Virus record (IMG/VR): IMGVR_UViG_3300046474_000470
Coordinates: 1 to 64,000 of that record
Source of the DNA: a virus
Reading direction: 5' to 3' (one strand)
DNA: 64,000 bases
In this document: one piece after another, positions 1-64,000 of the stretch
Position numbering within the stretch: position 1 is the stretch's first letter
Layout: each line of letters starts with the position of its first letter
The notes under the pieces: generated by a model
The model's input: only the letters and a program-made list of their open reading frames with translations
Told to the model about the DNA's origin: nothing
Databases searched by the model: none
Program-made: the position numbers and the translations under genes

Positions 1-204
1 CACTACTACACCGCGTACCAGGCGCTGACCCGGAGCCGCGGTGTGAGCATGGCAGGGCCGCTACCCATTCCGGTATCAGAAATATTGTCGTACTGCATCA
101 TGTTCCAAATAGACAACCTTACAGAACGTGAGCGTCTCCTCAAATTCGTGAACCGGCTTGACAGTGCGTACCTTGAGCATGTAGAAAGCAAGCGCCCAAA
201 GTAA
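1..204 (+). CDS. Tail assembly chaperone-like protein (C-terminal part)
   Basis: Open from the window edge; the last 67 residues are visible and end at a TAA. The fragment has the layout of the small proteins encoded just before tape-measure genes: a PLPIPVSEILSYC-type segment, then a short acidic stretch and a helix ending in LDSAYLEH. Such proteins usually chaperone tape-measure folding during tail assembly. The assignment rests on position and this resemblance. The start lies outside the window, so it is unknown whether a frameshifted longer product exists. Confidence 0.5.
   Translation, partial: HYYTAYQALTRSRGVSMAGPLPIPVSEILSYCIMFQIDNLTERERLLKFVNRLDSAYLEHVESKRPK
158..187 (+). promoter_or_regulatory. 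Possible sigma70 promoter inside the upstream gene
   Basis: TTGACA at 158-163, an 18-base spacer and TAGAAA at 182-187, lying within the chaperone-like coding region. A transcript from it would carry the 230-266 hairpin in its leader before the tape-measure gene. It may be a coincidence of coding sequence. Confidence 0.25.
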
Positions 205-229
205 TTTCCACACGGAACTTGCCTATAGG

Positions 230-266
230 AAGCCCCCGTTAGATAATGACAATCTAACGGGGGCTT
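230..266 (+). terminator. 15-bp perfect hairpin over the tape-measure ribosome binding site
   Basis: Arms 230-244 and 252-266 (AAGCCCCCGTTAGAT and its exact complement) enclose a 7-base loop and are followed by the T-rich stretch TTTGTTT. It has the form of an intrinsic terminator, yet the only purine-rich Shine-Dalgarno candidate for the tape-measure start at 272 (GGGGG, 259-263) lies in its 3' arm. It may act as attenuator, terminator or translational switch. The hairpin is seen; its role is inferred. Confidence 0.7.
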
Positions 267-271
267 TGTTT

Positions 272-3200
272 ATGAGCGACAACATTGGTTTGCATCTTGA
301 CTCATCGGGCGATGACGGCGTAAATCGCATCACCAGTGCGATCGATCGTCTGCACGAGTCGCTCATCCGTCTCGGCGAGAATTCGGCCGTGGGCCGCCTG
401 GCCCAGCAGATGGAGCTGATGCAGGCCACCATGGTCACCGGCTTCGCCGGTCTCGCCTCCACCATGGAAAAGATGGCCGGCGACCTGGCCACGCGCCAGG
501 CGCGCGCGATCGAGGAAGGTGGCGACAAGGTCGCCGCAGCACTCGACGCCAGCGGCATGAAGGCACAGATGGCGCGCGAGCGCCAGATGGACCGTCAGAT
601 CAGCGCCGACAACGCATTCAATCACGCCCGCCTGGGTATGATCGAAGGCGCGCGCGAGCGAGAACTCGAGCTGGAGAATCTGTTCGAGCGCACCCGCGAC
701 GACGTCGCCAAGAAGGGACTCGCCAGCCGCATCCTTGACTACGATCGCGAGGAACAGATCGCACTCGCCTGGGAGCAGTCGCTGCAGAAGAGCCGCGACC
801 GGGAACTCGCTGGCGAAGCCCTGTTCAACCGGGTGCAGGCCGAGTTGCTGCAGCAGCGCCAGTCGGCCCAGATTCTTGACCTCGCACGCGAGGAAGAGCT
901 GGCCCTGCGATGGGAGCAGTCGCTCGAGAAGGTCCGCGAAGCGGAGCTGGCTGGCGAGGCCCTGTTCAACCGTGCGCAGGCAGAGATGCAGCAGCAGCGC
1001 CAGTCGGCCCAGATCCTCGACTACGCCCGGGAAGAAGAACTGGCAGCCCGCTGGGAAGCGTCGCTGCAGCAGAGCCGCGAGAAAGAGCTGGCTGGCGAGT
1101 CCCTGTTCAACCGTGTGCAGTCTGAGCTGCAGCAGCAGCGCGTGGCGGCCCAGATCCTGGACTATGCGCGCGAAGAGCAGCTGGCACATGAGTGGGAAGC
1201 TGCGCTGCAGCGCGCCCGGGAAAAGGTCCTCGCTGATGAGGCCCTGTTCGACCGCACGCGCGCCGAGATGGCCAACCGCGCGCTGGCTGAGCGCCAAGCC
1301 GCGGCTGAACGCGACGCGCGGCTGAACGTCTCCTACCGCATGGCGTCGCCGACGACGCAAGCCCAGATTCAGGCGCGCGCTGTTGTCGCCGCCGACGAAG
1401 GGCTGGATCCGGCCAAGCTGGTCGGCACGAAGGCAGCCGCTGATGCTGCCGGCAAGTCGCTGGCCGAGCTGCACGCGATCATCGAGAGCGGGCGCGCGGC
1501 AACGCGCGGCGCCGCCGCCGACAACAAGACCCTGGCCACGTCGTTCTTCGAACTCGATGGCGCGCTGCGTCAGGCCGAGGGCGCTTTCCGTGGTGCCGCC
1601 CACCAGGCTGGCATCTATGGCTTCCACCACGGCCAGCTGATCGCACTGCTCGCCGGCGGCGCCGTCGCCGCCGGCCTGCACCACATCGCCGAGACCGGCG
1701 CCGAGGTGGAGTACCAGCTGGCGTCGCTGAACGCGCTGTCCGGCGAGACCGAAAAGATCGACCTCAACAAGTTCATCGGCATTTCAGCCGGCACGCTGAC
1801 CGGCCTGAAGGATGCGGCCGAGGGCATGCACGCGCTGGCGCAGGCCGGTCAAGGGCAGCAAGCCGCCTTCGCGGCGCTGCCGGACGTGATGCGCCTTGCC
1901 ACCTTGGGCGAGATGTCCGTCGCCCAGGCCTCCGAGATGGCGGTCGAATCGATGCACGCCTTCGGCAAGGAGATCACGGATCTCGGCGACATCGGTGACA
2001 TCCTGGTCGCCGTCGGCGCCAAGTCCAACCTGTCGGTGCACAAACTGGCCGAAGACATGAAGAGCGCAGCCGTGACCGGCGCGTTGTTCAACCTCGACAT
2101 GAAAGAGATCACGGCGACGGTCGGCGTGCTGGCCGAGCGCGGCCTGACCATCCAGCCGCTGTCGTCGGCGCTGAACAAGCTGTACGAGCCATCGGCCAAG
2201 ACCGCCAAGGTCATGAAGGAGTGGCACCTCGACGTCAAGGACGGCGAGGGCAACCTGAAAAACTACTCCCAGTTCATGGGTGAGCTGGCCGCCAAGGTCA
2301 ACGAGTTCCGGGTGCCGGCCGACGCGCTCAAGCAGCTCGGCATGTCGACCCAGTCGATCAAGGCGATGGAGGTGATGACCCAGCACTTGGGCGACTACAA
2401 GCACCTGCTGCACGAGGCGGAAGACGCGCATGGCAAGATGTTCAGCGCGATGATCGAGAAGGAAGACACGGCCGAGGGTTCGTGGAAGCGCCTGGGCAGC
2501 ACGGTCGATGGCGCATTCGTCAGCGCTTTCAAGGAAGCCGAGCCGGTCGTCCGCAGCGTCGAAGAGTCGCTGATGAACTTTGCGGCATCGCCGGAGACTA
2601 TCAACGCACTGGGCAATATTGCCGCCGGCATCGCCCGCCTGACCGAGACCGCGCTCGAGAACATCGGCACGATGTTGAAGATGGCCGCCGCCTACGGCGC
2701 CATGCGCATCCTCACCAGCCTGACGACGATGCTCAACGAGTATATGGTCGCCAAGCGCGCGGCGATGGCTTTGAGCGTCCAGAACACCGTGGTCGTGCAG
2801 GCAGAAGCCGTCCAGCTCGAGCTGTTCGCGGTGGCTGAAAACTCGGCTGCGGCCGGCGCCGGGCGACTTGCCGTTGCCACCGAAGTGGCCGCCACCGGCA
2901 TGCGCATGCTGACTGCCTCGATGGGCTGGATCATGATCGCCATCGTCGCTGCGACCACCGCAGTCGAACTGCTGTCGGGCAAGCTTGACGAGAACGAGAA
3001 GAAGAAGCGCGAGCAGCAGAACACCTACAACACGACCACCGACGCCATCCAGCGCGAGATCGATCGCCTGAAAGAGCTGGAAAAGCAGCTGGACCTGACT
3101 GGCGAAACCGGCACTAAGTCGGCTGCCAAGGTGCAGCTGGCGTTTGCGAAGCTGAAAGAAGATCAGGCCAAGAGCAACCTCGAAGCCGTGGAAGCCTCGT

Positions 3201-6200
3201 CGGTGCCGGACACCAGCCTGCGCCGCGCCGGCCGCCGCGCGCCGGGCAGCATGGACGGCGAGCAGATCCACGCCGCCGACATCGCCGCCGCAAAGAAAGC
3301 CTACGACGATGCGCACGCGGCGGCAGCCAAAGCCAGCAACATGCTGGCCGAGCTGGAATCCGTCCAAGACGCTGTCAAGGGCAAGACCGCCCTGTCCGAT
3401 CTGAAGAAAAAGGTCGAAGGGCTGCAGGAGGCGACGGCATTCACCAACACGCCGGCCGCCAAGGCTGCTGTCGAGCAGGTGAACGAGCATGTGCGCGCGC
3501 TGAAGGGTCAGCAGCTCACGCTCGAGAACGTCACCGAGATGACCGAGCGCTACCACCAGGTCGAAAAGGAAATCGCCGCCACGAAGCGCACCGTCACCGC
3601 CCTGCCGGACGACAAGGATGCCGCGCGCGTGCGCATCGAGCAGCTGCAGGAAGAGCTGCGACTTGCTCAGATGCTGTCCAAGGTCGCGATCGATGGCGCC
3701 AAGTCGCAGAACAAGCGCGGCGAACTGGGCGACCTGCAGCTGGTCAACCGCGAGCGCGACGAGAGCATCAAGCTGCACCAGAAGGCGCTCGACATCGCGA
3801 TCGCCGAGCGCGACGCCGCCGGCCCGCTGAAGGGTGCACAGCAGGAAAAGTACGAAAGCCGCATCAAGTCGGCCAGGATGCAGCTGGCGGTCGACGATGC
3901 GAACGCCGAGCGCCAGAAGCTGGACGCGCTGGACAAGATGGCCGGCGCCGAACTGCAAGCGCGCGCCAAGGCGCTGGAGAGCAAGGGTCAGCTGGAGGCC
4001 GCCTACCTGATGACCTGGGAAGCGAAGAACCGCGACACGCTTGACCGACTCAGCTACGACATCGCCGACGCGGAGAATGCGCAGTACCGCGACCGCCTGC
4101 AACGCTACAAGGCGTTCCTCGAAGAGCAGCGCGCGCTGGGCGCCAACGACGCCCGCTTCAAGGAAGGCAAAGAAGCCTTCGACGCCGCCCAGGCAACCTT
4201 GCGCCAGCGCGTGCAGGATGCCCGCAGCCAGAACGGCCCAGGCAGCGGTCTGTACTCGACCCTGAATAGCTCGATCGAGGAGCGCGACGCCTACGGCGAC
4301 ATGCTCCCGAAGCTGCGGGAAGCGTACGCCCAGGTCGCGCCGACCTCGTCGATCATGCGCGGCGGCGACAAGAGCAAGATCAAGGAAGCCCAGAACGAGC
4401 TGCGCGAGATCCAGCAGCAGATGGAAGCGATGCGCAACACCGGTGTCTCGATGGCCGAGTCGATCGGCCGCGCCCTGAAGGAGGCCTTCGGCCACGGCGG
4501 CGAGGCGATGGGCGGTGTGCTCGTGGCCGCGGCCAACTACAGCGCCAAGCTAGAAGAGATCGACACTCGCCTGAAGGTGAGCAAGGGCACGGAAGCGGAC
4601 AAGGCGCAGGCTGCGGCCGCCACCGCGTCGGCCCAGATCAAGGGCTACGGCGACATGGCCGGCGCCGCCAAGGGATTCTTCGACCAGAACTCGAACGGCT
4701 ACCGGATCCTGCACACCACCGAACAGGCGTTCCGCGTCTTCGAGATCGCCCAGGCCGCCATGGCGCTGGGCAAGAAACTGGTCTTCAAGCAGACCGAAGT
4801 GGCCGCCACCACGGCCCTGAACGGCGAGAAGGTCGCTGGTGAGGCCGCCGCATCCGGCGCCAGCACTGCGCTGGCCGCTGGCGAAGCAAGCGCCTGGGGC
4901 GTCACCGCAGTGGCCAAGGCGATCGCCTCGCTCCCATTCCCGCTGAACCTTGCAGCAGGTGCTGCGACGGCAGCCGCCATCGTCGGCCTGGGCATCAAGC
5001 TGACCGGTGGCTTCGGCGGCGGCAGCAACGCTGCCCAGCGCCAGGCCGACCAAGGTACCGGCACGATCGCCGGCGACCCGAAAGCCAAGACCGAATCGCT
5101 CGCGCGCTCGCTGGCGCTGGTCGAGCAGAACACCTACAACGACATGGTCGTCTCGATGGACATGCTGCGCACGCTGCAGTCCATCAATTCGAACATCTCG
5201 AACTTCGCCGGGCAGCTCCTGCAGAACTCGGACATCGCTAATCCGGACGTGCGTCTGAGCAGCGGCATCGGCAAGACCGGCTGGGCACAGGCCGACATGG
5301 CCGCCACTGGCGCCGAGATCGGACTTGCAGTGGCCGGCCCGGTCGGCGCCGCCGTCGGCGCTGCACTCGGCTACATCACCAGCAAGATCCCGGCGATCCA
5401 GAAGCTTTACAGCTCGATCTTCGGCGGCAAGCAGTCGCTGGACGATACCGGCTTCATGCTGGGCGCCACGACGCTGGGCGACGTCGCCAGCCGCGGCGTG
5501 AACGCGCAGACCTACGCCGACGTCACCACGTCAGGTGGCTGGTTCCGCTCGGACAAGCACAACACCCAGACCACTGGCGCTGGCGATGATGCCAACCGCG
5601 CTATCGCGCAGATCCTGCTGGGCATCGGCGACACGATCAAAGCCGCCGGCGGCGCGCTGGGCCTGTCGGGCGACGCCTTCGAAGCGAAGCTGTCCGGCTT
5701 CGTGGTCGACATCGGCAAGATCAGCCTGAAGGGCCTGTCGAGCTCCGAGCAGCAGGCCGCCATCCAGTCCGCCTTCTCGAAGGTGGGCGACCAGATGGCG
5801 AAGTCGGCCCTGTCCACGATCACCCAGTTCTCGAAAGCCGGCGAAGGCGCGCTGGAGACGCTGGTGCGCGTGGCCAACGACTACCAGACCATCGACGCCG
5901 TGCTCGGCTCGTTCGGTCAGACCTTCCGCGCTGTCGGCGTGGAGTCGATCGCCGCGCGCGAGCACCTGATCGACCTGGCCGGCGGCCTCGACAAGTTCAC
6001 TTCGTCGGGCAGCAGCTTCACCAAGGACTTCCTGACCAAGGCGCAGCAGCAGGCGCCGGTGCTGGCGGCCGTGACGAAGCAGCTGGGCGCCATGAACCTT
6101 GGCTGGGTGCAGACCCGCGAGCAGTTCGCCGGCGTCATCCAGGGTCTGGACCTGACCAACGCCGCCGACCAGGAGACCTATACCTCGCTGATGCGCCTGC

Positions 6201-7627
6201 AGGCCGCCTTCGCCGCCACGCACGCCGCCATTGACGACACCTCCAAGTCGGCGCAGGAAGTGGCCGACGAGCGCCGCGACCTGCAGGGCCAGCTCGACGA
6301 GATGACCCTGACCTCGACCGATCTGCTGGCCAAGCAGCGCGACGCGATCGATGAGTCGAACCGCGCGCTGTTCGACCAGATCCAGGCGCTGAAGGCGCAG
6401 GCCGACGCCGCCAGCAAGGTGTCTGGCAACGTCGACGCTGCGTTCTCGGTGCTGCGCAACGTCGTCAACCGCGAGAAGACGGCAGTGCAGGCGACGGTCG
6501 ACACCCGCACCACCTCGGTGAGCCGCCTGCAGGGGCTGTCGGATTCGCTGCACTCGGCGCTCGACAGCTACAAGTCGACCGAGCAGACGACGGCCGCGCG
6601 CGCCGCCGCCCGCAGTGAGATCCAGGCGAATCTCGCGATCACGAAGGCCGGCGGCAAGCTGTCGGACGACCAGATCGCCTCGCTGAAGAAAGCCCTGACG
6701 GCCGTCACCCAGAAGGAAGAATCGCCGCAGTTCGCTTCGTACCTGGACTACCTCAAGGACATGTACGAGACGCAGAACGACATCGCCGGCCTGGCCGGCG
6801 TGACGGACGACTCGCTGTCGGTGGAAAAGGCCGCGCTGCAGGCCGCGAAGGACCAGCTCAAGGCATTCGACGACCTCCTGCTCAAGCAGCAGGATCTGAT
6901 CGACGAGGCCAAGGGCCAGTCCACCTCGCTGCTCTCGATCGACAATGCGGTCGCCGCGCTGGCGCTGGCCCTGAACGCGGCCAGGAGCAACCCGACACTT
7001 GCCGCCGGCTCCGCGATCAACAACGCCTACCAGAGCGCACTTGGCCGCGCCCCGGACGCCGACGGCTTGGCGTACTGGCAGCACGCGGCCGCCAGCGGCA
7101 CCTCGGTGTCGAGCATCGTCGACAGCATCAAGAACTCGACCGAAGCCAAGCTCAACCAGCTGTACCAGAGCGTGCTGGGGCGCGCGCCAGACGCCGCAGG
7201 ACTTGCGTACTGGGCCAAGGCCTTCGGCGCCACCATGGACGACAGCGAGACCGCGGCGTGGATGAAGTCGGCCCAGACCGAGCTGGCCAACAACAAGGGC
7301 CTGCCGGCCTTCGCGCTGGGCGGCTCCTTCGGCGGCGGCATGGCGCTGGTGGGTGAGAACGGCCCGGAGATCGTCGAGCTGCCGCAGTCGCGCATCTACA
7401 ACGCCCGCCAGTCCGCCGAGATGATGTCCGGCACCTGGACCGGCGCCACGCCAGGCAACGACGAGATGGCGCGCCAGATGCGCGCGCTGGTCGAGGAAAT
7501 CCGCCAGCTGCGCGCCGCGATCGCCGCCGGTGACGTGGCCCAGATCAAGGAGCTCCAGAAAGTGACCGACGCCCTCGACCGCGTGATGTACGGCGGCGAT
7601 TCCATCCAAACCCGCCCTGCGAGCTAA
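272..7627 (+). CDS. Tail tape-measure protein
   Basis: A 2451-residue protein that sets tail length and is packed inside the tail tube. Residues about 150-340 carry four 47-residue helical repeats. Residues about 480-700 match the TP901-type tape-measure core (AEGMHALAQAGQ, FGKEITDLGDIGDILVAVGA). Hydrophobic Ala/Gly-rich helices follow around 800-900 and 1550-1600. Two copies of a YQSxLGRAPDAxGLAYW motif near 2250-2310 resemble DUF4214, and the C terminus has the common tape-measure signature GENGPEIVELP (about 2360). The ATG at 272 is preferred over an in-frame TTG at 266, which lies inside the hairpin. At roughly 1.5 angstrom per residue this would be an unusually long tail, though the repeats and terminal domains may not count fully. 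Confidence 0.93.
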   Translation: MSDNIGLHLDSSGDDGVNRITSAIDRLHESLIRLGENSAVGRLAQQMELMQATMVTGFAGLASTMEKMAGDLATRQARAIEEGGDKVAAALDASGMKAQMARERQMDRQISADNAFNHARLGMIEGARERELELENLFERTRDDVAKKGLASRILDYDREEQIALAWEQSLQKSRDRELAGEALFNRVQAELLQQRQSAQILDLAREEELALRWEQSLEKVREAELAGEALFNRAQAEMQQQRQSAQILDYAREEELAARWEASLQQSREKELAGESLFNRVQSELQQQRVAAQILDYAREEQLAHEWEAALQRAREKVLADEALFDRTRAEMANRALAERQAAAERDARLNVSYRMASPTTQAQIQARAVVAADEGLDPAKLVGTKAAADAAGKSLAELHAIIESGRAATRGAAADNKTLATSFFELDGALRQAEGAFRGAAHQAGIYGFHHGQLIALLAGGAVAAGLHHIAETGAEVEYQLASLNALSGETEKIDLNKFIGISAGTLTGLKDAAEGMHALAQAGQGQQAAFAALPDVMRLATLGEMSVAQASEMAVESMHAFGKEITDLGDIGDILVAVGAKSNLSVHKLAEDMKSAAVTGALFNLDMKEITATVGVLAERGLTIQPLSSALNKLYEPSAKTAKVMKEWHLDVKDGEGNLKNYSQFMGELAAKVNEFRVPADALKQLGMSTQSIKAMEVMTQHLGDYKHLLHEAEDAHGKMFSAMIEKEDTAEGSWKRLGSTVDGAFVSAFKEAEPVVRSVEESLMNFAASPETINALGNIAAGIARLTETALENIGTMLKMAAAYGAMRILTSLTTMLNEYMVAKRAAMALSVQNTVVVQAEAVQLELFAVAENSAAAGAGRLAVATEVAATGMRMLTASMGWIMIAIVAATTAVELLSGKLDENEKKKREQQNTYNTTTDAIQREIDRLKELEKQLDLTGETGTKSAAKVQLAFAKLKEDQAKSNLEAVEASSVPDTSLRRAGRRAPGSMDGEQIHAADIAAAKKAYDDAHAAAAKASNMLAELESVQDAVKGKTALSDLKKKVEGLQEATAFTNTPAAKAAVEQVNEHVRALKGQQLTLENVTEMTERYHQVEKEIAATKRTVTALPDDKDAARVRIEQLQEELRLAQMLSKVAIDGAKSQNKRGELGDLQLVNRERDESIKLHQKALDIAIAERDAAGPLKGAQQEKYESRIKSARMQLAVDDANAERQKLDALDKMAGAELQARAKALESKGQLEAAYLMTWEAKNRDTLDRLSYDIADAENAQYRDRLQRYKAFLEEQRALGANDARFKEGKEAFDAAQATLRQRVQDARSQNGPGSGLYSTLNSSIEERDAYGDMLPKLREAYAQVAPTSSIMRGGDKSKIKEAQNELREIQQQMEAMRNTGVSMAESIGRALKEAFGHGGEAMGGVLVAAANYSAKLEEIDTRLKVSKGTEADKAQAAAATASAQIKGYGDMAGAAKGFFDQNSNGYRILHTTEQAFRVFEIAQAAMALGKKLVFKQTEVAATTALNGEKVAGEAAASGASTALAAGEASAWGVTAVAKAIASLPFPLNLAAGAATAAAIVGLGIKLTGGFGGGSNAAQRQADQGTGTIAGDPKAKTESLARSLALVEQNTYNDMVVSMDMLRTLQSINSNISNFAGQLLQNSDIANPDVRLSSGIGKTGWAQADMAATGAEIGLAVAGPVGAAVGAALGYITSKIPAIQKLYSSIFGGKQSLDDTGFMLGATTLGDVASRGVNAQTYADVTTSGGWFRSDKHNTQTTGAGDDANRAIAQILLGIGDTIKAAGGALGLSGDAFEAKLSGFVVDIGKISLKGLSSSEQQAAIQSAFSKVGDQMAKSALSTITQFSKAGEGALETLVRVANDYQTIDAVLGSFGQTFRAVGVESIAAREHLIDLAGGLDKFTSSGSSFTKDFLTKAQQQAPVLAAVTKQLGAMNLGWVQTREQFAGVIQGLDLTNAADQETYTSLMRLQAAFAATHAAIDDTSKSAQEVADERRDLQGQLDEMTLTSTDLLAKQRDAIDESNRALFDQIQALKAQADAASKVSGNVDAAFSVLRNVVNREKTAVQATVDTRTTSVSRLQGLSDSLHSALDSYKSTEQTTAARAAARSEIQANLAITKAGGKLSDDQIASLKKALTAVTQKEESPQFASYLDYLKDMYETQNDIAGLAGVTDDSLSVEKAALQAAKDQLKAFDDLLLKQQDLIDEAKGQSTSLLSIDNAVAALALALNAARSNPTLAAGSAINNAYQSALGRAPDADGLAYWQHAAASGTSVSSIVDSIKNSTEAKLNQLYQSVLGRAPDAAGLAYWAKAFGATMDDSETAAWMKSAQTELANNKGLPAFALGGSFGGGMALVGENGPEIVELPQSRIYNARQSAEMMSGTWTGATPGNDEMARQMRALVEEIRQLRAAIAAGDVAQIKELQKVTDALDRVMYGGDSIQTRPAS
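731..1294 (+). repeat. Four tandem 141-bp in-frame repeats in the tape-measure gene
   Basis: Units begin at 731, 872, 1013 and 1154 with an exact period of 141 bases (47 codons). Each encodes the pattern ILDYxREExxAxxWExxLQ, then ELAGEALFNR, then AExxQQRQSAQ. Units two and three are the most alike; the fourth is diverged at its end. The pattern suggests recent expansion of a coiled-coil module by unequal recombination. Confidence 0.9.
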
Positions 7628-7629
7628 GA

Positions 7630-9195
7630 ATGAAAATTATCACCCCTACCGCGATGGCGGATGTGACGTGCACCCGGGCTTCGGTCAAATGGGTGTATGA
7701 CCGCACCGGGACGCTTGTCTCGGTGCCGGCCAACACCCTTGCGGTGACCTACGACCCGAGCGACCTGACCAAGGCGCCGTATGCGCTGGTGGAGCCGGCG
7801 GCCACGAATCTGGCGGTGCAGTCGGAAGTCATGTCGGTCTGGCAGTCGTCTGCCGCAACTGTGCAGACCGATGTCGCCAGCTCGCCAAGCGGTACGCTTA
7901 CCGTCGATCGAGTCGTCGGGAGCACCGCGGTGTCGGGGCTCTACCGGTTCATCACGTTGAACCCGGGCGACATCACCTGTGCCTCGATTTTTGTCAAGCG
8001 GGAGTCGGGTGACACGCTGCTGAAGTTCGGCACCGACCAGGCTGGCACGACGCTTTACGCAGTTTTCGACATCTCTACAGGAAAGGTAAGCTCTCAAGGG
8101 TCGGGCGTTGTCGCGGCTGGGGTTATTGCTTGCAATACTCCCAACGGACTTTTTTATCGCCTGTGGGTCGTGTTTGCCGCACCTATCGCGAGCACGCCAT
8201 TTATCCTCTATTCGGCAGCCTCTGCAGCCACCTTCCAGGCGTGGGGGTTTCAGGTAGAGACGGGAAAAGCTCCGACCAGCTACATCCCCACCACCGCTGC
8301 CGGATCCGTCACCCGGCCCGCCGACGTCATCGGCGCTGGCTCGGGCCTGGTGTACTCGAACGTGGCGATCGTCGAGCCGGCCTACAGTGCCGCGACGACC
8401 TACGCCAAGGACGACAAGGTCTACGATCCGACGACCCACAACGTCTTCCAGTCCCTTATCGCCGGCAACGTCAACAAGGCGCTGACGGATACGTCCGCCT
8501 GGACGCCACGCGGCGCGATGAACCGCTGGGCGATGCTCGACCAGTACAACAGCACCCAGACCAGCAACGCGGAAGAGATCGTCATCGTGATCGCCGCCAC
8601 GCAGGTGTCGCGCGGCCTGTTCCTGGCGAACCTCGATGCGACGGAGGTGCGCATCTCGACCGTGGACCTGTCGGCCGGGCTGGTCAGCCAGCTGACCAAG
8701 AGCCTGATCCAGTCGAACTCGGGCTCGAGCTTTTACGGCTGGGGATTCGGCGGCACGCGGCGCCAGAGCTACTACGTCTCGGCCGCGCTCCTGCCGTATG
8801 CGAACACGCTCACAACCATCACGATCCGGAAACCTGGCGGCACCGCCAAGTGTGGCGTAGCTGCACTCGGCCCGGTGCTCGACCTTGGCATGACGCAGTA
8901 CGGCGTGGCGCGCGAGATCAAGGACTACTCGACCGTCAACTTCAACTTCGACGGTACCAGCAACGTCCAGAAGCGCAATTTCGCCAAGGTCCTGTCCCTC
9001 GACGTTGTCATCGAGAACGATCAGATTGACTCAGCCATTGAAACACTAGAAAATTGCCGCCAGACACCACTTGTCTGGCTCGGCGTCGAAGGACTTGGGC
9101 ATACCTGCCTGTTCGGGCCGTACACCAGCTTCAAGAGCGTGCTGCCGTACCCGACGCAGTCGATCATGAGCCTGCAGATCCAGGCCACCGTTTAA
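7630..9195 (+). CDS. Tail/fibre structural protein with carbohydrate-binding-like domain
   Basis: 521 residues, starting 3 bases after the tape-measure stop. Residues about 50-235 resemble the jelly-roll 'phage head spike fibre' domain: an NLAVQSE opening, beta strands, and a WGFQVETG followed by TSYIPTT and TRPADV ending. A short YSAATTYAKDDKVYD segment follows. The last 100 residues (DYSTVNFNFDG, TPLVWLGVEGLG) resemble C-terminal tail-interaction domains of such proteins. It is probably a distal tail or fibre component binding a surface glycan. Position directly after the tape measure supports a tail role; the exact location in the virion is unknown. Confidence 0.6.
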   Translation: MKIITPTAMADVTCTRASVKWVYDRTGTLVSVPANTLAVTYDPSDLTKAPYALVEPAATNLAVQSEVMSVWQSSAATVQTDVASSPSGTLTVDRVVGSTAVSGLYRFITLNPGDITCASIFVKRESGDTLLKFGTDQAGTTLYAVFDISTGKVSSQGSGVVAAGVIACNTPNGLFYRLWVVFAAPIASTPFILYSAASAATFQAWGFQVETGKAPTSYIPTTAAGSVTRPADVIGAGSGLVYSNVAIVEPAYSAATTYAKDDKVYDPTTHNVFQSLIAGNVNKALTDTSAWTPRGAMNRWAMLDQYNSTQTSNAEEIVIVIAATQVSRGLFLANLDATEVRISTVDLSAGLVSQLTKSLIQSNSGSSFYGWGFGGTRRQSYYVSAALLPYANTLTTITIRKPGGTAKCGVAALGPVLDLGMTQYGVAREIKDYSTVNFNFDGTSNVQKRNFAKVLSLDVVIENDQIDSAIETLENCRQTPLVWLGVEGLGHTCLFGPYTSFKSVLPYPTQSIMSLQIQATV

Positions 9196-9217
9196 GCAGC
9201 ACCTACAAGGAAATCCG

Positions 9218-10084
9218 ATGCCCATCACCACGCTCCTCGACCCGACGAAGATGCCGAACCAGTCGCAGGACCAGGCGACTTTCGACAGCTTCTGGGCAGC
9301 TCTGCTCGCCACCCTGCCGACCTGGAGTGGCGAGGTCAACGCCACAGCGGCGGCCATCAACGCCCTTGCGGCCGGCGGTGCGTATGCGATCCCCTTCACG
9401 TTCGACACGACGACTGCGGATGCGGACCCCGGCACCGGCAAGCTGCGACTGGACAACGTGACGCAGACCTCAGCCACCACGATGCGACTCGACCTGCTGA
9501 GCGCTGCCAGCCAGGACGTGACCGCCATCATCGATCGTTTCGACGCTTCGACCAGCACAGTCAAGGGTTCCATCCGCCTGGTGAAGCAGGGCGACGCCAC
9601 GAAATGGCTGACTTTCGACATCACCGCGCGCGCGGCGCCGACCGGCTACCGCAATATCACCGTAACCAACGCCGTCGGCAGTTCGGCATCACCGTTCGCG
9701 AACGGCGACGGCCTGATGCTGCTCTTCCAGCGCAACGGCGACATCGGCCCGGCCGGCACGATCGTCAAGCGCACGTACACCGTCGCAAACGACACCGCGC
9801 CCACCACGAACACCGCCCTGTATGACATGCACATCATCACCGCGCTTCAGGGCTCGATGGTCATCGGTGCGCCGACCGGCACGCCCAGTGAAGGCCAGGG
9901 CCTGATCTACCGGATCAAGGACAACGGCGTGTCGCGCACGATCGCGTACAACGCGATCTTCCGCGCGCCGACCGAGCTGGCGTTTCCTTCGGCAACAGTC
10001 GTGGGCAAATGGACCTATCTTGGCTTCGTGTACAACGCGACCGACTCCAAGTGGGATCTGCTGTCCGCTGTCAGCAACATGTAA
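9218..10084 (+). CDS. Putative tail fibre/tail tip structural protein
   Basis: 288 residues, rich in Thr, Ala and Gly and predicted mostly beta. The N-terminal 45 residues look helical (QATFDSFWAALLATLP), as in trimer-forming fibre starts, and are followed by beta domains. A GDIGPAG stretch near residue 172 marks a possible linker. AAGGAAA at 9208-9214 is a fair Shine-Dalgarno. No family is recognised with certainty; the virion role is inferred from the neighbours. Confidence 0.5.
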   Translation: MPITTLLDPTKMPNQSQDQATFDSFWAALLATLPTWSGEVNATAAAINALAAGGAYAIPFTFDTTTADADPGTGKLRLDNVTQTSATTMRLDLLSAASQDVTAIIDRFDASTSTVKGSIRLVKQGDATKWLTFDITARAAPTGYRNITVTNAVGSSASPFANGDGLMLLFQRNGDIGPAGTIVKRTYTVANDTAPTTNTALYDMHIITALQGSMVIGAPTGTPSEGQGLIYRIKDNGVSRTIAYNAIFRAPTELAFPSATVVGKWTYLGFVYNATDSKWDLLSAVSNM

Positions 10085-10093
10085 GGGGCAGAT

Positions 10094-11122
10094 ATGGCAA
10101 CGATGTATGCTCTACCAGCACTTACAAACTGGACCGGCGCGGGCGGCTGGTCCAACACGTCAGGCGGCGCTAGCAACGGCACCTATCCGGGGTCTGCTGA
10201 CACGGCAATTTTTGACGCCAATTCCGGCACCGCACGGACCATCAACGTCCCTTCCGGTCAGCAGGTTGCGAATATCAGCTGCACCGGCGCTCGAATGACG
10301 CTCAGTGTAGCAAGCGGCGGGTATCTTGTTTTGATACCTTCTCTGACCACGGCATTTAATGTGTCAGGCTTCGCAGCTATCAGCGGACTTCAGTGCGCCG
10401 GAGTTCAAGCCAACTCCCTGAATGCAGCTAGTTGCACCATTAACGCACTCTTGACGAGCCAAGGCGTCACGCTTACGAGTAGCTTGCTTGTTACCGGCCC
10501 TCTCATCTTGGGTGACAGTGCATTCAACGCCAACGGATACGACGTCACGCTTGCAACCCTCAGCGAAAACGCCAGTACTGGCGGCTCCATCATGTTCGGC
10601 TCTGGCGTCTGGACTTTCACCGGCACCGGGACGCTCATGGCGCTCACGTACGTTAGCTGGGACTTTGGGACCGCCACGATTAGAATTAACAATACTTCAT
10701 CAGCTGACAAGTTTTGGAACTACAACGTCAACAGCGGGAACCAATTTTGGGTCGCGGCAACCGGTACCGGGACGCTTTACTGCGGGGCACTTGGCTATGG
10801 TAGCCCAAGTTCGGGGATCGCAAAATTTAGAGCCGATGGAGGCAATATCCGGTTTTCGGCGACCTACCAGTGCGCTCAAAACTGGCAGGTCGCGGGCACT
10901 CCGTCAGCCCCTGTTGTGCTTTCACAGAACTCGTCTTATGGCACTTCGGTGAATCTCTACTCAAGCACAGCCGCGACTTGGTACTTCGACTACTGCACGT
11001 TCGCTAACAACACAGCCGCAAACGGCACTTCGACTTGGGTTGCGCGATCCAGCACGTTCAGTGGCACTAGCTCCGGCTGGACCAACTTCAAACTGCGTCC
11101 GAACTTTATAGCCTTCCTTTAA
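10094..11122 (+). CDS. Putative tail fibre/adhesin, beta-helix-like
   Basis: 342 residues with a Ser/Thr/Gly/Asn-rich, strand-turn composition typical of right-handed beta-helix adhesins. The opening NWTGAGGWSNTSGG resembles beginnings of structural fibre proteins in other phages. GC content is visibly lower and codon use less biased than in flanking genes, which suggests recent exchange of a host-range determinant. AAGGGG at 10083-10088 precedes the ATG. No depolymerase active site could be identified. Confidence 0.5.
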   Translation: MATMYALPALTNWTGAGGWSNTSGGASNGTYPGSADTAIFDANSGTARTINVPSGQQVANISCTGARMTLSVASGGYLVLIPSLTTAFNVSGFAAISGLQCAGVQANSLNAASCTINALLTSQGVTLTSSLLVTGPLILGDSAFNANGYDVTLATLSENASTGGSIMFGSGVWTFTGTGTLMALTYVSWDFGTATIRINNTSSADKFWNYNVNSGNQFWVAATGTGTLYCGALGYGSPSSGIAKFRADGGNIRFSATYQCAQNWQVAGTPSAPVVLSQNSSYGTSVNLYSSTAATWYFDYCTFANNTAANGTSTWVARSSTFSGTSSGWTNFKLRPNFIAFL

Positions 11123-11131
11123 AGGTAAGAT

Positions 11132-11530
11132 ATGAAATACCTACTCAATGGCGAAGACTTCAATATCGACGCCTTCCATATCATCGGCGACATCCAATAC
11201 CCTGTCGGCTGGTTCCACGACAAGGTGAACCGGGACGCCATGGGCGTCACCGAACTGGATGATGGACCGGCAGAGCCGGCGCCACCGCTGGTGCCGCAGG
11301 AGGTCACCATGCGCCAGGCGCGGCTTGCGCTGCTCGGCGCCGGCTTGCTGGCCCAGATCGACCCTGCGATCGAGACGCTGTCCAGCCCGCAGAAGGAGGT
11401 GGCGCGCATCGAGTGGGACTACTCGAGCGCGGTCAAGCGCGACCAGCCGCTGGTCGCCGTGCTGGGCGCCGAGCTGGGCTTGACCAGCGCCCAGCTCGAC
11501 CAGCTGTTCATCACCGCAGCGGGGCTGTAA
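11132..11530 (+). CDS. Small conserved tail-region protein
   Basis: 132 residues. The N-terminal half has a DIQYPVGWF motif. The C-terminal half, beginning VTMRQARLALL, is a helical domain often found encoded next to tail-fibre genes (pattern MRQARLALL, then IEWDYSSAVKR). It may be a fibre assembly or adaptor factor. Its stop overlaps the next start (TAATG). Confidence 0.45.
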   Translation: MKYLLNGEDFNIDAFHIIGDIQYPVGWFHDKVNRDAMGVTELDDGPAEPAPPLVPQEVTMRQARLALLGAGLLAQIDPAIETLSSPQKEVARIEWDYSSAVKRDQPLVAVLGAELGLTSAQLDQLFITAAGL

Positions 11531-12006
11531 TGGGCGGCGGCCATGTCACGGTACGCCTGACCAGCCGCTGGCCCTACAATCCGCTCAGCCTGGCGGTCGG
11601 GGTCCTGTCCGGATCCCACCAGTTCAGCCACGCTTTCGCGATCATCGGCGCGCGTGCCTACGAGGCGTCGATGGCACATGGCTGCCGCGCCGGCACGGTC
11701 GACGAGCTGATGCAAGGTATCGCCGTGTATCGTGACATGGACGTCTGGGTGCCCGACCTTGCGGCCGCCACCGCGTTCGCGGAAGCCCAGGTGGGCAAGG
11801 GTTACGACTGGCCCGGCGCCATCGGCATCCCCTTCACTTACTCGGAAAACTGGCGCGACGATGGTTGCTGGTGGTGCTCCGAACTCGTGTTCGCAATCCT
11901 GCTTGCTGGCGGCACCCGGCTGTTCGACCCCTCCATAATGACCCGTGTGCGCCCCATCGACCTGCACATGGCAGACCTCCCAAAAGACGCCACCATCTAC
12001 GCCTGA
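11530..12006 (+). CDS. Papain-like (NlpC/P60- or YiiX-type) peptidase/amidase
   Basis: 158 residues from the ATG at 11530, which overlaps the preceding TAA. The order of a His early (SHAFAIIG, about residue 36) and a Cys late (WWCSELVFA, about residue 116) matches circularly permuted NlpC/P60 or YiiX-like hydrolases. Such enzymes cut peptidoglycan stem peptides. Sitting after the tail genes, it could help DNA injection as a tail-associated murein hydrolase, or lysis. An upstream in-frame extension is Arg-rich and is rejected. Confidence 0.6.
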   Translation: MGGGHVTVRLTSRWPYNPLSLAVGVLSGSHQFSHAFAIIGARAYEASMAHGCRAGTVDELMQGIAVYRDMDVWVPDLAAATAFAEAQVGKGYDWPGAIGIPFTYSENWRDDGCWWCSELVFAILLAGGTRLFDPSIMTRVRPIDLHMADLPKDATIYA

Positions 12007-12013
12007 ACAGATC

Positions 12014-12043
12014 TTGTTCAAATTGTGTGACATTTGCCGTACA
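12014..12043 (+). promoter_or_regulatory. Possible promoter for the lysis cassette
   Basis: In the 123-base gap 12007-12129. TTGTTC (12014-12019), an 18-base spacer ending in TTTGC, then CGTACA (12038-12043). The TTTGC-plus-hexamer part resembles the stronger phage promoters at 32333-32361 and 40549-40577. The same gap holds a CTCCCGGGAG palindrome (12112-12121) and a motif shared with other boundaries (12099-12111). Confidence 0.35.
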
Positions 12044-12129
12044 GAAATGGAACGGTGGCACACTTATTGCTGGCTATCCTACGGGCAACTAGGTAAAATT
12101 CCTACAGACAACTCCCGGGAGCAGTCGCC

Positions 12130-12225
12130 ATGGCCAAAATTGCGTTCGCTTTCTGCTCCTGCCTGATGTTCCTCGGAGATCTTATTACTGAGCTGTTCGA
12201 TAACGAATACAAGGGATCCGAATGA
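12130..12225 (+). CDS. Small hydrophobic protein at start of lysis cassette
   Basis: 31 residues with a hydrophobic N-terminal helix (IAFAFCSCLMFLGDLI) and an acidic tail. GGGAG at 12117-12121 lies 8 bases before the ATG. Its stop overlaps the next start (ATGA). It could be a tiny membrane effector of lysis or a leader peptide; no homologue is recognised. Confidence 0.45.
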   Translation: MAKIAFAFCSCLMFLGDLITELFDNEYKGSE

Positions 12226-12470
12226 ATCTGGCCGCCGTCAAGCAATCCTGGGTGATGCATGTCTGGGACCACCTTCAACCCTACAAGAACGAGCTGGACT
12301 TCACCTTCGTGGGTTTGCTGCTGATGACGTTGCTGGGCTGGCTCCCTCACATCACCACCGTCGTCACACTGGTCTGGTCCTGCATCCGCCTGTACGAGAC
12401 GAAGACTGTGCAGGCATGGCTGGGCCGGCGCCGCGCGCGCCGCGCGCGCAAGCCCGGAGCCAAGGCATGA
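12222..12470 (+). CDS. Small membrane protein, lysis cassette
   Basis: 82 residues with one or two membrane segments (FTFVGLLLMTLLGWL and TTVVTLVWSCIRLY) and a very basic C terminus (GRRRARRARK). The pattern of a hydrophobic core plus charged tail directly before another membrane protein and the endolysin suggests a holin or pinholin-type component. Coupled by ATGA at both ends. Confidence 0.5.
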   Translation: MNLAAVKQSWVMHVWDHLQPYKNELDFTFVGLLLMTLLGWLPHITTVVTLVWSCIRLYETKTVQAWLGRRRARRARKPGAKA

Positions 12471-12721
12471 ACCTGAAGAGCCTGAAAGCCGCCGTCGGCA
12501 TCGAGCTGAAGAAATGGCGCACCTACACCGCCACCGCGTTGCTCGCCGCGCTGCCGTTCGCCGCCGAAATCAAGGCCGCGATCGCCGACAACCTGCCGGC
12601 ACTGCAGCCCTACCTTCCCGAGAACGTCTACAAATTCATGGGCGGCGCAGTCGTCGTTGCCGGCATCATCCTTCGCCTGGCAATTTCCTTCCGGGCAGTG
12701 AAAGCTGCGAATGACGCCTGA
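12467..12721 (+). CDS. Putative holin
   Basis: 84 residues from the ATG at 12467, which overlaps the previous TGA. Two predicted membrane segments (TATALLAALPFAA and MGGAVVVAGIILRLAI) are separated by a short loop with PENVYKF. Size, topology and position immediately before the endolysin, which it overlaps by 11 bases, fit a holin-like protein. Which of the two membrane proteins is the true holin cannot be told from sequence. Confidence 0.55.
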   Translation: MNLKSLKAAVGIELKKWRTYTATALLAALPFAAEIKAAIADNLPALQPYLPENVYKFMGGAVVVAGIILRLAISFRAVKAANDA

Positions 12722-13334
12722 CCAGCTGCGCCACGCCGTACCTTCCATGCCGACTGCGATCGCGCATGACGCCGCCATCGCCATCAACGCCGCCTGCGCG
12801 CGCTTCGACATCGACACCACCCTGCGACAGGCGCACTTCGCCACGCAAGCCCTGCACGAGTCGACAGGCTTCACGCGGCTGGTCGAGAACCTGAACTACT
12901 CGGCCGAGGCCTTGATGCTGATCTGGCCGAAGCGCTTCACGAAAGAGACTGCCCGGATGTACGGCCGCACGCCGCAGCACCCGGCCAACCAGCAGATGAT
13001 CGCCAACGTCGCCTATGCCAACCGGATGGGCAACGGCTCGATCGAGAGCGGCGATGGCTGGCGCCATCGCGGCCGCGGGCCCGGGCAGCTGACTGGACGG
13101 GAACATTATGAAAAGTGCGGCCGTGCGCTGGGCCTGAATCTGCTGGCCTCGCCCGACCAGGTGGCCCAGATCAGCATCGGCACCCAGGCCTTCGGCTGGT
13201 TCTGGCACACGCACGGCCTGAATGAGGTCGCCGACCGCAACGATATCCTGCGCTGCCGGGCGATCGTCAACGGTGGTGACCTTGGGCTGGAGGCTTGCGA
13301 AACCCTGCTCGGCAAACTGCTGGAGGTGATGTGA
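12711..13334 (+). CDS. Endolysin, GH19 chitinase-like glycosidase
   Basis: 207 residues with the glycoside hydrolase 19 lysozyme pattern. The catalytic Glu is in ALHESTGF (E50), a second acid follows in RLVENLNYS (E59), and GWRHRGRGPGQLTGR is the substrate-groove motif. It degrades peptidoglycan at the end of infection. The usual GRGLIQLTGR appears here as GRGPGQLTGR. No signal peptide is seen, so export should depend on the holin. Confidence 0.9.
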   Translation: MTPDQLRHAVPSMPTAIAHDAAIAINAACARFDIDTTLRQAHFATQALHESTGFTRLVENLNYSAEALMLIWPKRFTKETARMYGRTPQHPANQQMIANVAYANRMGNGSIESGDGWRHRGRGPGQLTGREHYEKCGRALGLNLLASPDQVAQISIGTQAFGWFWHTHGLNEVADRNDILRCRAIVNGGDLGLEACETLLGKLLEVM

Positions 13335-13855
13335 GCGTCCTGACCGATATGATCGTGCCGCCGTGGGCGCGCTGGGCGGCGATCACCGCGCTGGCGCTGG
13401 CCTGCTACGGCACCGGCCGGCTGCATGAGGCGCGCCACGCCGGCGCCATTGAGACCGCCAAGGTGGTCACGGTGGTCAAGACCCAGGTCCAGACCGTGAC
13501 CAAGGTCGAGACTGTCTACCGCGACCGAATTCAAAAAATCTACGTACAGGAGAAGGCCCTTGAATCCGCCATCCCAAGTTACATTTCACCTGCTGTGGAT
13601 GAGCACTTTGCTCTTCCTGCTGGCTTCCTGCGCCTCGCCGCCGCCGGTTGGAGTGGGTCCGCTGCTGGACCCACCAGCAGCGCTGACGACGAACCCTCCG
13701 GCGTTCCAGTTTCCGAGCTCGCGCGCGCCGAGCTCGCCAACGCCGCCAGCTGCCGCGCCTGGCGCGAGCAGACCCTAAGCTGGCGCGACTTCTACGCCCG
13801 CCAACAGGCGACATTCAACGGTCGCGCAGGCGACTGGTACCAGCCGGAGCAATAG
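13331..13855 (+). CDS. Rz: Rz-like inner-membrane spanin
   Basis: 174 residues from a GTG at 13331 that overlaps the endolysin stop. One N-terminal membrane helix (WAAITALALACYGTG), then a charged helical periplasmic region with QTVTKVETVYRDRIQ. Together with the embedded Rz1 it would fuse inner and outer membranes in the last step of lysis. The architecture is the classic Gram-negative Rz/Rz1 arrangement. Confidence 0.8.
   Translation: MSVLTDMIVPPWARWAAITALALACYGTGRLHEARHAGAIETAKVVTVVKTQVQTVTKVETVYRDRIQKIYVQEKALESAIPSYISPAVDEHFALPAGFLRLAAAGWSGSAAGPTSSADDEPSGVPVSELARAELANAASCRAWREQTLSWRDFYARQQATFNGRAGDWYQPEQ
13560..13778 (+). CDS. Rz1: Rz1-like outer-membrane lipoprotein spanin (embedded)
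   Basis: A 72-residue frame lying entirely inside Rz in another frame. It encodes a hydrophobic signal with lipobox LLAS-C (C24) followed by a Pro-rich mature part, the hallmarks of Rz1. The TTG at 13560 has AGGAGAAGG (13549-13557) just upstream; an ATG at 13599 would leave only 10 residues before the lipobox Cys. The TTG is therefore preferred. Confidence 0.8.
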   Translation: MNPPSQVTFHLLWMSTLLFLLASCASPPPVGVGPLLDPPAALTTNPPAFQFPSSRAPSSPTPPAAAPGASRP

Positions 13856-14619
13856 TGGACATTCTCGTAATCCCTGATTCACAAGTCCGGCCTGGCGACG
13901 ACCTCGAATTCCTGCGCTGTATCGGCCGCATGATCGTGGCCGAAAAGCCCGACGTCGTCGTGCACATCGGCGACTTCGCCGACATGGAATCCCTGTCGTC
14001 CTACGACAAGGGCAAGAAGTCCTTCGAAGGGCGCCGGTACCGCGCCGACATCGAGGCCGCGCACGCCGGCATGGAAGCCCTGCTTGGGCCGCTGCGCGAC
14101 TACAATGCGCGCCGTGTCGCCGCCAAGCACTGCCCCTACAGGCCGCGGCAGGCGCTCTTCATGGGCAATCACGAGGAGCGCATCGCCCGCACGATCAACG
14201 AAGAGCCGATGCTTGACGGGGCGATCGGGCTGGCCGACCTGAAGTACGCAGAGTTCGGATGGGAGGTCTACCCGTTCCTGCAGGTTGCGGTGATCGGTGG
14301 CGTGGCGTTTTGCCACTACTTCACCACCGGGTTGATGGGTCGGCCGGCGTCAAGCGCCCAAGCCCAGCTGAACAAGAAGCACATGTCGTGCGTGGCCGGA
14401 CATCAGCAGGGCCGCCAGATCGCGACCGCTTTCCGCGCTGACGGCCGTCAGATCACCTCGATCATCGCCGGCAGCTGCTACGAGCACGAGGAAGGCTACC
14501 TCGGCCCACAGGGCAACAAGCACTGGCACGGCCTGGTTTATCTGCGCAACGTCGAGGACGGGTGCTTCGACGAGCAGTTCATCCCGCTCGCCGACGTCAA
14601 AAAGAAATACGCCGCCTGA
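13855..14619 (+). CDS. Calcineurin-like metallophosphoesterase
   Basis: 254 residues from a GTG at 13855 overlapping the Rz stop (TAGTG). Metal-binding motifs are in order: IPDSQ near residue 8, GDFAD near 40, GNHEE near 104, CHYF near 147 and AGHQQ near 182. The family hydrolyses phosphodiesters or phosphomonoesters with two metal ions. In phages it may act on nucleic acids or nucleotides. It is the last gene of the plus-strand transcription unit; coupling to lysis is positional only. Confidence 0.8.
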   Translation: MDILVIPDSQVRPGDDLEFLRCIGRMIVAEKPDVVVHIGDFADMESLSSYDKGKKSFEGRRYRADIEAAHAGMEALLGPLRDYNARRVAAKHCPYRPRQALFMGNHEERIARTINEEPMLDGAIGLADLKYAEFGWEVYPFLQVAVIGGVAFCHYFTTGLMGRPASSAQAQLNKKHMSCVAGHQQGRQIATAFRADGRQITSIIAGSCYEHEEGYLGPQGNKHWHGLVYLRNVEDGCFDEQFIPLADVKKKYAA

Positions 14620-14632
14620 AGCGGCGGCGTAT
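14607..14632. terminator. Hairpin between convergent units
   Basis: ATACGCCGCC (14607-14616) and GGCGGCGTAT (14623-14632) form a 10-bp stem with a 6-base loop. It overlaps the phosphoesterase stop codon and lies just before the minus-strand stop at 14635. It could end transcription from both sides. There is no long T tract. Confidence 0.6.
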
Positions 14633-14634
14633 CG

Positions 14635-14994
14635 TTACGGGCTCCAGGCTGGACAGAGCTCAGCTGTCCAGTTCCAGCACACGGCCATGATGTCGCCGAA
14701 GCGCTGGATGTCGTTGATGCCGCAGCCGTGCAGCATGACGCGCTCCTGCTCATCGAAGTGCCAGTTGCTGCAGCCGTCCCACTTCACGTAGCCGTGCAGA
14801 TAGACTGGCGCAGCCTCCAGCTGGTCGGTGCCGTCCCAGACTGGGACGTCGAAAACGCCCTTCATCGAGCCCTCCATCCAGCCGCAGATGTCGTAGATCT
14901 GGTAATCGACATAGTGCTGAAAGACGGAAGCGATCACGGAGAACCGCAGACCGGAAAAGTGCTTTGTGTGCGCCGCGATCGGTGGCGTGCTCAT
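14635..14994 (-). CDS. Hypothetical protein, last gene of the minus-strand unit
   Basis: 119 residues from the ATG at 14994, overlapping the upstream gene by ATGA. It is rich in aromatic residues and has several Cys and His (WDGCSNWHFDEQERV, HGCGINDIQRF), which might bind metal. No family recognised. Confidence 0.6.
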   Translation of the reverse strand: MSTPPIAAHTKHFSGLRFSVIASVFQHYVDYQIYDICGWMEGSMKGVFDVPVWDGTDQLEAAPVYLHGYVKWDGCSNWHFDEQERVMLHGCGINDIQRFGDIMAVCWNWTAELCPAWSP

Positions 14995-15203
14995 TGTCTC
15001 CGCTCCCTCACGCAGGCCCAGAGCAGACCTACCGGCCACGCCAGCACCATCAGCAGGATCGCCTCGTACGGCGACACGCCCAGCCACCTCCGGACCTCGC
15101 GGCCGATCTCATAGCCGGCGCGGTGGTCGGCGATGTACATCGTGAAGAAGCCGAGCCCGAACCAGCAGGTGCCAGCCATCAGAATTTCAACGACCAGGGT
15201 CAC
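14991..15203 (-). CDS. Small membrane protein
   Basis: 70 residues with two membrane helices (EILMAGTCWFGLGFFTMYIA and YEAILLMVLAWPVGLLW) and a basic linker between them. Overlaps both neighbours by 4 bases. Function unknown. Confidence 0.65.
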   Translation of the reverse strand: MTLVVEILMAGTCWFGLGFFTMYIADHRAGYEIGREVRRWLGVSPYEAILLMVLAWPVGLLWACVRERRQ

Positions 15204-15421
15204 GCTGCCTCCTCGATGCGCAGCTTGCCGTTCTCGCGCAGCCAGGCGACCGCGCGCTCCTCGTGCACGAAAGACGTGCCGCCGGAAGGCGAGGCGAAGA
15301 GCACGCCACGCTCCCAGGAGCCGTCGGCCACGCGCTTGTGGATCGTGTTCTTGCGCTCGTTGTACTTCTCGCAGAAGGCGTCCAGCTCGAGCCAGCCGTC
15401 GCGGTTGATCGGTGCGTTCAT
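15200..15421 (-). CDS. Excisionase/MerR-like small DNA-binding protein
   Basis: 73 residues. WLELDAFCEKYNERKNTIHKR followed by WERG and a C-terminal VAWLRENG helix matches the winged helix of Xis-like proteins. No integrase is present in the window, so a role in excision is not supported. It may be a transcription regulator or a DNA-bending factor. Confidence 0.55.
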   Translation of the reverse strand: MNAPINRDGWLELDAFCEKYNERKNTIHKRVADGSWERGVLFASPSGGTSFVHEERAVAWLRENGKLRIEEAA

Positions 15422-15663
15422 GCCAGCACCTCCTTCGTGACGCCCATCGAGACGACGGGGTGGCTATCGCTGTAAATGCCGAGCTGGATGCTGTGGCCAG
15501 CGTTCAGCTGGGCCAGCTCTTCCTCGCTCGGCTTCCAGAACGAGAACAGGCCGACGCCGAACTGGTCCTGATGGATCACCACCGGCAGGGCGGACACATC
15601 GTCCTCCTGCCCATGCGGGGCCGTGAATACGTGGTTGGTTTGTGGGTGTCGAACGATTTCCAT
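15418..15663 (-). CDS. Hypothetical protein
   Basis: 81 residues from the ATG at 15663; a longer upstream extension is Arg/Ser-rich and rejected. Soluble, with a PHGQEDDVSALPVVIHQDQ stretch. It sits 10 bases after the SbcC-like stop and overlaps the next gene by 4 bases. No family recognised. Confidence 0.6.
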   Translation of the reverse strand: MEIVRHPQTNHVFTAPHGQEDDVSALPVVIHQDQFGVGLFSFWKPSEEELAQLNAGHSIQLGIYSDSHPVVSMGVTKEVLA

Positions 15664-15673
15664 GTGCTGCTCC

Positions 15674-17860
15674 TTAAACGGTGATGATACGGTCGGCAAA
15701 AGCGTCTGCCTGGTCGGAGTGGGTGATGAGGATGGTCTGGCCGAACTTGAGCTTGGCCAAGAGGCCCAGCATGCGCGCCTCGCGCGCGTCACTGCAGGCC
15801 GCGGCCGGCTCGTCCAGCTGGAGCATGTCGATGCCCGGCAAGAAAGTCTTGGTCAGGGTGATGCGCATCGACAGGCCCAGCATGTCCTCGGCCGAGCCGG
15901 ACAGGCCCGAGACCGGGAAGCCGTTGCAGCGGAAGGCGCCGTCGGCGCGCGTGATGCGCGACTCGCTACCCCTCACGTCCGAGAAGTGCTGCGAGACGCC
16001 GGCCAGCACGATGTTCCAGAGCTGGTTCGTGATGACCGGGCGCGCCGCGCGCACCTTCTTGATGAGCAGGTTGTAGCGCTGCATGTCGGCCAGCTCGCGC
16101 TTGGCGTCGGCCAGCTGCTGCTCCGTCAGCGCGCGCTGGCGCGCGGCCTGCGCGGCGAGAGCCTGCTTGGTTCCAAGCTGATTCTCCAGTGCGAGCAGGC
16201 CAGCCTGCAAGAACTTGAGCGACTGCTCCTTGTCCTTGATGCTGCTGTCGAGCAGCTGGGCCTGATCCAGCAGATCCTGCGCTGCCTCGACGTTCAGCCC
16301 GTTGCGCCGCGTGATCGTGACCGAGCGCGACGTCTTCAAGCCGTTCAGCTGCTTCGTCTTCTCGTCGCGGCGTGCGGCGTCCTGGGCAGCCTCGAATGCG
16401 CGGCGCTCCAGCAGCGCAAGCTGGTTGATGGCCGATTCGCCGGCGACGGCGTCCGGCCCGGTCCAGCGCCAGATGCCCGGGACGCACGAACGGTCGACCT
16501 CGATGAACTCCGCGGCGCGCGCGTACAGTTGCTCGACCTTGGCGTTGGCGGCCAGCACCGCGTTCAGGTCCTTCAGGTAGCCCTGATGCTCGACCAGGCG
16601 TTCCTTCGCCTCGCGCTGGTCGGCTTCCAGTTCGGCATAGCGCTCGCGATGCGCGTTGCCAGCTGAGACCGCCGCCAGCTTGACCTCGTTGATCTGGCGC
16701 TGCAGGTCGCTGTTCGTGCGCGCCACCTCCGGCACGTCGGCCAGGTCCTTCTGGCACAGCGCGCACGTCGTCTCCTTGATCAGGCGCCCTTCCAGCTGGG
16801 CGACCTTGACATCGCTCTCGCGCACAGTCGCCGCGTGAGCACGCTCCAGCTCCGAGATCGACACGGTGATGCCGTCGAGCACGCCACGCTCCCAGACTAC
16901 ATCCTGCTCCGACTTCCGGATATCCGCTTCCAGCGACGCCAAGTCGGTCGTCCACTGGTTCGGCGTCACGCCCTGCAGCTCCGTGCGCAGCTTCGCCGCG
17001 CGCGCCGCGTGCTTCTCGGCTTCCACCGCCGCGCGTGCCGCCGCGATCTCTTCGTCGGCCGGCGCCAGCACGACCTCGCGCGCCAGCTCGCGTTCGAGCT
17101 TTTCGATCTCAAGGCTGAAGGTCTGGATGTCACGCTCGCACTGTGCGTGGTCGCGCAGCGTCTGCTGGGCGCCGGCGGCGTCCAGCACGAAGCGGCGGTT
17201 CTGCAACTCGACCAGAAGGCCGTGCGCAATGTCCACTTCCTGCGTGGCGTGCAGGATCTCCTGCTTCAGCGGCTCGATGTCCTCGACCACGACCTCGCCT
17301 AGCTGGCCCTGCAGCATGGAGATGCGCGACTCGACCGCTTCGGTCCTGCCGTTCGGGCGGCGCGCGGCGATCGCGTCCACCACCCGGTCGATCAGGTCGA
17401 AGTCGGCCAAGTCCTCGATCATCTTGCCGGCGGCGGTCGGGCCTGCCTTGAGCGACTCGGCAAGGGCCTTCTGGCTGGCGAACATCAGCTTGCCGGCCAT
17501 GTCGGCCGTAGTACCGAACAGGTTCTCGAAGAACTTCGTGACTTCGCGCTGGCCAGTGACCAACACCTTGCCGCCGGACGAGATCTCGGCACCGGACTTG
17601 CTGCGGTAGCCGGTGTAGGTGACGCCCAGGTGCTCGAGCTCGGCATCGATGCGCAGCTTCGACACCGGGTGGTGATAGGTCACGACGTCGTCGAGCGACT
17701 CACGCAGGGCGGCCACACCGAAGCAGAAATAGGTGAAGCCCTCGGTGACGGTGGTCTTGCCGGCCTCGTTCTCGCCGCGGATGGCGTTCATGCCTGGGCC
17801 GAACTCGAACGTGCGATCGAGGTGCTGGCGGAAGTGGGAAAGGGTGATCTTTTTGAGCAT
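15674..17860 (-). CDS. SbcC/Rad50-like ATPase (T4 gp46-like recombination nuclease subunit)
   Basis: 728 residues of an SMC-type ATPase. Walker A is GENEAGKTT near residue 30, a zinc hook CALCQ lies near residue 366 between two long coiled coils, a signature LSGSAEDM follows, and Walker B LQLDEPAAA precedes the terminal ITHSD segment. It should pair with the SbcD-like nuclease encoded upstream to process DNA ends for recombination-dependent replication and host DNA breakdown. Start ATG at 17860. Confidence 0.9.
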   Translation of the reverse strand: MLKKITLSHFRQHLDRTFEFGPGMNAIRGENEAGKTTVTEGFTYFCFGVAALRESLDDVVTYHHPVSKLRIDAELEHLGVTYTGYRSKSGAEISSGGKVLVTGQREVTKFFENLFGTTADMAGKLMFASQKALAESLKAGPTAAGKMIEDLADFDLIDRVVDAIAARRPNGRTEAVESRISMLQGQLGEVVVEDIEPLKQEILHATQEVDIAHGLLVELQNRRFVLDAAGAQQTLRDHAQCERDIQTFSLEIEKLERELAREVVLAPADEEIAAARAAVEAEKHAARAAKLRTELQGVTPNQWTTDLASLEADIRKSEQDVVWERGVLDGITVSISELERAHAATVRESDVKVAQLEGRLIKETTCALCQKDLADVPEVARTNSDLQRQINEVKLAAVSAGNAHRERYAELEADQREAKERLVEHQGYLKDLNAVLAANAKVEQLYARAAEFIEVDRSCVPGIWRWTGPDAVAGESAINQLALLERRAFEAAQDAARRDEKTKQLNGLKTSRSVTITRRNGLNVEAAQDLLDQAQLLDSSIKDKEQSLKFLQAGLLALENQLGTKQALAAQAARQRALTEQQLADAKRELADMQRYNLLIKKVRAARPVITNQLWNIVLAGVSQHFSDVRGSESRITRADGAFRCNGFPVSGLSGSAEDMLGLSMRITLTKTFLPGIDMLQLDEPAAACSDAREARMLGLLAKLKFGQTILITHSDQADAFADRIITV

Positions 17861-17861
17861 T

Positions 17862-18053
17862 TTATTTTTCCAGTTTCACGGCGTCGGTCACGGCGGCGCC
17901 GGCGGCACCCAGCAGGGCGCCTGTGCGGCTGAACGGCGCGTCGCGCTTCGGGTCGTACGAGCAGGCGTCGGGGATGAACATCACGACGTCGACGATAGCC
18001 GCCACCGGCGTCACGGCCACGGCCACGGCCGCCTTGAGCAGGTTACCCAGCAT
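17862..18053 (-). CDS. Small Ala/Val-rich hydrophobic protein
   Basis: 63 residues with a hydrophobic stretch (LLKAAVAVAVTPVAAIVDVV) and a second Gly/Ala helix near the end. This type of small protein recurs in many phage genomes without known function. It lies between the SbcC and SbcD genes, overlapping sbcD by 11 bases. An upstream extension to 18119 is rejected. Confidence 0.6.
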   Translation of the reverse strand: MLGNLLKAAVAVAVTPVAAIVDVVMFIPDACSYDPKRDAPFSRTGALLGAAGAAVTDAVKLEK

Positions 18054-19101
18054 TTTCTTCTCCCATGATTTTGGTGACCTCGGCCGCGTCGTCAGGCCCA
18101 AGGTAGTCGAGCAGTGCATTCATCACGTTGAAGCTGGTGACGTCCTCGTGCGAGAGGGCCAGCTCGGCGCCGCCGTCGGCGCCTTCAATCTTGACCGCGT
18201 TGGTGATGACTAGGGCGCTGGACTCGCGCCGGAAGCGGCTCAGCTTCGTGACGACCTTGTCGGCTTCAGCCGCGGTGGCGGTGCCGGTGATGCGGATGAA
18301 GCGGCCGACGTCGACCGGGTCGCGCCAGTCCTGCTCGCTATAGTCGCCCTCCGGCTGCCACGTCGTGTGCATCTCGTAGCGGCCGTCGCGCACCACCAGC
18401 GCCTGCTTGTCCTGATGCCCAAGGCAGTCGCTGATCGAGCTGGGAAATTGGTTTCCGACGATCACGACCTTGCCACCGAGCTCGTTGCGCGCCTGGTGCT
18501 CGTGGCCGAACACGATGTATTCGACCGGCAGCTGCTCGGCCTGCTCTTTCGACAGATTCAGCGAGTGGTCGGATTCGACCGCGAACTGGTTGTCGTAGTT
18601 GGCGTGCACGAACAGGAAGCGGTACGGCTGATCGGCGACGCCATCGCCACGCGGCACCTTGGCCAGCTCCAGGTCGAACAGGTCCTGATTGGCCATGTGC
18701 GGGATCACGTAGGCGTTGTGCTCGGGGATCGCGGTGCCCTCGGTGATGTGCGTCACGCGCGCCGGGCCATACATCTCCTGCAGCAGCGCGGCGAAGAACT
18801 GGAACGACGACAGGCGCGTGCTGTTCTTGTCGAGGTCGTGGTTGCCGTTCGCCAGATACAGATGGCCCGGGCAGCGCGTCAGCCAGTCGCCGAAGATACG
18901 CACGGCCTGCAGCAGATCGGCGCGTGGGATGTCCGGGCCGTCGAACAGGTCGCCGTTGACGAGGAGGTCGCCGGTGACGCCATAGAGGATCTCCTCGGCC
19001 TTGGACAGCAGGTCCTGGCGCAGCTGGTGGGCCGTGGCCGGCGTCGTCCCTGAAGATCTGATACAGCCAAGATGCCAATCATTTACCACTGTCAAGCTCA
19101 T
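18043..19101 (-). CDS. SbcD/Mre11-like nuclease (T4 gp47-like)
   Basis: 352 residues with the metallophosphoesterase nuclease motifs: NDWHLG (7-12), NGDLFDG near 50, GNHD near 87, FVHANYDN near 165 and FGHEHQ near 198. It supplies the exo/endonuclease activity of the SbcCD-like complex. AAGGAGAAGTAC precedes the ATG, inside the end of the HNH gene. Confidence 0.9.
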   Translation of the reverse strand: MSLTVVNDWHLGCIRSSGTTPATAHQLRQDLLSKAEEILYGVTGDLLVNGDLFDGPDIPRADLLQAVRIFGDWLTRCPGHLYLANGNHDLDKNSTRLSSFQFFAALLQEMYGPARVTHITEGTAIPEHNAYVIPHMANQDLFDLELAKVPRGDGVADQPYRFLFVHANYDNQFAVESDHSLNLSKEQAEQLPVEYIVFGHEHQARNELGGKVVIVGNQFPSSISDCLGHQDKQALVVRDGRYEMHTTWQPEGDYSEQDWRDPVDVGRFIRITGTATAAEADKVVTKLSRFRRESSALVITNAVKIEGADGGAELALSHEDVTSFNVMNALLDYLGPDDAAEVTKIMGEENAG

Positions 19102-19765
19102 GTACTTCTCCTTGTGGCAGCAGCAGTGCGCTCGAGATATCCCATCCGAGGGCTCTGTAGCGATACTGCACGCTGCTGTATGTGAGGTGGAGGCTGTCGC
19201 ACAGCTTCTTCAGGCACCACTCTTCGCCCTGGTAGGCGAGCCTGATCGTGCGACAGGTATTTATTTGTTGGAGGCTCTTCGGCCACCATGTGCAGTTGCT
19301 CTTTTCGTAGTGCTTGTCGTTATCCTGCCGCTCTAGGCAGTACCCTTCAGGGCACGGCCCCATCTCGGCGAGGAACGTCTCGAAGTCCTCCCATGCAGGC
19401 GCCACCTGGATACCGCGACCGCCATACCTCGGGTAGCTTTCGTGTTTCTCATACTGGCAACGGTGGCGCATGTTCCACCAGCTGCTGTACGCGCGCTGCA
19501 CTCCAGGATCGCTACTCAGCGAAGTTCCACCGTGCGTCTTCCGCAGGCTCGAGATGTGCTCGAACTGAATGCAGCCACAGGATTTTGTGTGGCCGCTGGT
19601 CAGCGCCGGCAGCCGCGTCTCCATGTAAGTGCCACAAGAGCACAGGCACCGCCACAGCCGCCCTGACGTCCCAGGCCCTTCATCCCGGCCGTAGCGACCA
19701 AGGACCAGCAGGCGGCCGAACATCTTGCCGATCCAGTCCTCCTCCTTTAAGCGCTTTCCGCCCAT
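19079..19765 (-). CDS. HNH-like homing endonuclease family protein
   Basis: 228 residues. An N-terminal Cys cluster (CLCSCG and SCGCIQ) suggests a zinc finger. The core YSSWWNMRHRC, YGGRGIQV, then LERQDNDKHYEKSNCTW matches free-standing phage endonucleases that carry RIDNDGxYxxxNCRW. GC is lower than its neighbours, consistent with a mobile gene. It overlaps sbcD by 23 bases and supplies sbcD's ribosome binding site. AGGAG lies 6 bases before the ATG. Confidence 0.75.
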   Translation of the reverse strand: MGGKRLKEEDWIGKMFGRLLVLGRYGRDEGPGTSGRLWRCLCSCGTYMETRLPALTSGHTKSCGCIQFEHISSLRKTHGGTSLSSDPGVQRAYSSWWNMRHRCQYEKHESYPRYGGRGIQVAPAWEDFETFLAEMGPCPEGYCLERQDNDKHYEKSNCTWWPKSLQQINTCRTIRLAYQGEEWCLKKLCDSLHLTYSSVQYRYRALGWDISSALLLPQGEVHELDSGK

Positions 19766-19787
19766 CTAATTCTCCTAGGAAAGCTGC

Positions 19788-19816
19788 ACAATAGCATCAT
19801 ATTCGCGCTGTGGCAA
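19788..19816 (-). promoter_or_regulatory. Sigma70-like promoter for the HNH-SbcD-SbcC unit
   Basis: On the minus strand: TTGCCA (19811-19816), a 17-base spacer ending TGC (extended -10), then TATTGT (19788-19793). It sits between the terminator at 19837-19861 and the HNH start at 19765. Confidence 0.6.
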
Positions 19817-19836
19817 CAGTCAGCACAGCACAAATG

Positions 19837-19861
19837 AAAAGAGGCCCCGCAGGACCTCTTT
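19837..19861 (-). terminator. Intrinsic terminator after the nuclease gene
   Basis: Minus strand AAAGAGG, a 10-base centre that can pair further, then CCTCTTTT and a T-rich tail. It would end the transcript from the thyA/nuclease operon before the HNH promoter. Confidence 0.65.
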
Positions 19862-19889
19862 GCCATTCTCGATCAGAACTTGCCTATAG

Positions 19890-20342
19890 TCAAGGGAAGA
19901 GCTGGGACATTACATCTTCGACTTTCGGAAAAGCCGGGTAGCCAAGCAGATCCCAGGATGGCGCTCGATCGTAGAAATGCGACACCGGGACCAGGCGCCA
20001 CTCCTTCACGCCGCCGCGCCCTTCGACCAGATGGCAGACGACCACCCAGCACGCAGCGCCTGCCAGCTGCCACTTGCGCATGCGCGCCACCTTGTCGGCA
20101 GCATAGTTCGCCGCCGGCAGGCGCCGGCTGGTCGCCGTGGTGATCTTGACCTCCTTCACCTCGATCTTGAAATTGCATGTATCGTGCATGGCTTCGAAGT
20201 CCGACGGCGCCGGCTGCGCGCTGCCGGCCCGGGCATCCGGATAGCGCAGGAAAGCGAAGTTGGCGTCGGCCTCGCTGCGCCGCGCCATCCAGTCGCGCAC
20301 CTGCTTCTCGGCCCATTTACCGCGTGTCCCAAGGGTTGCCAT
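19890..20342 (-). CDS. PD-(D/E)xK-like nuclease, possible Holliday junction resolvase
   Basis: 150 residues from the ATG at 20342. An N-terminal GKWAEKQVRDWM helix, RYPDARAGS, PSDFEA and then KIEVKEVK give the D...ExK order of the restriction-like nuclease fold. Similar phage proteins are found in recombination regions and are thought to act as resolvases or end-processing nucleases. The terminal stretch (WRLVPVSHFYD) is typical of this group. Confidence 0.6.
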   Translation of the reverse strand: MATLGTRGKWAEKQVRDWMARRSEADANFAFLRYPDARAGSAQPAPSDFEAMHDTCNFKIEVKEVKITTATSRRLPAANYAADKVARMRKWQLAGAACWVVVCHLVEGRGGVKEWRLVPVSHFYDRAPSWDLLGYPAFPKVEDVMSQLFP

Positions 20343-20343
20343 G

Positions 20344-20523
20344 TCAGTCTCCCAGTTTCGAGACAGCGCGGTAGACGTGCTCCTCGATCGCTTCAAGCTG
20401 GCGCACCAGCCAAGGGTCGCTCACCCTCTGCATGAGCGACTTGATCTCGCGCTGGGCCGCGTGCAGCTCGTGGACGGCGCCGTCGATCAGCTCGGCGGCG
20501 CGGACAGGGACGGCGGCGCTCAT
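20344..20523 (-). CDS. Small helical protein
   Basis: 59 residues, mostly alpha-helical (ELIDGAVHELHAAQREIKSL), with an ATGA overlap upstream and its TGA two bases before the next ATG. The tight fit supports a real gene. Function unknown. Confidence 0.6.
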   Translation of the reverse strand: MSAAVPVRAAELIDGAVHELHAAQREIKSLMQRVSDPWLVRQLEAIEEHVYRAVSKLGD

Positions 20524-20717
20524 GGTCGCTTCTCCAGTGCCTGCCGGCCAGCCGGGGTCAGCTGGCCGTCGATCAGAAGTCCGTGGCGATGCAGTGCAGC
20601 CAGCGTTCCCGAGGCCCCACCATGCGCAGACCGCCCTGTCAGGCCATAGGTTGCCTGCCTCCCTTCTGCGATATTGCGCAGCATGCCCAGCATAGCTGGT
20701 GAAATACGGGCGCTCAT
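20520..20717 (-). CDS. Small winged-helix-like protein
   Basis: 65 residues from the ATG at 20717. The order MLGMLRNIAEG, TLAALHRHGLLIDG, LTPAGRQAL matches the end of a winged-helix domain seen in many small phage regulators. Overlaps thyA and the next gene by 4 bases each. A longer upstream frame is compositionally spurious. Confidence 0.6.
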   Translation of the reverse strand: MSARISPAMLGMLRNIAEGRQATYGLTGRSAHGGASGTLAALHRHGLLIDGQLTPAGRQALEKRP

Positions 20718-21628
20718 ACAGCCATCGGCGCTTTGATCGCCGCGTGGTGCTGGTAGTCGACCAGACGAATGTCGTCCGGGTGCAGGTGGTCGAGAATCTG
20801 ATCCAGCCGCGCCTCGGCCACGTTGACCAGGTGGTCGATCTCCAGCCGCGGCGCCGGCAGCGGCTCGCGCGCCAGCTGCTCCTTCACCTGGTCGATGTGG
20901 TTCTCGTAGATGTGGGCATCGGCCAGGAACATCGTCAGCGTGCCGGCGGTGTAGCCGGTCCACGCCGCGAACAGCTCCAGCAGCAGGGCGTAGCTGGCGA
21001 TATTGAAGGGCACGCCGAGGAACATGTCGCAGCTGCGCTGGTACATCGTCATATGCAGGACGCGGCCGTCGACGTGCGGCAGCAGCTGGAACAGCACGTG
21101 GCAGGGCGGCAGCGCGGCTTGATCCAGCTCGGCAGCGTTCCAGGCGTTGACGATGATGCGTCGGCTGGTCGAGTTGTAGCGGACGTCGTTCAACGCACGA
21201 GCAATCTGGTCGATGCTGGTCGGCGACCAGGTCACTTCACCGGCAGGGCCCTTCAGGTGCGACTCGACCAGCGGACCGCCCCAGTCGCGCCATTGCGCGC
21301 CGTAGATCCGGCCAAGGTCATCCTCGCCCTCGCGCGCCGGATTCTTCAGCCACTTCTCATTCTCGTTGGCGTTCTGGTCCCAGATGTTGCAGCCCAGCGC
21401 GCGGAAGTCGGCCGCGCTGGTCACGCCGCGCAAGAAGCCGATCAGCTCGCCCTTGACCGCGGCGAAGAACAGCTTCTTCGTGGTGATGGCCGGGAAGCCT
21501 TCGCGCAGATCGAACTTGAGCATGGCGCCGGGCAGCGTCAGGGTATCGATGCCCGTGCGGTTGGACTGGCGGATGCCGTCGCGAAGGATGGCCTGCAAGA
21601 GGCCGAGGTACTGATATTCTTGGGTCAT
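20714..21628 (-). CDS. thyA: Thymidylate synthase
   Basis: 304 residues with the full ThyA pattern. The N-terminal RTGIDTLTLPG folate region and YGAQWRDWGG are present, the catalytic Cys is in LPPCHVLFQ (about residue 176), followed by QRSCDMFLGVPFNIASYA. It makes dTMP from dUMP for phage DNA synthesis. Slightly longer than the roughly 264-residue bacterial enzyme because of internal inserts. The HIYENHIDQV segment is intact. Confidence 0.97.
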   Translation of the reverse strand: MTQEYQYLGLLQAILRDGIRQSNRTGIDTLTLPGAMLKFDLREGFPAITTKKLFFAAVKGELIGFLRGVTSAADFRALGCNIWDQNANENEKWLKNPAREGEDDLGRIYGAQWRDWGGPLVESHLKGPAGEVTWSPTSIDQIARALNDVRYNSTSRRIIVNAWNAAELDQAALPPCHVLFQLLPHVDGRVLHMTMYQRSCDMFLGVPFNIASYALLLELFAAWTGYTAGTLTMFLADAHIYENHIDQVKEQLAREPLPAPRLEIDHLVNVAEARLDQILDHLHPDDIRLVDYQHHAAIKAPMAV

Positions 21629-21828
21629 TATTTGCTTTCAGGTTTCAGGGTTACGGTAATTTGGAGGACTTTGGCTTTCGGCATGCCGATGTGGTCAAGG
21701 TCGAAATCCTTGACGCCGGAAATAAAGTTCAGATCGCGGCCGGTGTGCTTCTGGATGTATTCGGCCAACGCGGCAGTGACATCCGCTCCGTCGATCTCGA
21801 TATAGTCGAGCGGCTGGACGACCTTCAC
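21628..21828 (-). CDS. Hypothetical protein
   Basis: 66 residues with alternating beta and alpha character (DYIEIDGADVTAALAEYI, LQITVTLKP). It lies between ligase and thyA with 4-base and 1-base overlaps. Function unknown. Confidence 0.6.
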   Translation of the reverse strand: MKVVQPLDYIEIDGADVTAALAEYIQKHTGRDLNFISGVKDFDLDHIGMPKAKVLQITVTLKPESK

Positions 21829-22823
21829 GCCGCCTCCTGCGCCGGCATGTCGGTCTTCTCGCGACGCCGCAAGAAGCGTGCCTGCCGAGGGGCGTCTTTA
21901 ATGCCCGTATCCAGGCTCACGTATTCCGCCGGCCAGCCGCAGATCTGGTCCGGATTGTTGAACCATTCGACGCGCTGGGCGTGCGTGGCGCTGCCCGGGC
22001 CCAAGCGAATCGGCTGGCTGGTCGCCACGTCGGTCGCGAGGAAGGCGCCGATCATGCCCTTGCCGACCTTGTTCTCCTTGTGGGAGCTGCGCTCGGTGCG
22101 GCCCAAGGCGTTGGTGGTCGCCTCGTTCTGGTTTTCCATCGCCTCTTCAAAACCGGTGATGATGCAGTCCTTGACGGACGCCGGCTTGAAACGCCAGAAG
22201 TCGTTCAGCTTGGCGGTGGCGCGACCGTGCTTGTGCTTCGCTTTCGGGTCGCGGAAAATCGCGCCTTCATAGCCCAGCGCCAGGCACTCGTCGATGAAGG
22301 CCTGCGCCTGCTCGGCGTCCTCGATAACGACGTAGGGCAGGACGTTGACCCAAGCAGGGTTCGCCTGCTCCACGATCTGCGTCAGACGGCTGTAGCGATC
22401 CTCGTACGGCAAATCGACGACGTCCGGGTGCAGCCAGTCGAACAGGTTCCAGACGACGTTCGTCGGCAGCTCAGCCTCACCCTTGCGCAGCTTGCCGCGG
22501 CTGGTGATGCCGGTCGTCAGGCTGCACAGCGTCTTCGGCTTGTCGCCCGGCTTGTCGGGCGCTGTCAGGTGCGCCGGCAGCGTGCGGTTGGTCAGGTAGC
22601 CGTCGATCGTCAGCTCGCCGTCGAAGCCTTCGAACACAGGGTCGCTAAACTTCTCGACCAGCGCCGTGTTGGCCAAGTCTTCCAGCGAGCGCCCGGTGAA
22701 CTTGCCGGTGACGTGGCAGCCGCGCACACCGTCGACCTTGCGGAAGCCCCAGACAGGGAAGCGCATGCCCTTGAAGTCCGGGGCGATGTCGACGGCGAGT
22801 TGTGGGAGGATCTTAGTGGTCAT
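21825..22823 (-). CDS. ATP-dependent DNA ligase
   Basis: 332 residues. Nucleotidyltransferase motif I is RKVDGVRG with the adenylated Lys at K29; motif III-like FEGFDGELT, IV-like YEGAIFRDP and V-like FWRFKP follow, and then an OB-fold-like C terminus (VGKGMIGAFLATD). It seals nicks during phage replication. The length fits small phage ligases lacking an N-terminal DNA-binding domain. Confidence 0.9.
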   Translation of the reverse strand: MTTKILPQLAVDIAPDFKGMRFPVWGFRKVDGVRGCHVTGKFTGRSLEDLANTALVEKFSDPVFEGFDGELTIDGYLTNRTLPAHLTAPDKPGDKPKTLCSLTTGITSRGKLRKGEAELPTNVVWNLFDWLHPDVVDLPYEDRYSRLTQIVEQANPAWVNVLPYVVIEDAEQAQAFIDECLALGYEGAIFRDPKAKHKHGRATAKLNDFWRFKPASVKDCIITGFEEAMENQNEATTNALGRTERSSHKENKVGKGMIGAFLATDVATSQPIRLGPGSATHAQRVEWFNNPDQICGWPAEYVSLDTGIKDAPRQARFLRRREKTDMPAQEAA

Positions 22824-23047
22824 TAGTTTTTCTCCACGATGATATCGATGGCTGCGTTGAAGTGAAGGGGGAGGTGCGAGTGGGAAGACGGGACAGGCAC
22901 ACGCTCGCCGTCGTCGAACAGCGAGACGTCAGCGTGGCTAAGAATCGTCAGACTCGACGCAAGATGCTTCGCAAGTGTCGTCTTGCCGCTGCCAGTGTTG
23001 CCGCTGATCGTGATGGTGATAACGGGCTTGGTGTCGCTTTTGTTCAT
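22823..23047 (-). CDS. Small P-loop NTPase-like protein
   Basis: 74 residues from the ATG at 23047. ITISGNTGSGKTTLAKHL is a complete Walker A motif, but the protein ends before a Walker B or lid domain could form. Compact P-loop proteins of this kind recur in phages; a truncated kinase is the alternative. Its stop overlaps the ligase ATG by one base. Confidence 0.6.
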   Translation of the reverse strand: MNKSDTKPVITITISGNTGSGKTTLAKHLASSLTILSHADVSLFDDGERVPVPSSHSHLPLHFNAAIDIIVEKN

Positions 23048-23093
23048 GGTTGCTTTCAGGTTACGTGCCCGGCGCGCGGCCGGGCTGGGTGGG

Positions 23094-23456
23094 TTATACG
23101 GTGAGTGGGTAGAGACGGCCGATCTCTTTCGCAAGGTCTGCCATCTGGTCGTGCAGCGCCTCGATGCGATGCTCAACCAGGTCATGGTCGAGTAGGAATT
23201 CGCAGTTCGGATGGGCGCCGGGCGTGCGCATCCGCTTCCAGTCAAAGCCGGTGCCGCTCTTCGGGCCTTCAACCTTGATGCCGTGCACGCTACCCGGATA
23301 CATGCGGTCCCAGACCTCCTGTATCCGATGCTCCATGTCCTCGACATAGTTCTGGTAGCTCACCAGCACGTAGACAGCGCGGCCGGCGCGCGCTAGCTGT
23401 ACCGCCTTCTCGATCATGCGCGTGGTGCGACCGGTCTGCATCAGAGCGCTATTCAT
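23094..23456 (-). CDS. Putative P-loop protein
   Basis: 120 residues. TGRTTRMIEKAVQLARAG followed by AVYVLVSYQ resembles the GRTTRM variant Walker A of RecA/helicase-like phage proteins. No further motifs are clear. A 46-base gap separates it from the next gene, the largest in this operon segment. Confidence 0.5.
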   Translation of the reverse strand: MNSALMQTGRTTRMIEKAVQLARAGRAVYVLVSYQNYVEDMEHRIQEVWDRMYPGSVHGIKVEGPKSGTGFDWKRMRTPGAHPNCEFLLDHDLVEHRIEALHDQMADLAKEIGRLYPLTV

Positions 23457-23809
23457 TTCCTCTTTCCTTTCTGGTTGCGACGGTACACGGTCATCTGGGC
23501 CAGCGCTTTGAAGATGTGCTGGGTCTCCTTGCCGTACAGGAGCACCACACTAAGGCGCACCGGCGCATCCAGGTCGGAGTAGTGCACGTCGGCGTCTATC
23601 GCCTCCAACGCCCAGCTGCCCCGGCGCGCGCCGGACTGAAGCCGCCCAAGTTCTTCGCGGCTGGCCATCACCCGGACCTGCAGGCGCGTCCGGAGCATGC
23701 CCGGCGCGCCGGGGCGGCCCTCCATGGCGGCGCTCAGCTCCCAGCCGGCGATGCCCTTCGACGAGATGCTCAAGGTGCGGGCGACGGCCTCTGCGACGAG
23801 ATCCTTCAT
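23453..23809 (-). CDS. Hypothetical protein
   Basis: 118 residues, beta-rich in the middle (RLQVRVMASREEL, VRLSVVLLYGK) with a basic C terminus (RRNQKGKRK) that could bind nucleic acid. ATGA overlaps on both sides. No family recognised. Confidence 0.6.
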   Translation of the reverse strand: MKDLVAEAVARTLSISSKGIAGWELSAAMEGRPGAPGMLRTRLQVRVMASREELGRLQSGARRGSWALEAIDADVHYSDLDAPVRLSVVLLYGKETQHIFKALAQMTVYRRNQKGKRK

Positions 23810-24093
23810 GCGCTCACCTCGACGGCGGCCTGTTTCAGCTTCAGCGCCAGATCCGGCGACGCCATGTGGATCACGACGTCCGAGTCGTCACCAGTGCCGA
23901 AGATGTCGCCGAAGATGGCGTTGAAAGTCTCGCCAAAGCCGCCACGCTTCAGGCCTGACACGATCAGGATCTGGCCGTCCGGCGATACCAGCTTCGTCAT
24001 CCCTTCCCACTGCGACTGCACCGTGAGGTGAGCCAGCTCAACGGTCCCGATCGTCAGGGTATAGATCTCATTGCGTTTCAACTGCGCTTTCAT
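23806..24093 (-). CDS. Hypothetical protein
   Basis: 95 residues from the ATG at 24093; an upstream extension is Arg-rich and rejected. Beta-rich N terminus (IYTLTIGTVELAHLTV) and a Gly/Phe-rich centre (GGFGETFNAIFGDIFG). Function unknown. Confidence 0.6.
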   Translation of the reverse strand: MKAQLKRNEIYTLTIGTVELAHLTVQSQWEGMTKLVSPDGQILIVSGLKRGGFGETFNAIFGDIFGTGDDSDVVIHMASPDLALKLKQAAVEVSA

Positions 24094-24101
24094 GCCGCCT
24101 C

Positions 24102-24293
24102 CTAGAGTTTTACGTGTGATCCGTCGCATAGCTTGTGCAGCCAAAACCACGGATCGTTGTGAGGGTGCTCTCGATATTCCTTGCCGCAGATCGAGCAGAT
24201 ACAACCGCCGCCGGCGCGCCGGAAGTCCGGGCAAGGCGTGGTCTTCTGCTCAGCCCGCATCCGATCTTCCTCAGCCATCGTGATGAAGCTCAC
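24102..24293 (-). CDS. Small zinc-binding-like protein
   Basis: 63 residues with a CxCSICGKEYREHPH cluster plus a further Cys and His near the end, arranged like a small zinc ribbon. Its ATG overlaps the polymerase stop (24290-24293). Probably a DNA- or RNA-binding accessory factor, by motif only. Confidence 0.55.
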   Translation of the reverse strand: MSFITMAEEDRMRAEQKTTPCPDFRRAGGGCICSICGKEYREHPHNDPWFWLHKLCDGSHVKL

Positions 24294-27200
24294 GCTGCCT
24301 CCTTGATTTCGCCGCGCTTACGCATCTCGGAATACATCTCGGCCAGCCCCTTGTCGATTGCCTCTTTCGTAGGGTACGCACCGATCTCAGTCTGCCGATA
24401 GAAGTTCGGGCCGAACGAGATGGTCGACACGACTTCCAGATCCATGGTGGCGTACGGCGCCACCATGGCGGCGTGGCAGCGCGGCAGGAACTCGTAAAGG
24501 TCCTTAATGCGCACCGACCAGACAAGTTCGTCGTGGATCGGCCCGTAGCAGACCGCGTCGAAGTCGTACGCAAGGTTGTCACGCCACATGCGGCCTTCGG
24601 CAAGCTTGGTCTGCTCGCCGGCCGCGCCCTGCACCTTGAAGTTGACCGCCTGGCGCTCCGCTTTCGATTTCTCGAAGTTGGTGCCGTTGAGCAGCTGGTC
24701 GCTCAGGTGGCGCACGGCGCCCATCATGGTCCGCACGACGCCGTGCTCCTTGACCTCTTCGCGGATGGTTGCCTTCCACTGCTCGGCGATCGGATACATC
24801 GCCGCGCGCGCATCGAGGAACAGCTGGGCACGCTCGACCGAGATCATGAGCGTTGCGGCCACCTTCTCGGCCATGGCGCCGTATTCCGCCGTGAAGTTCA
24901 CCTTCTTGCCCAGGCCGCGGATGTCCTTGGCCAGCTTTTTCATCTCGGCATTCAGCGCGCCTTCCAGCGCCTTCTCGTAATCCTCGTAGGTCCAGTCGAG
25001 CTTGTTCTCCTCGCGGATGATACCGAGCGCCGTAATGGTGTGCGGCGACTTGCGCTTCTCGCCCTGGAAGCAGGACAGCGCGTTCGGGTCCTGCGACTGG
25101 AACGCGATCAGGACCATTTCCTGCGAGTCGAAGTCCATGGAGACGATCACGGCGTCAGGCCGGTGCGGCACGATCACCTCGCGGAACTTGGCCTCCTGCC
25201 CTTCGATCTTGGCGTGTTTGGGCAGCTGCTGCTTGTTCGGCTTGCTCTCGCTGGCGCGCCGGGTGTTGGTGGCGGCCTGGTTGTGCTGCGAGCGCACCTT
25301 GCCGTCCTTCCAGTGCGGGAAGTATGGGTACTTCGAGTAGAACAGCGTGCGGCGCGTGGTGACCATGCCCATCAGCTTCAGGGCTTCCAGCACGGGCTTC
25401 TGCTCCGGCATGCAGTCCTGCAAGGCGTAGGCCACCGCCAGCGCGTCCGTCTTCGGCGTGCCCTCGCGGATGCCGGCCTTCTTCATCGCGTCGGTCGGCA
25501 TGTTGCGCACGCGGATCGGCAAGCCCATTACCTCGTACATCAGCTTCTGCATCTGCAGCGGCGAGCCCTTGTTGAACTGCGGCTCGCCCTTGAAGTAGGA
25601 GCGGACGTAGTCGGTGAATCCCTTCTCGGCCTGATGAATTTCCTGCAGATCTTCATCCTGCCCGGTGTCCTCGTCGGCAGTCCTCTTTGCGTCGACCAGC
25701 AGCTCCAGCATCCGAGCGAACTGCAGGTGCTCGGTCTGGGTCTCGATGAACTTCACGATCTTCGACGGCGTGCGCATCATCGTGTCCAGCACCTGGCCGG
25801 TCACGATCGTGTAGGCCTCCTTGATCTGCGCCGGCGTGATGTCGACCGTGTACTGAGGCGGCGCCGTGCCGGCCCAGCCCTGCTCGATCAGGTACTCGCG
25901 TACCACCGCCCAGGCGGCTTCGTACGTGATGTCGTCCTCGCGCTCGAGTTCCTTGCAGCGCGCCACCGACACCTCGGTGCCGTCGATGAAGTTCTTCGCG
26001 TGCTGGTAAGCAGCGTCGATCTCCACCTCCAGATAGACCTTGTACGAGTGCTCCAGCTGCAGGAACAGCTTGTAGTAGTTGTGCAGGGCGATCGTGCAGA
26101 TGGTGTCGTCGGCGCCGTACCCAAGGACGTGCTGCGCCGATAACTCGTTCATCTTGTAGCGGCGCGTCTCGGTGGCCAGGATCGGCTCGCCGTCGTCGCC
26201 CAGCTTCAGCTGCGTCTTCGTGATCTCGGCCGGCACCATGCCAGCGGCGAGCTCCTCATCGGTCATCGGCTCGAACTTGCCGGTGCCGACCGTCTCGTAG
26301 ACGTAGTCCTCGCGCAGCAGCTTGCCGCCCCTGGGCAGCGTGCCCGGCGCGCCGGTCAGCGTGCAGGTTTCCTCGTAGGTCTCCTGGCGGTAGCCCAAGG
26401 TCCCATGCGAGCGCTGCTTCAGGCCTGTCGGGATGTTCTCGTTGACGTAGTTCGCCTCGAACTTCGTGTCGCGCACGTTCGGCAGGAAGCCGTGGTAGCC
26501 ATTGTCCATCTGGCGCGCGCCCCACTCGTTGAACAGGACCGCCAGCTCGAACGAGACGTTCTGGATGATCAGTTCCTTGTCCTGCGGGATCGCAGCGATG
26601 AACTGGCGCAGCTCCTCGCTGTCGACGTTGTCGGTGTCGGCGTGGTCGACCGGGAAGTACAGCGTGTACTGGTTGTTCGGGCCGAAGGTCAGCGCCAGAC
26701 CGGTCAGCTTCGAGCCGAACACGTCGACGCCGTCCGGATCGCCCAGCGCGGCCAGCCACTCGTCCGATTCGTCCGGGGTGGACGTCTCGATGTCCAGCGC
26801 GATGTCGCGCGAGGCGAGGATGTGCGGCGTGGCCCAGGCGCAGGCCTGCTCGAAGGTGGCGCCGGTCACCAGCCGCACGCGGCCGTACCAGGGCTTCAGG
26901 CGCGGGTCGTAGTCGGTGGCGGCCAGCTGGCGCACCATGCCGGCTTCCCAATGCAGCGGCTGGCGCATGGTGTTGACCCACTCAGGCCGCACGCGCGCCA
27001 GATCGAAGCAGCGGATCACCTGCGGCGCGTTGTCGAGGATCATCTGCAGCAGCTTGTCCTGCGGGCCGGAGATGTAGTCGGCCAGCGGCGACAGGTCGCT
27101 CCGGAGCAGCATGGCGTGGATCTCGGCCACACCGTCGTAGCCGTATTGGCGGCAAAACCGCGCCCAGGCGCTATTATCGCCCTTGGCGCCGAAGCCCGGG

Positions 27201-27817
27201 CAGCCCTTGATGTTGTCGGACGAGTCGCCGACCAGCGCCTTGTAGGTAGTGACCAGGTGGTAGTCGAAGGTGCCGTACTTGTTGAACTCGAACATCTCGT
27301 TGATCCACGTCGAGACGCGCGCGCCGTGGGCGTTCGGGTGCAGGTTCAACACCGTCAAGTCGTTGTCGAACGTGGCGACGATCAGGTCGTCCTCGGTGTT
27401 GAAGGCCAGCCACGCGAGCGTGTCGTCACCCTCGGCGAAGTCCTGATACATGACCTGGGCGCCGAGCTCGAGGAAGGTCTGCTTGAGCATGTCGCGCAGC
27501 TTGTGGAATTCCTCGTAGGCCTGCGGCGGCCGGCTGCCGGCGCCGCCGCCCTTGTACTGGTTGTCGATCAGAAGGCGCTTGGACTTGCTGTTCTGCCCTT
27601 CGAAGACTAGGATCACGTCGACCGGGTTCTTCTTGTACTGCTTCATCACGTCGAGCATGCGGCCCAGCGTGTTGTCGTAGCCGTAGGCTGCGCTGTTGAT
27701 GTAGACCTTCTTGCCTTCGTGCTCGACTTCGAAACCGTTCTCGCCATCTTTGCCCCAGCTCATCATCGTCCACATGAAGGACGACATGTCGAAGGCAAGT
27801 CGTTGGTATTTTTTCAC
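24290..27817 (-). CDS. Family A DNA polymerase with 5'-3' and 3'-5' exonuclease domains
   Basis: 1175 residues. The N-terminal FEN-like domain shows FDMSSF, AEGDDTLA, TFDNDLTVL and GDSSDNIKGCPGFGAKG. The proofreading domain begins at ALDIETSTP (about 337), with QNVSFELAV and YGADDT. The polymerase domain has motif A SMDFDSQEM (about 895), motif B NFTAEYG and motif C GPIHDELVW (about 1095). This is the full Pol I layout, uncommon in phages, where the 5' nuclease is often separate. The GTG start at 27817 has AGGAG 7 bases upstream and overlaps the previous TGA as GTGA; the frame open to 27901 is not used. Confidence 0.93.
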   Translation of the reverse strand: MKKYQRLAFDMSSFMWTMMSWGKDGENGFEVEHEGKKVYINSAAYGYDNTLGRMLDVMKQYKKNPVDVILVFEGQNSKSKRLLIDNQYKGGGAGSRPPQAYEEFHKLRDMLKQTFLELGAQVMYQDFAEGDDTLAWLAFNTEDDLIVATFDNDLTVLNLHPNAHGARVSTWINEMFEFNKYGTFDYHLVTTYKALVGDSSDNIKGCPGFGAKGDNSAWARFCRQYGYDGVAEIHAMLLRSDLSPLADYISGPQDKLLQMILDNAPQVIRCFDLARVRPEWVNTMRQPLHWEAGMVRQLAATDYDPRLKPWYGRVRLVTGATFEQACAWATPHILASRDIALDIETSTPDESDEWLAALGDPDGVDVFGSKLTGLALTFGPNNQYTLYFPVDHADTDNVDSEELRQFIAAIPQDKELIIQNVSFELAVLFNEWGARQMDNGYHGFLPNVRDTKFEANYVNENIPTGLKQRSHGTLGYRQETYEETCTLTGAPGTLPRGGKLLREDYVYETVGTGKFEPMTDEELAAGMVPAEITKTQLKLGDDGEPILATETRRYKMNELSAQHVLGYGADDTICTIALHNYYKLFLQLEHSYKVYLEVEIDAAYQHAKNFIDGTEVSVARCKELEREDDITYEAAWAVVREYLIEQGWAGTAPPQYTVDITPAQIKEAYTIVTGQVLDTMMRTPSKIVKFIETQTEHLQFARMLELLVDAKRTADEDTGQDEDLQEIHQAEKGFTDYVRSYFKGEPQFNKGSPLQMQKLMYEVMGLPIRVRNMPTDAMKKAGIREGTPKTDALAVAYALQDCMPEQKPVLEALKLMGMVTTRRTLFYSKYPYFPHWKDGKVRSQHNQAATNTRRASESKPNKQQLPKHAKIEGQEAKFREVIVPHRPDAVIVSMDFDSQEMVLIAFQSQDPNALSCFQGEKRKSPHTITALGIIREENKLDWTYEDYEKALEGALNAEMKKLAKDIRGLGKKVNFTAEYGAMAEKVAATLMISVERAQLFLDARAAMYPIAEQWKATIREEVKEHGVVRTMMGAVRHLSDQLLNGTNFEKSKAERQAVNFKVQGAAGEQTKLAEGRMWRDNLAYDFDAVCYGPIHDELVWSVRIKDLYEFLPRCHAAMVAPYATMDLEVVSTISFGPNFYRQTEIGAYPTKEAIDKGLAEMYSEMRKRGEIKEAA

Positions 27818-28005
27818 TGAAGTGCTCCTGTAGAAATGGCTCCGATAATCGCGAGGCACGCCGTCCAGATGGCAGCCACCGTCGAGAAGTGGCGCTGCCA
27901 CTCATAGTGGCCGCTGCGGTGCGCCCTGCTTGCCCATCGGATGTTCATGAAGGCGTAGTACGCCGCGAGGCAGCCAATCGCTGCCCGAACAGCCATGACC
28001 ATCAT
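27814..28005 (-). CDS. Small membrane protein
   Basis: 63 residues with two membrane helices (AVRAAIGCLAAYYAFMNI and VAAIWTACLAIIGAIS) and a His/Arg-rich loop. Coupled to the polymerase start by GTGA. Function unknown. Confidence 0.6.
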   Translation of the reverse strand: MMVMAVRAAIGCLAAYYAFMNIRWASRAHRSGHYEWQRHFSTVAAIWTACLAIIGAISTGALQ

Positions 28006-28244
28006 GCTCGCCTCCGCAGCTTCGCCTGCTGTTCCTTCTTCGTCTCGCAAGTCGTGCAGCGGATCCGCTTGTAGGCGATGCGCACACCCGGCAGCTCGAC
28101 GCCGCAGTCGGCCTCGATGCAGTGCACGCCGTCGAAGTCGGGGTGGGTCTGAGTCAGCTGCAGCCGCACGCGCGCCAGGGCGTCAACGTTGGCCTGCTCC
28201 TGCATCTCGGCGGCCACGTCCAGTTCGTCGCTGCGCTCGCTCAT
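28002..28244 (-). CDS. DksA/TraR-like zinc finger protein
   Basis: 80 residues. The C-terminal C-x4-C ... C-x2-C pattern (CIEADCGVEL and RCTTCETKKE) with the conserved RxxY/KRIRC spacing is that of TraR/DksA C4 fingers. Family members bind RNA polymerase through the secondary channel and alter promoter response. It is a candidate regulator of host or phage transcription. Confidence 0.75.
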   Translation of the reverse strand: MSERSDELDVAAEMQEQANVDALARVRLQLTQTHPDFDGVHCIEADCGVELPGVRIAYKRIRCTTCETKKEQQAKLRRRA

Positions 28245-28792
28245 GCTGCACCATCCAGCAGGCCGTAGTGCAGCTGCAGCACCGCGGCGTCGAGGAAGCC
28301 GCTGTTGTCGATCTCGATGTCGCCCTCGACAACCGCGATGCCGGCTTCAGACGCGTGGCCGGCGTTGGCGCCCAGATCGGCGGCGCGGCCGGTGACGTGC
28401 AGCACCTTGCCGCCTAGGCGCCGGATCATCGCCGCCTCGTTCTCGAAGCGCACGTCCGACAGGACGAAGCGCGGGCCGGTGCCGGGCAGCGAGTACAGCG
28501 CTGCTTCGCGGGCGATGCGCTGCTCGACCACCTTGGTCCAGATCTCGGCATCCAGTGCGCGGCCCCACTCGGTGCCCAGCTTCTGCGCGGCTTCGCGCCA
28601 GGTAAAGTCGAAGCCCGGTACCGGCATCTCCTTCAGTTCGCGCGAAGCCGGCTCCGGCATGCCGGCGGCCGCCAGCATCGCCTTCAGCGGGCCGGCAAAC
28701 GACAGCTTGGTAAAGCCGTGCTCACGCACGAGGTAATCGGCAAGTGTGTCCTTGCCTGCGCCGGCCTTGCCGGTCATCCCTGCTAAAATCAT
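28241..28792 (-). CDS. Deoxynucleoside monophosphate kinase
   Basis: 183 residues. P-loop GKAGAGKDTLADYL (residues 8-21), SFAGPLK, a WREAAQKLGTEWGR motif and FVLSDVRFENEA match T4 gp1-like dNMP kinases. It phosphorylates dNMPs to dNDPs and so links the thymidylate synthase to the dNTP supply. Confidence 0.88.
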   Translation of the reverse strand: MILAGMTGKAGAGKDTLADYLVREHGFTKLSFAGPLKAMLAAAGMPEPASRELKEMPVPGFDFTWREAAQKLGTEWGRALDAEIWTKVVEQRIAREAALYSLPGTGPRFVLSDVRFENEAAMIRRLGGKVLHVTGRAADLGANAGHASEAGIAVVEGDIEIDNSGFLDAAVLQLHYGLLDGAA

Positions 28793-29013
28793 TTGACTCC
28801 CCTATGGAACAGCCAGTTGAAGAACCGGCGGAAATAGTAGCCTCGCACGAGCGAGACGATTGTGAAGAACACGGTGATGGCGATGCTGTCCCGGGCCGAC
28901 GACTGCAGATGCCAGACCGGGTTGACGACGAAGTGCTGCAGCAGCGCGCTGATGATGAACGCGGCGCCGGTGCTGACCAGCACTTCGATCAAGGTGTGTC
29001 GACGGGTTTGCAT
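28789..29013 (-). CDS. Small membrane protein (DUF7220-like)
   Basis: 74 residues with two membrane helices (VLVSTGAAFIISALLQHFVV and AITVFFTIVSLVRGYYF) and a basic C terminus. The opening TRRHTLIEVL and the SLVRGYYFRRFF end match a widespread phage membrane-protein family, named from memory. Overlaps the upstream gene by 25 bases. Confidence 0.65.
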   Translation of the reverse strand: MQTRRHTLIEVLVSTGAAFIISALLQHFVVNPVWHLQSSARDSIAITVFFTIVSLVRGYYFRRFFNWLFHRGVK

Positions 29014-30059
29014 ACGCCCTCTCTCTGCAGGTTTGCGGGCAGGGCCCGGTACTGATCCTCGAACCAGGCGCGGATCGATTCGAGCTTCTTCTGCGCCAGC
29101 GCATATGGGAACTGGGCGCCGGCGAACACGCAGTGCTTGAACTTCGTGGCGCTGATGATTTCAGGCACCAGCAAGTTGTGCCAGATCTGCAGCTTGCTGC
29201 GGTCGGTCATCGCAATGTCGTCGACGATCTCGATGCAGTCGCGATACACCTGCTCGGTGCGGCGCAGCAGCGGCAGATCCAGCGGCAGCAGCTTGAGCTG
29301 GGTGGCCAGCTCCGGGCAATGTCCGCCCAAGGTCAGGATGCGCAGCGCCTGCAAGGCGTAGTCCATGCCCTGGAACTCGGCGATGCGCCGGCGATGCACG
29401 TTCAGCACCGAGCGCAGCATCGCCAGCTGGTCGAAGCGGCACTCGTAATCGGCCTCGCCGCGGCTGGTCTCCAGCATATCCTGCACCATGCCGGATACAC
29501 TTTCGTCCCACGGCGACTCGCAGGCCGGCCGGCCGTTCTTGACGCCGATGATCGAGCGGTCGGGCAGGATGACGTGGTAGTTGTCCTCGTCGCTGACGAC
29601 GTCCAGCACCGGCAGCGACTGGGCCGCGACGTGCGCGACCTCGATCGAGAACATGGCGCCGGCGGACATCTCGAGCCGGGCCGGGTAGCCGACTGGGACC
29701 GAGAAGAAGTAGGCGCGCTGGCCGAGCCGCACCTTGGGCATGCCCCAGCTGCAGTTGGCGAACGCGCCGCGCCGCATGGCGTTCGACGGCCGGTACCAGA
29801 GGTCGTCCAGCGTCTTGAGCCAGAAGCGGCGCAGCAGCGCCTCGTCGACCGGCGCCGGCGCATTCAGGTAATCGGACAGAGGCACGCCGCCCAAGGTTGC
29901 CTTGGTCGCCAGCGGCGGCGCCACCCACGGCAGATCCACCAGCTCGACCCGGCCCGGGTTGCGCTCCTCTTCCGAGAGGGGAGACGCGACAAAAGCGGCC
30001 GAAACCGCTTTTGCCAGGGCCCGGACCTGCGCTGGTGCGCTGATCAGGTGCGAGCTCAT
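28989..30059 (-). CDS. Hypothetical protein, 356 residues
   Basis: A soluble protein with mixed alpha/beta content. Features include a WYRPSNAMRRGAFANCSWG stretch and a VGYPARLEMSAG segment. It is one of the largest unassigned proteins of the replication unit, between MazG-like and membrane-protein genes. It uses the ATG at 30059, 2 bases after the MazG-like stop. Function unknown; position suggests DNA or nucleotide metabolism. Confidence 0.65.
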   Translation of the reverse strand: MSSHLISAPAQVRALAKAVSAAFVASPLSEEERNPGRVELVDLPWVAPPLATKATLGGVPLSDYLNAPAPVDEALLRRFWLKTLDDLWYRPSNAMRRGAFANCSWGMPKVRLGQRAYFFSVPVGYPARLEMSAGAMFSIEVAHVAAQSLPVLDVVSDEDNYHVILPDRSIIGVKNGRPACESPWDESVSGMVQDMLETSRGEADYECRFDQLAMLRSVLNVHRRRIAEFQGMDYALQALRILTLGGHCPELATQLKLLPLDLPLLRRTEQVYRDCIEIVDDIAMTDRSKLQIWHNLLVPEIISATKFKHCVFAGAQFPYALAQKKLESIRAWFEDQYRALPANLQREGVCKPVDTP

Positions 30060-30061
30060 GA

Positions 30062-30676
30062 TCAGCTATTCCGTGCGTCTTCGCCACCCTTGTCGGCGCG
30101 CGCCTCGGCGGCCACGTCACTATAGGCTTCCGGGTAGCGCTCCTGCAGCTTGGCGATGTTGTCACGCGCGATGTCGATCAGCTCGGCGCCAATCAGGTGG
30201 GACAGGTCGACCAGGGCGATCAGGATCTGGCGCACTTCGAAGATCAGGTCGACGTCGCTCGGCTCGCCGACCAGCTCGTCCTCGACACGCTGCGAGATGC
30301 GGCCGGCGGCGATCGTCAGGCGGCGCGAGACGCTGGCCAGATGGCCCTTCAGGCGGTCGCCGGTCGGCGGGTTGCCGGTAAGCGAGGTCGGCACGCGGCC
30401 GAACGCTTCGCCTTCTGGATCGAACTCGCGGGTGATGATCGGCAGGTACCACAGGACGTCGCCCGACTCTTCCTTCAGGTGGTCGCGCAGCGTGGTCTTG
30501 CCGTCCTTGTTCAGGTCGTCCAGCGACTTACCGTAGATGCAGATGCGCTTGATGATGGTGGCGATCTCGCCGGTCTCGGTGGCCACGCCCAAGGCGGCGT
30601 GCTCCATGCGAGCGAAGACGGTCGGCAGGGCTTTCTCGGTGCGTGCGGCGAGGGCAGGGTACTGTACGAAGTTCAT
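30062..30676 (-). CDS. MazG-like nucleotide pyrophosphohydrolase
   Basis: 204 residues. EHAALGVATETGEIATIIKR and LKEESGDVLWYL give the ExxE...ExxD metal-binding pattern of all-alpha NTP pyrophosphatases, and NIAKLQERYPE is a typical C-terminal signature. A middle insert of about 90 residues separates these parts. Phage MazG proteins hydrolyse nucleotides and are thought to modulate (p)ppGpp or clear non-standard dNTPs. Confidence 0.8.
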   Translation of the reverse strand: MNFVQYPALAARTEKALPTVFARMEHAALGVATETGEIATIIKRICIYGKSLDDLNKDGKTTLRDHLKEESGDVLWYLPIITREFDPEGEAFGRVPTSLTGNPPTGDRLKGHLASVSRRLTIAAGRISQRVEDELVGEPSDVDLIFEVRQILIALVDLSHLIGAELIDIARDNIAKLQERYPEAYSDVAAEARADKGGEDARNS

Positions 30677-30692
30677 GGTGTGGGTCCTTTTC

Positions 30693-31409
30693 TTATTTCA
30701 TCGTTTTGAGGGCTTTGTCGATCGAGGCCTTGAGATTCGCCTCGACACCTTCCTGCTTCCTGAACCACTGCAGGTATTCCTTGGGCGTATTCACCAGCAA
30801 CTCGCCGCGGTGCTTGCCGAACGTCCAGCGATGGATCGTCGTCTCCTGCGTGGCGTGGAAGTCGCGCAAGGTGCGCCGACCGGCGCGGCCGATCAGCTCG
30901 CGCAGCAGGCGATGCGTGGTGGCCACGTCGGCCATCGCGCGGTGCGCCTCGTTCGGCGGGAAGCCGAAGTGCTCGCGCAAGGTCGTCAGCTTGTGGTTGG
31001 CGACCTCGGTGCCGATCAGGCGCCGCGCATGGAACAGCGTGCAGACGGACGAGACGATGTTGCCGATGGCGTGCAGGCGCTTGACGTCGAAGCTGGCGTT
31101 GTGGGCGATCAGCACGATGTCGCGGCCGTCGAAGGCGCCATCCAGGTGGCCGGGTGTCGAGACGAACTCGGCCATCGTCGGCGCGCTGGCGACCATCTCG
31201 TCGGTGATGTTGTGCACGGCCATGGCGCCGGGCTCGATCGGGCACTCGGGGTCGATCAGCGACTGGATCTCGCGGATCGTGTCCAGCGTGTCCGGACAGA
31301 TCTCGCGGAAGGCGACCTCGCAGGCCGGGCCGGTCAGGCCAGTGGTTTCGGTATCGGCGATGACCCAGGCGATCTCGCGGACTTCTTCTTGTGGTTGTTG
31401 CATGTCCAA
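30693..31409 (-). CDS. DnaQ-like 3'-5' exonuclease with C-terminal DUF3820-like domain
   Basis: 238 residues. Exo motifs: IADTETTGL, LIAHNASFDVKRL and HRAMADVATT, the DEDDh order. The C-terminal WTFGKHRGELL ... YLQWF resembles the small domain found at the end of exonuclease X-like proteins. The TTG at 31409 has AGGAG 7 bases upstream; the next ATG is at 31403 with poorer spacing, so TTG is favoured. Likely role: proofreading or end processing. Confidence 0.82.
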   Translation of the reverse strand: MDMQQPQEEVREIAWVIADTETTGLTGPACEVAFREICPDTLDTIREIQSLIDPECPIEPGAMAVHNITDEMVASAPTMAEFVSTPGHLDGAFDGRDIVLIAHNASFDVKRLHAIGNIVSSVCTLFHARRLIGTEVANHKLTTLREHFGFPPNEAHRAMADVATTHRLLRELIGRAGRRTLRDFHATQETTIHRWTFGKHRGELLVNTPKEYLQWFRKQEGVEANLKASIDKALKTMK

Positions 31410-31425
31410 GTTGTGGCTCCTGTAG

Positions 31426-31453
31426 AAAAGGGACCTCCGAAGAGGTCCCTTTT
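31426..31453 (-). terminator. Strong intrinsic terminator with UUCG tetraloop
   Basis: A perfect 12-bp stem (AAAAGGGACCTC and its complement) closes a TTCG loop on the minus strand and ends in TTTTC. It follows the 31472-32263 gene and precedes the exonuclease ribosome site, so it should reduce read-through into the downstream operon. Confidence 0.88.
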
Positions 31454-31471
31454 GGGTGGTGTGAAGGTCGC

Positions 31472-32263
31472 TTACGCGGCTTCGTAGCGGCTGAAGTCGG
31501 CCACGGTCCAGGACATGGTGCCCTTGGTCTGGACGTTGCAGTTGATACGCACGACCTGCGCACCTTCCGGAGCGATCATGCTCTTGCCGATCTTGAAGGC
31601 CTGGTCCATCTGGTAGCGCTTGAACGAGCCTTTCGAGGTCGGCGCCAGCGACAGCTGCACCAGCGTGTCCTGCAGTTCCGGCAGGGTCTTGCGGCCCTTG
31701 TCGCCCAGGTCGACCAGCGCGCCGGCGATCACCAGACGCTCGGAGATCTTGGCCTGGTCGAAGCCTGCGTCCTTCAGGGCCTGCAGGTGCGCCTTGACGT
31801 CTTCACCCTGCGTGGTGGTAACGCCGTCGTCCGAGTAGCGGACATGCTCTTTCGCCTCGTCGCCATCGACGCCCGGCGACACGACCCACTGATCCTGGAA
31901 CGACAGGATCTCGAGAGCGATGGAGTCGCCCAGCGCCTTGCCGGTCTGCTTGTCCATCACGTTGCCGTTGGTGATCACCAGGTTGCGCAGGGTGTCCCAC
32001 TCGACGCGGAAGGCATCCTTCAGCAGTTCCAGCGGGTTGACCATCGGCGCCGAACGGGCCACCTGCGAGCCGGCCGGAACTGCGACGGCGGTGCCGGGCG
32101 ACTTGGCTTCTTCAGCCGGCTTGGTGGCGGCATGGGCTGCAGCAGCGGCGGCCAGACGCGCCTGAGCCTGCGCCTTGACGTCGACCGTGGTTTCGACGCC
32201 GACGTTCTCGCCGTCCGGAGCTTCGAAAGACGGAGTGGTGTTGGTGTTTTTGTTCAGTGCCAT
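31472..32263 (-). CDS. Abundant-type replication protein, possible ssDNA-binding protein
   Basis: 263 residues. An Ala/Lys/Glu-rich N-terminal 65 residues precedes a folded domain (NPLELLKDAFRVEWDTL ... GSFKRYQMDQAFKIGKSM) ending in WTVADFSRYEAA. The start is the ATG at 32263, with GAGGT 7 bases upstream; the ATG at 32269 is too close to it. A dedicated promoter upstream and a UUCG terminator downstream imply high expression, as expected of an ssDNA-binding or coating protein. The family itself is not recognised. Confidence 0.5.
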   Translation of the reverse strand: MALNKNTNTTPSFEAPDGENVGVETTVDVKAQAQARLAAAAAAHAATKPAEEAKSPGTAVAVPAGSQVARSAPMVNPLELLKDAFRVEWDTLRNLVITNGNVMDKQTGKALGDSIALEILSFQDQWVVSPGVDGDEAKEHVRYSDDGVTTTQGEDVKAHLQALKDAGFDQAKISERLVIAGALVDLGDKGRKTLPELQDTLVQLSLAPTSKGSFKRYQMDQAFKIGKSMIAPEGAQVVRINCNVQTKGTMSWTVADFSRYEAA

Positions 32264-32332
32264 TTTCATTACCTCTATCAGATTTAAGTGGTGCCGAGCC
32301 ATTTATATCCCCGCTCGGCTTGGGGAGAAATC

Positions 32333-32361
32333 AGTATGGCAAACTTTTTTCCGCGTGTCAA
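32333..32361 (-). promoter_or_regulatory. Strong sigma70 promoter with extended -10
   Basis: Minus strand TTGACA (32356-32361), a 17-base spacer ending in GTTTGC, then CATACT (32333-32338). It drives the 31472-32263 gene with a leader of about 65 bases that includes a 7-bp hairpin (32293-32299 with 32313-32319). It closely resembles the rdgC promoter. Confidence 0.75.
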
Positions 32362-35295
32362 TTATTCTTTGAAGACATCCACGCCAAGCCGCGCGAGTTC
32401 GTCAGCATCGAAGATGAACACGCCCGGCACCTGCAGCTTGTCGCCGGTGCCGCGCTTGACGAAGGCCGAGCAGTCCTGGATCGAGTGCGCGAAGGATTCG
32501 AAACCGCCGAACAGCGCCTCCTGCCCCGTCGCGCGGCAGTGCATCCGGTACCGCTGGTACGCCGGCCGCACGGCGATCTCGATGCAGGGCTTGCTGCCGA
32601 GGGTGGTGAATGCGTATTCGAAGTTCTTCCGGATCGCGTCCGCCCGTTCGGCCTCGATGTGGTGGCTCATGCTGCTGATCTCGGACAGGACCTTGATATA
32701 CTCCGGCGTGGTCGCCGCCTGCAGGTCGCCCAGGCGGGAGAACACACCCTGCTCCATCTCGGCCATCAGGCCGTCGAGCTCGGGGCCGATCGCCTCGTTC
32801 ACGAGGTTGCGCAGCTGGCGGAACCCGAAGCGCGCCACGGTGTGGTTGTAGACCGGGCGCTCCTTGGTATTCTGCTTGTCCTTCAGCACCTCGGCATCGA
32901 CGCCGCCCTTCAGGTCCTCCTCGGACAGCATGAACTGGCGCTTCGCCTCGGCATACAGCGCGTCGAACTCCTCGACGAAACTGCTGGCCACGCCACCCTC
33001 GATGATGCTCATGGCGAGGTACTGGCCCAGGATGCCGAGCAGGTGCTTGTGGCGCCAGAACTCCTGCCAGTGCGCGTGGTTCTTCAGGTGCTGGCTCTGG
33101 GGAGGGCGGGCCAGCGTCACCAGCACCACACGCTCCATCACCGCAGCCTCCTCTTCAGCAGCCTCGGCGATGAACGCCATCGGCGCGGCCATCTGCGAGA
33201 ACTGCAGCACGCGATAGTCGTCGCTCTCGCGGGAGCCGCCGCCGCGCGCCTGGTCACGCTGGTTGTAGACGTCGCGCAGCAGGCCCTTGAGCGCGTCGAG
33301 GCGCACCTTCTGCATCACATGCGGCTTGTACTCGTCAAGCACCAGCGGGATCGACGACGACGCCATCAGGTGCTGCAGCAGCGCGAAGTTGGTCGAGCCG
33401 GGCGAGAGCGGGCGCGGCTCGCCCTTCCAGTAGAACATCGAGCCGATGCCCAGCTGGATCTCGGTCTTGCCCAGGCCGGCCGGGCCGTTGACGTGCAGCA
33501 GCGGGAACTTGCCGTAGTGCTTCTGGAACAGCTGCTTCCAGAAGCAGGCCGTGTACCAGCCCAACAGCTTGCCCAGGACTTCAGGGCGCTGGCAGGAGAA
33601 CAGGTGGCGCAAGGTGTCGGTCAGCAGCTCCTTGTTGCCCGGCTCGCCCAGCCAGCTGGCCAGCGCCGGCGCGTTCGAGATGTCGGTCTTGAACACGCCG
33701 CGCGGATCCGGATAGCCGGCGAACTTGATCTTCAGGCCGGTCTCCTCGATGCGCGGCTCGAGCCGCACGCCGTGGCCGTCGGCCCAGACCATGAACGGCT
33801 CGCGCAGCAGCGGGTTTTCGTGGTGCGGAATCGTGATCATGTCGAGGCCCTCGCGGTCTACGACATAGCTGATATTCCCTTTCTTCTTGGCTTGTTCGAC
33901 AAAGCGCATCATTACCGTCCTTACTTCGGCGTCCGTCCCTTGGAAGGCGTGACCATATTTCGACACGAAGCGGTTGAAGGGCACCAGGCCGCTGAACATG
34001 TCGCTCTCCAGCGTAATGTTGCCCACCTGCTTGCCATTGACCAGCACCACCGCGTCGTAGCCGATGATCTGGTCGCTCTCGCTCGACATCAGAATCGAGG
34101 CGGCGTCGAACGACACCGCGCAAATCCGCTTCTTGCCGTGCTCCGTGTCCTTGTAGACGCCGTACTTCGACAGCGTCACGCCCTTGGCGACATCGGCATA
34201 CTCGTCCTGCTGCAGCTCGGGGTCATCCAGCTGCGTCATCGCGTTGTCGATCTCGTCCTTGATCTCTTCCTTCGTGGCACGGATGCCGTCAAGGTCCGGC
34301 GCCGGGTGGCACAGCAGCGACTTGATGGCGCCGACCGAGAATTCGTAGCAGGCGTTGCCGTCCATGTAGCGGTGCATCCGGCGCAACTCGTCGGCGCGCT
34401 TTTGCGGCGTGCCGTAGCGGCTGCCGTCGCCCTGGTGGTTTTCGATCAGGCCCTGGCACTCAACGATGAAGCGCTCCTCCGACAGGCCGGCGGCCACCGC
34501 GGCGATCGCCAGCTGGGTCGAGATCTGCTGGAAGCCGATGTTGGCCTTGAAGCCCAGGCCGGCCATCATCCAGCGGATCGATTCGCAGCCAGCCTTCTCG
34601 CGCACGGCAGGGTCCGGCTTGAAGCGTGCGCGTTTCTTGAGCAGCTCGTCGACCTTCTGGGCCGCCTTGGAGAACTCGATCGAGAGCTTCACACAGAACT
34701 GGGCCGGCTTGACCGGGACCGGGTCGCGCGGCGCCGACGACAGGGCGACCGCAAGTTCGGGCGTCATGTCGCGCATCTCCTGCACCGTGATCGGCACCTT
34801 GTAGCGACCGTTGGAGCGCTGCACGTTCGGTTGGCGCCACATGCGGCCGCGCCCGGAGGAGTAGATGCGCAAGTCGAGGGTCGTGACCGACAGCTCCAGC
34901 GCGATCTCGCGGTAGATCATCGGCAGGCCGATCACCGGCTTGACCTTCTCCATGAAGACCGCCTGTGGCACTTCGATGTGAAAACCCCGTCCGCCGGTGG
35001 TGAACAGGCGACACATCTCGAGGTCGACGCCGAGCTCGACCAGCTTGTCGAGGAACTCGTTGACCTTCTCGATCACCAGCTGCTCGTCATCCGAGTCGAA
35101 GTCAAAATACAGCGGGCCATCATAGGCCAGCTTCAGCTTTTCCTCGAACGGCAGGTCGTCGACCAGCTTGGAGACCGACAGCACGGTCATGAGCATCGGC
35201 TTGAGGTCAGCGATGATCTGGTCGCGGTGCGAAACCGGAGTAGGCTGCCAGTATTCCTCGCCGCCCTGAATTTGGTAGTAGTGGAATCCGCTCAT
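32362..35295 (-). CDS. Archaeo-eukaryotic-type primase fused to helicase
   Basis: 977 residues. The N-terminal AEP-like primase has LYFDFDSDD (near 65, motif I DxD), GGRGFHIEVP (near 102) and LDLRIYSSGRGR. A central region includes a Cys-poor linker. The C-terminal ATPase has Walker A NGPAGLGKTE (near 605) and Walker B LVLDEYKP (near 650), in the style of SF3-like phage primase-helicases. It probably unwinds and primes the fork for the family A polymerase. Start ATG at 35295, preceded by GAGG. The stop abuts the downstream -35 box. Confidence 0.82.
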   Translation of the reverse strand: MSGFHYYQIQGGEEYWQPTPVSHRDQIIADLKPMLMTVLSVSKLVDDLPFEEKLKLAYDGPLYFDFDSDDEQLVIEKVNEFLDKLVELGVDLEMCRLFTTGGRGFHIEVPQAVFMEKVKPVIGLPMIYREIALELSVTTLDLRIYSSGRGRMWRQPNVQRSNGRYKVPITVQEMRDMTPELAVALSSAPRDPVPVKPAQFCVKLSIEFSKAAQKVDELLKKRARFKPDPAVREKAGCESIRWMMAGLGFKANIGFQQISTQLAIAAVAAGLSEERFIVECQGLIENHQGDGSRYGTPQKRADELRRMHRYMDGNACYEFSVGAIKSLLCHPAPDLDGIRATKEEIKDEIDNAMTQLDDPELQQDEYADVAKGVTLSKYGVYKDTEHGKKRICAVSFDAASILMSSESDQIIGYDAVVLVNGKQVGNITLESDMFSGLVPFNRFVSKYGHAFQGTDAEVRTVMMRFVEQAKKKGNISYVVDREGLDMITIPHHENPLLREPFMVWADGHGVRLEPRIEETGLKIKFAGYPDPRGVFKTDISNAPALASWLGEPGNKELLTDTLRHLFSCQRPEVLGKLLGWYTACFWKQLFQKHYGKFPLLHVNGPAGLGKTEIQLGIGSMFYWKGEPRPLSPGSTNFALLQHLMASSSIPLVLDEYKPHVMQKVRLDALKGLLRDVYNQRDQARGGGSRESDDYRVLQFSQMAAPMAFIAEAAEEEAAVMERVVLVTLARPPQSQHLKNHAHWQEFWRHKHLLGILGQYLAMSIIEGGVASSFVEEFDALYAEAKRQFMLSEEDLKGGVDAEVLKDKQNTKERPVYNHTVARFGFRQLRNLVNEAIGPELDGLMAEMEQGVFSRLGDLQAATTPEYIKVLSEISSMSHHIEAERADAIRKNFEYAFTTLGSKPCIEIAVRPAYQRYRMHCRATGQEALFGGFESFAHSIQDCSAFVKRGTGDKLQVPGVFIFDADELARLGVDVFKE

Positions 35296-35302
35296 GCCGG
35301 CC

Positions 35303-35791
35303 TCACAGTTCAACGTCGGGCCAGAGGGCGCGGAACTCCTTCACGGGTGTCAAGTGGTGCGCACCCACCTCGCTACCGGCCGATCGGACCAGCATCGGCA
35401 AGGTGGTGTGCCAGGAACCCATCGGGTTGTCGAACACGATGGGGGCGTGGCGCACTTCGGCGAAGGCCGGCAGCCAGGCATAGACGTCAGGCAGGACTTC
35501 GCGCGGGTGGGCGCTGACCTTGATGACGGTGCTGGTGGTGTTGCTGGAAAGGATCACGGTCAGGCCGGCGGTGAAGGAAGCTTCGATGCCGGTGACGCGG
35601 TAAATGCTGAGAATCTGAGGGCCGGTCTTGGTCAGACGCCAGGCGACGAAAGCGCGTTGCTCGCCGACCACAAACAGCACCGGCTTGCGGTCGCTGTGCT
35701 TCCAGTTCGGGTCGCCTCCCATGCGGGCGTCGAGCCACTGGGCTTGCAGACTGAGGCGTTCAGCTCTGCTGAGCACACCTGTGTTGTGCAT
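35303..35791 (-). CDS. Hypothetical protein upstream of primase
   Basis: 162 residues, predicted alpha/beta (KPVLFVVGEQRAFVAW, IYRVTGIEASFTAGLTVIL). First gene after the promoter at 35832-35859; AAAGGA lies just before the ATG. It ends 7 bases before the primase start, suggesting joint expression. No family recognised. Confidence 0.6.
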   Translation of the reverse strand: MHNTGVLSRAERLSLQAQWLDARMGGDPNWKHSDRKPVLFVVGEQRAFVAWRLTKTGPQILSIYRVTGIEASFTAGLTVILSSNTTSTVIKVSAHPREVLPDVYAWLPAFAEVRHAPIVFDNPMGSWHTTLPMLVRSAGSEVGAHHLTPVKEFRALWPDVEL

Positions 35792-35831
35792 TTTGTAATC
35801 CTTTATTGGTGAACTGCAATTTGAACGGAGA

Positions 35832-35859
35832 ATTCTACAGCGAATTTCCTACAGGCAAA
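35832..35859 (-). promoter_or_regulatory. Probable promoter for the primase operon
   Basis: Minus strand TTTGCC (35854-35859), a 16-base spacer, TAGAAT (35832-35837). The -35 overlaps the helicase stop codon. The same site carries the shared motif TTGCCTGTAGGAA (35846-35858). Confidence 0.5.
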
Positions 35860-37291
35860 GTAAATCTTTGATGCCCTGCTTCGAGCCGGCTGCCCGGTTG
35901 ACCAGCTCGTCGTTGTTTTGCAGGCTCTTGAGCAGCTTTTCCTGGATCGTGCCGCGCGCGATCAGGAGCCTGTTGTTGGGCGGGTAGCGCTGGCCTTTCC
36001 GGTCGATCCGGCCGGTCGACTGGATGAACGGGATGGTCGTGGTCGGGATCTGGATGAACGCCGCCTCCCAGCACATGTACTGCGGGTTCAGGCCGGCGCC
36101 GGCGCTGCCCGGCTGCGCCGTCAGGCACACCGTGTCCGGATCCTCCATGAACTGCTTGATCGACTTCTTCGAATCGACCTCGGAGAACGCCATCACGCCG
36201 CGCTTGCCAATTTTCGCAAGTCGGGCATCCATGTGTTCGCCGATCAGCCGGGATACGCTGCGGTGCGTGGTCCAGAGGATCAGCTTGCTGGCCGGCCGCG
36301 CCACGCCGTCGATCAGCGTGGTGCCGCCCAGGTCGATCTCGTCGGCGATCTCGTCGACCAGGTCGAACACCGCGGAGCGTTTCGTCGGGTCGCCGGCGAA
36401 GTAGCCGAAGTCCAGTACGATCTGCTGCGCGGCGTGATATAGCCTCGTCGCCGTGGTGGCGTCGATCTTGCCGCCGTCGTCCAGCAGCAGCAGCTGCTCC
36501 TCCATCAGGCGCTTGTACAGCGCCATGTGCTCCTTCGACAGGTCGTAGTAGATCGGGATGACGCGGCCCTTCGGCAGCGCCGAATGCACCTCCTCCTTCG
36601 TGCGGTGGATGCGCCGCAGGTTCAAGTTCGCCTGCAGCAGGTCGAGGTTGTGCCACTCGGTCGGCTGCTTGAAGATATCGCGCTCCTTGACGTGGATGTT
36701 CTCGAACTGGGTATAGGTCGAGTAGACGTCCGGCGAATTGAGCTTGATGTAGGCGTAGTGGTCGCCCACCTTGCTGGCGATCGTGCCCGACATCAGCAGC
36801 AGGTCGCGCGACATCGAGAAGCTGCGTACGTGCTTGAACAGCACGCCGCGGCCCTTCAGGTTCTGGCATTCGTCGACCACGGTGAACACGTTGGCGTGTG
36901 CCATCTCCTTCGACAGCCGCTGGATGTCATTGTTGAAAAGCTGGTAGCTGGTCACCAGCCACTGCGCGCCGTCCAGATCCAGCTGGGCGCGCACTTTCGG
37001 CGAGCCGGTGTAGTCGACGACGCGGCCGGCGCCCGGAATGCTCTCCAGCCAGGCCACCCACTGGGCGACCAGGATGGGCGGCACCAGGATCACGTTGATG
37101 TCGTTCTGCAGCATCAGGGCGACGGCCGTGGCGATCACGGTCTTGCCGTAGCCGACAGGAAGGTCGGCCAGCGCGCGGCGCCAAACTGCGGCGCGCACGA
37201 TGTCTTCCTTCTGCAGCTGCTCCAGCACCATCACGCCGCCCATCGGGTGGGGGAACGGGTAGGTCTCGATGACCTGTTCGAGCGTCAGCAT
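35849..37291 (-). CDS. SF2 (SNF2/DEAD-like) helicase
   Basis: 480 residues. Motif I LPVGYGKTVIA (44-54), Ia VPPILVAQW, II VVDECQNLKG, III LMSGTIASK, V-like LTAQPGSAGAGLN and VI QSTGRIDRKGQ. The DECQ box replaces the usual DEAH/DEAD. The layout matches phage SNF2-like ATPases involved in fork remodelling or recombination. Confidence 0.88.
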   Translation of the reverse strand: MLTLEQVIETYPFPHPMGGVMVLEQLQKEDIVRAAVWRRALADLPVGYGKTVIATAVALMLQNDINVILVPPILVAQWVAWLESIPGAGRVVDYTGSPKVRAQLDLDGAQWLVTSYQLFNNDIQRLSKEMAHANVFTVVDECQNLKGRGVLFKHVRSFSMSRDLLLMSGTIASKVGDHYAYIKLNSPDVYSTYTQFENIHVKERDIFKQPTEWHNLDLLQANLNLRRIHRTKEEVHSALPKGRVIPIYYDLSKEHMALYKRLMEEQLLLLDDGGKIDATTATRLYHAAQQIVLDFGYFAGDPTKRSAVFDLVDEIADEIDLGGTTLIDGVARPASKLILWTTHRSVSRLIGEHMDARLAKIGKRGVMAFSEVDSKKSIKQFMEDPDTVCLTAQPGSAGAGLNPQYMCWEAAFIQIPTTTIPFIQSTGRIDRKGQRYPPNNRLLIARGTIQEKLLKSLQNNDELVNRAAGSKQGIKDLLCL

Positions 37292-37728
37292 CGCAACCTC
37301 CTTCCGGCCAGCAGCTTGAGCAGCGGGTAGGCCTGCTCAAGTCCCGACCCTACCGGCCAGTCCGGCAGCCGATCGTAGAACTGCTGCAGCGTCAGGATGC
37401 CGGCCACGTCGATCAGCGGCTCGCCGCCGAGCAGCGCGCGCCCGGCCTGCACCGTGATGAGCGTGTACAGGCCGTTCTCGGTGGCGCTGTAGGAATGCGG
37501 CGGCCGATCCATCTCCATCGACAGCCACAGCAGGTTGGCGGCGCCCGGGCTGTCATGCGCCGCAAGGCCGAAACCCTGCGGCGCACCGTCGCTCGGCCTG
37601 GACCAGACCCAGCTGCGCGGGTTGCGCATCCAGAAGGGACTTCCAAGGTGTGCGCAGAGCGCGCGCACCTTGTCCATCTCCGGGCTGTGATCTGGCTCAG
37701 GCTTGTTCTGGAAGAACAGCGGCATCAT
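37285..37728 (-). CDS. Hypothetical protein
   Basis: 147 residues, Trp-rich in the first half (PFWMRNPRSWVWSRPSDG), with a LYTLITVQAGRALLGG core. Overlaps the helicase start by 7 bases and the upstream gene by 4. Function unknown. Confidence 0.6.
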   Translation of the reverse strand: MMPLFFQNKPEPDHSPEMDKVRALCAHLGSPFWMRNPRSWVWSRPSDGAPQGFGLAAHDSPGAANLLWLSMEMDRPPHSYSATENGLYTLITVQAGRALLGGEPLIDVAGILTLQQFYDRLPDWPVGSGLEQAYPLLKLLAGRRLRC

Positions 37729-37925
37729 GCGACGGCGCGCTCGAGCGCAGGGTTGCGCGCCGGCAGCGGGTGCCAGCCCATGTAGCGCCGGTTGCTGCCG
37801 GTGGCGGGACCTTTCCAGGGCCCCACCGTGACAGTGCCGTCGCGCTCCAGCAGCAGCACGCGCTCGTTCAACGGTGCCGGGTTGACGTAATCGAACTGCA
37901 GATCGTTGCGGGTGTGGTTTCTCAT
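37725..37925 (-). CDS. Small hypothetical protein
   Basis: 66 residues from the ATG at 37925; a longer upstream frame is compositionally spurious. Beta-rich centre (NERVLLLERDGTVTVGPW) and a basic GSNRRYMGWHPLP stretch. Function unknown. Confidence 0.6.
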   Translation of the reverse strand: MRNHTRNDLQFDYVNPAPLNERVLLLERDGTVTVGPWKGPATGSNRRYMGWHPLPARNPALERAVA

Positions 37926-38323
37926 TTCTTCTCCGGTGGTTTGCTGTCGTTGACGAATCGGGTCGGCGGCGGTGGGGGCGGCGCCGGCATCTGCCGCGGC
38001 GGCGGTGCGCCGATGGTCAGCGCTTTGATCCCAGCCCGCCCGAACAGGACTTCCTGGCAGTTGCGGCAAGCGTGGGTGTGGTTTTCAACATAGGCATGCG
38101 CGCCGCGCGCGGCGTCGCCGGCCAGCATCGCCGCGACTTCCTCGGCGTGGCCGACCTGCCTGCAGACGATCTTGCACTTTTCATAGCCTTCGCCCGGTGC
38201 GCGCGGGCAGACAGGCTGCGGGCTGGCGCACCAGTTCTCGCCGACGAAGCGACTACCCTCTGGCGTGATGATGGTGCAGCGCACCTGCAGCTTGGCGCAG
38301 GGGCCCAGGGTTCCGGCGCTCAT
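37922..38323 (-). CDS. Cytidine/deoxycytidylate deaminase-like protein
   Basis: 133 residues. VGHAEEVA gives the HAE zinc/proton-shuttle motif, and HACRNCQEVLFGRAGIKALT the C-x2-C half with the usual strand-helix continuation. The N-terminal TIITPEGSRFVGENWC fits the substrate-binding strand, and a Pro-rich tail ends the protein. The usual PCxxC Pro is absent (ACRNC). It lies directly downstream of the cytosine methyltransferase. Substrate unknown. Confidence 0.68.
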   Translation of the reverse strand: MSAGTLGPCAKLQVRCTIITPEGSRFVGENWCASPQPVCPRAPGEGYEKCKIVCRQVGHAEEVAAMLAGDAARGAHAYVENHTHACRNCQEVLFGRAGIKALTIGAPPPRQMPAPPPPPPTRFVNDSKPPEKK

Positions 38324-39237
38324 TCAGATGCTCCCGTAGAAAGCTTCGATGAACGCTTTCGCGGCGTAGACGTTGACTGCATTGCCGTAGCCCCGCAGGA
38401 GTCCCACGCGGCCGGGTACCCCATCAGCCAGCGGCTGTGTGCCGGGTTCAACAGGCCGCCACTTGCTGTCCCGGCATGCGAGCCAGTCAGCAGCTGCCCA
38501 GTAGCCGTTAACCGGGCCGGGCCCTGCACGCTGATCCCATCCGGCGGGAATGCCGTCAGCACCGCGCCATGATTCAGCGTGAGGTTCTTGGTCGCGAAGT
38601 CCGGCGCCGGTGCCCGGTTGCCGTCGCAGGCTGTCGGCGTGCCCCAGCCCGTCAGCTGCGCCGCCATGCCCACCGTCACCTGGTTGGAGCAGCGGGTGCC
38701 CGCCTTGGCCTCGTTGGCGATCGGCGTGGGCCAGCCGCACAAATTCGCTTGCCGTGGCAGCTGATCCAGCCGCTCCTTGCCATTGTCCGACCGCGGCCTG
38801 ATGTCGGCGCCCGAGTCCTTCCAGTCCCGCGAGGTTGGCGTCACCCAGCCGGCCTGCCCAATAGCAGCGGTCGCGGATGTGCGGGGCACCGATGCCCGCA
38901 GACGGGAACGCGACCGCCCCGACGGCGTAGCCCAAGGCTTCCAGGTCAGCTTGTACAAGGTCGATCCAAGGGTCGACGAGACTGCTTGCAACCTGCTCTC
39001 CAAGGATTTCTGCAGGACGTCCGACGCGGGCAAGGTGGTGGAGAGCGGGCCATAGGTGCCGCTCGTCATCAAACCCTGCACCTTCGCCTGCCGAGGAGAA
39101 AGGTTGGCAAGGAGCGCTGCCCGTCCACACTCGACGGCTGTCAGGGATGCCTGCAAGTCGGAGAGCGTAGGACCAGCCGCCGATGCCGGCGAAGAAATGG
39201 CACTGGGTGAATCCGGCAAGATCTCCGGGTGTGACAT
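38320..39237 (-). CDS. Overlapping reading frame inside the methyltransferase gene (dual-coding candidate)
   Basis: 305 codons entirely within the methyltransferase gene in another frame of the same strand. The ATG at 39237 has AAAGGAG 8 bases upstream, and its TGA overlaps the start of the deaminase-like gene (ATGA). Composition is balanced, unlike the Arg/Ala/Pro-rich spurious frames of this GC-rich genome. Visible features: N-terminal SHPEILPDSPSAISSPAS, a LESRLQ ... LYKLTWKPWATPSGR segment, three GWxTPTxxDxK-type repeats (GWVTPTSRD, GWPTPIANE, GWGTPTACD) and LLNPAHSRWLMGYPAAW. Proteins with this look are, from memory, common beside phage cytosine methyltransferases. Function unknown. Confidence 0.65.
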   Translation of the reverse strand: MSHPEILPDSPSAISSPASAAGPTLSDLQASLTAVECGRAALLANLSPRQAKVQGLMTSGTYGPLSTTLPASDVLQKSLESRLQAVSSTLGSTLYKLTWKPWATPSGRSRSRLRASVPRTSATAAIGQAGWVTPTSRDWKDSGADIRPRSDNGKERLDQLPRQANLCGWPTPIANEAKAGTRCSNQVTVGMAAQLTGWGTPTACDGNRAPAPDFATKNLTLNHGAVLTAFPPDGISVQGPARLTATGQLLTGSHAGTASGGLLNPAHSRWLMGYPAAWDSCGATAMQSTSTPRKRSSKLSTGASE

Positions 39238-39346
39238 CGGCAATACTCCTTTCGTCGACCACGCCCGGCGCGATCAGGTTTTCTTTAATCAGCTCGCGCA
39301 GCCAGGCAGCCGCGCCCTTGTCGAACTCGTTGTAGTACGCGGTCAT
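38324..39346 (-). CDS. C5 cytosine DNA methyltransferase
   Basis: 340 residues from the ATG at 39346. Motif I is CHFFAGIGGW (49-58) and motif IV GSAPCQPFSSAG with the catalytic C80; GEQVASS replaces the usual ENV box, as in other phage enzymes. IGAPHIRDRCYW is motif VIII-like, and the C terminus RGYGNAVNVYAAKAFI is motif X-like. It transfers methyl from S-adenosylmethionine to cytosine C5, probably to escape restriction. Residues about 165-270 are Gly/Ala/Arg-rich and weakly structured, just where the overlapping frame looks most conserved. Confidence 0.88.
   Translation of the reverse strand: MTAYYNEFDKGAAAWLRELIKENLIAPGVVDERSIADVTPGDLAGFTQCHFFAGIGGWSYALRLAGIPDSRRVWTGSAPCQPFSSAGEGAGFDDERHLWPALHHLARVGRPAEILGEQVASSLVDPWIDLVQADLEALGYAVGAVAFPSAGIGAPHIRDRCYWAGRLGDANLAGLEGLGRRHQAAVGQWQGAAGSAATASEFVRLAHADRQRGQGGHPLLQPGDGGHGGAADGLGHADSLRRQPGTGAGLRDQEPHAESWRGADGIPAGWDQRAGPGPVNGYWAAADWLACRDSKWRPVEPGTQPLADGVPGRVGLLRGYGNAVNVYAAKAFIEAFYGSI
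39246..39252 (-). promoter_or_regulatory. Shine-Dalgarno of the overlapping frame
   Basis: AAAGGAG on the minus strand, 8 bases before the ATG at 39237. In the methyltransferase frame it encodes Glu-Arg-Ser using AGG and AGT, codons that look rare in this GC-rich genome, which suggests they are kept for the second start. Confidence 0.65.
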
Positions 39347-39651
39347 TTGAGCAGCGCCTTGAAGCGGGCATCGTGGTCCGCGCGCACCGCGCGCAGCTGG
39401 TCGAACTGCGACTGGCTGATGGCGTAGAGCACGTCGGCTTCCGCCTTCGTGTCGCAAAGCGCCACGACGGTGTGGAGGGCGCAGTAACCGCCCTCGTCCT
39501 CGCCGCGCCTGTTCTTGAAGTAGACGCGCTTTCCCGACCGGCGGATCACTTCGCGCGGCGCGTCCGTGATGTGATCCCGCAGCATCGGGGTCTGCAGGAT
39601 CCACTGCCCGGGCGTGATCTCGGTCAGCGGGCCGATTTCGCGCACGCCCAT
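39343..39651 (-). CDS. Hypothetical protein
   Basis: 102 residues from the ATG at 39651. Contains GGYCALHTVVALCDTKAEAD, then a helical end (LRAVRADHDARFKALL). Its start overlaps the rdgC stop and its stop overlaps the methyltransferase start. Function unknown. Confidence 0.6.
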   Translation of the reverse strand: MGVREIGPLTEITPGQWILQTPMLRDHITDAPREVIRRSGKRVYFKNRRGEDEGGYCALHTVVALCDTKAEADVLYAISQSQFDQLRAVRADHDARFKALLK

Positions 39652-40514
39652 CACGCCTCCTGCACCAGGCGATCGAGCAGGATGCCCAGCTCGCGCGTCA
39701 TCAGCGCGATGTCGGCGTCGAAGCGGTCGACGTCCTTCTCGGCGTCGCGGCCTTCCTGCATGACGTCGAGCGGCTTGATCTTGCGCAGCTGGCTGTTCTG
39801 GGTCATGACGAACGAAAGGCGGCTGGCGAAAGTCATGGCCACGGCCTCGACCACGGCGCCGGCTCCCAGCTGGCCGCTCACGTCGTCGCCCGAGAGCTGG
39901 GCACGCTCGTACTTCACCAGCTTGCCGCGCTCGCCCGGGTGGCGCAGCACCGCGGCGTCGTCGACGCTGAATTCGAACGGCGCCTCGTCCTTGACCCACT
40001 CGGTCACCACCTTGGCGCGCGGCCAGCTGACGTCGCACAGGCCCAAGTCGTTGCGGCTGTCCTGCACGTACTTCAGCAGCACTTTGATGATGTCGTCGCA
40101 GGCGCTGTTCGAGGTCGAGTCGATCACGAGGCGGTGCTGATCCTGGTCGATCCAGATCAGGGTCGTGCGGCTGGTAGTCAGGGCGCGCGGCAGCAGCTCG
40201 TCGAAGGCGCGCTCCTTGAGTTCCTTCTTGGCCTTCTTGCCGGGCGGGAAGCCCTGCTGTTCTTCCAGTTCTTTGCAACGGGCTTCGACCACGGCCGCCA
40301 CGGCCGACGCCGGGATCACCTTCTTCTCGACCTTGAAGCGCAGCAGGATGTGCTTGCCCTGGCGGTAAGCGATCTCGTCGTCGCGCACCGGCACGAAGCC
40401 GGACGACATCAACTCGTGGGTACCGACAGGAACGAAACGAGCAGCTTCAAGCTGCTCGATGGGGAATTGTGCCTTCGGGCTGATGCCGTAGACGGTTGCA
40501 TTTTTGATCCACAT
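39651..40514 (-). CDS. rdgC: RdgC-like recombination-associated protein
   Basis: 287 residues from the ATG at 40514, close to the 303 of the E. coli protein. The opening MWIKNATVYGIS, FVPVGTHELMSSGFVP, then GKHILLRFKVEKKVIPASAV match RdgC. The family forms ring-shaped dimers around dsDNA and, in bacteria, limits RecA loading. In a phage it may protect or channel recombination intermediates. First gene after a strong promoter; the earlier TTG at 40577 is actually part of the -35 box. Confidence 0.9.
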   Translation of the reverse strand: MWIKNATVYGISPKAQFPIEQLEAARFVPVGTHELMSSGFVPVRDDEIAYRQGKHILLRFKVEKKVIPASAVAAVVEARCKELEEQQGFPPGKKAKKELKERAFDELLPRALTTSRTTLIWIDQDQHRLVIDSTSNSACDDIIKVLLKYVQDSRNDLGLCDVSWPRAKVVTEWVKDEAPFEFSVDDAAVLRHPGERGKLVKYERAQLSGDDVSGQLGAGAVVEAVAMTFASRLSFVMTQNSQLRKIKPLDVMQEGRDAEKDVDRFDADIALMTRELGILLDRLVQEA

Positions 40515-40548
40515 AGGGTTGGACTTTTCTGGTGGGAAAGGGATTATT

Positions 40549-40577
40549 AGGGTAAGCAAACTCTTCTGCTGTGTCAA
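40549..40577 (-). promoter_or_regulatory. Strong sigma70 promoter for rdgC
   Basis: Minus strand TTGACA (40572-40577), a 17-base spacer ending GTTTGCT, then TACCCT (40549-40554). A second TTGACC lies 19 bases upstream. It resembles the promoter at 32333-32361. Confidence 0.7.
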
Positions 40578-40613
40578 AACAATTTTCTCTGGTCAACTAC
40601 CTCCTGTCGTTAC

Positions 40614-40657
40614 TTTACATCCAGCAAGAAGCGTGCCAGAATTCTTGCATTCTGGCA
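40614..40657 (+). promoter_or_regulatory. Possible plus-strand promoter with inverted repeat
   Basis: TTTACA (40614-40619), a 17-base spacer and CAGAAT (40637-40642). The -10 lies within a perfect inverted repeat, TGCCAGAAT (40634-40642) and ATTCTGGCA (40649-40657), with a 6-base centre. It could be an operator or an attenuator. The whole divergent gap, 40515-40717, holds nothing else obvious. Confidence 0.4.
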
Positions 40658-40717
40658 TCTCCATATTCAACCGGCAATGCCTAAGCAGGCAACGCTCGCC
40701 GGCACAAGGGAACTCTG

Positions 40718-42001
40718 ATGAGTCAAAAATTCGCAGACCGGTTGAAAGTCAGCGGCACCGCTGGTGCCGCTGGCGTCTTCAACATGGGCGCCGCCGCTAC
40801 AGGCTGCCGGACCCTTGCCCAGGTCATTACGGAAGGCTCGAGCGATCCGCTGGAGATCAAGGTCGGCGATACTGGCGTGCGCTTTACGATCAGCGACGGC
40901 TCCGGCAACTGGCTCGAAGGCTCCTTCACGATCACGACGTCGAGTAGCATCACGCTCGAGACAATCGAATCGAGCTCGGCCGCCGGCGCCTCGCCGACCT
41001 TCAGCGGCACCCTGACGATTTACAACTGCGCTACCGCCAAGTTCTTGCGTGGTTTGTTGGGCGCCGCCGATGGCATCGGTATGCACCAGCTGACGGCCGC
41101 GCCGTCGACGCCGGACACCTATGTGATGCCGATCGCGGATCCGGCCACCGGCAACACCTACAGCGTGACCGTCGCCACCCTCAAGGCGTTGTTTGGCGCC
41201 GGTGCCGGCACTGGTGGCGCGACCGATACCACGGCGCCGACGGCGTCTTCGGCTGCTGTGGCAAACGCCACGCCGACCGTCGTCGCGATCACCATGTCCG
41301 AAGCCATGAACACGTCCTTCGTGCCTGCCGCAGCGGCCTTCACGGTAGGCGGCCATACGGTATCCAGCGTGGCGATCTCGGGCAGCACCATCAACCTGAC
41401 TGTCTCGGCGGCCTTCGTCAACGGCGAAGCAGCGCGCACCGTCAGCTATACCCAGCCAGGCACGAACAATGCTCGCGACGTGGCCGGCAATCTGCTGGCC
41501 AATTTCACCGGCCTGGCGATCACGAACAACGTCGCCGCTGCGGCGAACACGCTCGATACCAAGTACGCCATGCGTAGTACGGATGGCAACGGCGGCACGG
41601 CTGCCGTCAAATACCCGGCCCCGGGCAATATCTCGACGAATGGCTTCTATGTCGGCGACGTCTCGCTGTATATCCGCGACGGTGCCGGCGTGGCCGCACT
41701 TGCGTCGGAAGTCGTCATGTGGGCATGGAGCAAGCGTAGCGGCGGCGTGCCTGTCAAGCCGGACCTGTCGACCTACACGCAGAACGGGCAGAAGCGTGCC
41801 CCGTCCCGTCTCGGGGGCTGGACCGACGCACAGAACCCCGGCAGCAACGGCTACTACGGCCTGTACGACAACAGCGCCGGCGGCACCCTGTACATCTGGG
41901 GCACGGCGGGCACGTACGACTTGTGGCTGTTCTACTCGGACGGCTCGGCTGAGCCGTACGACAACGGCACCGGCACCCCGGTCGGCCTGGTGCTCACGTA
42001 A
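40718..42001 (+). CDS. Receptor-binding tail fibre protein with SwmB-like domain
   Basis: 427 residues. The first 115 resemble the virion-attachment domain of many tail fibres (DRLKVSGTAGAAGVFNMG ... FTISDGSGNW ... TLETIESSSA ... FSGTLTIYN). Residues about 165-275 form an Ig-like SwmB domain (TAPTASSAAVANATPTVVAI, VNGEAARTVSYT, RDVAGNLLANFTG). A beta-rich C terminus with many Tyr/Trp follows. It starts a separate plus-strand module, far from the main tail genes. AAGGGA precedes the ATG. Confidence 0.65.
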   Translation: MSQKFADRLKVSGTAGAAGVFNMGAAATGCRTLAQVITEGSSDPLEIKVGDTGVRFTISDGSGNWLEGSFTITTSSSITLETIESSSAAGASPTFSGTLTIYNCATAKFLRGLLGAADGIGMHQLTAAPSTPDTYVMPIADPATGNTYSVTVATLKALFGAGAGTGGATDTTAPTASSAAVANATPTVVAITMSEAMNTSFVPAAAAFTVGGHTVSSVAISGSTINLTVSAAFVNGEAARTVSYTQPGTNNARDVAGNLLANFTGLAITNNVAAAANTLDTKYAMRSTDGNGGTAAVKYPAPGNISTNGFYVGDVSLYIRDGAGVAALASEVVMWAWSKRSGGVPVKPDLSTYTQNGQKRAPSRLGGWTDAQNPGSNGYYGLYDNSAGGTLYIWGTAGTYDLWLFYSDGSAEPYDNGTGTPVGLVLT

Positions 42002-43674
42002 TGGCAACCTCACGCGTCCTGGTCAACTCGCAGGGCCGACTTGTCTTGGCAGGCGGAAAGCCGCTTATCCTCGGCATGCCGGGCGCCGCTCAGCCTCCCG
42101 GCACAACGCCGCCCGATACGTCGGCCGCGACGAGCCTTGCCATGGTCGATTGGTACATGCAGAACGTGTCGGGCTTTACGTCGCGCTTCAACATCCAGAC
42201 GACGGCAGCGAGCAACGACACGACCGCTGACGTGCCGGTGATTTTCACCTTTGCAGGTGGCGCACCGGCAGTCGTGCAGGCACGCGTGATCGACGATAAC
42301 GGCACTGCGGTTGTCGACTGGACCGATATCACCACCAGCGTGCAGGTGAGCGGCAATACCTGTCTCGGCTATCTGCCGGGCGTCTCGGCTGGCATCGGCT
42401 ATCTGCGTGAAGTGCGTGTCTCGGCGAGCGTCAAGGCCACCGACACGGTGCACTTCAACATCGGCTGGAACGTGCTGCCCTGGGGCCAATCGAACAACGT
42501 CGGCACGCTGGAAGGCAACAAGAGCGGCAGTGACCCGGTGCCCGGCACCGCGCTGACTGAGCTGGGCTACTACAACACGAACGGCACGGCAGCATTCTTC
42601 GGTGAGTACGGCTTCGTGCCGGCAGGCACCAACCAGGTCAGCATCGCCAGCTACAGCCCGGTCTATGCGGGCGGGCAGGCGCTGGCGCGCTTCATCGGTA
42701 CGGCGCTGCAGAGCAAGTTCGGGCGCAAGGTCGGCGTGGCCTTGAACCCTTGGGCGCGTAACGGTACGTCGCTGGGGCAGTTCGTGGATACCGGCGGCGC
42801 GTGCACCATGCTGGACAACACCGGCACGGTAGGACCCAACATTGGCCTGTCTTCGCCCAAGCAGTTTGTCACCGGCGATTACCGGATCGTGTCCTGGCAC
42901 CAGGGCGAGACGGAATCCGGCTCGATCACGCGGGCGCAGAGAAAGGCCGATCTGAAGCGATTCTGCCAGGCGCACATTAACCATGTGGCCGTCTATGGGC
43001 GCAGCCCGTCGCAACTGACCTTCCTGTTCGCGCTGATGGGTGTCGGCAACCCAGTGCACATGGAAATCCTGCGCGGCGCCGTGCTCGACCTGATCGCCGA
43101 TCCGACAGTGCAGGCGGCAGGCTGGGACGTGCGCATCGGCTGGAACTGCATCGACCTCGACCCCGACATCGCCAGCGATGGCTTGCACTTCAAGGGTACG
43201 TTCCAGACGCAGTCGCTGTACCGGCTGGCGCAGGCTTGCATGCATGTGGCCGACCCGGTGGGCGTGCCGAAGGGCGCCGAAGGGCCGCGCCTGACCGGCG
43301 CATTCACCCGTGCCGGCAGCGACATCACGCTGACGGTCGCGCACAGCAGTGGCACGGGACTGGTGGCGAAGTCGCCAGGTTCTGCGATCACGGGCTGGTA
43401 CGCCAACACGGCGGCGGACTTCTCAGGCACGGACATCTCCTTGAGCAACATCACCATTGTGGACGCGACCCATATCCGCGTGACCGCGACCGGGGCGCCG
43501 GCCACGTTCTACATCAAGCATTGCGGGCACAGGTATTACACCGCGCTGAGCTACCACCCAGGCGTGTCGAATCTGATCTACGACAACTTCGCCTATCCGA
43601 CCGGCGCCAACGCAACAGAGCAATTTACTGGCCTACCCCTGCAGCCAACCCCTGACCCGATACAGGTGACCTGA
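42001..43674 (+). CDS. SGNH/SASA-type carbohydrate esterase fused to fibre domains
   Basis: 557 residues, starting in a TAATG overlap. A beta N-terminal region (1-155) precedes a sialate O-acetylesterase-like domain: block I PWGQSNN (nucleophile Ser near 163), SWHQGETES near 300 and the catalytic Asp/His in DGLHFKG near 393. The C-terminal 140 residues are Ig-like. It probably removes acetyl groups from host capsule or O-antigen during adsorption. The module position and lack of a signal peptide support a virion-bound enzyme. Confidence 0.75.
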   Translation: MATSRVLVNSQGRLVLAGGKPLILGMPGAAQPPGTTPPDTSAATSLAMVDWYMQNVSGFTSRFNIQTTAASNDTTADVPVIFTFAGGAPAVVQARVIDDNGTAVVDWTDITTSVQVSGNTCLGYLPGVSAGIGYLREVRVSASVKATDTVHFNIGWNVLPWGQSNNVGTLEGNKSGSDPVPGTALTELGYYNTNGTAAFFGEYGFVPAGTNQVSIASYSPVYAGGQALARFIGTALQSKFGRKVGVALNPWARNGTSLGQFVDTGGACTMLDNTGTVGPNIGLSSPKQFVTGDYRIVSWHQGETESGSITRAQRKADLKRFCQAHINHVAVYGRSPSQLTFLFALMGVGNPVHMEILRGAVLDLIADPTVQAAGWDVRIGWNCIDLDPDIASDGLHFKGTFQTQSLYRLAQACMHVADPVGVPKGAEGPRLTGAFTRAGSDITLTVAHSSGTGLVAKSPGSAITGWYANTAADFSGTDISLSNITIVDATHIRVTATGAPATFYIKHCGHRYYTALSYHPGVSNLIYDNFAYPTGANATEQFTGLPLQPTPDPIQVT

Positions 43675-43931
43675 TGCTTGGATTTGACGCAATCGGCATG
43701 GACGCGGTCGGCCTGCCTGGGCAGGCCGGTGCTGCTGCTGCGCCGCCAGCTGTCCCGCCGGTGACGGTCAACCCGGCGCGCATCGTGAAGTTCGGCGGCG
43801 GCACGCGGGTCGCCGTCTTCCCGGGCGGCAAGCATCTGGTCGTGTTCGCCGGCGGCGTGCGCGTGGTGACGTTCGAAGGCCGCGTGAAGAAGGTCGTGTT
43901 CCCGGGCGGGACCAAGAGAGTTCAATTCTAA
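43674..43931 (+). CDS. Small beta-repeat virion-like protein
   Basis: 85 residues. After a Pro/Ala linker, short strands repeat every 8-11 residues (RIVKFGGGTRVAVFPGG, HLVVFAGGVRVVTFEG, KVVFPGG). It probably forms a small beta-prism or fibre tip. It overlaps the esterase stop (TGATG). No family recognised. Confidence 0.6.
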   Translation: MLGFDAIGMDAVGLPGQAGAAAAPPAVPPVTVNPARIVKFGGGTRVAVFPGGKHLVVFAGGVRVVTFEGRVKKVVFPGGTKRVQF

Positions 43932-43943
43932 CAAGGACACAGC

Positions 43944-44252
43944 ATGGCAAACGCAACCGCACCATACCTGGGCTCGAAGGGCTGGACCATCGACATCGAC
44001 CCTGACGACATCAACTATGTCGTTTGGGACGTCAGTAAGGACCTGACCGACCGCGCCACCACGGCGGCGTCGGCCACCCTCATCCTGAACGGCATGACCG
44101 CGTCGCAGGGCCCCACCGTGCAGGGCAGCACGGTCATCGCCATGCTGACGGCCGTGGCCAACGCGCAAAACCCGTCAGCCACTGCGCGCGTCACCTGCGC
44201 CAATGGCGAGCGCTTTGACCGCACCATCTACTTCAACCTGGAGGATCATTGA
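43944..44252 (+). CDS. Fibre-tail adaptor-like protein
   Basis: 102 residues with an Ig-like pattern: WTIDIDPDDINYVVWDVSK, then ATLILNGMT and NPSATARVTCANGERFDRTI. This resembles small adaptor proteins that link fibres to tails in other phages. AAGGA lies just upstream of the ATG. Confidence 0.5.
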   Translation: MANATAPYLGSKGWTIDIDPDDINYVVWDVSKDLTDRATTAASATLILNGMTASQGPTVQGSTVIAMLTAVANAQNPSATARVTCANGERFDRTIYFNLEDH

Positions 44253-44419
44253 TGCCTGACGTGACCTTTCCGGCAGCCGCGCTGGTCGAAGCCCAGCGCC
44301 GCGCCCAGGCCGAAGAAGCCACCCAGCTGGAGGCCGAGCGAGCCGCCCAGCTTGCGGTACAGCCGGCGACACCGAAGCCGCCAGCGCCACCCCAAGTCTT
44401 CATCAAGGTTCGACCGTAA
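44252..44419 (+). CDS. Small Ala/Gln/Pro-rich protein
   Basis: 55 residues starting in a TGATG overlap. A charged helix (EAQRRAQAEEATQLEAERA) is followed by a Pro-rich tail. It is the last gene of the fibre module and its end overlaps the last minus-strand gene by 17 bases. Function unknown. Confidence 0.55.
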   Translation: MPDVTFPAAALVEAQRRAQAEEATQLEAERAAQLAVQPATPKPPAPPQVFIKVRP

Positions 44420-44654
44420 CCGCCTTCAGGCGGTTAACCAGATCGAGCCCTTTCGCCGTCAGGCGGGGCTGATTCGGATCGTCGCTCGCCCAGTCGCGCT
44501 CGATCACGATGTCAGGGCGGATCACGCCCTGACGTCGGAAGGTTTCGAAGGCTTCATACATCGCTGGCGAATGCTTCTGCTCGTACGGGTAGATGTCAAA
44601 CGGGTCCCTGTGGGAGTACATCCGCAGCAGGATTTCAATTTTCAGCGGGCTCAT
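44403..44654 (-). CDS. Hypothetical protein, end of accessory operon
   Basis: 83 residues from the ATG at 44654. Helical with LLRMYSHRDPFD near the start and a C-terminal PRLTAKGLDLVNRLK that resembles the end of a winged-helix fold. Its 3' end overlaps the convergent plus gene by 17 bases. Confidence 0.6.
   Translation of the reverse strand: MSPLKIEILLRMYSHRDPFDIYPYEQKHSPAMYEAFETFRRQGVIRPDIVIERDWASDDPNQPRLTAKGLDLVNRLKAVTVEP
44418..44435. terminator. Hairpin at the convergent gene ends
   Basis: AACCGCC (44418-44424), loop TTCA, GGCGGTT (44429-44435). It overlaps the plus-strand stop and lies inside the 3' end of the minus-strand gene, so it may stop transcription in both directions. Confidence 0.5.
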
Positions 44655-45325
44655 TTTCTCTCCTCGACAATTCGGGTTACGGTTTTCCGGCGCGCGCCGT
44701 GGGCTTCGAAAGCCACGATCGCGTGCCGGTCTGCTTTCTGGCACAGCTGGCAAGTGGCGCAGGTGATGTACTCCTTGAACTGCGCCGGGCACAGCGTCAC
44801 CTTGTGCCCGGCCGGCGTCGTGCTGCCCTTCCAGCCCACCGGCACCACGACCACCAGCGGCAGGCCCAGCGGCGCCAGCCGGTCGGCATCAAGCAGCGAG
44901 TCGGCCGACAGGTTGACCGTGAAGCCGGCCTTGTTGGCGGCCCGGATCGCCTTGACGTTCTCCTTCGTGGGTGGGTAGTGGGTGTAGGTGAAGCCCTTCT
45001 TGCCGCGGTTGGCCCGGGCCAGCTGGCGCAGCGCCGGCGCATCGATCACGTCGTTCGCACCCTGCAAGTCGCCGGCCTGGTTGTGACGCCAGATCTGGCC
45101 TGCCTTGAGGCGACTGATCTCGTCGACGAAGTCGTCCCAGCCGATGGCGTTGCGGCCGTCGGTGACCTTGTTCCAGTGGTGGACCAGCGGGTGGTTTTCG
45201 GCGTAGCAGCCGTTGCCCTTGAAGGCGCAGGTGGATGGGCAGGAGGTTCGGGAGGAAGTTGAGACGGGGATGGGCCCGGTCTTGGCGTTGGCGGATATGC
45301 GGGTCAGGTGGACTTGTGTTGCCAC
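44651..45325 (-). CDS. Cys-rich protein resembling phage radical-SAM-like Gp37/Gp68 family
   Basis: 224 residues from a GTG at 45325 with AGGAG upstream. An N-terminal SCPSTCAFKGNGCYAEN resembles the Cys cluster of the phage Gp37/Gp68 (DUF5131-like) proteins, and a second cluster CPAQ ... CATCQLC lies near the end. The middle has QAGDLQG, TYTHYPPTKENV and PLVVVVPVGWKG strands, compatible with a TIM barrel. A radical SAM Cx3Cx2C is not exact, so an Fe-S or zinc protein of another type is possible. Confidence 0.5.
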   Translation of the reverse strand: MATQVHLTRISANAKTGPIPVSTSSRTSCPSTCAFKGNGCYAENHPLVHHWNKVTDGRNAIGWDDFVDEISRLKAGQIWRHNQAGDLQGANDVIDAPALRQLARANRGKKGFTYTHYPPTKENVKAIRAANKAGFTVNLSADSLLDADRLAPLGLPLVVVVPVGWKGSTTPAGHKVTLCPAQFKEYITCATCQLCQKADRHAIVAFEAHGARRKTVTRIVEERK

Positions 45326-45591
45326 GTTTTCTCCTGTGGGAAGCGGCGACGCAGCTCGAAATAGCCAGCGCTGCTGCAGATGAGGGCTTCGCCCGGGCCG
45401 TCCATGATCTTGGACTTCAGGAACACATAGTCGACGCCGAAGAATCGGGCCGACCAGGCGTCGAACTGCTCGAGGTATCTCGGCTGGCCGTAGCCGATGA
45501 TGTTGCGCAGCTGCTGACTCAGCTGGAACTTGGGCCTGTCCCGCACCAGTGGCGAGACAACGATACGCATGCCGTAAAGGGTCTCGATCAT
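45304..45591 (-). CDS. Hypothetical protein
   Basis: 95 residues from the ATG at 45591. IVVSPLVRDRPKFQLS and RYLEQFDAWSARFFGVDYVF are the main features. Overlaps the next gene by 22 bases. Function unknown. Confidence 0.6.
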   Translation of the reverse strand: MIETLYGMRIVVSPLVRDRPKFQLSQQLRNIIGYGQPRYLEQFDAWSARFFGVDYVFLKSKIMDGPGEALICSSAGYFELRRRFPQEKTWQHKST

Positions 45592-45989
45592 GGGCGGTAC
45601 TCCATGATGCTTTCGAACGTCGCCTTGATGTCCTCCGGATCGTCCGTCCAGCACTCGCGGTACATGCGCTCCAGCTGCTCGCGCCGGCCGACGAACTCAT
45701 AGTCGTAGGGCGGGTCGATCTCACGGGTGGTGACGCCGTAATCGCGCAGGTAGCGCTCCGGCGTGTCGTCCTCCATGCAGTGGGCCGGCGCGCGCAGCAC
45801 GCACAGCTCGCTGAACGGGATCAAGGTGAAGCTGACGGCCTTGCCGCTGTAGGTGGTGTTGGCGTGCAGGGAGCGGGCGTCGATCAGCGCCATGCTGAGG
45901 GCTGTGTCGGGCCGGACAGCGGTGACGTCGACGGTGAAGGTGCCATCGGTGAAGACGATGATGGCGCGGTACTTGATAGGGTCGATCAC
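45588..45989 (-). CDS. Hypothetical protein
   Basis: 133 residues. A beta-rich N terminus (YRAIIVFTDGTFTVDVTAV) is followed by an acidic, helical C terminus (DPEDIKATFESIM). Joined by ATGA on both sides. No family recognised. Confidence 0.6.
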   Translation of the reverse strand: MIDPIKYRAIIVFTDGTFTVDVTAVRPDTALSMALIDARSLHANTTYSGKAVSFTLIPFSELCVLRAPAHCMEDDTPERYLRDYGVTTREIDPPYDYEFVGRREQLERMYRECWTDDPEDIKATFESIMEYRP

Positions 45990-46240
45990 GAGGGCTCCTT
46001 GGGTAGGCGGGCGGCGAGCATGTCATCGGCGACCTCGTAAGCTCGGATCGTCAGCAGGGTGTTCGTGTAGTTGGCTTCCCAGCCGGCAGCAAGCAGGCCT
46101 TGCATGGCGCGGCCAGCGAACTCGTCGCGCAGCGCGGCTGGGTGCAGCGGCGTCCGGACCAACGCCAGAACCTCAGCCATCGTCAAATGATAATGCTCCC
46201 GCAGATGCTCGATCGCTTCTCGGATGGTGGGTGTAGTCAT
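45986..46240 (-). CDS. Small helical protein
   Basis: 84 residues from the ATG at 46240. REAIEHLREHYHLTMAEVL suggests a helix-turn-helix-like start; the rest is helical. A long upstream Arg/Gly-rich extension is rejected. Confidence 0.6.
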   Translation of the reverse strand: MTTPTIREAIEHLREHYHLTMAEVLALVRTPLHPAALRDEFAGRAMQGLLAAGWEANYTNTLLTIRAYEVADDMLAARLPKEPS

Positions 46241-46839
46241 GGTGTGCTCCAGGGTGGGGTTTCGTTCATCTCGGCCGCGATCTGCTCGACAGCGACGGCC
46301 GCTTCCGGCGGCAGCAACAGACGCGGCAGCGCGCCGGGCGTGTACAGTCGGACCAGCGCCTCCTCGCGCATCCGGATCTTCCCCATCAGCGAGAGGTGGC
46401 CGGCCTGGTGGTTGCAGACGCGGTGCGCCAGCGCCATGTTGGCGATGTGGTCCGGGCCGCCATGCGTGATCGAGACCAGATGCTCGGGCGACTCCTCCTC
46501 GATCGCCACCGGCAGGTGGCAGAAGAAGCAGTCGTCGCCGTCGCGGTCGCGCAGCGCCTGGCAGACCACGCTGGACTTGCGTCGACGCTGCTCCTTGGGC
46601 ACGGCGCGCCATGACTTGTTGCCGACATGCGCAAGGTAGGCCTCGGCAGCCGGCCCCATCCAGGTCAGCTCGGCGCGCTTGTTGGTATAGACGATGCCGG
46701 TGCCCTTCTCGGTCTTGAACCGCAGCAGCTCCCACTCGTTGGTGGGCGAGAGCACCTCGGCGCCGCGCTCGGCGAGCCAGAGCTCGAATTTCTCGCGCCG
46801 CGCCTCGAACTGGGCTCGGTTGAGGGTTGGGGTAGGCAT
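46237..46839 (-). CDS. HNH endonuclease
   Basis: 200 residues. CFFCHLP, then EHLVSITHGG, DHIANMALAHRVCN and H in QAGHLS give the HNH order with a structural Cys pair. Unlike the homing-type enzyme at 19079, this resembles McrA-type HNH nucleases. It may cut host DNA or act in genome mobility. Confidence 0.78.
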   Translation of the reverse strand: MPTPTLNRAQFEARREKFELWLAERGAEVLSPTNEWELLRFKTEKGTGIVYTNKRAELTWMGPAAEAYLAHVGNKSWRAVPKEQRRRKSSVVCQALRDRDGDDCFFCHLPVAIEEESPEHLVSITHGGPDHIANMALAHRVCNHQAGHLSLMGKIRMREEALVRLYTPGALPRLLLPPEAAVAVEQIAAEMNETPPWSTP

Positions 46840-47192
46840 TATTCCTCCTTTTTAAGTTTTGCCTGAGCCCGCTGCAGGGCGGCAAGCCGGTGCCCAAGGT
46901 CATAGCGGGTGGAGCGGAGCCGATCGAGTTCCAGCTGGGTTTCTTCCTGCTGCCGGGCGATCTCCTGCCAGGCAGACTCGAAGCGGAGGCGCTCAAGCAT
47001 GGCTTGCTGGCGCAGATCCTCCAGCCGGGCGCTGTGCTGCGCGATGTGCTCACGCAGATTCTCCATCTCAGCCTGGGCCGCGACGACGTCCTGCAGGCGG
47101 CTCACGGCGGTTTCGGGCAGCGCCGGCCGCGCCGGCGGCGCGCCGGCCGTGTCGATCTGCAGGAACACCGGCACCTCGATCGGCGTTTTCAC
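46839..47192 (-). CDS. Coiled-coil protein
   Basis: 117 residues. After a Pro/Ala-rich start the whole protein is a predicted coiled coil (AQAEMENLREHIAQHSARL, RFESAWQEIARQQEETQL). Its stop overlaps the HNH start (TAATG). Probably a scaffold or partner protein; function unknown. Confidence 0.65.
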   Translation of the reverse strand: MKTPIEVPVFLQIDTAGAPPARPALPETAVSRLQDVVAAQAEMENLREHIAQHSARLEDLRQQAMLERLRFESAWQEIARQQEETQLELDRLRSTRYDLGHRLAALQRAQAKLKKEE

Positions 47193-47680
47193 TTCTTCCT
47201 CTTCGCAGGGTTGGCGTCATAGCCCGGCTTGCGCATCTGGATGTTGGTCTCGCGCGCGACCTTGATGATGTCGCGGTGCGGCAGGGCTTCCAGCACATCG
47301 CCGTAGGCGTCGATCAGGGTCTCGATGATCGCGACCTCGGTGCCGACCAGGCGCACCGGAACGCTGTTGTCCAGGGCGTGCTCGGCCACCTGGATCAGCA
47401 CGCTCTGGGCGGCTGCCAGGATGCCGTGCGGATCCTCGACCATCTTGAAGCGCAGCATGGTCTCGAACATGTTGCCGACCACGGCGATGACCTTCCACTC
47501 GCGGCGCGTCGGCGCCAAGCCGTACGCCAGCTCGTGGAAGTGCTTGCGGATGTCGGCCATACGCGCCCGGCGCGTGGCTTCGGGCATCGGCTCCGTGGGG
47601 GAGGCCCGCAGCTCGTCAAGCAGTGTGTAGTGCATGCCCATGTCGTTCGGGTGCGGGGTGTTGCGGCGGCGGGTGCTCAT
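47189..47680 (-). CDS. Hypothetical protein
   Basis: 163 residues, mostly helical, with a basic C terminus (RKPGYDANPAKRKK). Contains KVIAVVGNMFETMLRFKMV and VGTEVAIIETLIDAYG. ATGA overlaps on both sides. No family recognised. Confidence 0.6.
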   Translation of the reverse strand: MSTRRRNTPHPNDMGMHYTLLDELRASPTEPMPEATRRARMADIRKHFHELAYGLAPTRREWKVIAVVGNMFETMLRFKMVEDPHGILAAAQSVLIQVAEHALDNSVPVRLVGTEVAIIETLIDAYGDVLEALPHRDIIKVARETNIQMRKPGYDANPAKRKK

Positions 47681-48219
47681 GCGGGCCTCACTTCCGCGCG
47701 GCGGGCGCGGGCATCGGTCATACGGTAAATGGTGCCGCTCTCGCTGCGGATCTGCCAGGCGCGAGTCCAGCGGCTGACCACCCTGTACGGCTTGCCGCCG
47801 TAGACCAGCGTGTCGCCGATCTTGATCTTCGGCCGGGCCTTACGCGCAGCATGGTACTCGCGGCAGCGTCGGCGCCAGTCGATGGCGTGCTCGTAGGTGG
47901 TCTCGGTCAGGAGGTCGAGAATGCGCTCCGGGCAGCGGGCCTCGCAAGGTCCACAGCTCTCGTCCATGTCCTTGTAGCCGAAGCTGTACTCGTCCTTCGG
48001 CGCGAAGCCGAGCAGCAGGATTGCGGCCCAGACGCGGCGCTCGCCGGTCTCCTTGTGGACCTGCTCGACCGCAGCATACAGGGTGCGCAGCTCGACGATC
48101 GAGGTGTCGAGCACCTTGTATTCGTAAGGGGAATCAGACCAGCGGAACACGCCGGCGTGGTTGAGGATGAAGTCGGTAACCTTCAGCCCTTTCGGTTTGT
48201 GCATCCAGAGCCAGCCCAT
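47677..48219 (-). CDS. DUF6927-like protein
   Basis: 180 residues opening with MGWLWMHK and carrying GYKDMDESCGPCEARCPERI, a Cys-containing signature of a phage/plasmid family (name from memory). The C-terminal KIGDTLVYGGKPYRVV stretch is a small beta-barrel-like domain. Function unknown. Confidence 0.6.
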   Translation of the reverse strand: MGWLWMHKPKGLKVTDFILNHAGVFRWSDSPYEYKVLDTSIVELRTLYAAVEQVHKETGERRVWAAILLLGFAPKDEYSFGYKDMDESCGPCEARCPERILDLLTETTYEHAIDWRRRCREYHAARKARPKIKIGDTLVYGGKPYRVVSRWTRAWQIRSESGTIYRMTDARARRAEVRPA

Positions 48220-48533
48220 TATCTGCTCCCGTTCTCGATCGCCAGCAGCTGCTGGGCCTTGCCTTCGAGCGCCGTTGCTTCGGCCGTGGCCTTGGCGCGG
48301 ATATTGGCGGCCTGGGCGCGCAGCGCCACGACCGCATTGCCGATGATCTGGTCGGGCGGCAGCAGCGAGATGTCGATCTCGACAGTGCCGACGTTGACGT
48401 AACCCATGCTGGTCATGTCGACTCTGGAAAAGGTCAAATGGCCGACCAGCCTCTCAGCGTCGGTCAGGTCCTGGGGCTTGATGTATGCCAGGCTGTGGTT
48501 GGACAGGGAGATGTTCAGGGTCAGGGTGGTCAT
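48219..48533 (-). CDS. Hypothetical protein
   Basis: 104 residues. Beta-rich first half (TLTLNISLSNHSLAYI, VGTVEIDISLLP), Ala-rich helix second half (AANIRAKATAEATALEG). Stop overlaps the next ATG by one base. Confidence 0.6.
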   Translation of the reverse strand: MTTLTLNISLSNHSLAYIKPQDLTDAERLVGHLTFSRVDMTSMGYVNVGTVEIDISLLPPDQIIGNAVVALRAQAANIRAKATAEATALEGKAQQLLAIENGSR

Positions 48534-48877
48534 ACTTCCTCCGATTTGATGGTGAGTTCGTCTTCGTCCAGTTCGAAATAATCGAGCGAGAGCAGCTGGA
48601 TGCCGTACGAGCCGTCCAGCGGCGGCCAGCCCTCCTCCTCGCCGCGGCGCAGCCGGCCTTCCGGATCGAGGTCGGTGATCGTCATGCGGAAGGCATGCAG
48701 CGCAAGCATCGTCAGCACGGCCTTGCAGATGTTGCCGCGTGCGGCTCGCAGCCGCTCCTGGGCGCCGCTCCAGAAGTTGTTGATCTCGTGAAGCTTCTCG
48801 TCGGTCAGGATGCTGTGGTCGATCGTGACGACCATGTCGAAGGACCAGTCGTAGGTGAGGGTGTAGCGCTTTTTCAT
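48530..48877 (-). CDS. DUF2528-like protein
   Basis: 115 residues from the ATG at 48877. The KRYTLTYDWSFDMVVTIDH start and the LTMLALHAF helix resemble a small plasmid/phage family, named from memory. Acidic C terminus. A 200-residue upstream extension is spurious. Confidence 0.5.
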   Translation of the reverse strand: MKKRYTLTYDWSFDMVVTIDHSILTDEKLHEINNFWSGAQERLRAARGNICKAVLTMLALHAFRMTITDLDPEGRLRRGEEEGWPPLDGSYGIQLLSLDYFELDEDELTIKSEEV

Positions 48878-49647
48878 GCTTTCTCCTTGCCAGCCACCTG
48901 GAACTGCTCGAACGACACGCGGTCCTTGTAGCTGTTGATGTGGAAGTCGTTGCTGTAGTTGCGCAGCATGCTGGCCGCCAGCGACTCGGACTTGCAGATC
49001 GTGCGGTGGCAGATCTCGCCCTGCGTCCACAGCGCCACCTGCTCCGTTGTGGCGTGGTGATCCATCCAGTGCGCGAAGATCGCCTCGAACAGGCGCCAGC
49101 TGGTGCAGGCCGGGTGCGGCGCGTGGCGGGTGTTCGGGTACCGAGGATTCTCCTTCATCCAGCCGTTTTCCAGTCGGATGTACTGCGGCTCCTGCCTTCT
49201 GTCGCCCAGGACTTCCCGCAGATATTCCGCAAGGTTGCGCTCGGCGTGCACGGCCGCCGGCTGGCCGTTCCAGTCCTCGGCCCGGATGAAGCACTCGGCG
49301 TGATAGCCGGTCGCGTCGATCGCAGCGTCGGTCACGATGTGGGTGTGGCACAGGTTGACAACATGGTGGTCCGGGTAGCGCGGCGCGGCGATCTCGAAGG
49401 GCGCGCCGTCGTAGCCGGTGACCTTCTTCAGGAGGTCGTAGTAGGGCTGCAGGAACTCGAAGCCGACGTCGGCGAAGAGGTGGAGCCACGGGCGGTCACC
49501 ACCCATGACGATGTGCGTCATGGTGCCCTCGATCAGGGCGTCGGTGTGCTTCGTAATATCCATGCGGAAGTGCTCGCAGATCTCGGCCACTTCCTTGGCG
49601 GTGGTGGCGCGGATCAGCAGATCGGGGGAGCGGAGTTCGAATTCCAT
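48874..49647 (-). CDS. Hypothetical protein, 257 residues
   Basis: A soluble protein with many His residues (HHVVNLCHTHIVTD, AHWMDHHATTEQ), which could bind metal, though no known motif is complete. One of the larger unassigned accessory proteins. ATGA link to the downstream gene. Confidence 0.6.
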   Translation of the reverse strand: MEFELRSPDLLIRATTAKEVAEICEHFRMDITKHTDALIEGTMTHIVMGGDRPWLHLFADVGFEFLQPYYDLLKKVTGYDGAPFEIAAPRYPDHHVVNLCHTHIVTDAAIDATGYHAECFIRAEDWNGQPAAVHAERNLAEYLREVLGDRRQEPQYIRLENGWMKENPRYPNTRHAPHPACTSWRLFEAIFAHWMDHHATTEQVALWTQGEICHRTICKSESLAASMLRNYSNDFHINSYKDRVSFEQFQVAGKEKA

Positions 49648-49650
49648 GGC

Positions 49651-49911
49651 TCAGCCCTCCTTCTTCACGCCGTAGCCCAGCAGCACGACCTCGCGGCGCA
49701 CTTCGACCGGCACCCAGGTGACCTTGCGCTCGGCGAGCGCTGCCACTTCCTTGCGGTCGCCGCGCGGCCCGGGGTTGTTGCGCACCGTGGCGTGCTCGAT
49801 ATCCGCCACCGGCGTGATGGTGATGTGCTGACCGGTGTGGGTCTGGGTGCTGCTGATGTAGAGGAACTGGCCGTCCGGCTGGACGGCGACAAAGCCTTGG
49901 GTAGTTTTCAT
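49651..49911 (-). CDS. Hypothetical protein
   Basis: 86 residues, beta-rich (GFVAVQPDGQFLYISST, VTWVPVEVRREVVLLGY) with a basic middle. It is followed and preceded by small gaps rather than overlaps. Function unknown. Confidence 0.6.
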   Translation of the reverse strand: MKTTQGFVAVQPDGQFLYISSTQTHTGQHITITPVADIEHATVRNNPGPRGDRKEVAALAERKVTWVPVEVRREVVLLGYGVKKEG

Positions 49912-49950
49912 TGGATGCTTTCAGGGTTGGTGGTTGGGAGGGAGGGATGG

Positions 49951-50739
49951 TTAAGCTGCGATGCCAGTGATTTCTTCGAGGGTGCGCTTCTTGCCGTTCT
50001 TCGGCATCATCATGACCTGACCCGTCGAGCGCTCGAGGGCCGAGTAGTTGCGATAGACGTCCGGGTCGTTGACCAGCTCCGGATGGTCGCGCACCAGCTC
50101 TGCGGCGCGGCGCAGATCCTCGTCCTGCGAGTAGATGCAGAAGACGCAGGAGAAGCGCCGCATGCCCATGCGGTAGACGACGTGCGGCTGCTGGCCAGCG
50201 GCGTCGATGGCGTCGAACACCTGCTGCTCGGACCAAGCATGGATCGGCAGCCATTCGTACCATTCGCGGCCGGCACGGCTGTTGGTCGTGTCAAAGCGGA
50301 ACGGCGCCATCTTCTTGCGGGTGACCGACTCTTCCGCACGGAGCCCCATGCAGTTGACGATCAGATGCCAGGCCGGGTGGCCGGCCGCTTTCCGCTCGTA
50401 GGTCAGGTGGCGGATCAGCTTCGTGATCGGGCCGCGCTTCAGGTCCGAGGTGCACTGGCGCTGCGCTGGGCTGGGGAACATACCGCGTTCCTCGACCATC
50501 TGCAAGAGGTCACGTCGCGCCTTGACCACATGCAGCGGCTCACCGGTGGTGGTCGCCTGGATGTGCTCGACGGCGCCGGCCCACTCCACGCGGCCCAGAT
50601 CAGCGTGCACGATCACCAGCTGCTTGTGAGGCACCAGCGCTGCCAGCAGCAGGTAAGCCGCTTGTGAGTCTTTACCGCCGGAGTGGTTGACGACAAAGAG
50701 AGCGCCGCGGGCGACGAGGTCTTTGATTTGTTCGATCAT
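49951..50739 (-). CDS. PAPS reductase-like PP-loop protein
   Basis: 262 residues. NHSGGKDSQAAYLL is the PP-loop of adenine nucleotide alpha-hydrolases. VIVHADLGRVEWAG, then RQCTSDLKRGPI and RFSCVFCIYSQDEDLRRAA match the phosphoadenosine phosphosulfate reductase family. Phage members are common but of uncertain role; sulfur activation for DNA or RNA modification or nucleotide metabolism is possible. Three Cys are placed for an Fe-S or redox site. Confidence 0.8.
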   Translation of the reverse strand: MIEQIKDLVARGALFVVNHSGGKDSQAAYLLLAALVPHKQLVIVHADLGRVEWAGAVEHIQATTTGEPLHVVKARRDLLQMVEERGMFPSPAQRQCTSDLKRGPITKLIRHLTYERKAAGHPAWHLIVNCMGLRAEESVTRKKMAPFRFDTTNSRAGREWYEWLPIHAWSEQQVFDAIDAAGQQPHVVYRMGMRRFSCVFCIYSQDEDLRRAAELVRDHPELVNDPDVYRNYSALERSTGQVMMMPKNGKKRTLEEITGIAA

Positions 50740-51020
50740 TCGTGATCTCCTTCGTCAGGGTTGACGGCATCCCGGTAATCGGCTTGCGTCATGCCGTGAA
50801 TGTTGTAGAACTCGGCGTCGTACTCGCGGCCGGTCAGCCCGTCGAGCTCCGGGTCGCGATAGGTGGGCGCCGCGCGCGGCGGGTATTGGTAGCCGCGGTT
50901 CGGCGGGCAGCTGGGTGCATGCTTGGTCACCCAGCGACCGCCGACCATGTTGGTCTCGCCAGCGCCGACCGCCACCGGCTGGCGACAGGCGGCGCAGATG
51001 GATTCGAATTTGTTGATCAT
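50736..51020 (-). CDS. Small zinc-binding-like protein
   Basis: 94 residues. CAACRQPV near the start and CPP later suggest a partial zinc ribbon; GREYDAEFYNIHGMTQADY follows. ATGA-coupled to the PAPS-reductase-like gene, so it may be its partner. Confidence 0.6.
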   Translation of the reverse strand: MINKFESICAACRQPVAVGAGETNMVGGRWVTKHAPSCPPNRGYQYPPRAAPTYRDPELDGLTGREYDAEFYNIHGMTQADYRDAVNPDEGDHE

Positions 51021-51259
51021 GGTCGATAGTCCGAAACTTGATAGCTGTACAGCCCGCAGATGTCCAGCTTCTCGCTGTCGTCGCGGGCCACCTGCGTGAC
51101 CAGGGTGGCCACGATGTCCTTGAGGATGTCCAGCTGCTGCTGAACCGAGCCGTCCGTCTGCTCGCGGATCGCAAGGTCTATCAGCTGCCGGGTCGAGCCG
51201 ATCTGCGTCATGCCCTCGTTCGAGTGCTTGACGCCTTCAACCCAGAATTCATGCGTCAT
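51017..51259 (-). CDS. Hypothetical protein
   Basis: 80 residues, helical in the middle (QQQLDILKDIVATLVTQVAR). The start EFWVEGVKHSNEGMTQIG resembles short phage proteins of unknown role. Confidence 0.6.
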   Translation of the reverse strand: MTHEFWVEGVKHSNEGMTQIGSTRQLIDLAIREQTDGSVQQQLDILKDIVATLVTQVARDDSEKLDICGLYSYQVSDYRP

Positions 51260-51567
51260 GGCTGCCGCTCCGACTTCTCGGCCGCCAGCCGCAGCGCCTC
51301 CAGTTCGTTCTGGCGCTCACGGGAGGCGCGCGCGGCGCCCACCATCTTCACGTTGCCCATGTGGAGCGGAATCTGCGGGATGCATTCGATCGTGATGACG
51401 AGGCCCCAGCTGGCAGCGCCGTCGATCAGGCCTTGCAACTCCTTGCGGGCCGCGACCAGGCTCTGCTCGGTCACCTGCAACTGGCGCTCGTACATCTTGC
51501 GCTCGTGCGTCTTGGTGGTGTCGGCGTGCGCCGCAAGGAGGTCGTCGATCGGTCGTTTAGATGTCAT
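51256..51567 (-). CDS. Coiled-coil hypothetical protein
   Basis: 103 residues from the ATG at 51567. Helical throughout (HERKMYERQLQVTEQSLVAA, RASRERQNELEALRL), with a short hydrophobic centre. Overlaps the upstream gene by 11 bases. Confidence 0.6.
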   Translation of the reverse strand: MTSKRPIDDLLAAHADTTKTHERKMYERQLQVTEQSLVAARKELQGLIDGAASWGLVITIECIPQIPLHMGNVKMVGAARASRERQNELEALRLAAEKSERQP

Positions 51568-52582
51568 GGCTGGTCTCCCAGTTGCTGCTGCTGCCGAGGA
51601 TCTCGCCGCCGGGGAGCGTGCCCGGGTCGAGCAGGATGACGAGGCACTTGCCGATATCGACGTTGCCGTCGGCGTCGCGCAGCTCGTCCTTGGAATCGAC
51701 GCCGTCTTCATGCACGGCGGCGGCCGCCAACAGACGCTCCGGATCGTGGATCTTCACGTTCAGCGTGAAGTCGTAGTAGTGGCGCTGCGCCGGCGGGGCG
51801 AAGTCGGCGGCGGTGGCGGTCGGCAGATACTTGATGCTGTTCCAGCACCACCAGCCGGCGCCGATGTCCCAGGCCTTCTCGCCGTTGGGCATGATGGTCG
51901 GAGCGTAGCGCGTGGCCTGATTCTCCGTATCCTCGTCCATGTCGATGACGATCACGTTATCGCCTTCCCAGTGCATCGGCATCAGCGCGCCGTCTTCGGT
52001 CGCCTGGCGGATCAGCTCGTCGACGGCGGCGCGCTCGAAGAAGGGCTTCGACCAGCCGTTCCACAGGTCGCCGTTGCCCCAGCAGGCAAGCCGCTCGTCG
52101 TCTTTCATCCAGTCGGCGTCGACGAGCCCCTGGCGGTAGGTCGGCGGCTCCGTCATCTCGCGGAAGGTCTCGAAGAATTTGTCGCGCAGCATGCGGTGCG
52201 AGAAGCCGCCGCCGGCGGTATTGAATTCGACACTGCCGGTGCCTAGGCGCGAGATCGCCACGCGGCGGCCATCTTTGTCAACCCAGACCTTCTTCGTGGC
52301 GTCGTTCAGGTAGTAGGTGGTGGCGTGGTCCCAGGCTGCGTTCCAGAGGCCGCGATCGGCCTCGCCTTGGGCAGTATCGTTCATCACCATCGGGCGCTCC
52401 ATCACGTCCTCGAAAGCGCTGGCCATTACCATGTTGGCGTCGCAGAAGTCGTGACTGTGGCAGGTGCCGGGGTCCATCTCGGCGGTGTTGCGGCGCAGGA
52501 CCTCGGCGAATTGCTCTTCGGTCAGGACGTTCTCCAGCTGCTGCGCGAACATCTGGGCGATATTTACGACGGTTTGGGTCAT
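51557..52582 (-). CDS. Hypothetical protein, 341 residues
   Basis: The N-terminal part has GTCHSHDFCDANMVMASAF, a Cys/His segment recurring in small phage proteins. The middle is Trp-rich and the C-terminal part acidic. It may be a fusion of two or more small accessory domains, since such segments often occur alone. Function unknown. Confidence 0.6.
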   Translation of the reverse strand: MTQTVVNIAQMFAQQLENVLTEEQFAEVLRRNTAEMDPGTCHSHDFCDANMVMASAFEDVMERPMVMNDTAQGEADRGLWNAAWDHATTYYLNDATKKVWVDKDGRRVAISRLGTGSVEFNTAGGGFSHRMLRDKFFETFREMTEPPTYRQGLVDADWMKDDERLACWGNGDLWNGWSKPFFERAAVDELIRQATEDGALMPMHWEGDNVIVIDMDEDTENQATRYAPTIMPNGEKAWDIGAGWWCWNSIKYLPTATAADFAPPAQRHYYDFTLNVKIHDPERLLAAAAVHEDGVDSKDELRDADGNVDIGKCLVILLDPGTLPGGEILGSSSNWETSHDI

Positions 52583-53013
52583 GGGTGGCTCCCTTTAATT
52601 TCGTCAAGTTCGGACTGCAGATCTTCGATCTCGCATTCGGCATGGGCCGTCAGTTCAGGGTCGTCCTCGCGGTCGATGTAGGCCTGCAGCTTCCCGATTG
52701 TCTGCTCGATCACGCTGCCGGTTTGCGGCTTGAAGGTGGCGTCAGGGTATTCCTCCTGCACTTTCAGGCAGGCCATCTCGTCATCGTCGGCACGCACGAA
52801 GAAGAAAGCCAGCTCCTCGCCGTCGAGCTCGGCGCGGGCGGCCCACAGGTTGTCGGGCAGCCCGAAATACGCCCCGCCAGCGTCATACCCTCCGTCGATC
52901 AGCGGCACGCGCTCGAGCTCGAACTCGAGATCGTCCATGCCGTGGGCGTGATGCTCGCGGCGGCCCATCGGCGCGCCGCGGCTGCAGTTCATTTCGGGCA
53001 GGCGGATGGGCAT
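52579..53013 (-). CDS. Hypothetical acidic protein
   Basis: 144 residues, strongly acidic. A fold with LWAARAELDGEELAFFFVRA precedes a C-terminal helix (AECEIEDLQSELDEIKG). An internal ATG near residue 26 (MDDLEF) is an alternative start. DNA mimicry is conceivable but unsupported. Confidence 0.6.
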   Translation of the reverse strand: MPIRLPEMNCSRGAPMGRREHHAHGMDDLEFELERVPLIDGGYDAGGAYFGLPDNLWAARAELDGEELAFFFVRADDDEMACLKVQEEYPDATFKPQTGSVIEQTIGKLQAYIDREDDPELTAHAECEIEDLQSELDEIKGSHP

Positions 53014-53014
53014 G

Positions 53015-53230
53015 CTATCTCCTCTTGTAGACGTGAAGGTCGACCAGATAGGTCAGGGTGGCAAGGTGGTCGAGGATCTCCTGTGCCGACTTGAAGTTGC
53101 CGGGCGCGGCATAGACGGCGTCGACCGTCTGGACGACGAACGTACCGACCTGCACGCCCAGCTGCCCGGAGAGGCCGGCGCCGCGCAGGCTGTCCAGCCG
53201 CTTCTCGACCTCTTTCGTGATAGCAGCCAT
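53015..53230 (-). CDS. Small helical protein
   Basis: 71 residues from the ATG at 53230. Helices KEVEKRLDSLRGA and SAQEILDHLATLTYLVDLHV. An upstream extension is Arg/Thr-rich and rejected. Confidence 0.6.
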   Translation of the reverse strand: MAAITKEVEKRLDSLRGAGLSGQLGVQVGTFVVQTVDAVYAAPGNFKSAQEILDHLATLTYLVDLHVYKRR

Positions 53231-53231
53231 G

Positions 53232-53480
53232 TCAGGCCTCGCCATCGTCGCGGAACTCCAGTTCGTCCATCCGGTATTCGTTGCCGTCCTCGTCAAGGTA
53301 CAGCAACTGGCCAGTGGTCGAGCACGTCTGCGTTTTCTGGCTGTCCCAGAACACCTTGGTGCTGCCTTCCCAGATCGGCTCGTTCTTCTCGTCGAAGCCG
53401 GAGATATTGGCCCGGGCCGTAAGCCTTTCGAGGGTGCCAATGATCTGGGTATCGGTACCCTTCACGTATGCTTGCTTCAT
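53232..53480 (-). CDS. Small beta-rich protein
   Basis: 82 residues, acidic at the end. KVFWDSQKTQTC and LYLDEDGNEYRMDELEF are typical of small SH3-like accessory proteins. Function unknown. Confidence 0.6.
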   Translation of the reverse strand: MKQAYVKGTDTQIIGTLERLTARANISGFDEKNEPIWEGSTKVFWDSQKTQTCSTTGQLLYLDEDGNEYRMDELEFRDDGEA

Positions 53481-53731
53481 TTGTCACTCTCCTTTTCTTG
53501 TTCAAGCAGGTGCGCCACGGCGCGGCCGCGCTGGTAGATGGTGTCGAAGTCGACGCCGTTCTCGTAGCTGCGCGGCCCAGCATTGTCAAAGCCGCGCTGC
53601 CAGTTCGCCCGGCTCATCGGCAGGCTGAAGACGTTGAGGTCGTTGCCGTACTGGCGGTGGCGCCGGATGTCGTCCTTCGCAAGCTCCTCGGCCTCGGCGC
53701 GGATGCCTTCGGGTGTAGTGGGGCGGCCCAT
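53477..53731 (-). CDS. Small hypothetical protein
   Basis: 84 residues. Helical start (EGIRAEAEELAKDDIRRH), then SRANWQRGFDNAG, a motif found in ribosome-modulation-factor-like small proteins (NPYxxxxWxxGW relatives); that link is tentative. Confidence 0.6.
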   Translation of the reverse strand: MGRPTTPEGIRAEAEELAKDDIRRHRQYGNDLNVFSLPMSRANWQRGFDNAGPRSYENGVDFDTIYQRGRAVAHLLEQEKESDK

Positions 53732-53732
53732 G

Positions 53733-54191
53733 TCATTCTCCTTTCAGTTTGTCAAGGCTGCGTTGCAGGATGCTGCCCAGGTGCCCGGGGTGGAGCTCCT
53801 CGGCGCCGGCCAGCAGGGCTTCGGCCTTCTCTGCCACGTCCACCAGCGTCGGCAGCCGGTTCAGCAGCGGCATGTAGCGGGCGATGACGTCGACCGTGTC
53901 GGCGCCGCTGACCGGCTCGTCGGCGTTGAAGCCGAGGCCTTCGAGTGCAGCGACCAGCAGCCGGGCCTGGGCGCCGATCTGGGTGGTAGGCGCCGCCACC
54001 GGCAGCACGCTGAAGTCGAAGTCGCGGATGAGGGCGGCGTCCTTGCAGTCGTCGGCATCCATGCAGCTGTCGTCCGCGTCTTCGTGCGCCAAGGTCTGGC
54101 CAAGGGACAGCGCCTTGTTCACCAGTTCGGCCACACGCTCGTTGCGCAGCATGGCGTCGGTGGTGACGATCAGTTCGAGTGCGTGTTTCAT
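53733..54191 (-). CDS. Hypothetical protein
   Basis: 152 residues from the ATG at 54191, chosen over a start at 54206 because it overlaps the upstream TGA as ATGA. An acidic, Cys-containing patch (HEDADDSCMDADDCKD) lies near residue 45; the rest is helical. Confidence 0.6.
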   Translation of the reverse strand: MKHALELIVTTDAMLRNERVAELVNKALSLGQTLAHEDADDSCMDADDCKDAALIRDFDFSVLPVAAPTTQIGAQARLLVAALEGLGFNADEPVSGADTVDVIARYMPLLNRLPTLVDVAEKAEALLAGAEELHPGHLGSILQRSLDKLKGE

Positions 54192-54388
54192 CGCACCACC
54201 TTCCATTCCTGCGCCTCGACGTCCCAGGTCACGCGCTGCATGCTGTGGAAATGGTGGCCAGGCACGATGAACTGGCCAACCTTGTAGAAGCCGGTGGCCT
54301 CGAACGCCATGATGTCTTCGTCCTTGCCGCGCACCAGCAGCGTCTGGATGCTGTCGGGGCCGTTGTCTTTATCCTGGATAATCTGCAT
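54188..54388 (-). CDS. Small hypothetical protein
   Basis: 66 residues. FYKVGQFIVPGHHFHSMQRV is the main feature. AAGGAG lies 6 bases upstream of the ATG. Function unknown. Confidence 0.6.
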   Translation of the reverse strand: MQIIQDKDNGPDSIQTLLVRGKDEDIMAFEATGFYKVGQFIVPGHHFHSMQRVTWDVEAQEWKVVR

Positions 54389-54391
54389 GTG

Positions 54392-54700
54392 CTACTCCTT
54401 GTAGAGGGAAAGGCCGGGCCAGGTGTCGGCGTCGACGTCGAGCATGATCCAGCCGGTATTGGTGTGCGGCTGCAGCGCGCGGAAAACGTGCTGCAGGTCG
54501 ACGGGCAGGCCGTAGAATTCGTCGCGCTGCTCGGCGTCGGCGCAGGCCTCGCAGGCCGGGATCCGGAGGAAGAAGCCGTCCTCGTACTGGGCGATCCAGA
54601 AAGGCGGCTCGGCCTCGTCACGCTTGACGCGCAGCCAGTGCAGGGTGCGCTGTGACAGGTGGCGCAGCGCGATGGCCGGCATGGCGATCTGACGGATCAT
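54392..54700 (-). CDS. Hypothetical protein
   Basis: 102 residues. CEACADAEQRDEFYG and PHTNTGWIMLDVDADTWPG are visible; a similar TNTGW segment occurs in the gene at 57028, hinting at a shared small domain. Function unknown. Confidence 0.6.
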   Translation of the reverse strand: MIRQIAMPAIALRHLSQRTLHWLRVKRDEAEPPFWIAQYEDGFFLRIPACEACADAEQRDEFYGLPVDLQHVFRALQPHTNTGWIMLDVDADTWPGLSLYKE

Positions 54701-54918
54701 AGCGGCTCCCCATCCACAGGCTCGCCGTCAATCTCGTAGAGGTCGACGTCGCCTTCGACGCTGACCTCGCACAGGATCGGCTCGCCGCCCGGCCAGCAGC
54801 CGAGGTTGGCGCTGGCACCGTCGACCTGTTCGCGAAGCAGATCGGCTGCAGCTTCCTTGGTGTCGGCCTTGACGCGGATGGCGCAGACGAGGGTGGTGTC
54901 AAATGCGAATTCAGGCAT
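54697..54918 (-). CDS. Small beta-alpha protein
   Basis: 73 residues. TTLVCAIRVKADTKEAAADLL then CEVSVEGDVDLYEIDGE, a strand-helix-strand pattern common in phage accessory proteins. ATGA link to the next gene. Confidence 0.6.
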   Translation of the reverse strand: MPEFAFDTTLVCAIRVKADTKEAAADLLREQVDGASANLGCWPGGEPILCEVSVEGDVDLYEIDGEPVDGEPL

Positions 54919-54926
54919 AGCTGTTC

Positions 54927-55640
54927 CTAGTTGTTGAACCAGGCCACATGCGTGGCCCAGTCGGGTTTCGGGGTGGACCAGACGCTGTGGTCCATGCTGC
55001 GGCCTTCAGCAGTGGCCCAGTAGCCGTCGCCGTCGGAGCGGATGAAGCCGCTAGTCCTGCGGCACTGCTCGAACTCGTCAACCGTAAGCAGATCACCGCA
55101 GCTTCTATCGTGAGGCGTGAGCACGGGCACGGTCGGCGCCCAGTCGCCCCAGCTTTGCTCGCTGGCACGCCACTCGCACAGCTTGTCGAAGCGATCAGGC
55201 AGCGGCATCTCCTGCCATGTTGCGTGGGGATGCTCCAGGCCGCTGAAGACGATGCCGGCGCAGTCGCCAGTGGTGATGCCGACCTGGTCCATCACGCTGC
55301 GCAGCGCCTCGTCGAGGTCGTTGATGTTGGCTGCGACGTTGAGCATCTCGTCGGTGATGGCGTCGCCGGCGCGGCGCGTCGCCGGCTCGTCTTCGATCTC
55401 GGATATAGCGATCAAGCTCTCGTTTTCAGCGTCGATGTCGATCTGGGAGGGCAGGTTGAGACGCTCGCACAGGGCGTCGATCTGATCGTCGTCGAGCGGC
55501 GTGACGGCGCCGCAGTTGGTGGCGATGTCGATCAGGTTGCTCGGCACGGTACCGAGCCGCTGCAACTCGATCTGGTAGCCGCGCAGCGCGGCCAGCACGG
55601 TGGCGTGCTCGGCGGGGTTGAGGGCGTAGAGGGTGGTCAT
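54927..55640 (-). CDS. Hypothetical protein, 237 residues
   Basis: A helical start (NPAEHATVLAALRGYQIEL) precedes an acidic middle and a Trp-rich C terminus (STPKPDWATHVAWF). The parts look like separate small domains joined. Function unknown. Confidence 0.6.
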   Translation of the reverse strand: MTTLYALNPAEHATVLAALRGYQIELQRLGTVPSNLIDIATNCGAVTPLDDDQIDALCERLNLPSQIDIDAENESLIAISEIEDEPATRRAGDAITDEMLNVAANINDLDEALRSVMDQVGITTGDCAGIVFSGLEHPHATWQEMPLPDRFDKLCEWRASEQSWGDWAPTVPVLTPHDRSCGDLLTVDEFEQCRRTSGFIRSDGDGYWATAEGRSMDHSVWSTPKPDWATHVAWFNN

Positions 55641-55849
55641 GGGTTCTCCTCGTCAATCTGGGCCTCGACCCAGTCCCAGTAGCCGCGGATCGTGATCCGC
55701 TGCGCGACGGCTTGGCGCCAGTCCCAGGCCGAATAGCGTGGGTGCTCGCCATCGCGCTCATCGTTGCTGGGCGTCGTGTACTTTTGGCGCAGTTCGTCAG
55801 CCGTCAGCAGCCGGTCGTCACGCGCAAGTTCGGGCGGGTAGTGGCTCAT
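55637..55849 (-). CDS. Small hypothetical protein
   Basis: 70 residues from the ATG at 55849. RDDRLLTADELRQKYTTP and WDWRQAVAQRITIRGYWDW. Links by ATGA on both sides. Confidence 0.6.
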   Translation of the reverse strand: MSHYPPELARDDRLLTADELRQKYTTPSNDERDGEHPRYSAWDWRQAVAQRITIRGYWDWVEAQIDEENP

Positions 55850-56064
55850 GCTTGTGTCTCCACTTCGTAATGCGTCCGGGCCCGCTCGAGCATGGCGTTG
55901 AAGTCCTGCTCGTTGCGGTCGGCCCAGTGCATCAGGTTGCAAAGCAGGTCGCCGAGGGCGTCTTCGCGGTCGGTGTTGGTCGCCATCTCGAAGTTGGCGA
56001 TCGCGATCTCGGCCCATTCGGCGCGGGCGTCGTTCTGTCCTTCGGGGTCGGGTGGCAGGTTCAT
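55846..56064 (-). CDS. Small hypothetical protein
   Basis: 72 residues from the ATG at 56064. DALGDLLCNLMHWADRNEQDF is a conserved-looking helix seen in many small phage proteins. Function unknown. Confidence 0.6.
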   Translation of the reverse strand: MNLPPDPEGQNDARAEWAEIAIANFEMATNTDREDALGDLLCNLMHWADRNEQDFNAMLERARTHYEVETQA

Positions 56065-56261
56065 TTCATCTCCTTGGGTTGGTAATAGGCGACCTCGCCG
56101 GTCCAGGCGAAAGGCCAGGTGTCCAGCTTCACGCCGGCGCGGCCGGTGAGCAGCATGCGCGGCGGCCAGCCGGGCCACTCAGTGTTGGCCATCTCGTGGT
56201 TGACGACGGTGCCGTCGCCGTGCGGCGTGGTGACGCGGGCGCCGATGACGGGAAGGGTCAC
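56061..56261 (-). CDS. Small beta-barrel-like protein
   Basis: 66 residues. VIGARVTTPHGDGTVVNHE resembles the SH3-like opening of small phage proteins, with a Trp/Pro-rich end. ATGA overlaps. Confidence 0.6.
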   Translation of the reverse strand: MTLPVIGARVTTPHGDGTVVNHEMANTEWPGWPPRMLLTGRAGVKLDTWPFAWTGEVAYYQPKEMK

Positions 56262-56458
56262 GGCCGGACCCTCCCGTCCGACAGCTTGAGCATCTCGACG
56301 TACTCGTGCAGCCGCTTCTTCGCCACGCGCAGAGCTTCTTTGATAGCCGGCACGTCCTCCGGGTAAGTGGCGCCCTTGTTGGCGTCGGCGATCGAGGCGT
56401 TGACGAACTTTGTGATGCGCTTCTTCAGTTCGCGGGCTTCGCTGGTGGTGATGGTCAT
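56258..56458 (-). CDS. Small helical protein
   Basis: 66 residues, basic and helical (ARELKKRITKFVNASIADA, EALRVAKKRLHEYVEML). Function unknown. Confidence 0.6.
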   Translation of the reverse strand: MTITTSEARELKKRITKFVNASIADANKGATYPEDVPAIKEALRVAKKRLHEYVEMLKLSDGRVRP

Positions 56459-56664
56459 GTGGTCTCCCTGTGGCGGTTGTAGCGGCGCTCCTGCTCCCGG
56501 TGGGTCAGGATCTGGTACATCTCGCTGCGCCGGCGGTGGTAGGGCAGGGCCTTGTACTCGCGCTTGAGGCGCTTGCGGATCCAGACCAGCGTCTCGCCGG
56601 TACCGTCGGCGAGCAGTATGTGCAGGGCGGCGCGCCGGATGCGCCGGGCGGCGCGGCCGTTCAC
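56455..56664 (-). CDS. Small very basic protein
   Basis: 69 residues, about one quarter Arg/Lys, with WIRKRLKREYKALPYHRRR. Probably nucleic-acid binding by charge alone. Confidence 0.55.
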   Translation of the reverse strand: MNGRAARRIRRAALHILLADGTGETLVWIRKRLKREYKALPYHRRRSEMYQILTHREQERRYNRHRETT

Positions 56665-57053
56665 GATGCCGCTCCCGACATATCGATCACCACACGCAGA
56701 CCATCCAGGATGACGTAGTAGACGTCGGCCTTGCGGGTGGTGTAGACGCGGCGCCAGCGGTGGTCGTCCAGCACCTGCACCTCGCGGGCGGTGGGCACCT
56801 TGTCCGCCCTGGTCTGGCCGTTCTTCGAAAAGCGCTCGCGCTGGTTGGTGACGGCGAGCTTGCGGTGCTGGGTTGGGTCGCTGGCGAGCATCTCGTAGTT
56901 GCTGGCGCCGACGGCGCGCACCCCGCGGATCGCGCGATCCGGGCAGCCTTCGGCGGCCATGACGGCGCGGCGCGCGGCCCCTTCGTCGGTGGCCATGGTC
57001 TCGATGGTGACCCAGCCGCGGTCGTGCTTAATTCGCAGGCGAAAACGGAACAT
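56661..57053 (-). CDS. Hypothetical protein
   Basis: 130 residues, basic and beta-rich (FRFRLRIKHDRGWVTIET, VYTTRKADVYYVILDGLRVV). Overlaps the upstream gene by 26 bases. Confidence 0.6.
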   Translation of the reverse strand: MFRFRLRIKHDRGWVTIETMATDEGAARRAVMAAEGCPDRAIRGVRAVGASNYEMLASDPTQHRKLAVTNQRERFSKNGQTRADKVPTAREVQVLDDHRWRRVYTTRKADVYYVILDGLRVVIDMSGAAS

Positions 57054-57246
57054 GCTCTTCCTCCTCGTCGTCGCCGGACGAAGTCCAGCCGGTGTTGGTG
57101 GTGGCCCGGGCGCCGTACTGCTCGCAGACCGGCTCGAGGACTTGATCCTGCAGCTCCTCGACGGCGAACTTCAGGATGCTGTTCATGCTGTCCGGCGGCG
57201 GGCCGTCGTCGCCGAAGTCGATCACGATCTTGATTTCAAGTTGCAT
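57028..57246 (-). CDS. Small acidic protein
   Basis: 72 residues ending in an acidic tract (SGDDEEEEHVPF). Starts with a strand EIKIVIDFGDDGP. Ends 26 bases inside the next gene. Confidence 0.55.
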   Translation of the reverse strand: MQLEIKIVIDFGDDGPPPDSMNSILKFAVEELQDQVLEPVCEQYGARATTNTGWTSSGDDEEEEHVPFSPAN

Positions 57247-57247
57247 G

Positions 57248-57784
57248 TCAGATCCCCCGGTTCCAGTAGCCCAGCTTGCTCATCGCCAGCACCGCGGCCT
57301 CGGCCTGCACGATGGCGTCGTTCAGGGCGTTGTGGTGCACGCCCTGGCTGCGATCGGGCGAGATGCCGGCCAGGTCGTACAGGGTGCGGGTGCAGCGCAC
57401 GTTGTAGAAGGTCCACGGCGCGTCGATGCCGGTCGCGCGGTAGGCGGCGTCCAGCAACGGCACGTCGAAGGTGGCGCCGTGGCACCAGACCTTCTCGCCT
57501 TTCTGGTAGGTGAACCAGTCGCGCAAGGAGTTCAGCACGCTGTTCAGGTGCCGGCCCTCCATACCGAACGCAGCAGCGCGCGCCTCGTCGCTCTGGCCCA
57601 TCCACCAGGCCACGGTGTCCAGATCGATGGTGAGGCCGGCGGCGGCGCAGCTCTTCGGGTCGATGGCCCAGTGCCGGCCTTCTTCAATCTGCACGCCGCG
57701 CTCGTCGAACGGCACGGCGCCGACGGAGAGAATGGCGGATCCGGGCGTGGTGCCCAGTGTTTCGATGTCAATCATGATGTGCAT
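57248..57784 (-). CDS. DEDD-type 3'-5' exonuclease (DexA/exoribonuclease-like)
   Basis: 178 residues. IMIDIETLGTTPGSAILSVG (motif I with DxE), WCHGATFDVPLLD (motif II) and HHNALNDAIVQAEA (motif III) give the DEDDh catalytic set. The compact size matches T4 DexA and Rv2179c-like nucleases, acting on DNA or RNA 3' ends. Second DnaQ-fold nuclease of the window. Confidence 0.85.
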   Translation of the reverse strand: MHIMIDIETLGTTPGSAILSVGAVPFDERGVQIEEGRHWAIDPKSCAAAGLTIDLDTVAWWMGQSDEARAAAFGMEGRHLNSVLNSLRDWFTYQKGEKVWCHGATFDVPLLDAAYRATGIDAPWTFYNVRCTRTLYDLAGISPDRSQGVHHNALNDAIVQAEAAVLAMSKLGYWNRGI

Positions 57785-57793
57785 ATGTGTTCC

Positions 57794-58057
57794 TTATTTG
57801 ATGCGGACGAAGGCGATCGCCTCTTCCAGCGTGAGGTTGGTGAGGATCTCCTCGGCACGACCGTCGACGAGGTCTTGGCCGCCGCCGAAGGCGGCGCGCC
57901 ACAGGTCGTCCGCAAGGATTTTCAGGTAGGCGTCATCGGCCAGCATGTCCGGTGCCAGCACGGCGCTGGCGCAGACGTCGTGGTCGACCATGTGCTCGCC
58001 GACGGCCATGAGGAAGGCGCCGGCTTCGGCGTGGGTGAGGTTGGCGGGGATGGTCAT
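57794..58057 (-). CDS. Small hypothetical protein
   Basis: 87 residues, helical, acidic (GAFLMAVGEHMVDHDVCA, LTLEEAIAFVRIK). Follows the exonuclease promoter-proximally by 9 bases. Function unknown. Confidence 0.6.
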   Translation of the reverse strand: MTIPANLTHAEAGAFLMAVGEHMVDHDVCASAVLAPDMLADDAYLKILADDLWRAAFGGGQDLVDGRAEEILTNLTLEEAIAFVRIK

Positions 58058-58296
58058 GCCAGATTCTCCGCGAGGGCGCCGATCAGCTGCAGCGCGTTCA
58101 TGTGGTAGGTGGAGCCGGCGTGAGCCTGCAGCGCGGCGTGAATGATGGCGTCGGCATCGCTGGCGAACTTGGGGTCGTCATAAGGCACATCCGGATGGTC
58201 GCTCGGGCAGTCGATGCGCTGCAGCTGCAGGCGGCCGTCAACGTCAAACAGGTCCCAGCCCTCGGCCCAGGCTTGTGCATTGTCGAAATGAATCAT
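58054..58296 (-). CDS. Small hypothetical protein
   Basis: 80 residues from the ATG at 58296. NAQAWAEGWDLFDVDGRLQL then SDADAIIHAALQA, a pattern common in short phage accessory proteins. Function unknown. Confidence 0.6.
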   Translation of the reverse strand: MIHFDNAQAWAEGWDLFDVDGRLQLQRIDCPSDHPDVPYDDPKFASDADAIIHAALQAHAGSTYHMNALQLIGALAENLA

Positions 58297-58454
58297 TCTT
58301 CCTCCGAAAGGTTGCGGCGCGCGAGCTCGGCGCGCGCCAGGTTGGCATAGGCTCGGCGGCCGGCGGCGCGCTCTTTCTCGAGCACACCGTACACCTGCCG
58401 GTCGGTGCACTGACGCAGGTAGCCTTCGAATTCGTGGCGATCTTGGTTGGTCAT
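58293..58454 (-). CDS. Small helical protein
   Basis: 53 residues from the ATG at 58454: DRHEFEGYLRQCTDRQVYGV and AYANLARAELARRN. ATGA links at both ends support it despite the short length. Confidence 0.6.
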   Translation of the reverse strand: MTNQDRHEFEGYLRQCTDRQVYGVLEKERAAGRRAYANLARAELARRNLSEEE

Positions 58455-58708
58455 GCCCAGCCCTCGTCGAACACATGAAAGACCATGCCGCCGGCCGTCT
58501 GCACGGTGCCGATAAAGGCGCCCTCGTAGTTCTGGTTCGGCCAGCCGGTGCCGATCACGCGGAGCCGGCGCGGCGCCGGCGGGCTCTCCGGATTGACCAG
58601 TGCCCAGACATAGAGCTCGCCAGCCTGCCCGCCGGTGGAGAGGATTTGCGCGTCGGCCGGCATGAGCGTCTCGCCGGACTGGATCAGATACTTGTAGATG
58701 GTTTTCAT
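58451..58708 (-). CDS. DUF7352-like small protein
   Basis: 85 residues from the ATG at 58708. The order KTIYKYLIQSGETLMPADAQ, LYVWALVNP, RRLRVIGTG and GMVFHVFD matches a widespread small phage family, named from memory. Function unknown. Confidence 0.65.
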   Translation of the reverse strand: MKTIYKYLIQSGETLMPADAQILSTGGQAGELYVWALVNPESPPAPRRLRVIGTGWPNQNYEGAFIGTVQTAGGMVFHVFDEGWA

Positions 58709-59160
58709 GGCGCGTAAATCTCCGTGTTGGTGAGATCGATCTTCGGCAGCGCCTCCAGCGGCACGAAGGCGACCCAAGGGTTGGCAATCATGTTGCTGTC
58801 GCTGGCAAGGATCAGCGCGTGGCCATACGGCGCCCACGGGATGATCTTGAAGCTGCCGATGTAGTCGTTGCTGGCGCCGCCGATGCGCGGCGTGCAGCGG
58901 CTCTCGACCCGCCGGCGAACGTCTGGCAGCGGCCGCACGTACAAACCATGCTTGAGGCAGCTGCTCAGGTTGTCGTCGCCCCAAATCTTGATGCCCGGCG
59001 CCTCGGAGCTGACGAAGAAGTAGCCGGGCGGGGCGATAGGGAGGGTGCCGCGGTCGCTGCGCTCGTAGCGGCAGTATTTGAAGTCGGCGAACAGGCTGGC
59101 CAGGTCGGGCATGACGCCGAACAGGGTCTTCGCGACGCTTTCGTCAGGTAGCGGCTTCAT
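58705..59160 (-). CDS. Hypothetical protein
   Basis: 151 residues with mixed alpha/beta content (YFFVSSEAPGIKIWG, SFKIIPWAPYGHALILAS). ATGA overlaps. No family recognised. Confidence 0.6.
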   Translation of the reverse strand: MKPLPDESVAKTLFGVMPDLASLFADFKYCRYERSDRGTLPIAPPGYFFVSSEAPGIKIWGDDNLSSCLKHGLYVRPLPDVRRRVESRCTPRIGGASNDYIGSFKIIPWAPYGHALILASDSNMIANPWVAFVPLEALPKIDLTNTEIYAP

Positions 59161-59603
59161 CGCGCAGCCTCCTGTGTCTGCTCGATGTCCTCGACCTGCG
59201 CGCGGACGTCGTCTTCCAGCTCCTCGCGCGCCAACAGCACGCGGATCCGGGCGATGACGTCGGCAGGCTTCGGGTCGTAGGTTTCCTCGCCCTTCTCGTT
59301 GACGGTGTAGGCGCTGCTGCTGAACAGGCGCCAGACGTCGTCGAAGTGCAGGCCGAAGAAAATCTCGAGGGCGTCCCAGTTGTTCGGGTTGTCGGCGCCG
59401 GGCGCGGTGTCCAGCAGGAGGACCGGGACGCGGCCGGAGCCGGTACCGCGCAGCTCGAAACCCTGCTGGTTAAAGACCGGGTCCTGGGCTGCATGGCCGG
59501 CGGCGCAGGCCGCGGTGCCACAGGTCCAGTTGTCCATCTTGAGCCGCCCGGGCGGCACGCGCTCGAGGATGGTGATGAGGTGTTTCAGGCGTTCACGGTT
59601 CAT
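59157..59603 (-). CDS. Conserved phage protein, CGTxACAxG family (copy 1)
   Basis: 148 residues from the ATG at 59603. RERLKHLITILERVP, then CGTAACAAGHAAQDP and a C-terminal LFSSSAYT ... ADVIARIRVLLA. Clearly paralogous to 61267-61656. The paired Cys motif may bind metal. Function unknown. Confidence 0.65.
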   Translation of the reverse strand: MNRERLKHLITILERVPPGRLKMDNWTCGTAACAAGHAAQDPVFNQQGFELRGTGSGRVPVLLLDTAPGADNPNNWDALEIFFGLHFDDVWRLFSSSAYTVNEKGEETYDPKPADVIARIRVLLAREELEDDVRAQVEDIEQTQEAAR

Positions 59604-59782
59604 GACTTCTCCTGGTAGTAGGTCTGGCAGAGGACGGCGTCGTTGAGGGCGTTGATCAGCTGGCGGCGCCACTCGTTGTCGTTTTCCATCGGCTCCTGGT
59701 CGTAGATGAAGGTGTGGATCGGCGTGGCCTCACCGCGCTTGACTGCAGCAGAAGCCTCTTCGTAGGGAGGCAAGTTGGTCAT
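59600..59782 (-). CDS. Small hypothetical protein
   Basis: 60 residues: YEEASAAVKRGEATPIHTF then WRRQLINALNDAVLCQTY. ATGA links on both sides. Function unknown. Confidence 0.55.
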   Translation of the reverse strand: MTNLPPYEEASAAVKRGEATPIHTFIYDQEPMENDNEWRRQLINALNDAVLCQTYYQEKS

Positions 59783-60240
59783 TCCTCTTCCTCCTCGAAG
59801 CTGATCTCGACGCGCAGCAGGTTGCCGGCGCTGTCCTCCACCCGGTAGACCGGAAAGCGGCCGTCGCCCCAGGCGGTGCGGGAAGCGACCGCCGTCTCGG
59901 CGCCGCGGCCAGCGAGCTCGCCGCCCTTGCTGCCGTCAATGGTGCGGAAGCAGGCGCTGTTGTAATCCAGGCCGTAGCGCGGCAGGGTGGTCGGGATGCG
60001 CTGGTAGGTGCCGGCGTCGAGCAGCTGGTTCATGCATTTGCCGCCTTCGCTCTCGATCGGCGACTGGAAGTGGTCGAAGTCGACGCCATACTGCAGGACC
60101 TTACCGTCGGCGTTCTTGAAGCGGCGGATGTCCTGGAATTCGGTGTCCTGCCAGTGGGCGAGATAGCGGGGGTCGACGATGACGAACTGGCCGGAGTCGA
60201 TGGTGATGTGGCCGATGAGCTTGCGGATGGGGTGGGTCAC
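59779..60240 (-). CDS. Hypothetical protein with GHITIDSGQ motif
   Basis: 153 residues from a GTG at 60240, chosen because it overlaps the previous TGA (GTGA). LIGHITIDSGQFVIVDPRYL is a recurrent opening of phage proteins; the C-terminal part ends RVEISFEEEEE. Function unknown. Confidence 0.6.
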   Translation of the reverse strand: MTHPIRKLIGHITIDSGQFVIVDPRYLAHWQDTEFQDIRRFKNADGKVLQYGVDFDHFQSPIESEGGKCMNQLLDAGTYQRIPTTLPRYGLDYNSACFRTIDGSKGGELAGRGAETAVASRTAWGDGRFPVYRVEDSAGNLLRVEISFEEEEE

Positions 60241-60554
60241 AGGAGGTCTCCCAGGGTTTGCTGTTTGATGGTGGTGGAAACGATGCCGTACATTTCGGTA
60301 CGGTGCTGGCAGTTGCCGTACTTGCGCAGACAGGTGATCATGCCGCGCGGGGCCGTGTCGCCAGCGAAGTTGAGGGCGCACTGGATGGCGTCGGCCTTGG
60401 TCAGCGCGATGCTTTGGCTTTCGGACAGGCAGCCGGGCAGATGCCACTCGGCGATCCAGATCTTGCGGCGCAGGGCGCTAGCCAGCACGTCGGCGGCGCG
60501 AACGCCGTAACCGTCGGCCAGGCGCTCGATGGCTTCGTCGAAGGTGAGCTTCAC
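60237..60554 (-). CDS. Hypothetical protein
   Basis: 105 residues from a GTG at 60554 in a GTGA overlap. LTFDEAIERLADGYGVRAADV then CLRKYGNCQHRTEMYG with Cys/His. Function unknown. Confidence 0.55.
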   Translation of the reverse strand: MKLTFDEAIERLADGYGVRAADVLASALRRKIWIAEWHLPGCLSESQSIALTKADAIQCALNFAGDTAPRGMITCLRKYGNCQHRTEMYGIVSTTIKQQTLGDLL

Positions 60555-60739
60555 AGCAGCCTCCCTTCGATGATGCGACTGGCCACCAGCACGACGCAGC
60601 CGGGCTTGTGCTCCACGGGCAGCATGTCGAGGTCGACGATGCAGTAGCGGCAGCGGGCGTCGCCGTGCGGGTTGATCCAGCGATGCCAGCGGTGCACCGT
60701 CTGGGCAAGCTGCAGCACTTCTTCGGGGGTGGCGCTCAT
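60551..60739 (-). CDS. Small protein with Cys pair
   Basis: 62 residues from the ATG at 60739. HRWHRWINPHGDARCRYC suggests a small metal site; the C-terminal LVASRIIEGRLL is hydrophobic. Function unknown. Confidence 0.55.
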   Translation of the reverse strand: MSATPEEVLQLAQTVHRWHRWINPHGDARCRYCIVDLDMLPVEHKPGCVVLVASRIIEGRLL

Positions 60740-60957
60740 GCTTCCTCCTCGATCCAGCGCAGGCCGAGGAAGTGCGGCGACCATGCCTTGTGCAGGCGCA
60801 TGTCGCCGACGTCGTCGGGGTTGGACCAGACGTGCACGTAATTCGTTTCCGGGTCCCAGCCGGCAACGGTGTAGAAGCGTGCCGGATAAGCGCCGCGCTC
60901 GCGCACGACGTCGCCCGGGCGGACCTTGAAGCCGGAGTCTTCGCGGACGAGGATCAT
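60736..60957 (-). CDS. Small beta-rich protein
   Basis: 73 residues. FKVRPGDVVRERG ... FYTVAGWDPETNYVHVWS looks SH3-like; ends SPHFLGLRWIEEE, echoed by the 26-residue gene at 61190. Confidence 0.6.
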   Translation of the reverse strand: MILVREDSGFKVRPGDVVRERGAYPARFYTVAGWDPETNYVHVWSNPDDVGDMRLHKAWSPHFLGLRWIEEEA

Positions 60958-61193
60958 TTCTGGGCCTCGACGTCGCGTAGTTGCTTGATCAGCGCGAGGA
61001 GGGTGTTCGGGTTGGCAGCTTCGACGAAGGCAAGCTCCGGGCTGTCTTCGCCGACACAGGTCTCCAGCACGTAGCGCATGCCGCCGTAGCTGGGCGCGGC
61101 GATGACGACGCCGGTGGATTCCCAGTCGCCGCGGAAGGTGCCGCCGCCGGCGGCGATGGCTTTCGCTTCGAGATCGTCAAGGTTGGTGGTCAT
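60954..61193 (-). CDS. Ea22-like small protein
   Basis: 79 residues. The ending AFVEAANPNTLLALIKQL matches the C-terminal signature of the Ea22-like phage early proteins; the front part is GGTFRGDWESTGVVIAAP. Function unknown. Confidence 0.6.
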   Translation of the reverse strand: MTTNLDDLEAKAIAAGGGTFRGDWESTGVVIAAPSYGGMRYVLETCVGEDSPELAFVEAANPNTLLALIKQLRDVEAQK

Positions 61194-61270
61194 TCGTCGA
61201 GGCTCCAGCTGAGGCCGAGGATTTCAGCCGGCCACGGCGTCAGGTGGCGCACGTCGGTGGCGCGGCTCAT
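61190..61270 (-). CDS. Tiny 26-residue peptide gene
   Basis: ATG at 61270 to TGA at 61190, with ATGA overlaps on both sides. It encodes a peptide with HLTPWPAEILGLSWSLDE, similar to the end of the 60736 protein. The perfect fit into the operon supports it; it may be a remnant of a duplicated gene. Confidence 0.45.
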   Translation of the reverse strand: MSRATDVRHLTPWPAEILGLSWSLDE

Positions 61271-61656
61271 TTCGTTTCTCCTCGTGCAAGTAATTTTTCG
61301 ATGCGGGCGATGACGTCCGCGGTGGTGGGATTGCGGCCGTAGCTGCCCGACGAGAACAGATTCAGGCTCTCCTGCAGGGTGATGTCGAAGAACTGGGAGG
61401 CGACGTCGAAGCCGGTGAGCCAGTCTTCGGTACCGGCCAGTCGCGGCTGGAAAGCTGCGGCGTTGCCACCGTACTGCGACTGCTCATAGACCAGCGTCAG
61501 GCCCTGCTCGATAAAGACTGGGTCGAGGCAGGCCCATCCAATGGCGCAGGCCACCGTGCCGCAGTCGCGGTTCTCGCGCCAGGTGCTGAGGGTGAATTGC
61601 TCGGCCGGCACGCCCTGCAGGACGGTGATCAGGTGCTGCAAACGCTCGCGGCTCAT
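61267..61656 (-). CDS. Conserved phage protein, CGTxACAxG family (copy 2)
   Basis: 129 residues. RERLQHLITVLQGVP, CGTVACAIGWACLDP and LFSSGSYG ... ADVIARIEKLLARG align with copy 1 at 59157. The pair shows a duplication inside the operon with clear divergence. Function unknown. Confidence 0.65.
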   Translation of the reverse strand: MSRERLQHLITVLQGVPAEQFTLSTWRENRDCGTVACAIGWACLDPVFIEQGLTLVYEQSQYGGNAAAFQPRLAGTEDWLTGFDVASQFFDITLQESLNLFSSGSYGRNPTTADVIARIEKLLARGETK

Positions 61657-62042
61657 TTCGTGGCTCCTGTGGCAAGGGTGATGGCGCGGTTGTAGGTGGC
61701 GACGACTTCCTTCGGCGTGCGGCCGAGGAATTCAGCGACGGCTTCGAGCGTGAGGTGGCCGGTGAGCTCCATGGTCGGCGACCAGCTGGCGCGCAGCAGG
61801 CGCGCCATGTCGAGGGTGAGATCGGAGCCCTCAGCCTGGGTGATGAGGGCTTCGATTTCTTCAGGCGACTCGGTGACGGTCAGGGATCCGCTCACCAGGT
61901 GGACGCTCGTCAGCTGCACGCGGCTGCCGGTGTCTGTCTGGTAGGGCGGCGGCAGGGTGATGCTTTCGATGTTGGTGGTGCGGATACGCACCGGGCGTTG
62001 GCGGGCATAGGTGGCGGCGTTGTTCAGGGTGATGAAGGACAT
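61653..62042 (-). CDS. Hypothetical protein
   Basis: 129 residues. First half beta-rich (SRVQLTSVHLVSGSLTV), second half helical with LTLEAVAEFLGRTPKEVV, which is like a helix-turn-helix. Function unknown. Confidence 0.6.
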   Translation of the reverse strand: MSFITLNNAATYARQRPVRIRTTNIESITLPPPYQTDTGSRVQLTSVHLVSGSLTVTESPEEIEALITQAEGSDLTLDMARLLRASWSPTMELTGHLTLEAVAEFLGRTPKEVVATYNRAITLATGATK

Positions 62043-62375
62043 TTAATTCTCCTTGATGTTGGCGATGAGGCGATCGAGCCATGCGAGGCGGGCAAGGTGC
62101 AGGATGCCGTCCTCGTTCATGTAGCCGTCGAAGTATTGAGGTGGCAGATCGCGGGTGGGCGTGCCCGGGCAAACTTCCTTGACCAGCCAGGTCGAGAGCA
62201 GGAAGAACGGGGCGATGCCCTCCTCGATGACGGCCCTGATGTCGCGCGCGAGGACGCCTTCCGCGCGCCCTTCGATGGCGTTGTGGATGGCGAAGCAGAT
62301 GTAATGCTGCTTGCCGCTGTCGATGAGGGCGCGCGCGGCCTCCAGGATGGGCAGATGCTTGTGGGTGAGGGTCAT
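62043..62375 (-). CDS. Hypothetical protein
   Basis: 110 residues, helical. EAARALIDSGKQHYICFAI resembles the start of a small phage family; YMNEDGILHLARLAWLDRL follows. Function unknown. Confidence 0.6.
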   Translation of the reverse strand: MTLTHKHLPILEAARALIDSGKQHYICFAIHNAIEGRAEGVLARDIRAVIEEGIAPFFLLSTWLVKEVCPGTPTRDLPPQYFDGYMNEDGILHLARLAWLDRLIANIKEN

Positions 62376-62593
62376 TCTTCCCCCATCTCAAGGGTCTTCA
62401 CCATGTCGATGACGACCGCGTCGAGAGTGCGCTGGGCACTGGCCAGGCGTTCCATGGCGTCGAGCACCTGCGGGAAACGCTCGCGGATCTGCGGCTTGAG
62501 CTCAGCCCAGCACACGCTGCGCGTCATGTCGCCCTTTTCGGCGTGGAAGTGGCTCAGGCCGCGGGCTTCGGCGGCGTTCAGTTTTGTGGTCAT
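62372..62593 (-). CDS. Small helical protein
   Basis: 73 residues: EARGLSHFHAEKGDMTRSVC and LDAMERLASAQRTLDAVV. ATGA overlap downstream. Function unknown. Confidence 0.6.
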   Translation of the reverse strand: MTTKLNAAEARGLSHFHAEKGDMTRSVCWAELKPQIRERFPQVLDAMERLASAQRTLDAVVIDMVKTLEMGEE

Positions 62594-62596
62594 GCG

Positions 62597-63049
62597 TTAC
62601 CTCGTAATGATGGCGCCGGTGGCGTCGTTGGTTTGGCGAACGGTGAAGTCGACTTTCAGCTGGCGGATGGTGCGGCGACGCTGGCGGGCGTTGCCGGACA
62701 GGCTGAAGGTGACGATGTGCTTGTCGCCGTCCCAGACCTCGACGCGGCCGGCGTAGGGCCCGGCCGGGCTGTCGTAGCGCTGGATGATCTTGGGGCGGTG
62801 GTGGGTCACCCAGCCGCCGTTCAGCACTTTCAGTTCGAGGCCGTCGAAGTCGACATCGATCAGCATCCGGGCGGCGGCCGCCTGCACAGCGCTGTTGGTG
62901 ACGGTCTGGCGGGCGGGCGCGGACTGGCGCCGGCCGGTGCCCAGGGGTTTGACGCGGCCCAGCTGCTGCTCTTTGCTCGAGCCGTTGCAGATGCAGCGGT
63001 CGGGCAGATACTGGTTGCAGACCGGGCAGCGCGGTGGTGTGTTTCTCAT
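62597..63049 (-). CDS. Zinc-ribbon hypothetical protein
   Basis: 150 residues from the ATG at 63049. The N-terminal RCPVCNQYLPDRCICNG is a zinc-ribbon-like Cys cluster. The C-terminal part is basic (GNARQRRRTIRQLKVDFTV), suggesting nucleic-acid binding. Confidence 0.6.
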   Translation of the reverse strand: MRNTPPRCPVCNQYLPDRCICNGSSKEQQLGRVKPLGTGRRQSAPARQTVTNSAVQAAAARMLIDVDFDGLELKVLNGGWVTHHRPKIIQRYDSPAGPYAGRVEVWDGDKHIVTFSLSGNARQRRRTIRQLKVDFTVRQTNDATGAIITR

Positions 63050-63420
63050 GCTCCCTCCATGTAGGCTTTGATGGCCTCGTCGAGCATGTCGCCCGAGTAG
63101 GTCTGGATGCCGTTCGTCAGGTCGCTGGCCTGCACCACGGCGAGCCGGCCGTCGCTCCAGTGCATGGCGCGCAGGGCGGCGTAGAGGTCGGCGGGGGCGA
63201 GGGCGGCGGCGCGCTCGCACAGCGCGGCGTCATGCGAGCCGGCCATGTCGTCATGCTGGTCCTCCAGTTGTTCGATGTGGGCGGCTTGCTGGGCGAGGGC
63301 GGCACGCAGCTCGGCGATCTCGGCGATCATGTGCACGGTGTTCAGCGGCGCGACGCGCTTTTGCGGGTGGCGCTTGAACCAGTCGGCGCGGCGCTCCTCC
63401 CAAGTCTTTACGGGCTTCAT
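63046..63420 (-). CDS. Coiled-coil hypothetical protein
   Basis: 124 residues from the ATG at 63420. A basic start (WEERRADWFKRHPQKR) precedes a coiled coil (AELRAALAQQAAHIEQLEDQ) and a helical end. Function unknown. Confidence 0.6.
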   Translation of the reverse strand: MKPVKTWEERRADWFKRHPQKRVAPLNTVHMIAEIAELRAALAQQAAHIEQLEDQHDDMAGSHDAALCERAAALAPADLYAALRAMHWSDGRLAVVQASDLTNGIQTYSGDMLDEAIKAYMEGA

Positions 63421-63854
63421 TTTCTTCCTTTCTTGGCAAGTTTCTTGGCGTCGACGGCGTCGTTCCAGGCGCGGTGCTCGGCGTGCTGGGCGCGAGTCTG
63501 CATGACGGCGGCCCAGTCGATAGGCTCGCGGAACCGCCAGTATTCGCCCGGCACCGGCGGGAAGCCGGCCAGCGCGTGTTCGGGCGGCGGCGCCTCGCCA
63601 GCGTACTGGACGTGCTTGTTGCCGTCGTAGTGCGTCAGGTCGTAATTCATCTGGTTGCCGCAGGTCGGGCACTTGAAGCCGTAAATGGTGCGTCGGGTGC
63701 GACCGCAGTCCGCGCCGAAGCAGTAGGGCACGTAGTTGGGATCGTCATCCTTTTGCTTTTGCATCGGGTCGTCCTTCAGCCGCGGGTGATTGATGTCGGT
63801 CTTGGGGATGCGGTGGCGCGCGGCCAGCTGCTCGGCGAGTTGTTCGAGGCTCAT
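63417..63854 (-). CDS. Zinc-finger-like hypothetical protein
   Basis: 145 residues. CFGADCGRTRRTIYGFKC followed by PTCGNQ forms a Cys4 cluster near residues 45-66. An internal ATG near residue 31 is an alternative start. Basic C terminus. Confidence 0.6.
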   Translation of the reverse strand: MSLEQLAEQLAARHRIPKTDINHPRLKDDPMQKQKDDDPNYVPYCFGADCGRTRRTIYGFKCPTCGNQMNYDLTHYDGNKHVQYAGEAPPPEHALAGFPPVPGEYWRFREPIDWAAVMQTRAQHAEHRAWNDAVDAKKLAKKGRK

Positions 63855-63995
63855 TTAATCCTCGTAGCGGTAAGAGGTCAGGCGGTGCGCAAGTGCGCGG
63901 CCCGCCTCGTAGGTGGCGTCCAGGCCTTCGAGGCGGGTGGTGCAGGCCCGGCGGAATTCGTAGATGCCGAGCAGGAAAGCGTGAAGTCGTTTCAT
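63855..63995 (-). CDS. Small hypothetical protein
   Basis: 46 residues from the ATG at 63995. Helical and basic (LHAFLLGIYEFRRACTTRLE, AGRALAHRLTSYRY). Its TAA is immediately followed by the next gene's ATG. The operon probably continues beyond the window. Confidence 0.5.
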   Translation of the reverse strand: MKRLHAFLLGIYEFRRACTTRLEGLDATYEAGRALAHRLTSYRYED

Positions 63996-64000
63996 GGTTG

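Follow-up and report, generated by a model that had tools for sequence, protein, structure and literature searches.

In the C5-cytosine DNA methyltransferase M.EcoHK31I, the gene of the large subunit also encodes the small subunit, in a different reading frame. In this two-polypeptide enzyme (YGGCCR), only motif IX is located in the small polypeptide (Lee, Kam and Shaw 1995, cited in PMC3404938), and PMC3404938 assigns motifs I-VIII and X, together with a predicted recognition domain, to the large subunit. Another split C5 methyltransferase is M.AquI (CYCGRG), in which motifs IX and X belong to the small subunit along with one half of the variable region (PMC3404938).

In this study, we analysed a window of 64,000 nucleotides belonging to a virus record of 84,887 bases (IMGVR_UViG_3300046474_000470), in which a C5-cytosine methyltransferase gene contains a second long open frame on the same strand, shifted by +1; the two are referred to below as the main and the hidden frame. 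Motifs I-VIII and X were assigned to the main frame and motif IX to the hidden one, a motif layout that matches the one described for M.EcoHK31I (PMC3404938), so the kind of arrangement is already known. The present locus is unlike M.EcoHK31I in two respects: PMC3404938 places the predicted recognition domain in the large subunit, whereas here the constrained recognition region was assigned to the +1 frame, and the genes studied here are found in phages and prophages, with no restriction gene among the neighbour families listed. M.AquI is similar in that the catalytic part and the recognition and motif IX part reside on two polypeptides (PMC3404938), but here motif X stays in the main frame and the genes overlap by more than 900 nt; seven relatives with motifs IX and X both in the +1 frame look closer to it. 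A few database records note both frames, such as those of the K1 phage K1ind2 (ORF29/ORF28, 'Mte8-like') and Paenibacillus phage Shelly (gp55/gp56, 'g55 internal gene'), which have the same +1 geometry and give the internal gene no function. No report of this phage overlap was found in the literature searched, which was mostly without subscription journals and is thus weak evidence of absence; apparently new are the deep phage-wide conservation, the selection map, the placing of the recognition region in the hidden subunit and the single-frame and intermediate relatives.

Geometry and homology of the two frames

The positions of the two frames, from an ORF reading of the window, and of their parts are listed in Table 1. 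The hidden frame begins with an ATG at 39237-39235 and ends with a TGA at 38322-38320 on the minus strand. This TGA overlaps the ATG of the next gene (38323-38321) as ATGA (38323-38320), and the methyltransferase stop codon (38326-38324) adjoins the same ATG. The elements described in the initial annotation were all located: the nested same-strand frame, its AAAGGAG 8 bases before the ATG, its overlapping TGA, its three GWxTPT-type repeats and LLNPAHSRWLMGYPAAW, the last of which ends at 38404, and, in the methyltransferase frame, PCQ with C80 and GYGNAV. Neighbours of the gene in the window include a SNF2/DEAD-type helicase and, just upstream at 39651-40577 (minus strand), an RdgC-family protein (PF04381, 2.5e-71). 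A thymidylate synthase is also encoded by the phage (PF00303, 7.8e-91; window 20714-21628, minus strand).

Table 1. Coordinates of the overlapping frames and their parts in the window
Feature	Position	Strand	Evidence
Main frame, C5-cytosine methyltransferase, 340 aa; putative catalytic subunit with motifs I-VIII and X	38324..39346	-	PF00145, phrog_363, AF2, Foldseek
Hidden frame, +1-frame protein, 305 aa; putative subunit with recognition-region repeats and motif IX	38320..39237	-	phrog_1008, phrog_31772, tblastn, purifying selection
Shine-Dalgarno AAAGGAG of the hidden frame, 8 nt 5' of its ATG	39246..39252	-	sequence
Hidden residues 44-128, doubly constrained, over catalytic motifs IV-VIII; suggested docking part	38854..39108	-	substitution ratios, pLDDT
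GWVTPT repeat, hidden frame	38833..38850	-	sequence, [WL]xTP frame counts
GWPTPI repeat, hidden frame	38719..38736	-	sequence, [WL]xTP frame counts
GWGTPT repeat, hidden frame	38632..38649	-	sequence, [WL]xTP frame counts
Main residues 186-290, Gly/Ala/Arg-rich linker over the putative hidden recognition region; near-neutral, predicted disordered	38477..38791	-	substitution ratios, pLDDT
Putative motif IX, hidden frame: LNPAHSRWLMGYPAAW	38404..38451	-	same motif in main frame of WillSterrel and JKSyngboy
Motif X GYGNAV, main frame, directly after hidden motif IX	38375..38392	-	Y320, G321, N322, A323 invariant (alignment A4)
Catalytic Cys80 (PCQ, motif IV), main frame	39107..39109	-	P79, C80, Q81 invariant (alignment A4)

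The main frame matched PF00145 (4.1e-11) and phrog_363 (5.6e-78) and contains the C5-cytosine methyltransferase hallmarks of a PCQ nucleophile and a SAM-binding fold; motif IX was not found in this frame and lies in the +1 frame instead. In the AF2 model of the main protein, pLDDT was mostly above 80 over the catalytic core, with many blocks above 90, and Foldseek matched the model to the HaeIII/HhaI methyltransferases (E about 1e-7). The pLDDT of residues 181-290 was about 32-52. A constrained recognition domain is thus missing from the main frame, whose residues 166-285 are near-neutral and whose residues 186-290 are predicted to be disordered.

The hidden protein matched phrog_1008 (1.9e-31) over residues 10-291, most of its length, and phrog_31772 (3.8e-30); no match was obtained in Pfam or NCBIfam, and a profile search against PDB sequences found nothing. 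Its stand-alone model was poor (pLDDT 58, pTM 0.28), as would be the case for a subunit that needs its partner in order to fold. Within this model residues 71-120 reached pLDDT 79-87, a helix and a beta hairpin were predicted in residues 44-128, and short helices were predicted at motif IX. A fold search with the model gave no usable match, and with a poor model and no fold match the docking and recognition roles considered below rest on homology.

The content of the hidden frame was compared with single-frame relatives. Over 447 loci, [WL]xTP was counted 750 times in the +1 frame, 100 times in frame 0 and 17 times in the +2 frame. In the one-chain methyltransferase of Mycobacterium phage WillSterrel (391 aa), the main frame has LLPTP repeats and LNPAFPEWMMGWPTGW after motif VIII and before motif X, and LSPVFVEWMMGLPRGW has the same placement in the main frame of Gordonia phage JKSyngboy. 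WillSterrel and its kin share with the window gene the catalytic core, the motif IX signature and motif X, and the one chain of WillSterrel is matched by both phrog_363 and phrog_1008, but everything is in one frame and there is no selection for an open +1 frame. The signature LNPxxxxWLMGYPxxW of the hidden protein is that of motif IX in the in-frame relatives; it was read as motif IX because it is placed between the variable region and motif X and because it resembles motif IX of M.HhaI. The independent library family phrog_1008 matched Shelly's internal +1 gene at 8.2e-74 and the WillSterrel enzyme, over residues 194-390, at 1.3e-57. By hhalign, the +1 region of the Shelly type aligned with the in-frame region (probability 97.9, E 6e-13) and the window type with the Shelly type (probability 99.1, E 5e-19); the direct alignment of the window-type +1 frame with the in-frame region was local and confined to the repeats (probability 93.8, 1.8e-7), and the link of the window type to motif IX runs via the Shelly type and the PHROG family. 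This homology identifies the Wx-TP repeats of the hidden frame as the C5 methyltransferase recognition region and its LNPxxxxWLMGYPxxW signature as motif IX. The role of methyltransferase partner or specificity factor, which the initial annotation had suggested for the second protein, is therefore the best supported one through homology to single-frame C5 methyltransferases; what had been missed is that the +1 frame encodes part of the methyltransferase, not an unrelated gene, and that M.EcoHK31I offers a published biochemical precedent.

Coding and selection in both frames

ORFs of more than 150 codons, many of them spurious, are abundant in this GC-rich phage window, and ORF length was thus not used as evidence. 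Stop codons were counted in 66 distinct genes and compared with synonymous permutation; because loci fetched with the hidden frame are open by construction, the sample was made up of loci fetched with the methyltransferase frame and a few annotated phage records. The +1 frame contained 2 stops against about 158 expected and was open across the fixed region in 64 of the 66 genes. In the two exceptions, the phage records L163 and L167, the hidden frame is open over its own extent and ends before the fixed boundary. The +2 frame had 818 stops (701 expected) and the codon-register antisense frame (a0) had 215 (215 expected). The single-frame relatives (class I, see below) served as a negative control, with 97 stops in the +1 frame against 116 expected and none of 19 genes open. 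The +1 stops numbered 18 against 126 expected in class II and 47 against 218 in Shelly-type class III, in regions that were set by the main frame and run past one of the two ends of the hidden ORF. A chance ORF is ruled out by the stop counts together with the substitution patterns. The GC content at the three main-frame codon positions was 0.78/0.58/0.64 in the overlap, compared with 0.58/0.39/0.81 in the 36 codons before it and 0.62/0.38/0.92 and 0.65/0.38/0.86 in the two flanking genes; a depressed third position is expected if it doubles as the second position of another codon.

Similarity in the alternative frames was also compared with synonymous permutation, but the other frames rose too and this measure was replaced by two-frame dN/dS counts. 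Sites and differences were scored as synonymous or nonsynonymous in each frame over 43 non-overlapping pairs with 70-98% identity; the values, obtained by plain pairwise counting with multiple hits left uncorrected, are therefore approximate, and it is the contrasts that matter. The second codon position of the hidden frame is the third of the main frame, and nearly all main-synonymous changes therefore alter the hidden protein. In main residues 1-34 and 40-79 the main frame was constrained and the hidden frame was not (dNN/dNS 0.84 and 0.94). Both frames were constrained in residues 80-165 (hidden dNN/dNS 0.47 and dSN/dSS 0.31; main 0.28 and 0.18) and again in residues 286-325 (hidden 0.51 and 0.25; main 0.38 and 0.18). 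Between these blocks, in residues 166-285, the hidden frame was constrained (0.58 and 0.50) and the main frame was near-neutral (dNN/dSN 1.02 [0.95-1.09], and 0.87). From main residue 80 on, dNN/dNS of the +1 frame was thus 0.47-0.58 and dSN/dSS 0.25-0.50 (43 independent pairs), against 0.98-1.66 and 0.52-1.02 across regions in the +2 control frame. Purifying selection acts on both frames in two blocks, and the dual-coding region is real; the suggestion of the initial annotation that the two genes trade constraint along the DNA agrees with this map, in which selection is not confined to one frame. Among the antisense frames, a1 and a2 showed no constraint and were rejected as coding; the ratios of a0 were mildly low because its wobble base is that of the +1 frame, but a0 is not kept open and was rejected as well.

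The hidden residues 1-43 showed no clear family-wide constraint, and the hidden start may therefore vary between clades. In the nearest kin of the window (L001 and L002), third-position divergence fell from 0.40-0.49 before the overlap to 0.07-0.12 at residues 37-165, compared with 0.25-0.41 in the flanking genes, so the hidden N-terminus seems to be constrained there too. The start signals of the hidden frame are conserved. At main Asp37, the codon GAT, which creates the hidden ATG, was preferred to GAC (105:18, compared with 128:211 in the background; p about 1e-20), and a Shine-Dalgarno-like core was present 8-10 nt upstream in 66 of the 86 genes with the hidden ATG and in 1 of the 42 without it, although p-values of this kind overstate the case because related sequences are not independent. 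Other genes have ATGs preceded by Shine-Dalgarno sequences at residue 31, 41 or 69 instead.

Distribution, architectures and history

A total of 249 loci were collected, comprising 80 from IMG/VR found with the hidden frame, 80 from IMG/VR found with the main frame, 80 bacterial loci and nine annotated records. Both frames, each searched independently, were present in all 249, always in the +1 relation, and overlapped by at least 400 nt in 245; the other four are truncated or interrupted copies. In none of the 249 loci did the hidden gene stand alone. Homologues of the hidden protein were detected in 217 phage records (tblastn, E<=1e-3), mostly under features named methyltransferase. The expectations that such homologues exist, that they always overlap a methyltransferase frame and that annotation usually keeps one frame only were thus borne out. 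In the bacterial genomes the neighbours were prophage genes and sometimes a second, adenine-type methyltransferase, so the genes look like orphan phage modification enzymes; no type II endonuclease was found among the top 25 neighbour families listed for the nearest neighbours of up to 80 bacterial loci.

Several individual records were also inspected. The overlapping gene of Pseudomonas phage Riah (1675-2671) is wholly unannotated, with both frames open and matching. In Dunaliella viridis virus SI2 (2346-2820), the catalytic core has been lost by an internal deletion, yet both frames are still open and can be recognised in their C-terminal parts. Both overlapping ORFs are split by frame breaks in Krischvirus LF73P4, where one break suffices, and in Pseudomonas phage PACT201, where there are several; these may represent decay or sequencing error, and the related Aragogtheria is intact. 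A different C5 methyltransferase, in Mycobacterium phage HokkenD (1231-2754), contains a 211-codon open +2 stretch that could be due to chance.

The architecture survey covered 447 loci with a detected core, about 60 of which lacked the motif IX/X pair by the patterns used. Repeats, motif IX and motif X are all in frame 0 in 24 loci (class I); the repeats are in the +1 frame and motifs IX and X in frame 0 in 37 loci (class II); and the repeats and motif IX are in the +1 frame with motif X in frame 0 in 263 loci (class III), to which about 35 with repeats not clearly assigned can be added. Gp58 of phage N15 belongs to class III. Seven of the 447 loci have both IX and X in the +1 frame. Motifs IX and X are typically 60 nt apart in class III, compared with 87 nt where both motifs are in frame 0. 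The class II loci L310, L311, L362 and L277, with repeats (LLPTPTAMHTRNHDEPIEAY...) in a +1 ORF that stops near main-frame motif IX, are intermediate between one-chain and window-type genes. In L280, L367, L386 and Gordonia phage GordTnk2, the core is in one ORF and the recognition region, IX and X belong either to the next frame or to a gene annotated on its own, which resembles the split of M.AquI.

On a quick tree of the catalytic core (173 columns), class III formed a single clade (SH-aLRT 98) that includes one member scored differently; this clade spans window-type and Paenibacillus-type genes, and classes I and II are intermixed outside it. The single clade favours one origin. We give even chances to a history in which the gene of a one-chain phage methyltransferase came to encode two overlapping proteins through one ancient frame transition, with a trans-acting specificity subunit, a newly overprinted N-terminal part and a free-running main linker, and has persisted in phages of Pseudomonadota, Cyanobacteria and Bacillota; as the recognition region and motif IX can each be placed in either frame, frame switching would then be a recurrent re-wiring of specificity.

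A putative two-subunit enzyme and alternative explanations

Taken as a whole, the locus is very probably a single overlapping gene for a C5-cytosine DNA methyltransferase of two subunits, a catalytic one and an out-of-frame specificity subunit. The main frame would make the catalytic subunit, which would carry the chemistry with its SAM-binding fold, Cys80, motifs I-VIII and motif X, and its unstructured linker, in place of the recognition domain of a one-chain enzyme, would need only to stay open and reach motif X. The +1 frame would be translated from its own Shine-Dalgarno site into a second protein with the Wx-TP repeats and motif IX. This protein may dock on the catalytic subunit, partly through its residues 44-128, and would supply target recognition in trans. 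The origin was most likely single, frame transitions in a one-chain ancestor having presumably displaced its recognition region and motif IX from the main frame.

Programmed ribosomal frameshifting, in which a +1 shift after motif VIII would join the catalytic and recognition parts without a separate +1 protein, would account for the finding that, beyond residue 165, the +1 part is homologous to what follows in frame in the single-frame relatives; we regard it as improbable, since the +1 constraint is present already upstream of such a shift in main residues 80-165, the hidden frame has a conserved Shine-Dalgarno sequence and ATG, and the return to motif X in frame 0 would need a second shift. 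It is just as doubtful that the +1 protein is real but has another job, such as anti-restriction or regulation, with an incidental or co-opted likeness to motif IX: the hidden residues 1-128 have no known in-frame counterpart and the fold search was negative, but the hidden frame never occurs without the catalytic frame (249/249 loci), phrog_1008 also extends over the half of one-chain enzymes that holds the recognition region and motif IX, and no constrained recognition domain is left in the main frame. That only one frame is coding and the other simply mirrors nucleotide conservation, GC bias or a DNA or RNA element is highly improbable, because, even with long chance ORFs common in this GC-rich phage and similarity in other frames also above the permutation null, the +1 frame is constrained whereas the +2 control is not, strong stop depletion is limited to the +1 frame and missing from single-frame relatives, and amino-acid matches link the +1 protein to in-frame proteins of other phages.

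Cytosine methyltransferases are frequent in phage annotations. For the proposed overlapping two-subunit gene, the arrangement is kept across phages of distantly related bacteria and is usually missed by annotation, which gives one of the two proteins of this large phage methyltransferase family and sometimes the other one. If the two-subunit reading is true, codon-optimised expression of the annotated ORF would destroy the specificity subunit. The family is also a good test case for dual-coding evolution, because constraint maps to one frame, the other or both and the single-frame relatives act as controls. The arrangement of M.EcoHK31I, represented by one enzyme in the literature searched, would thereby become a widespread phage design, in which the recognition region is suggested to lie in the small subunit.
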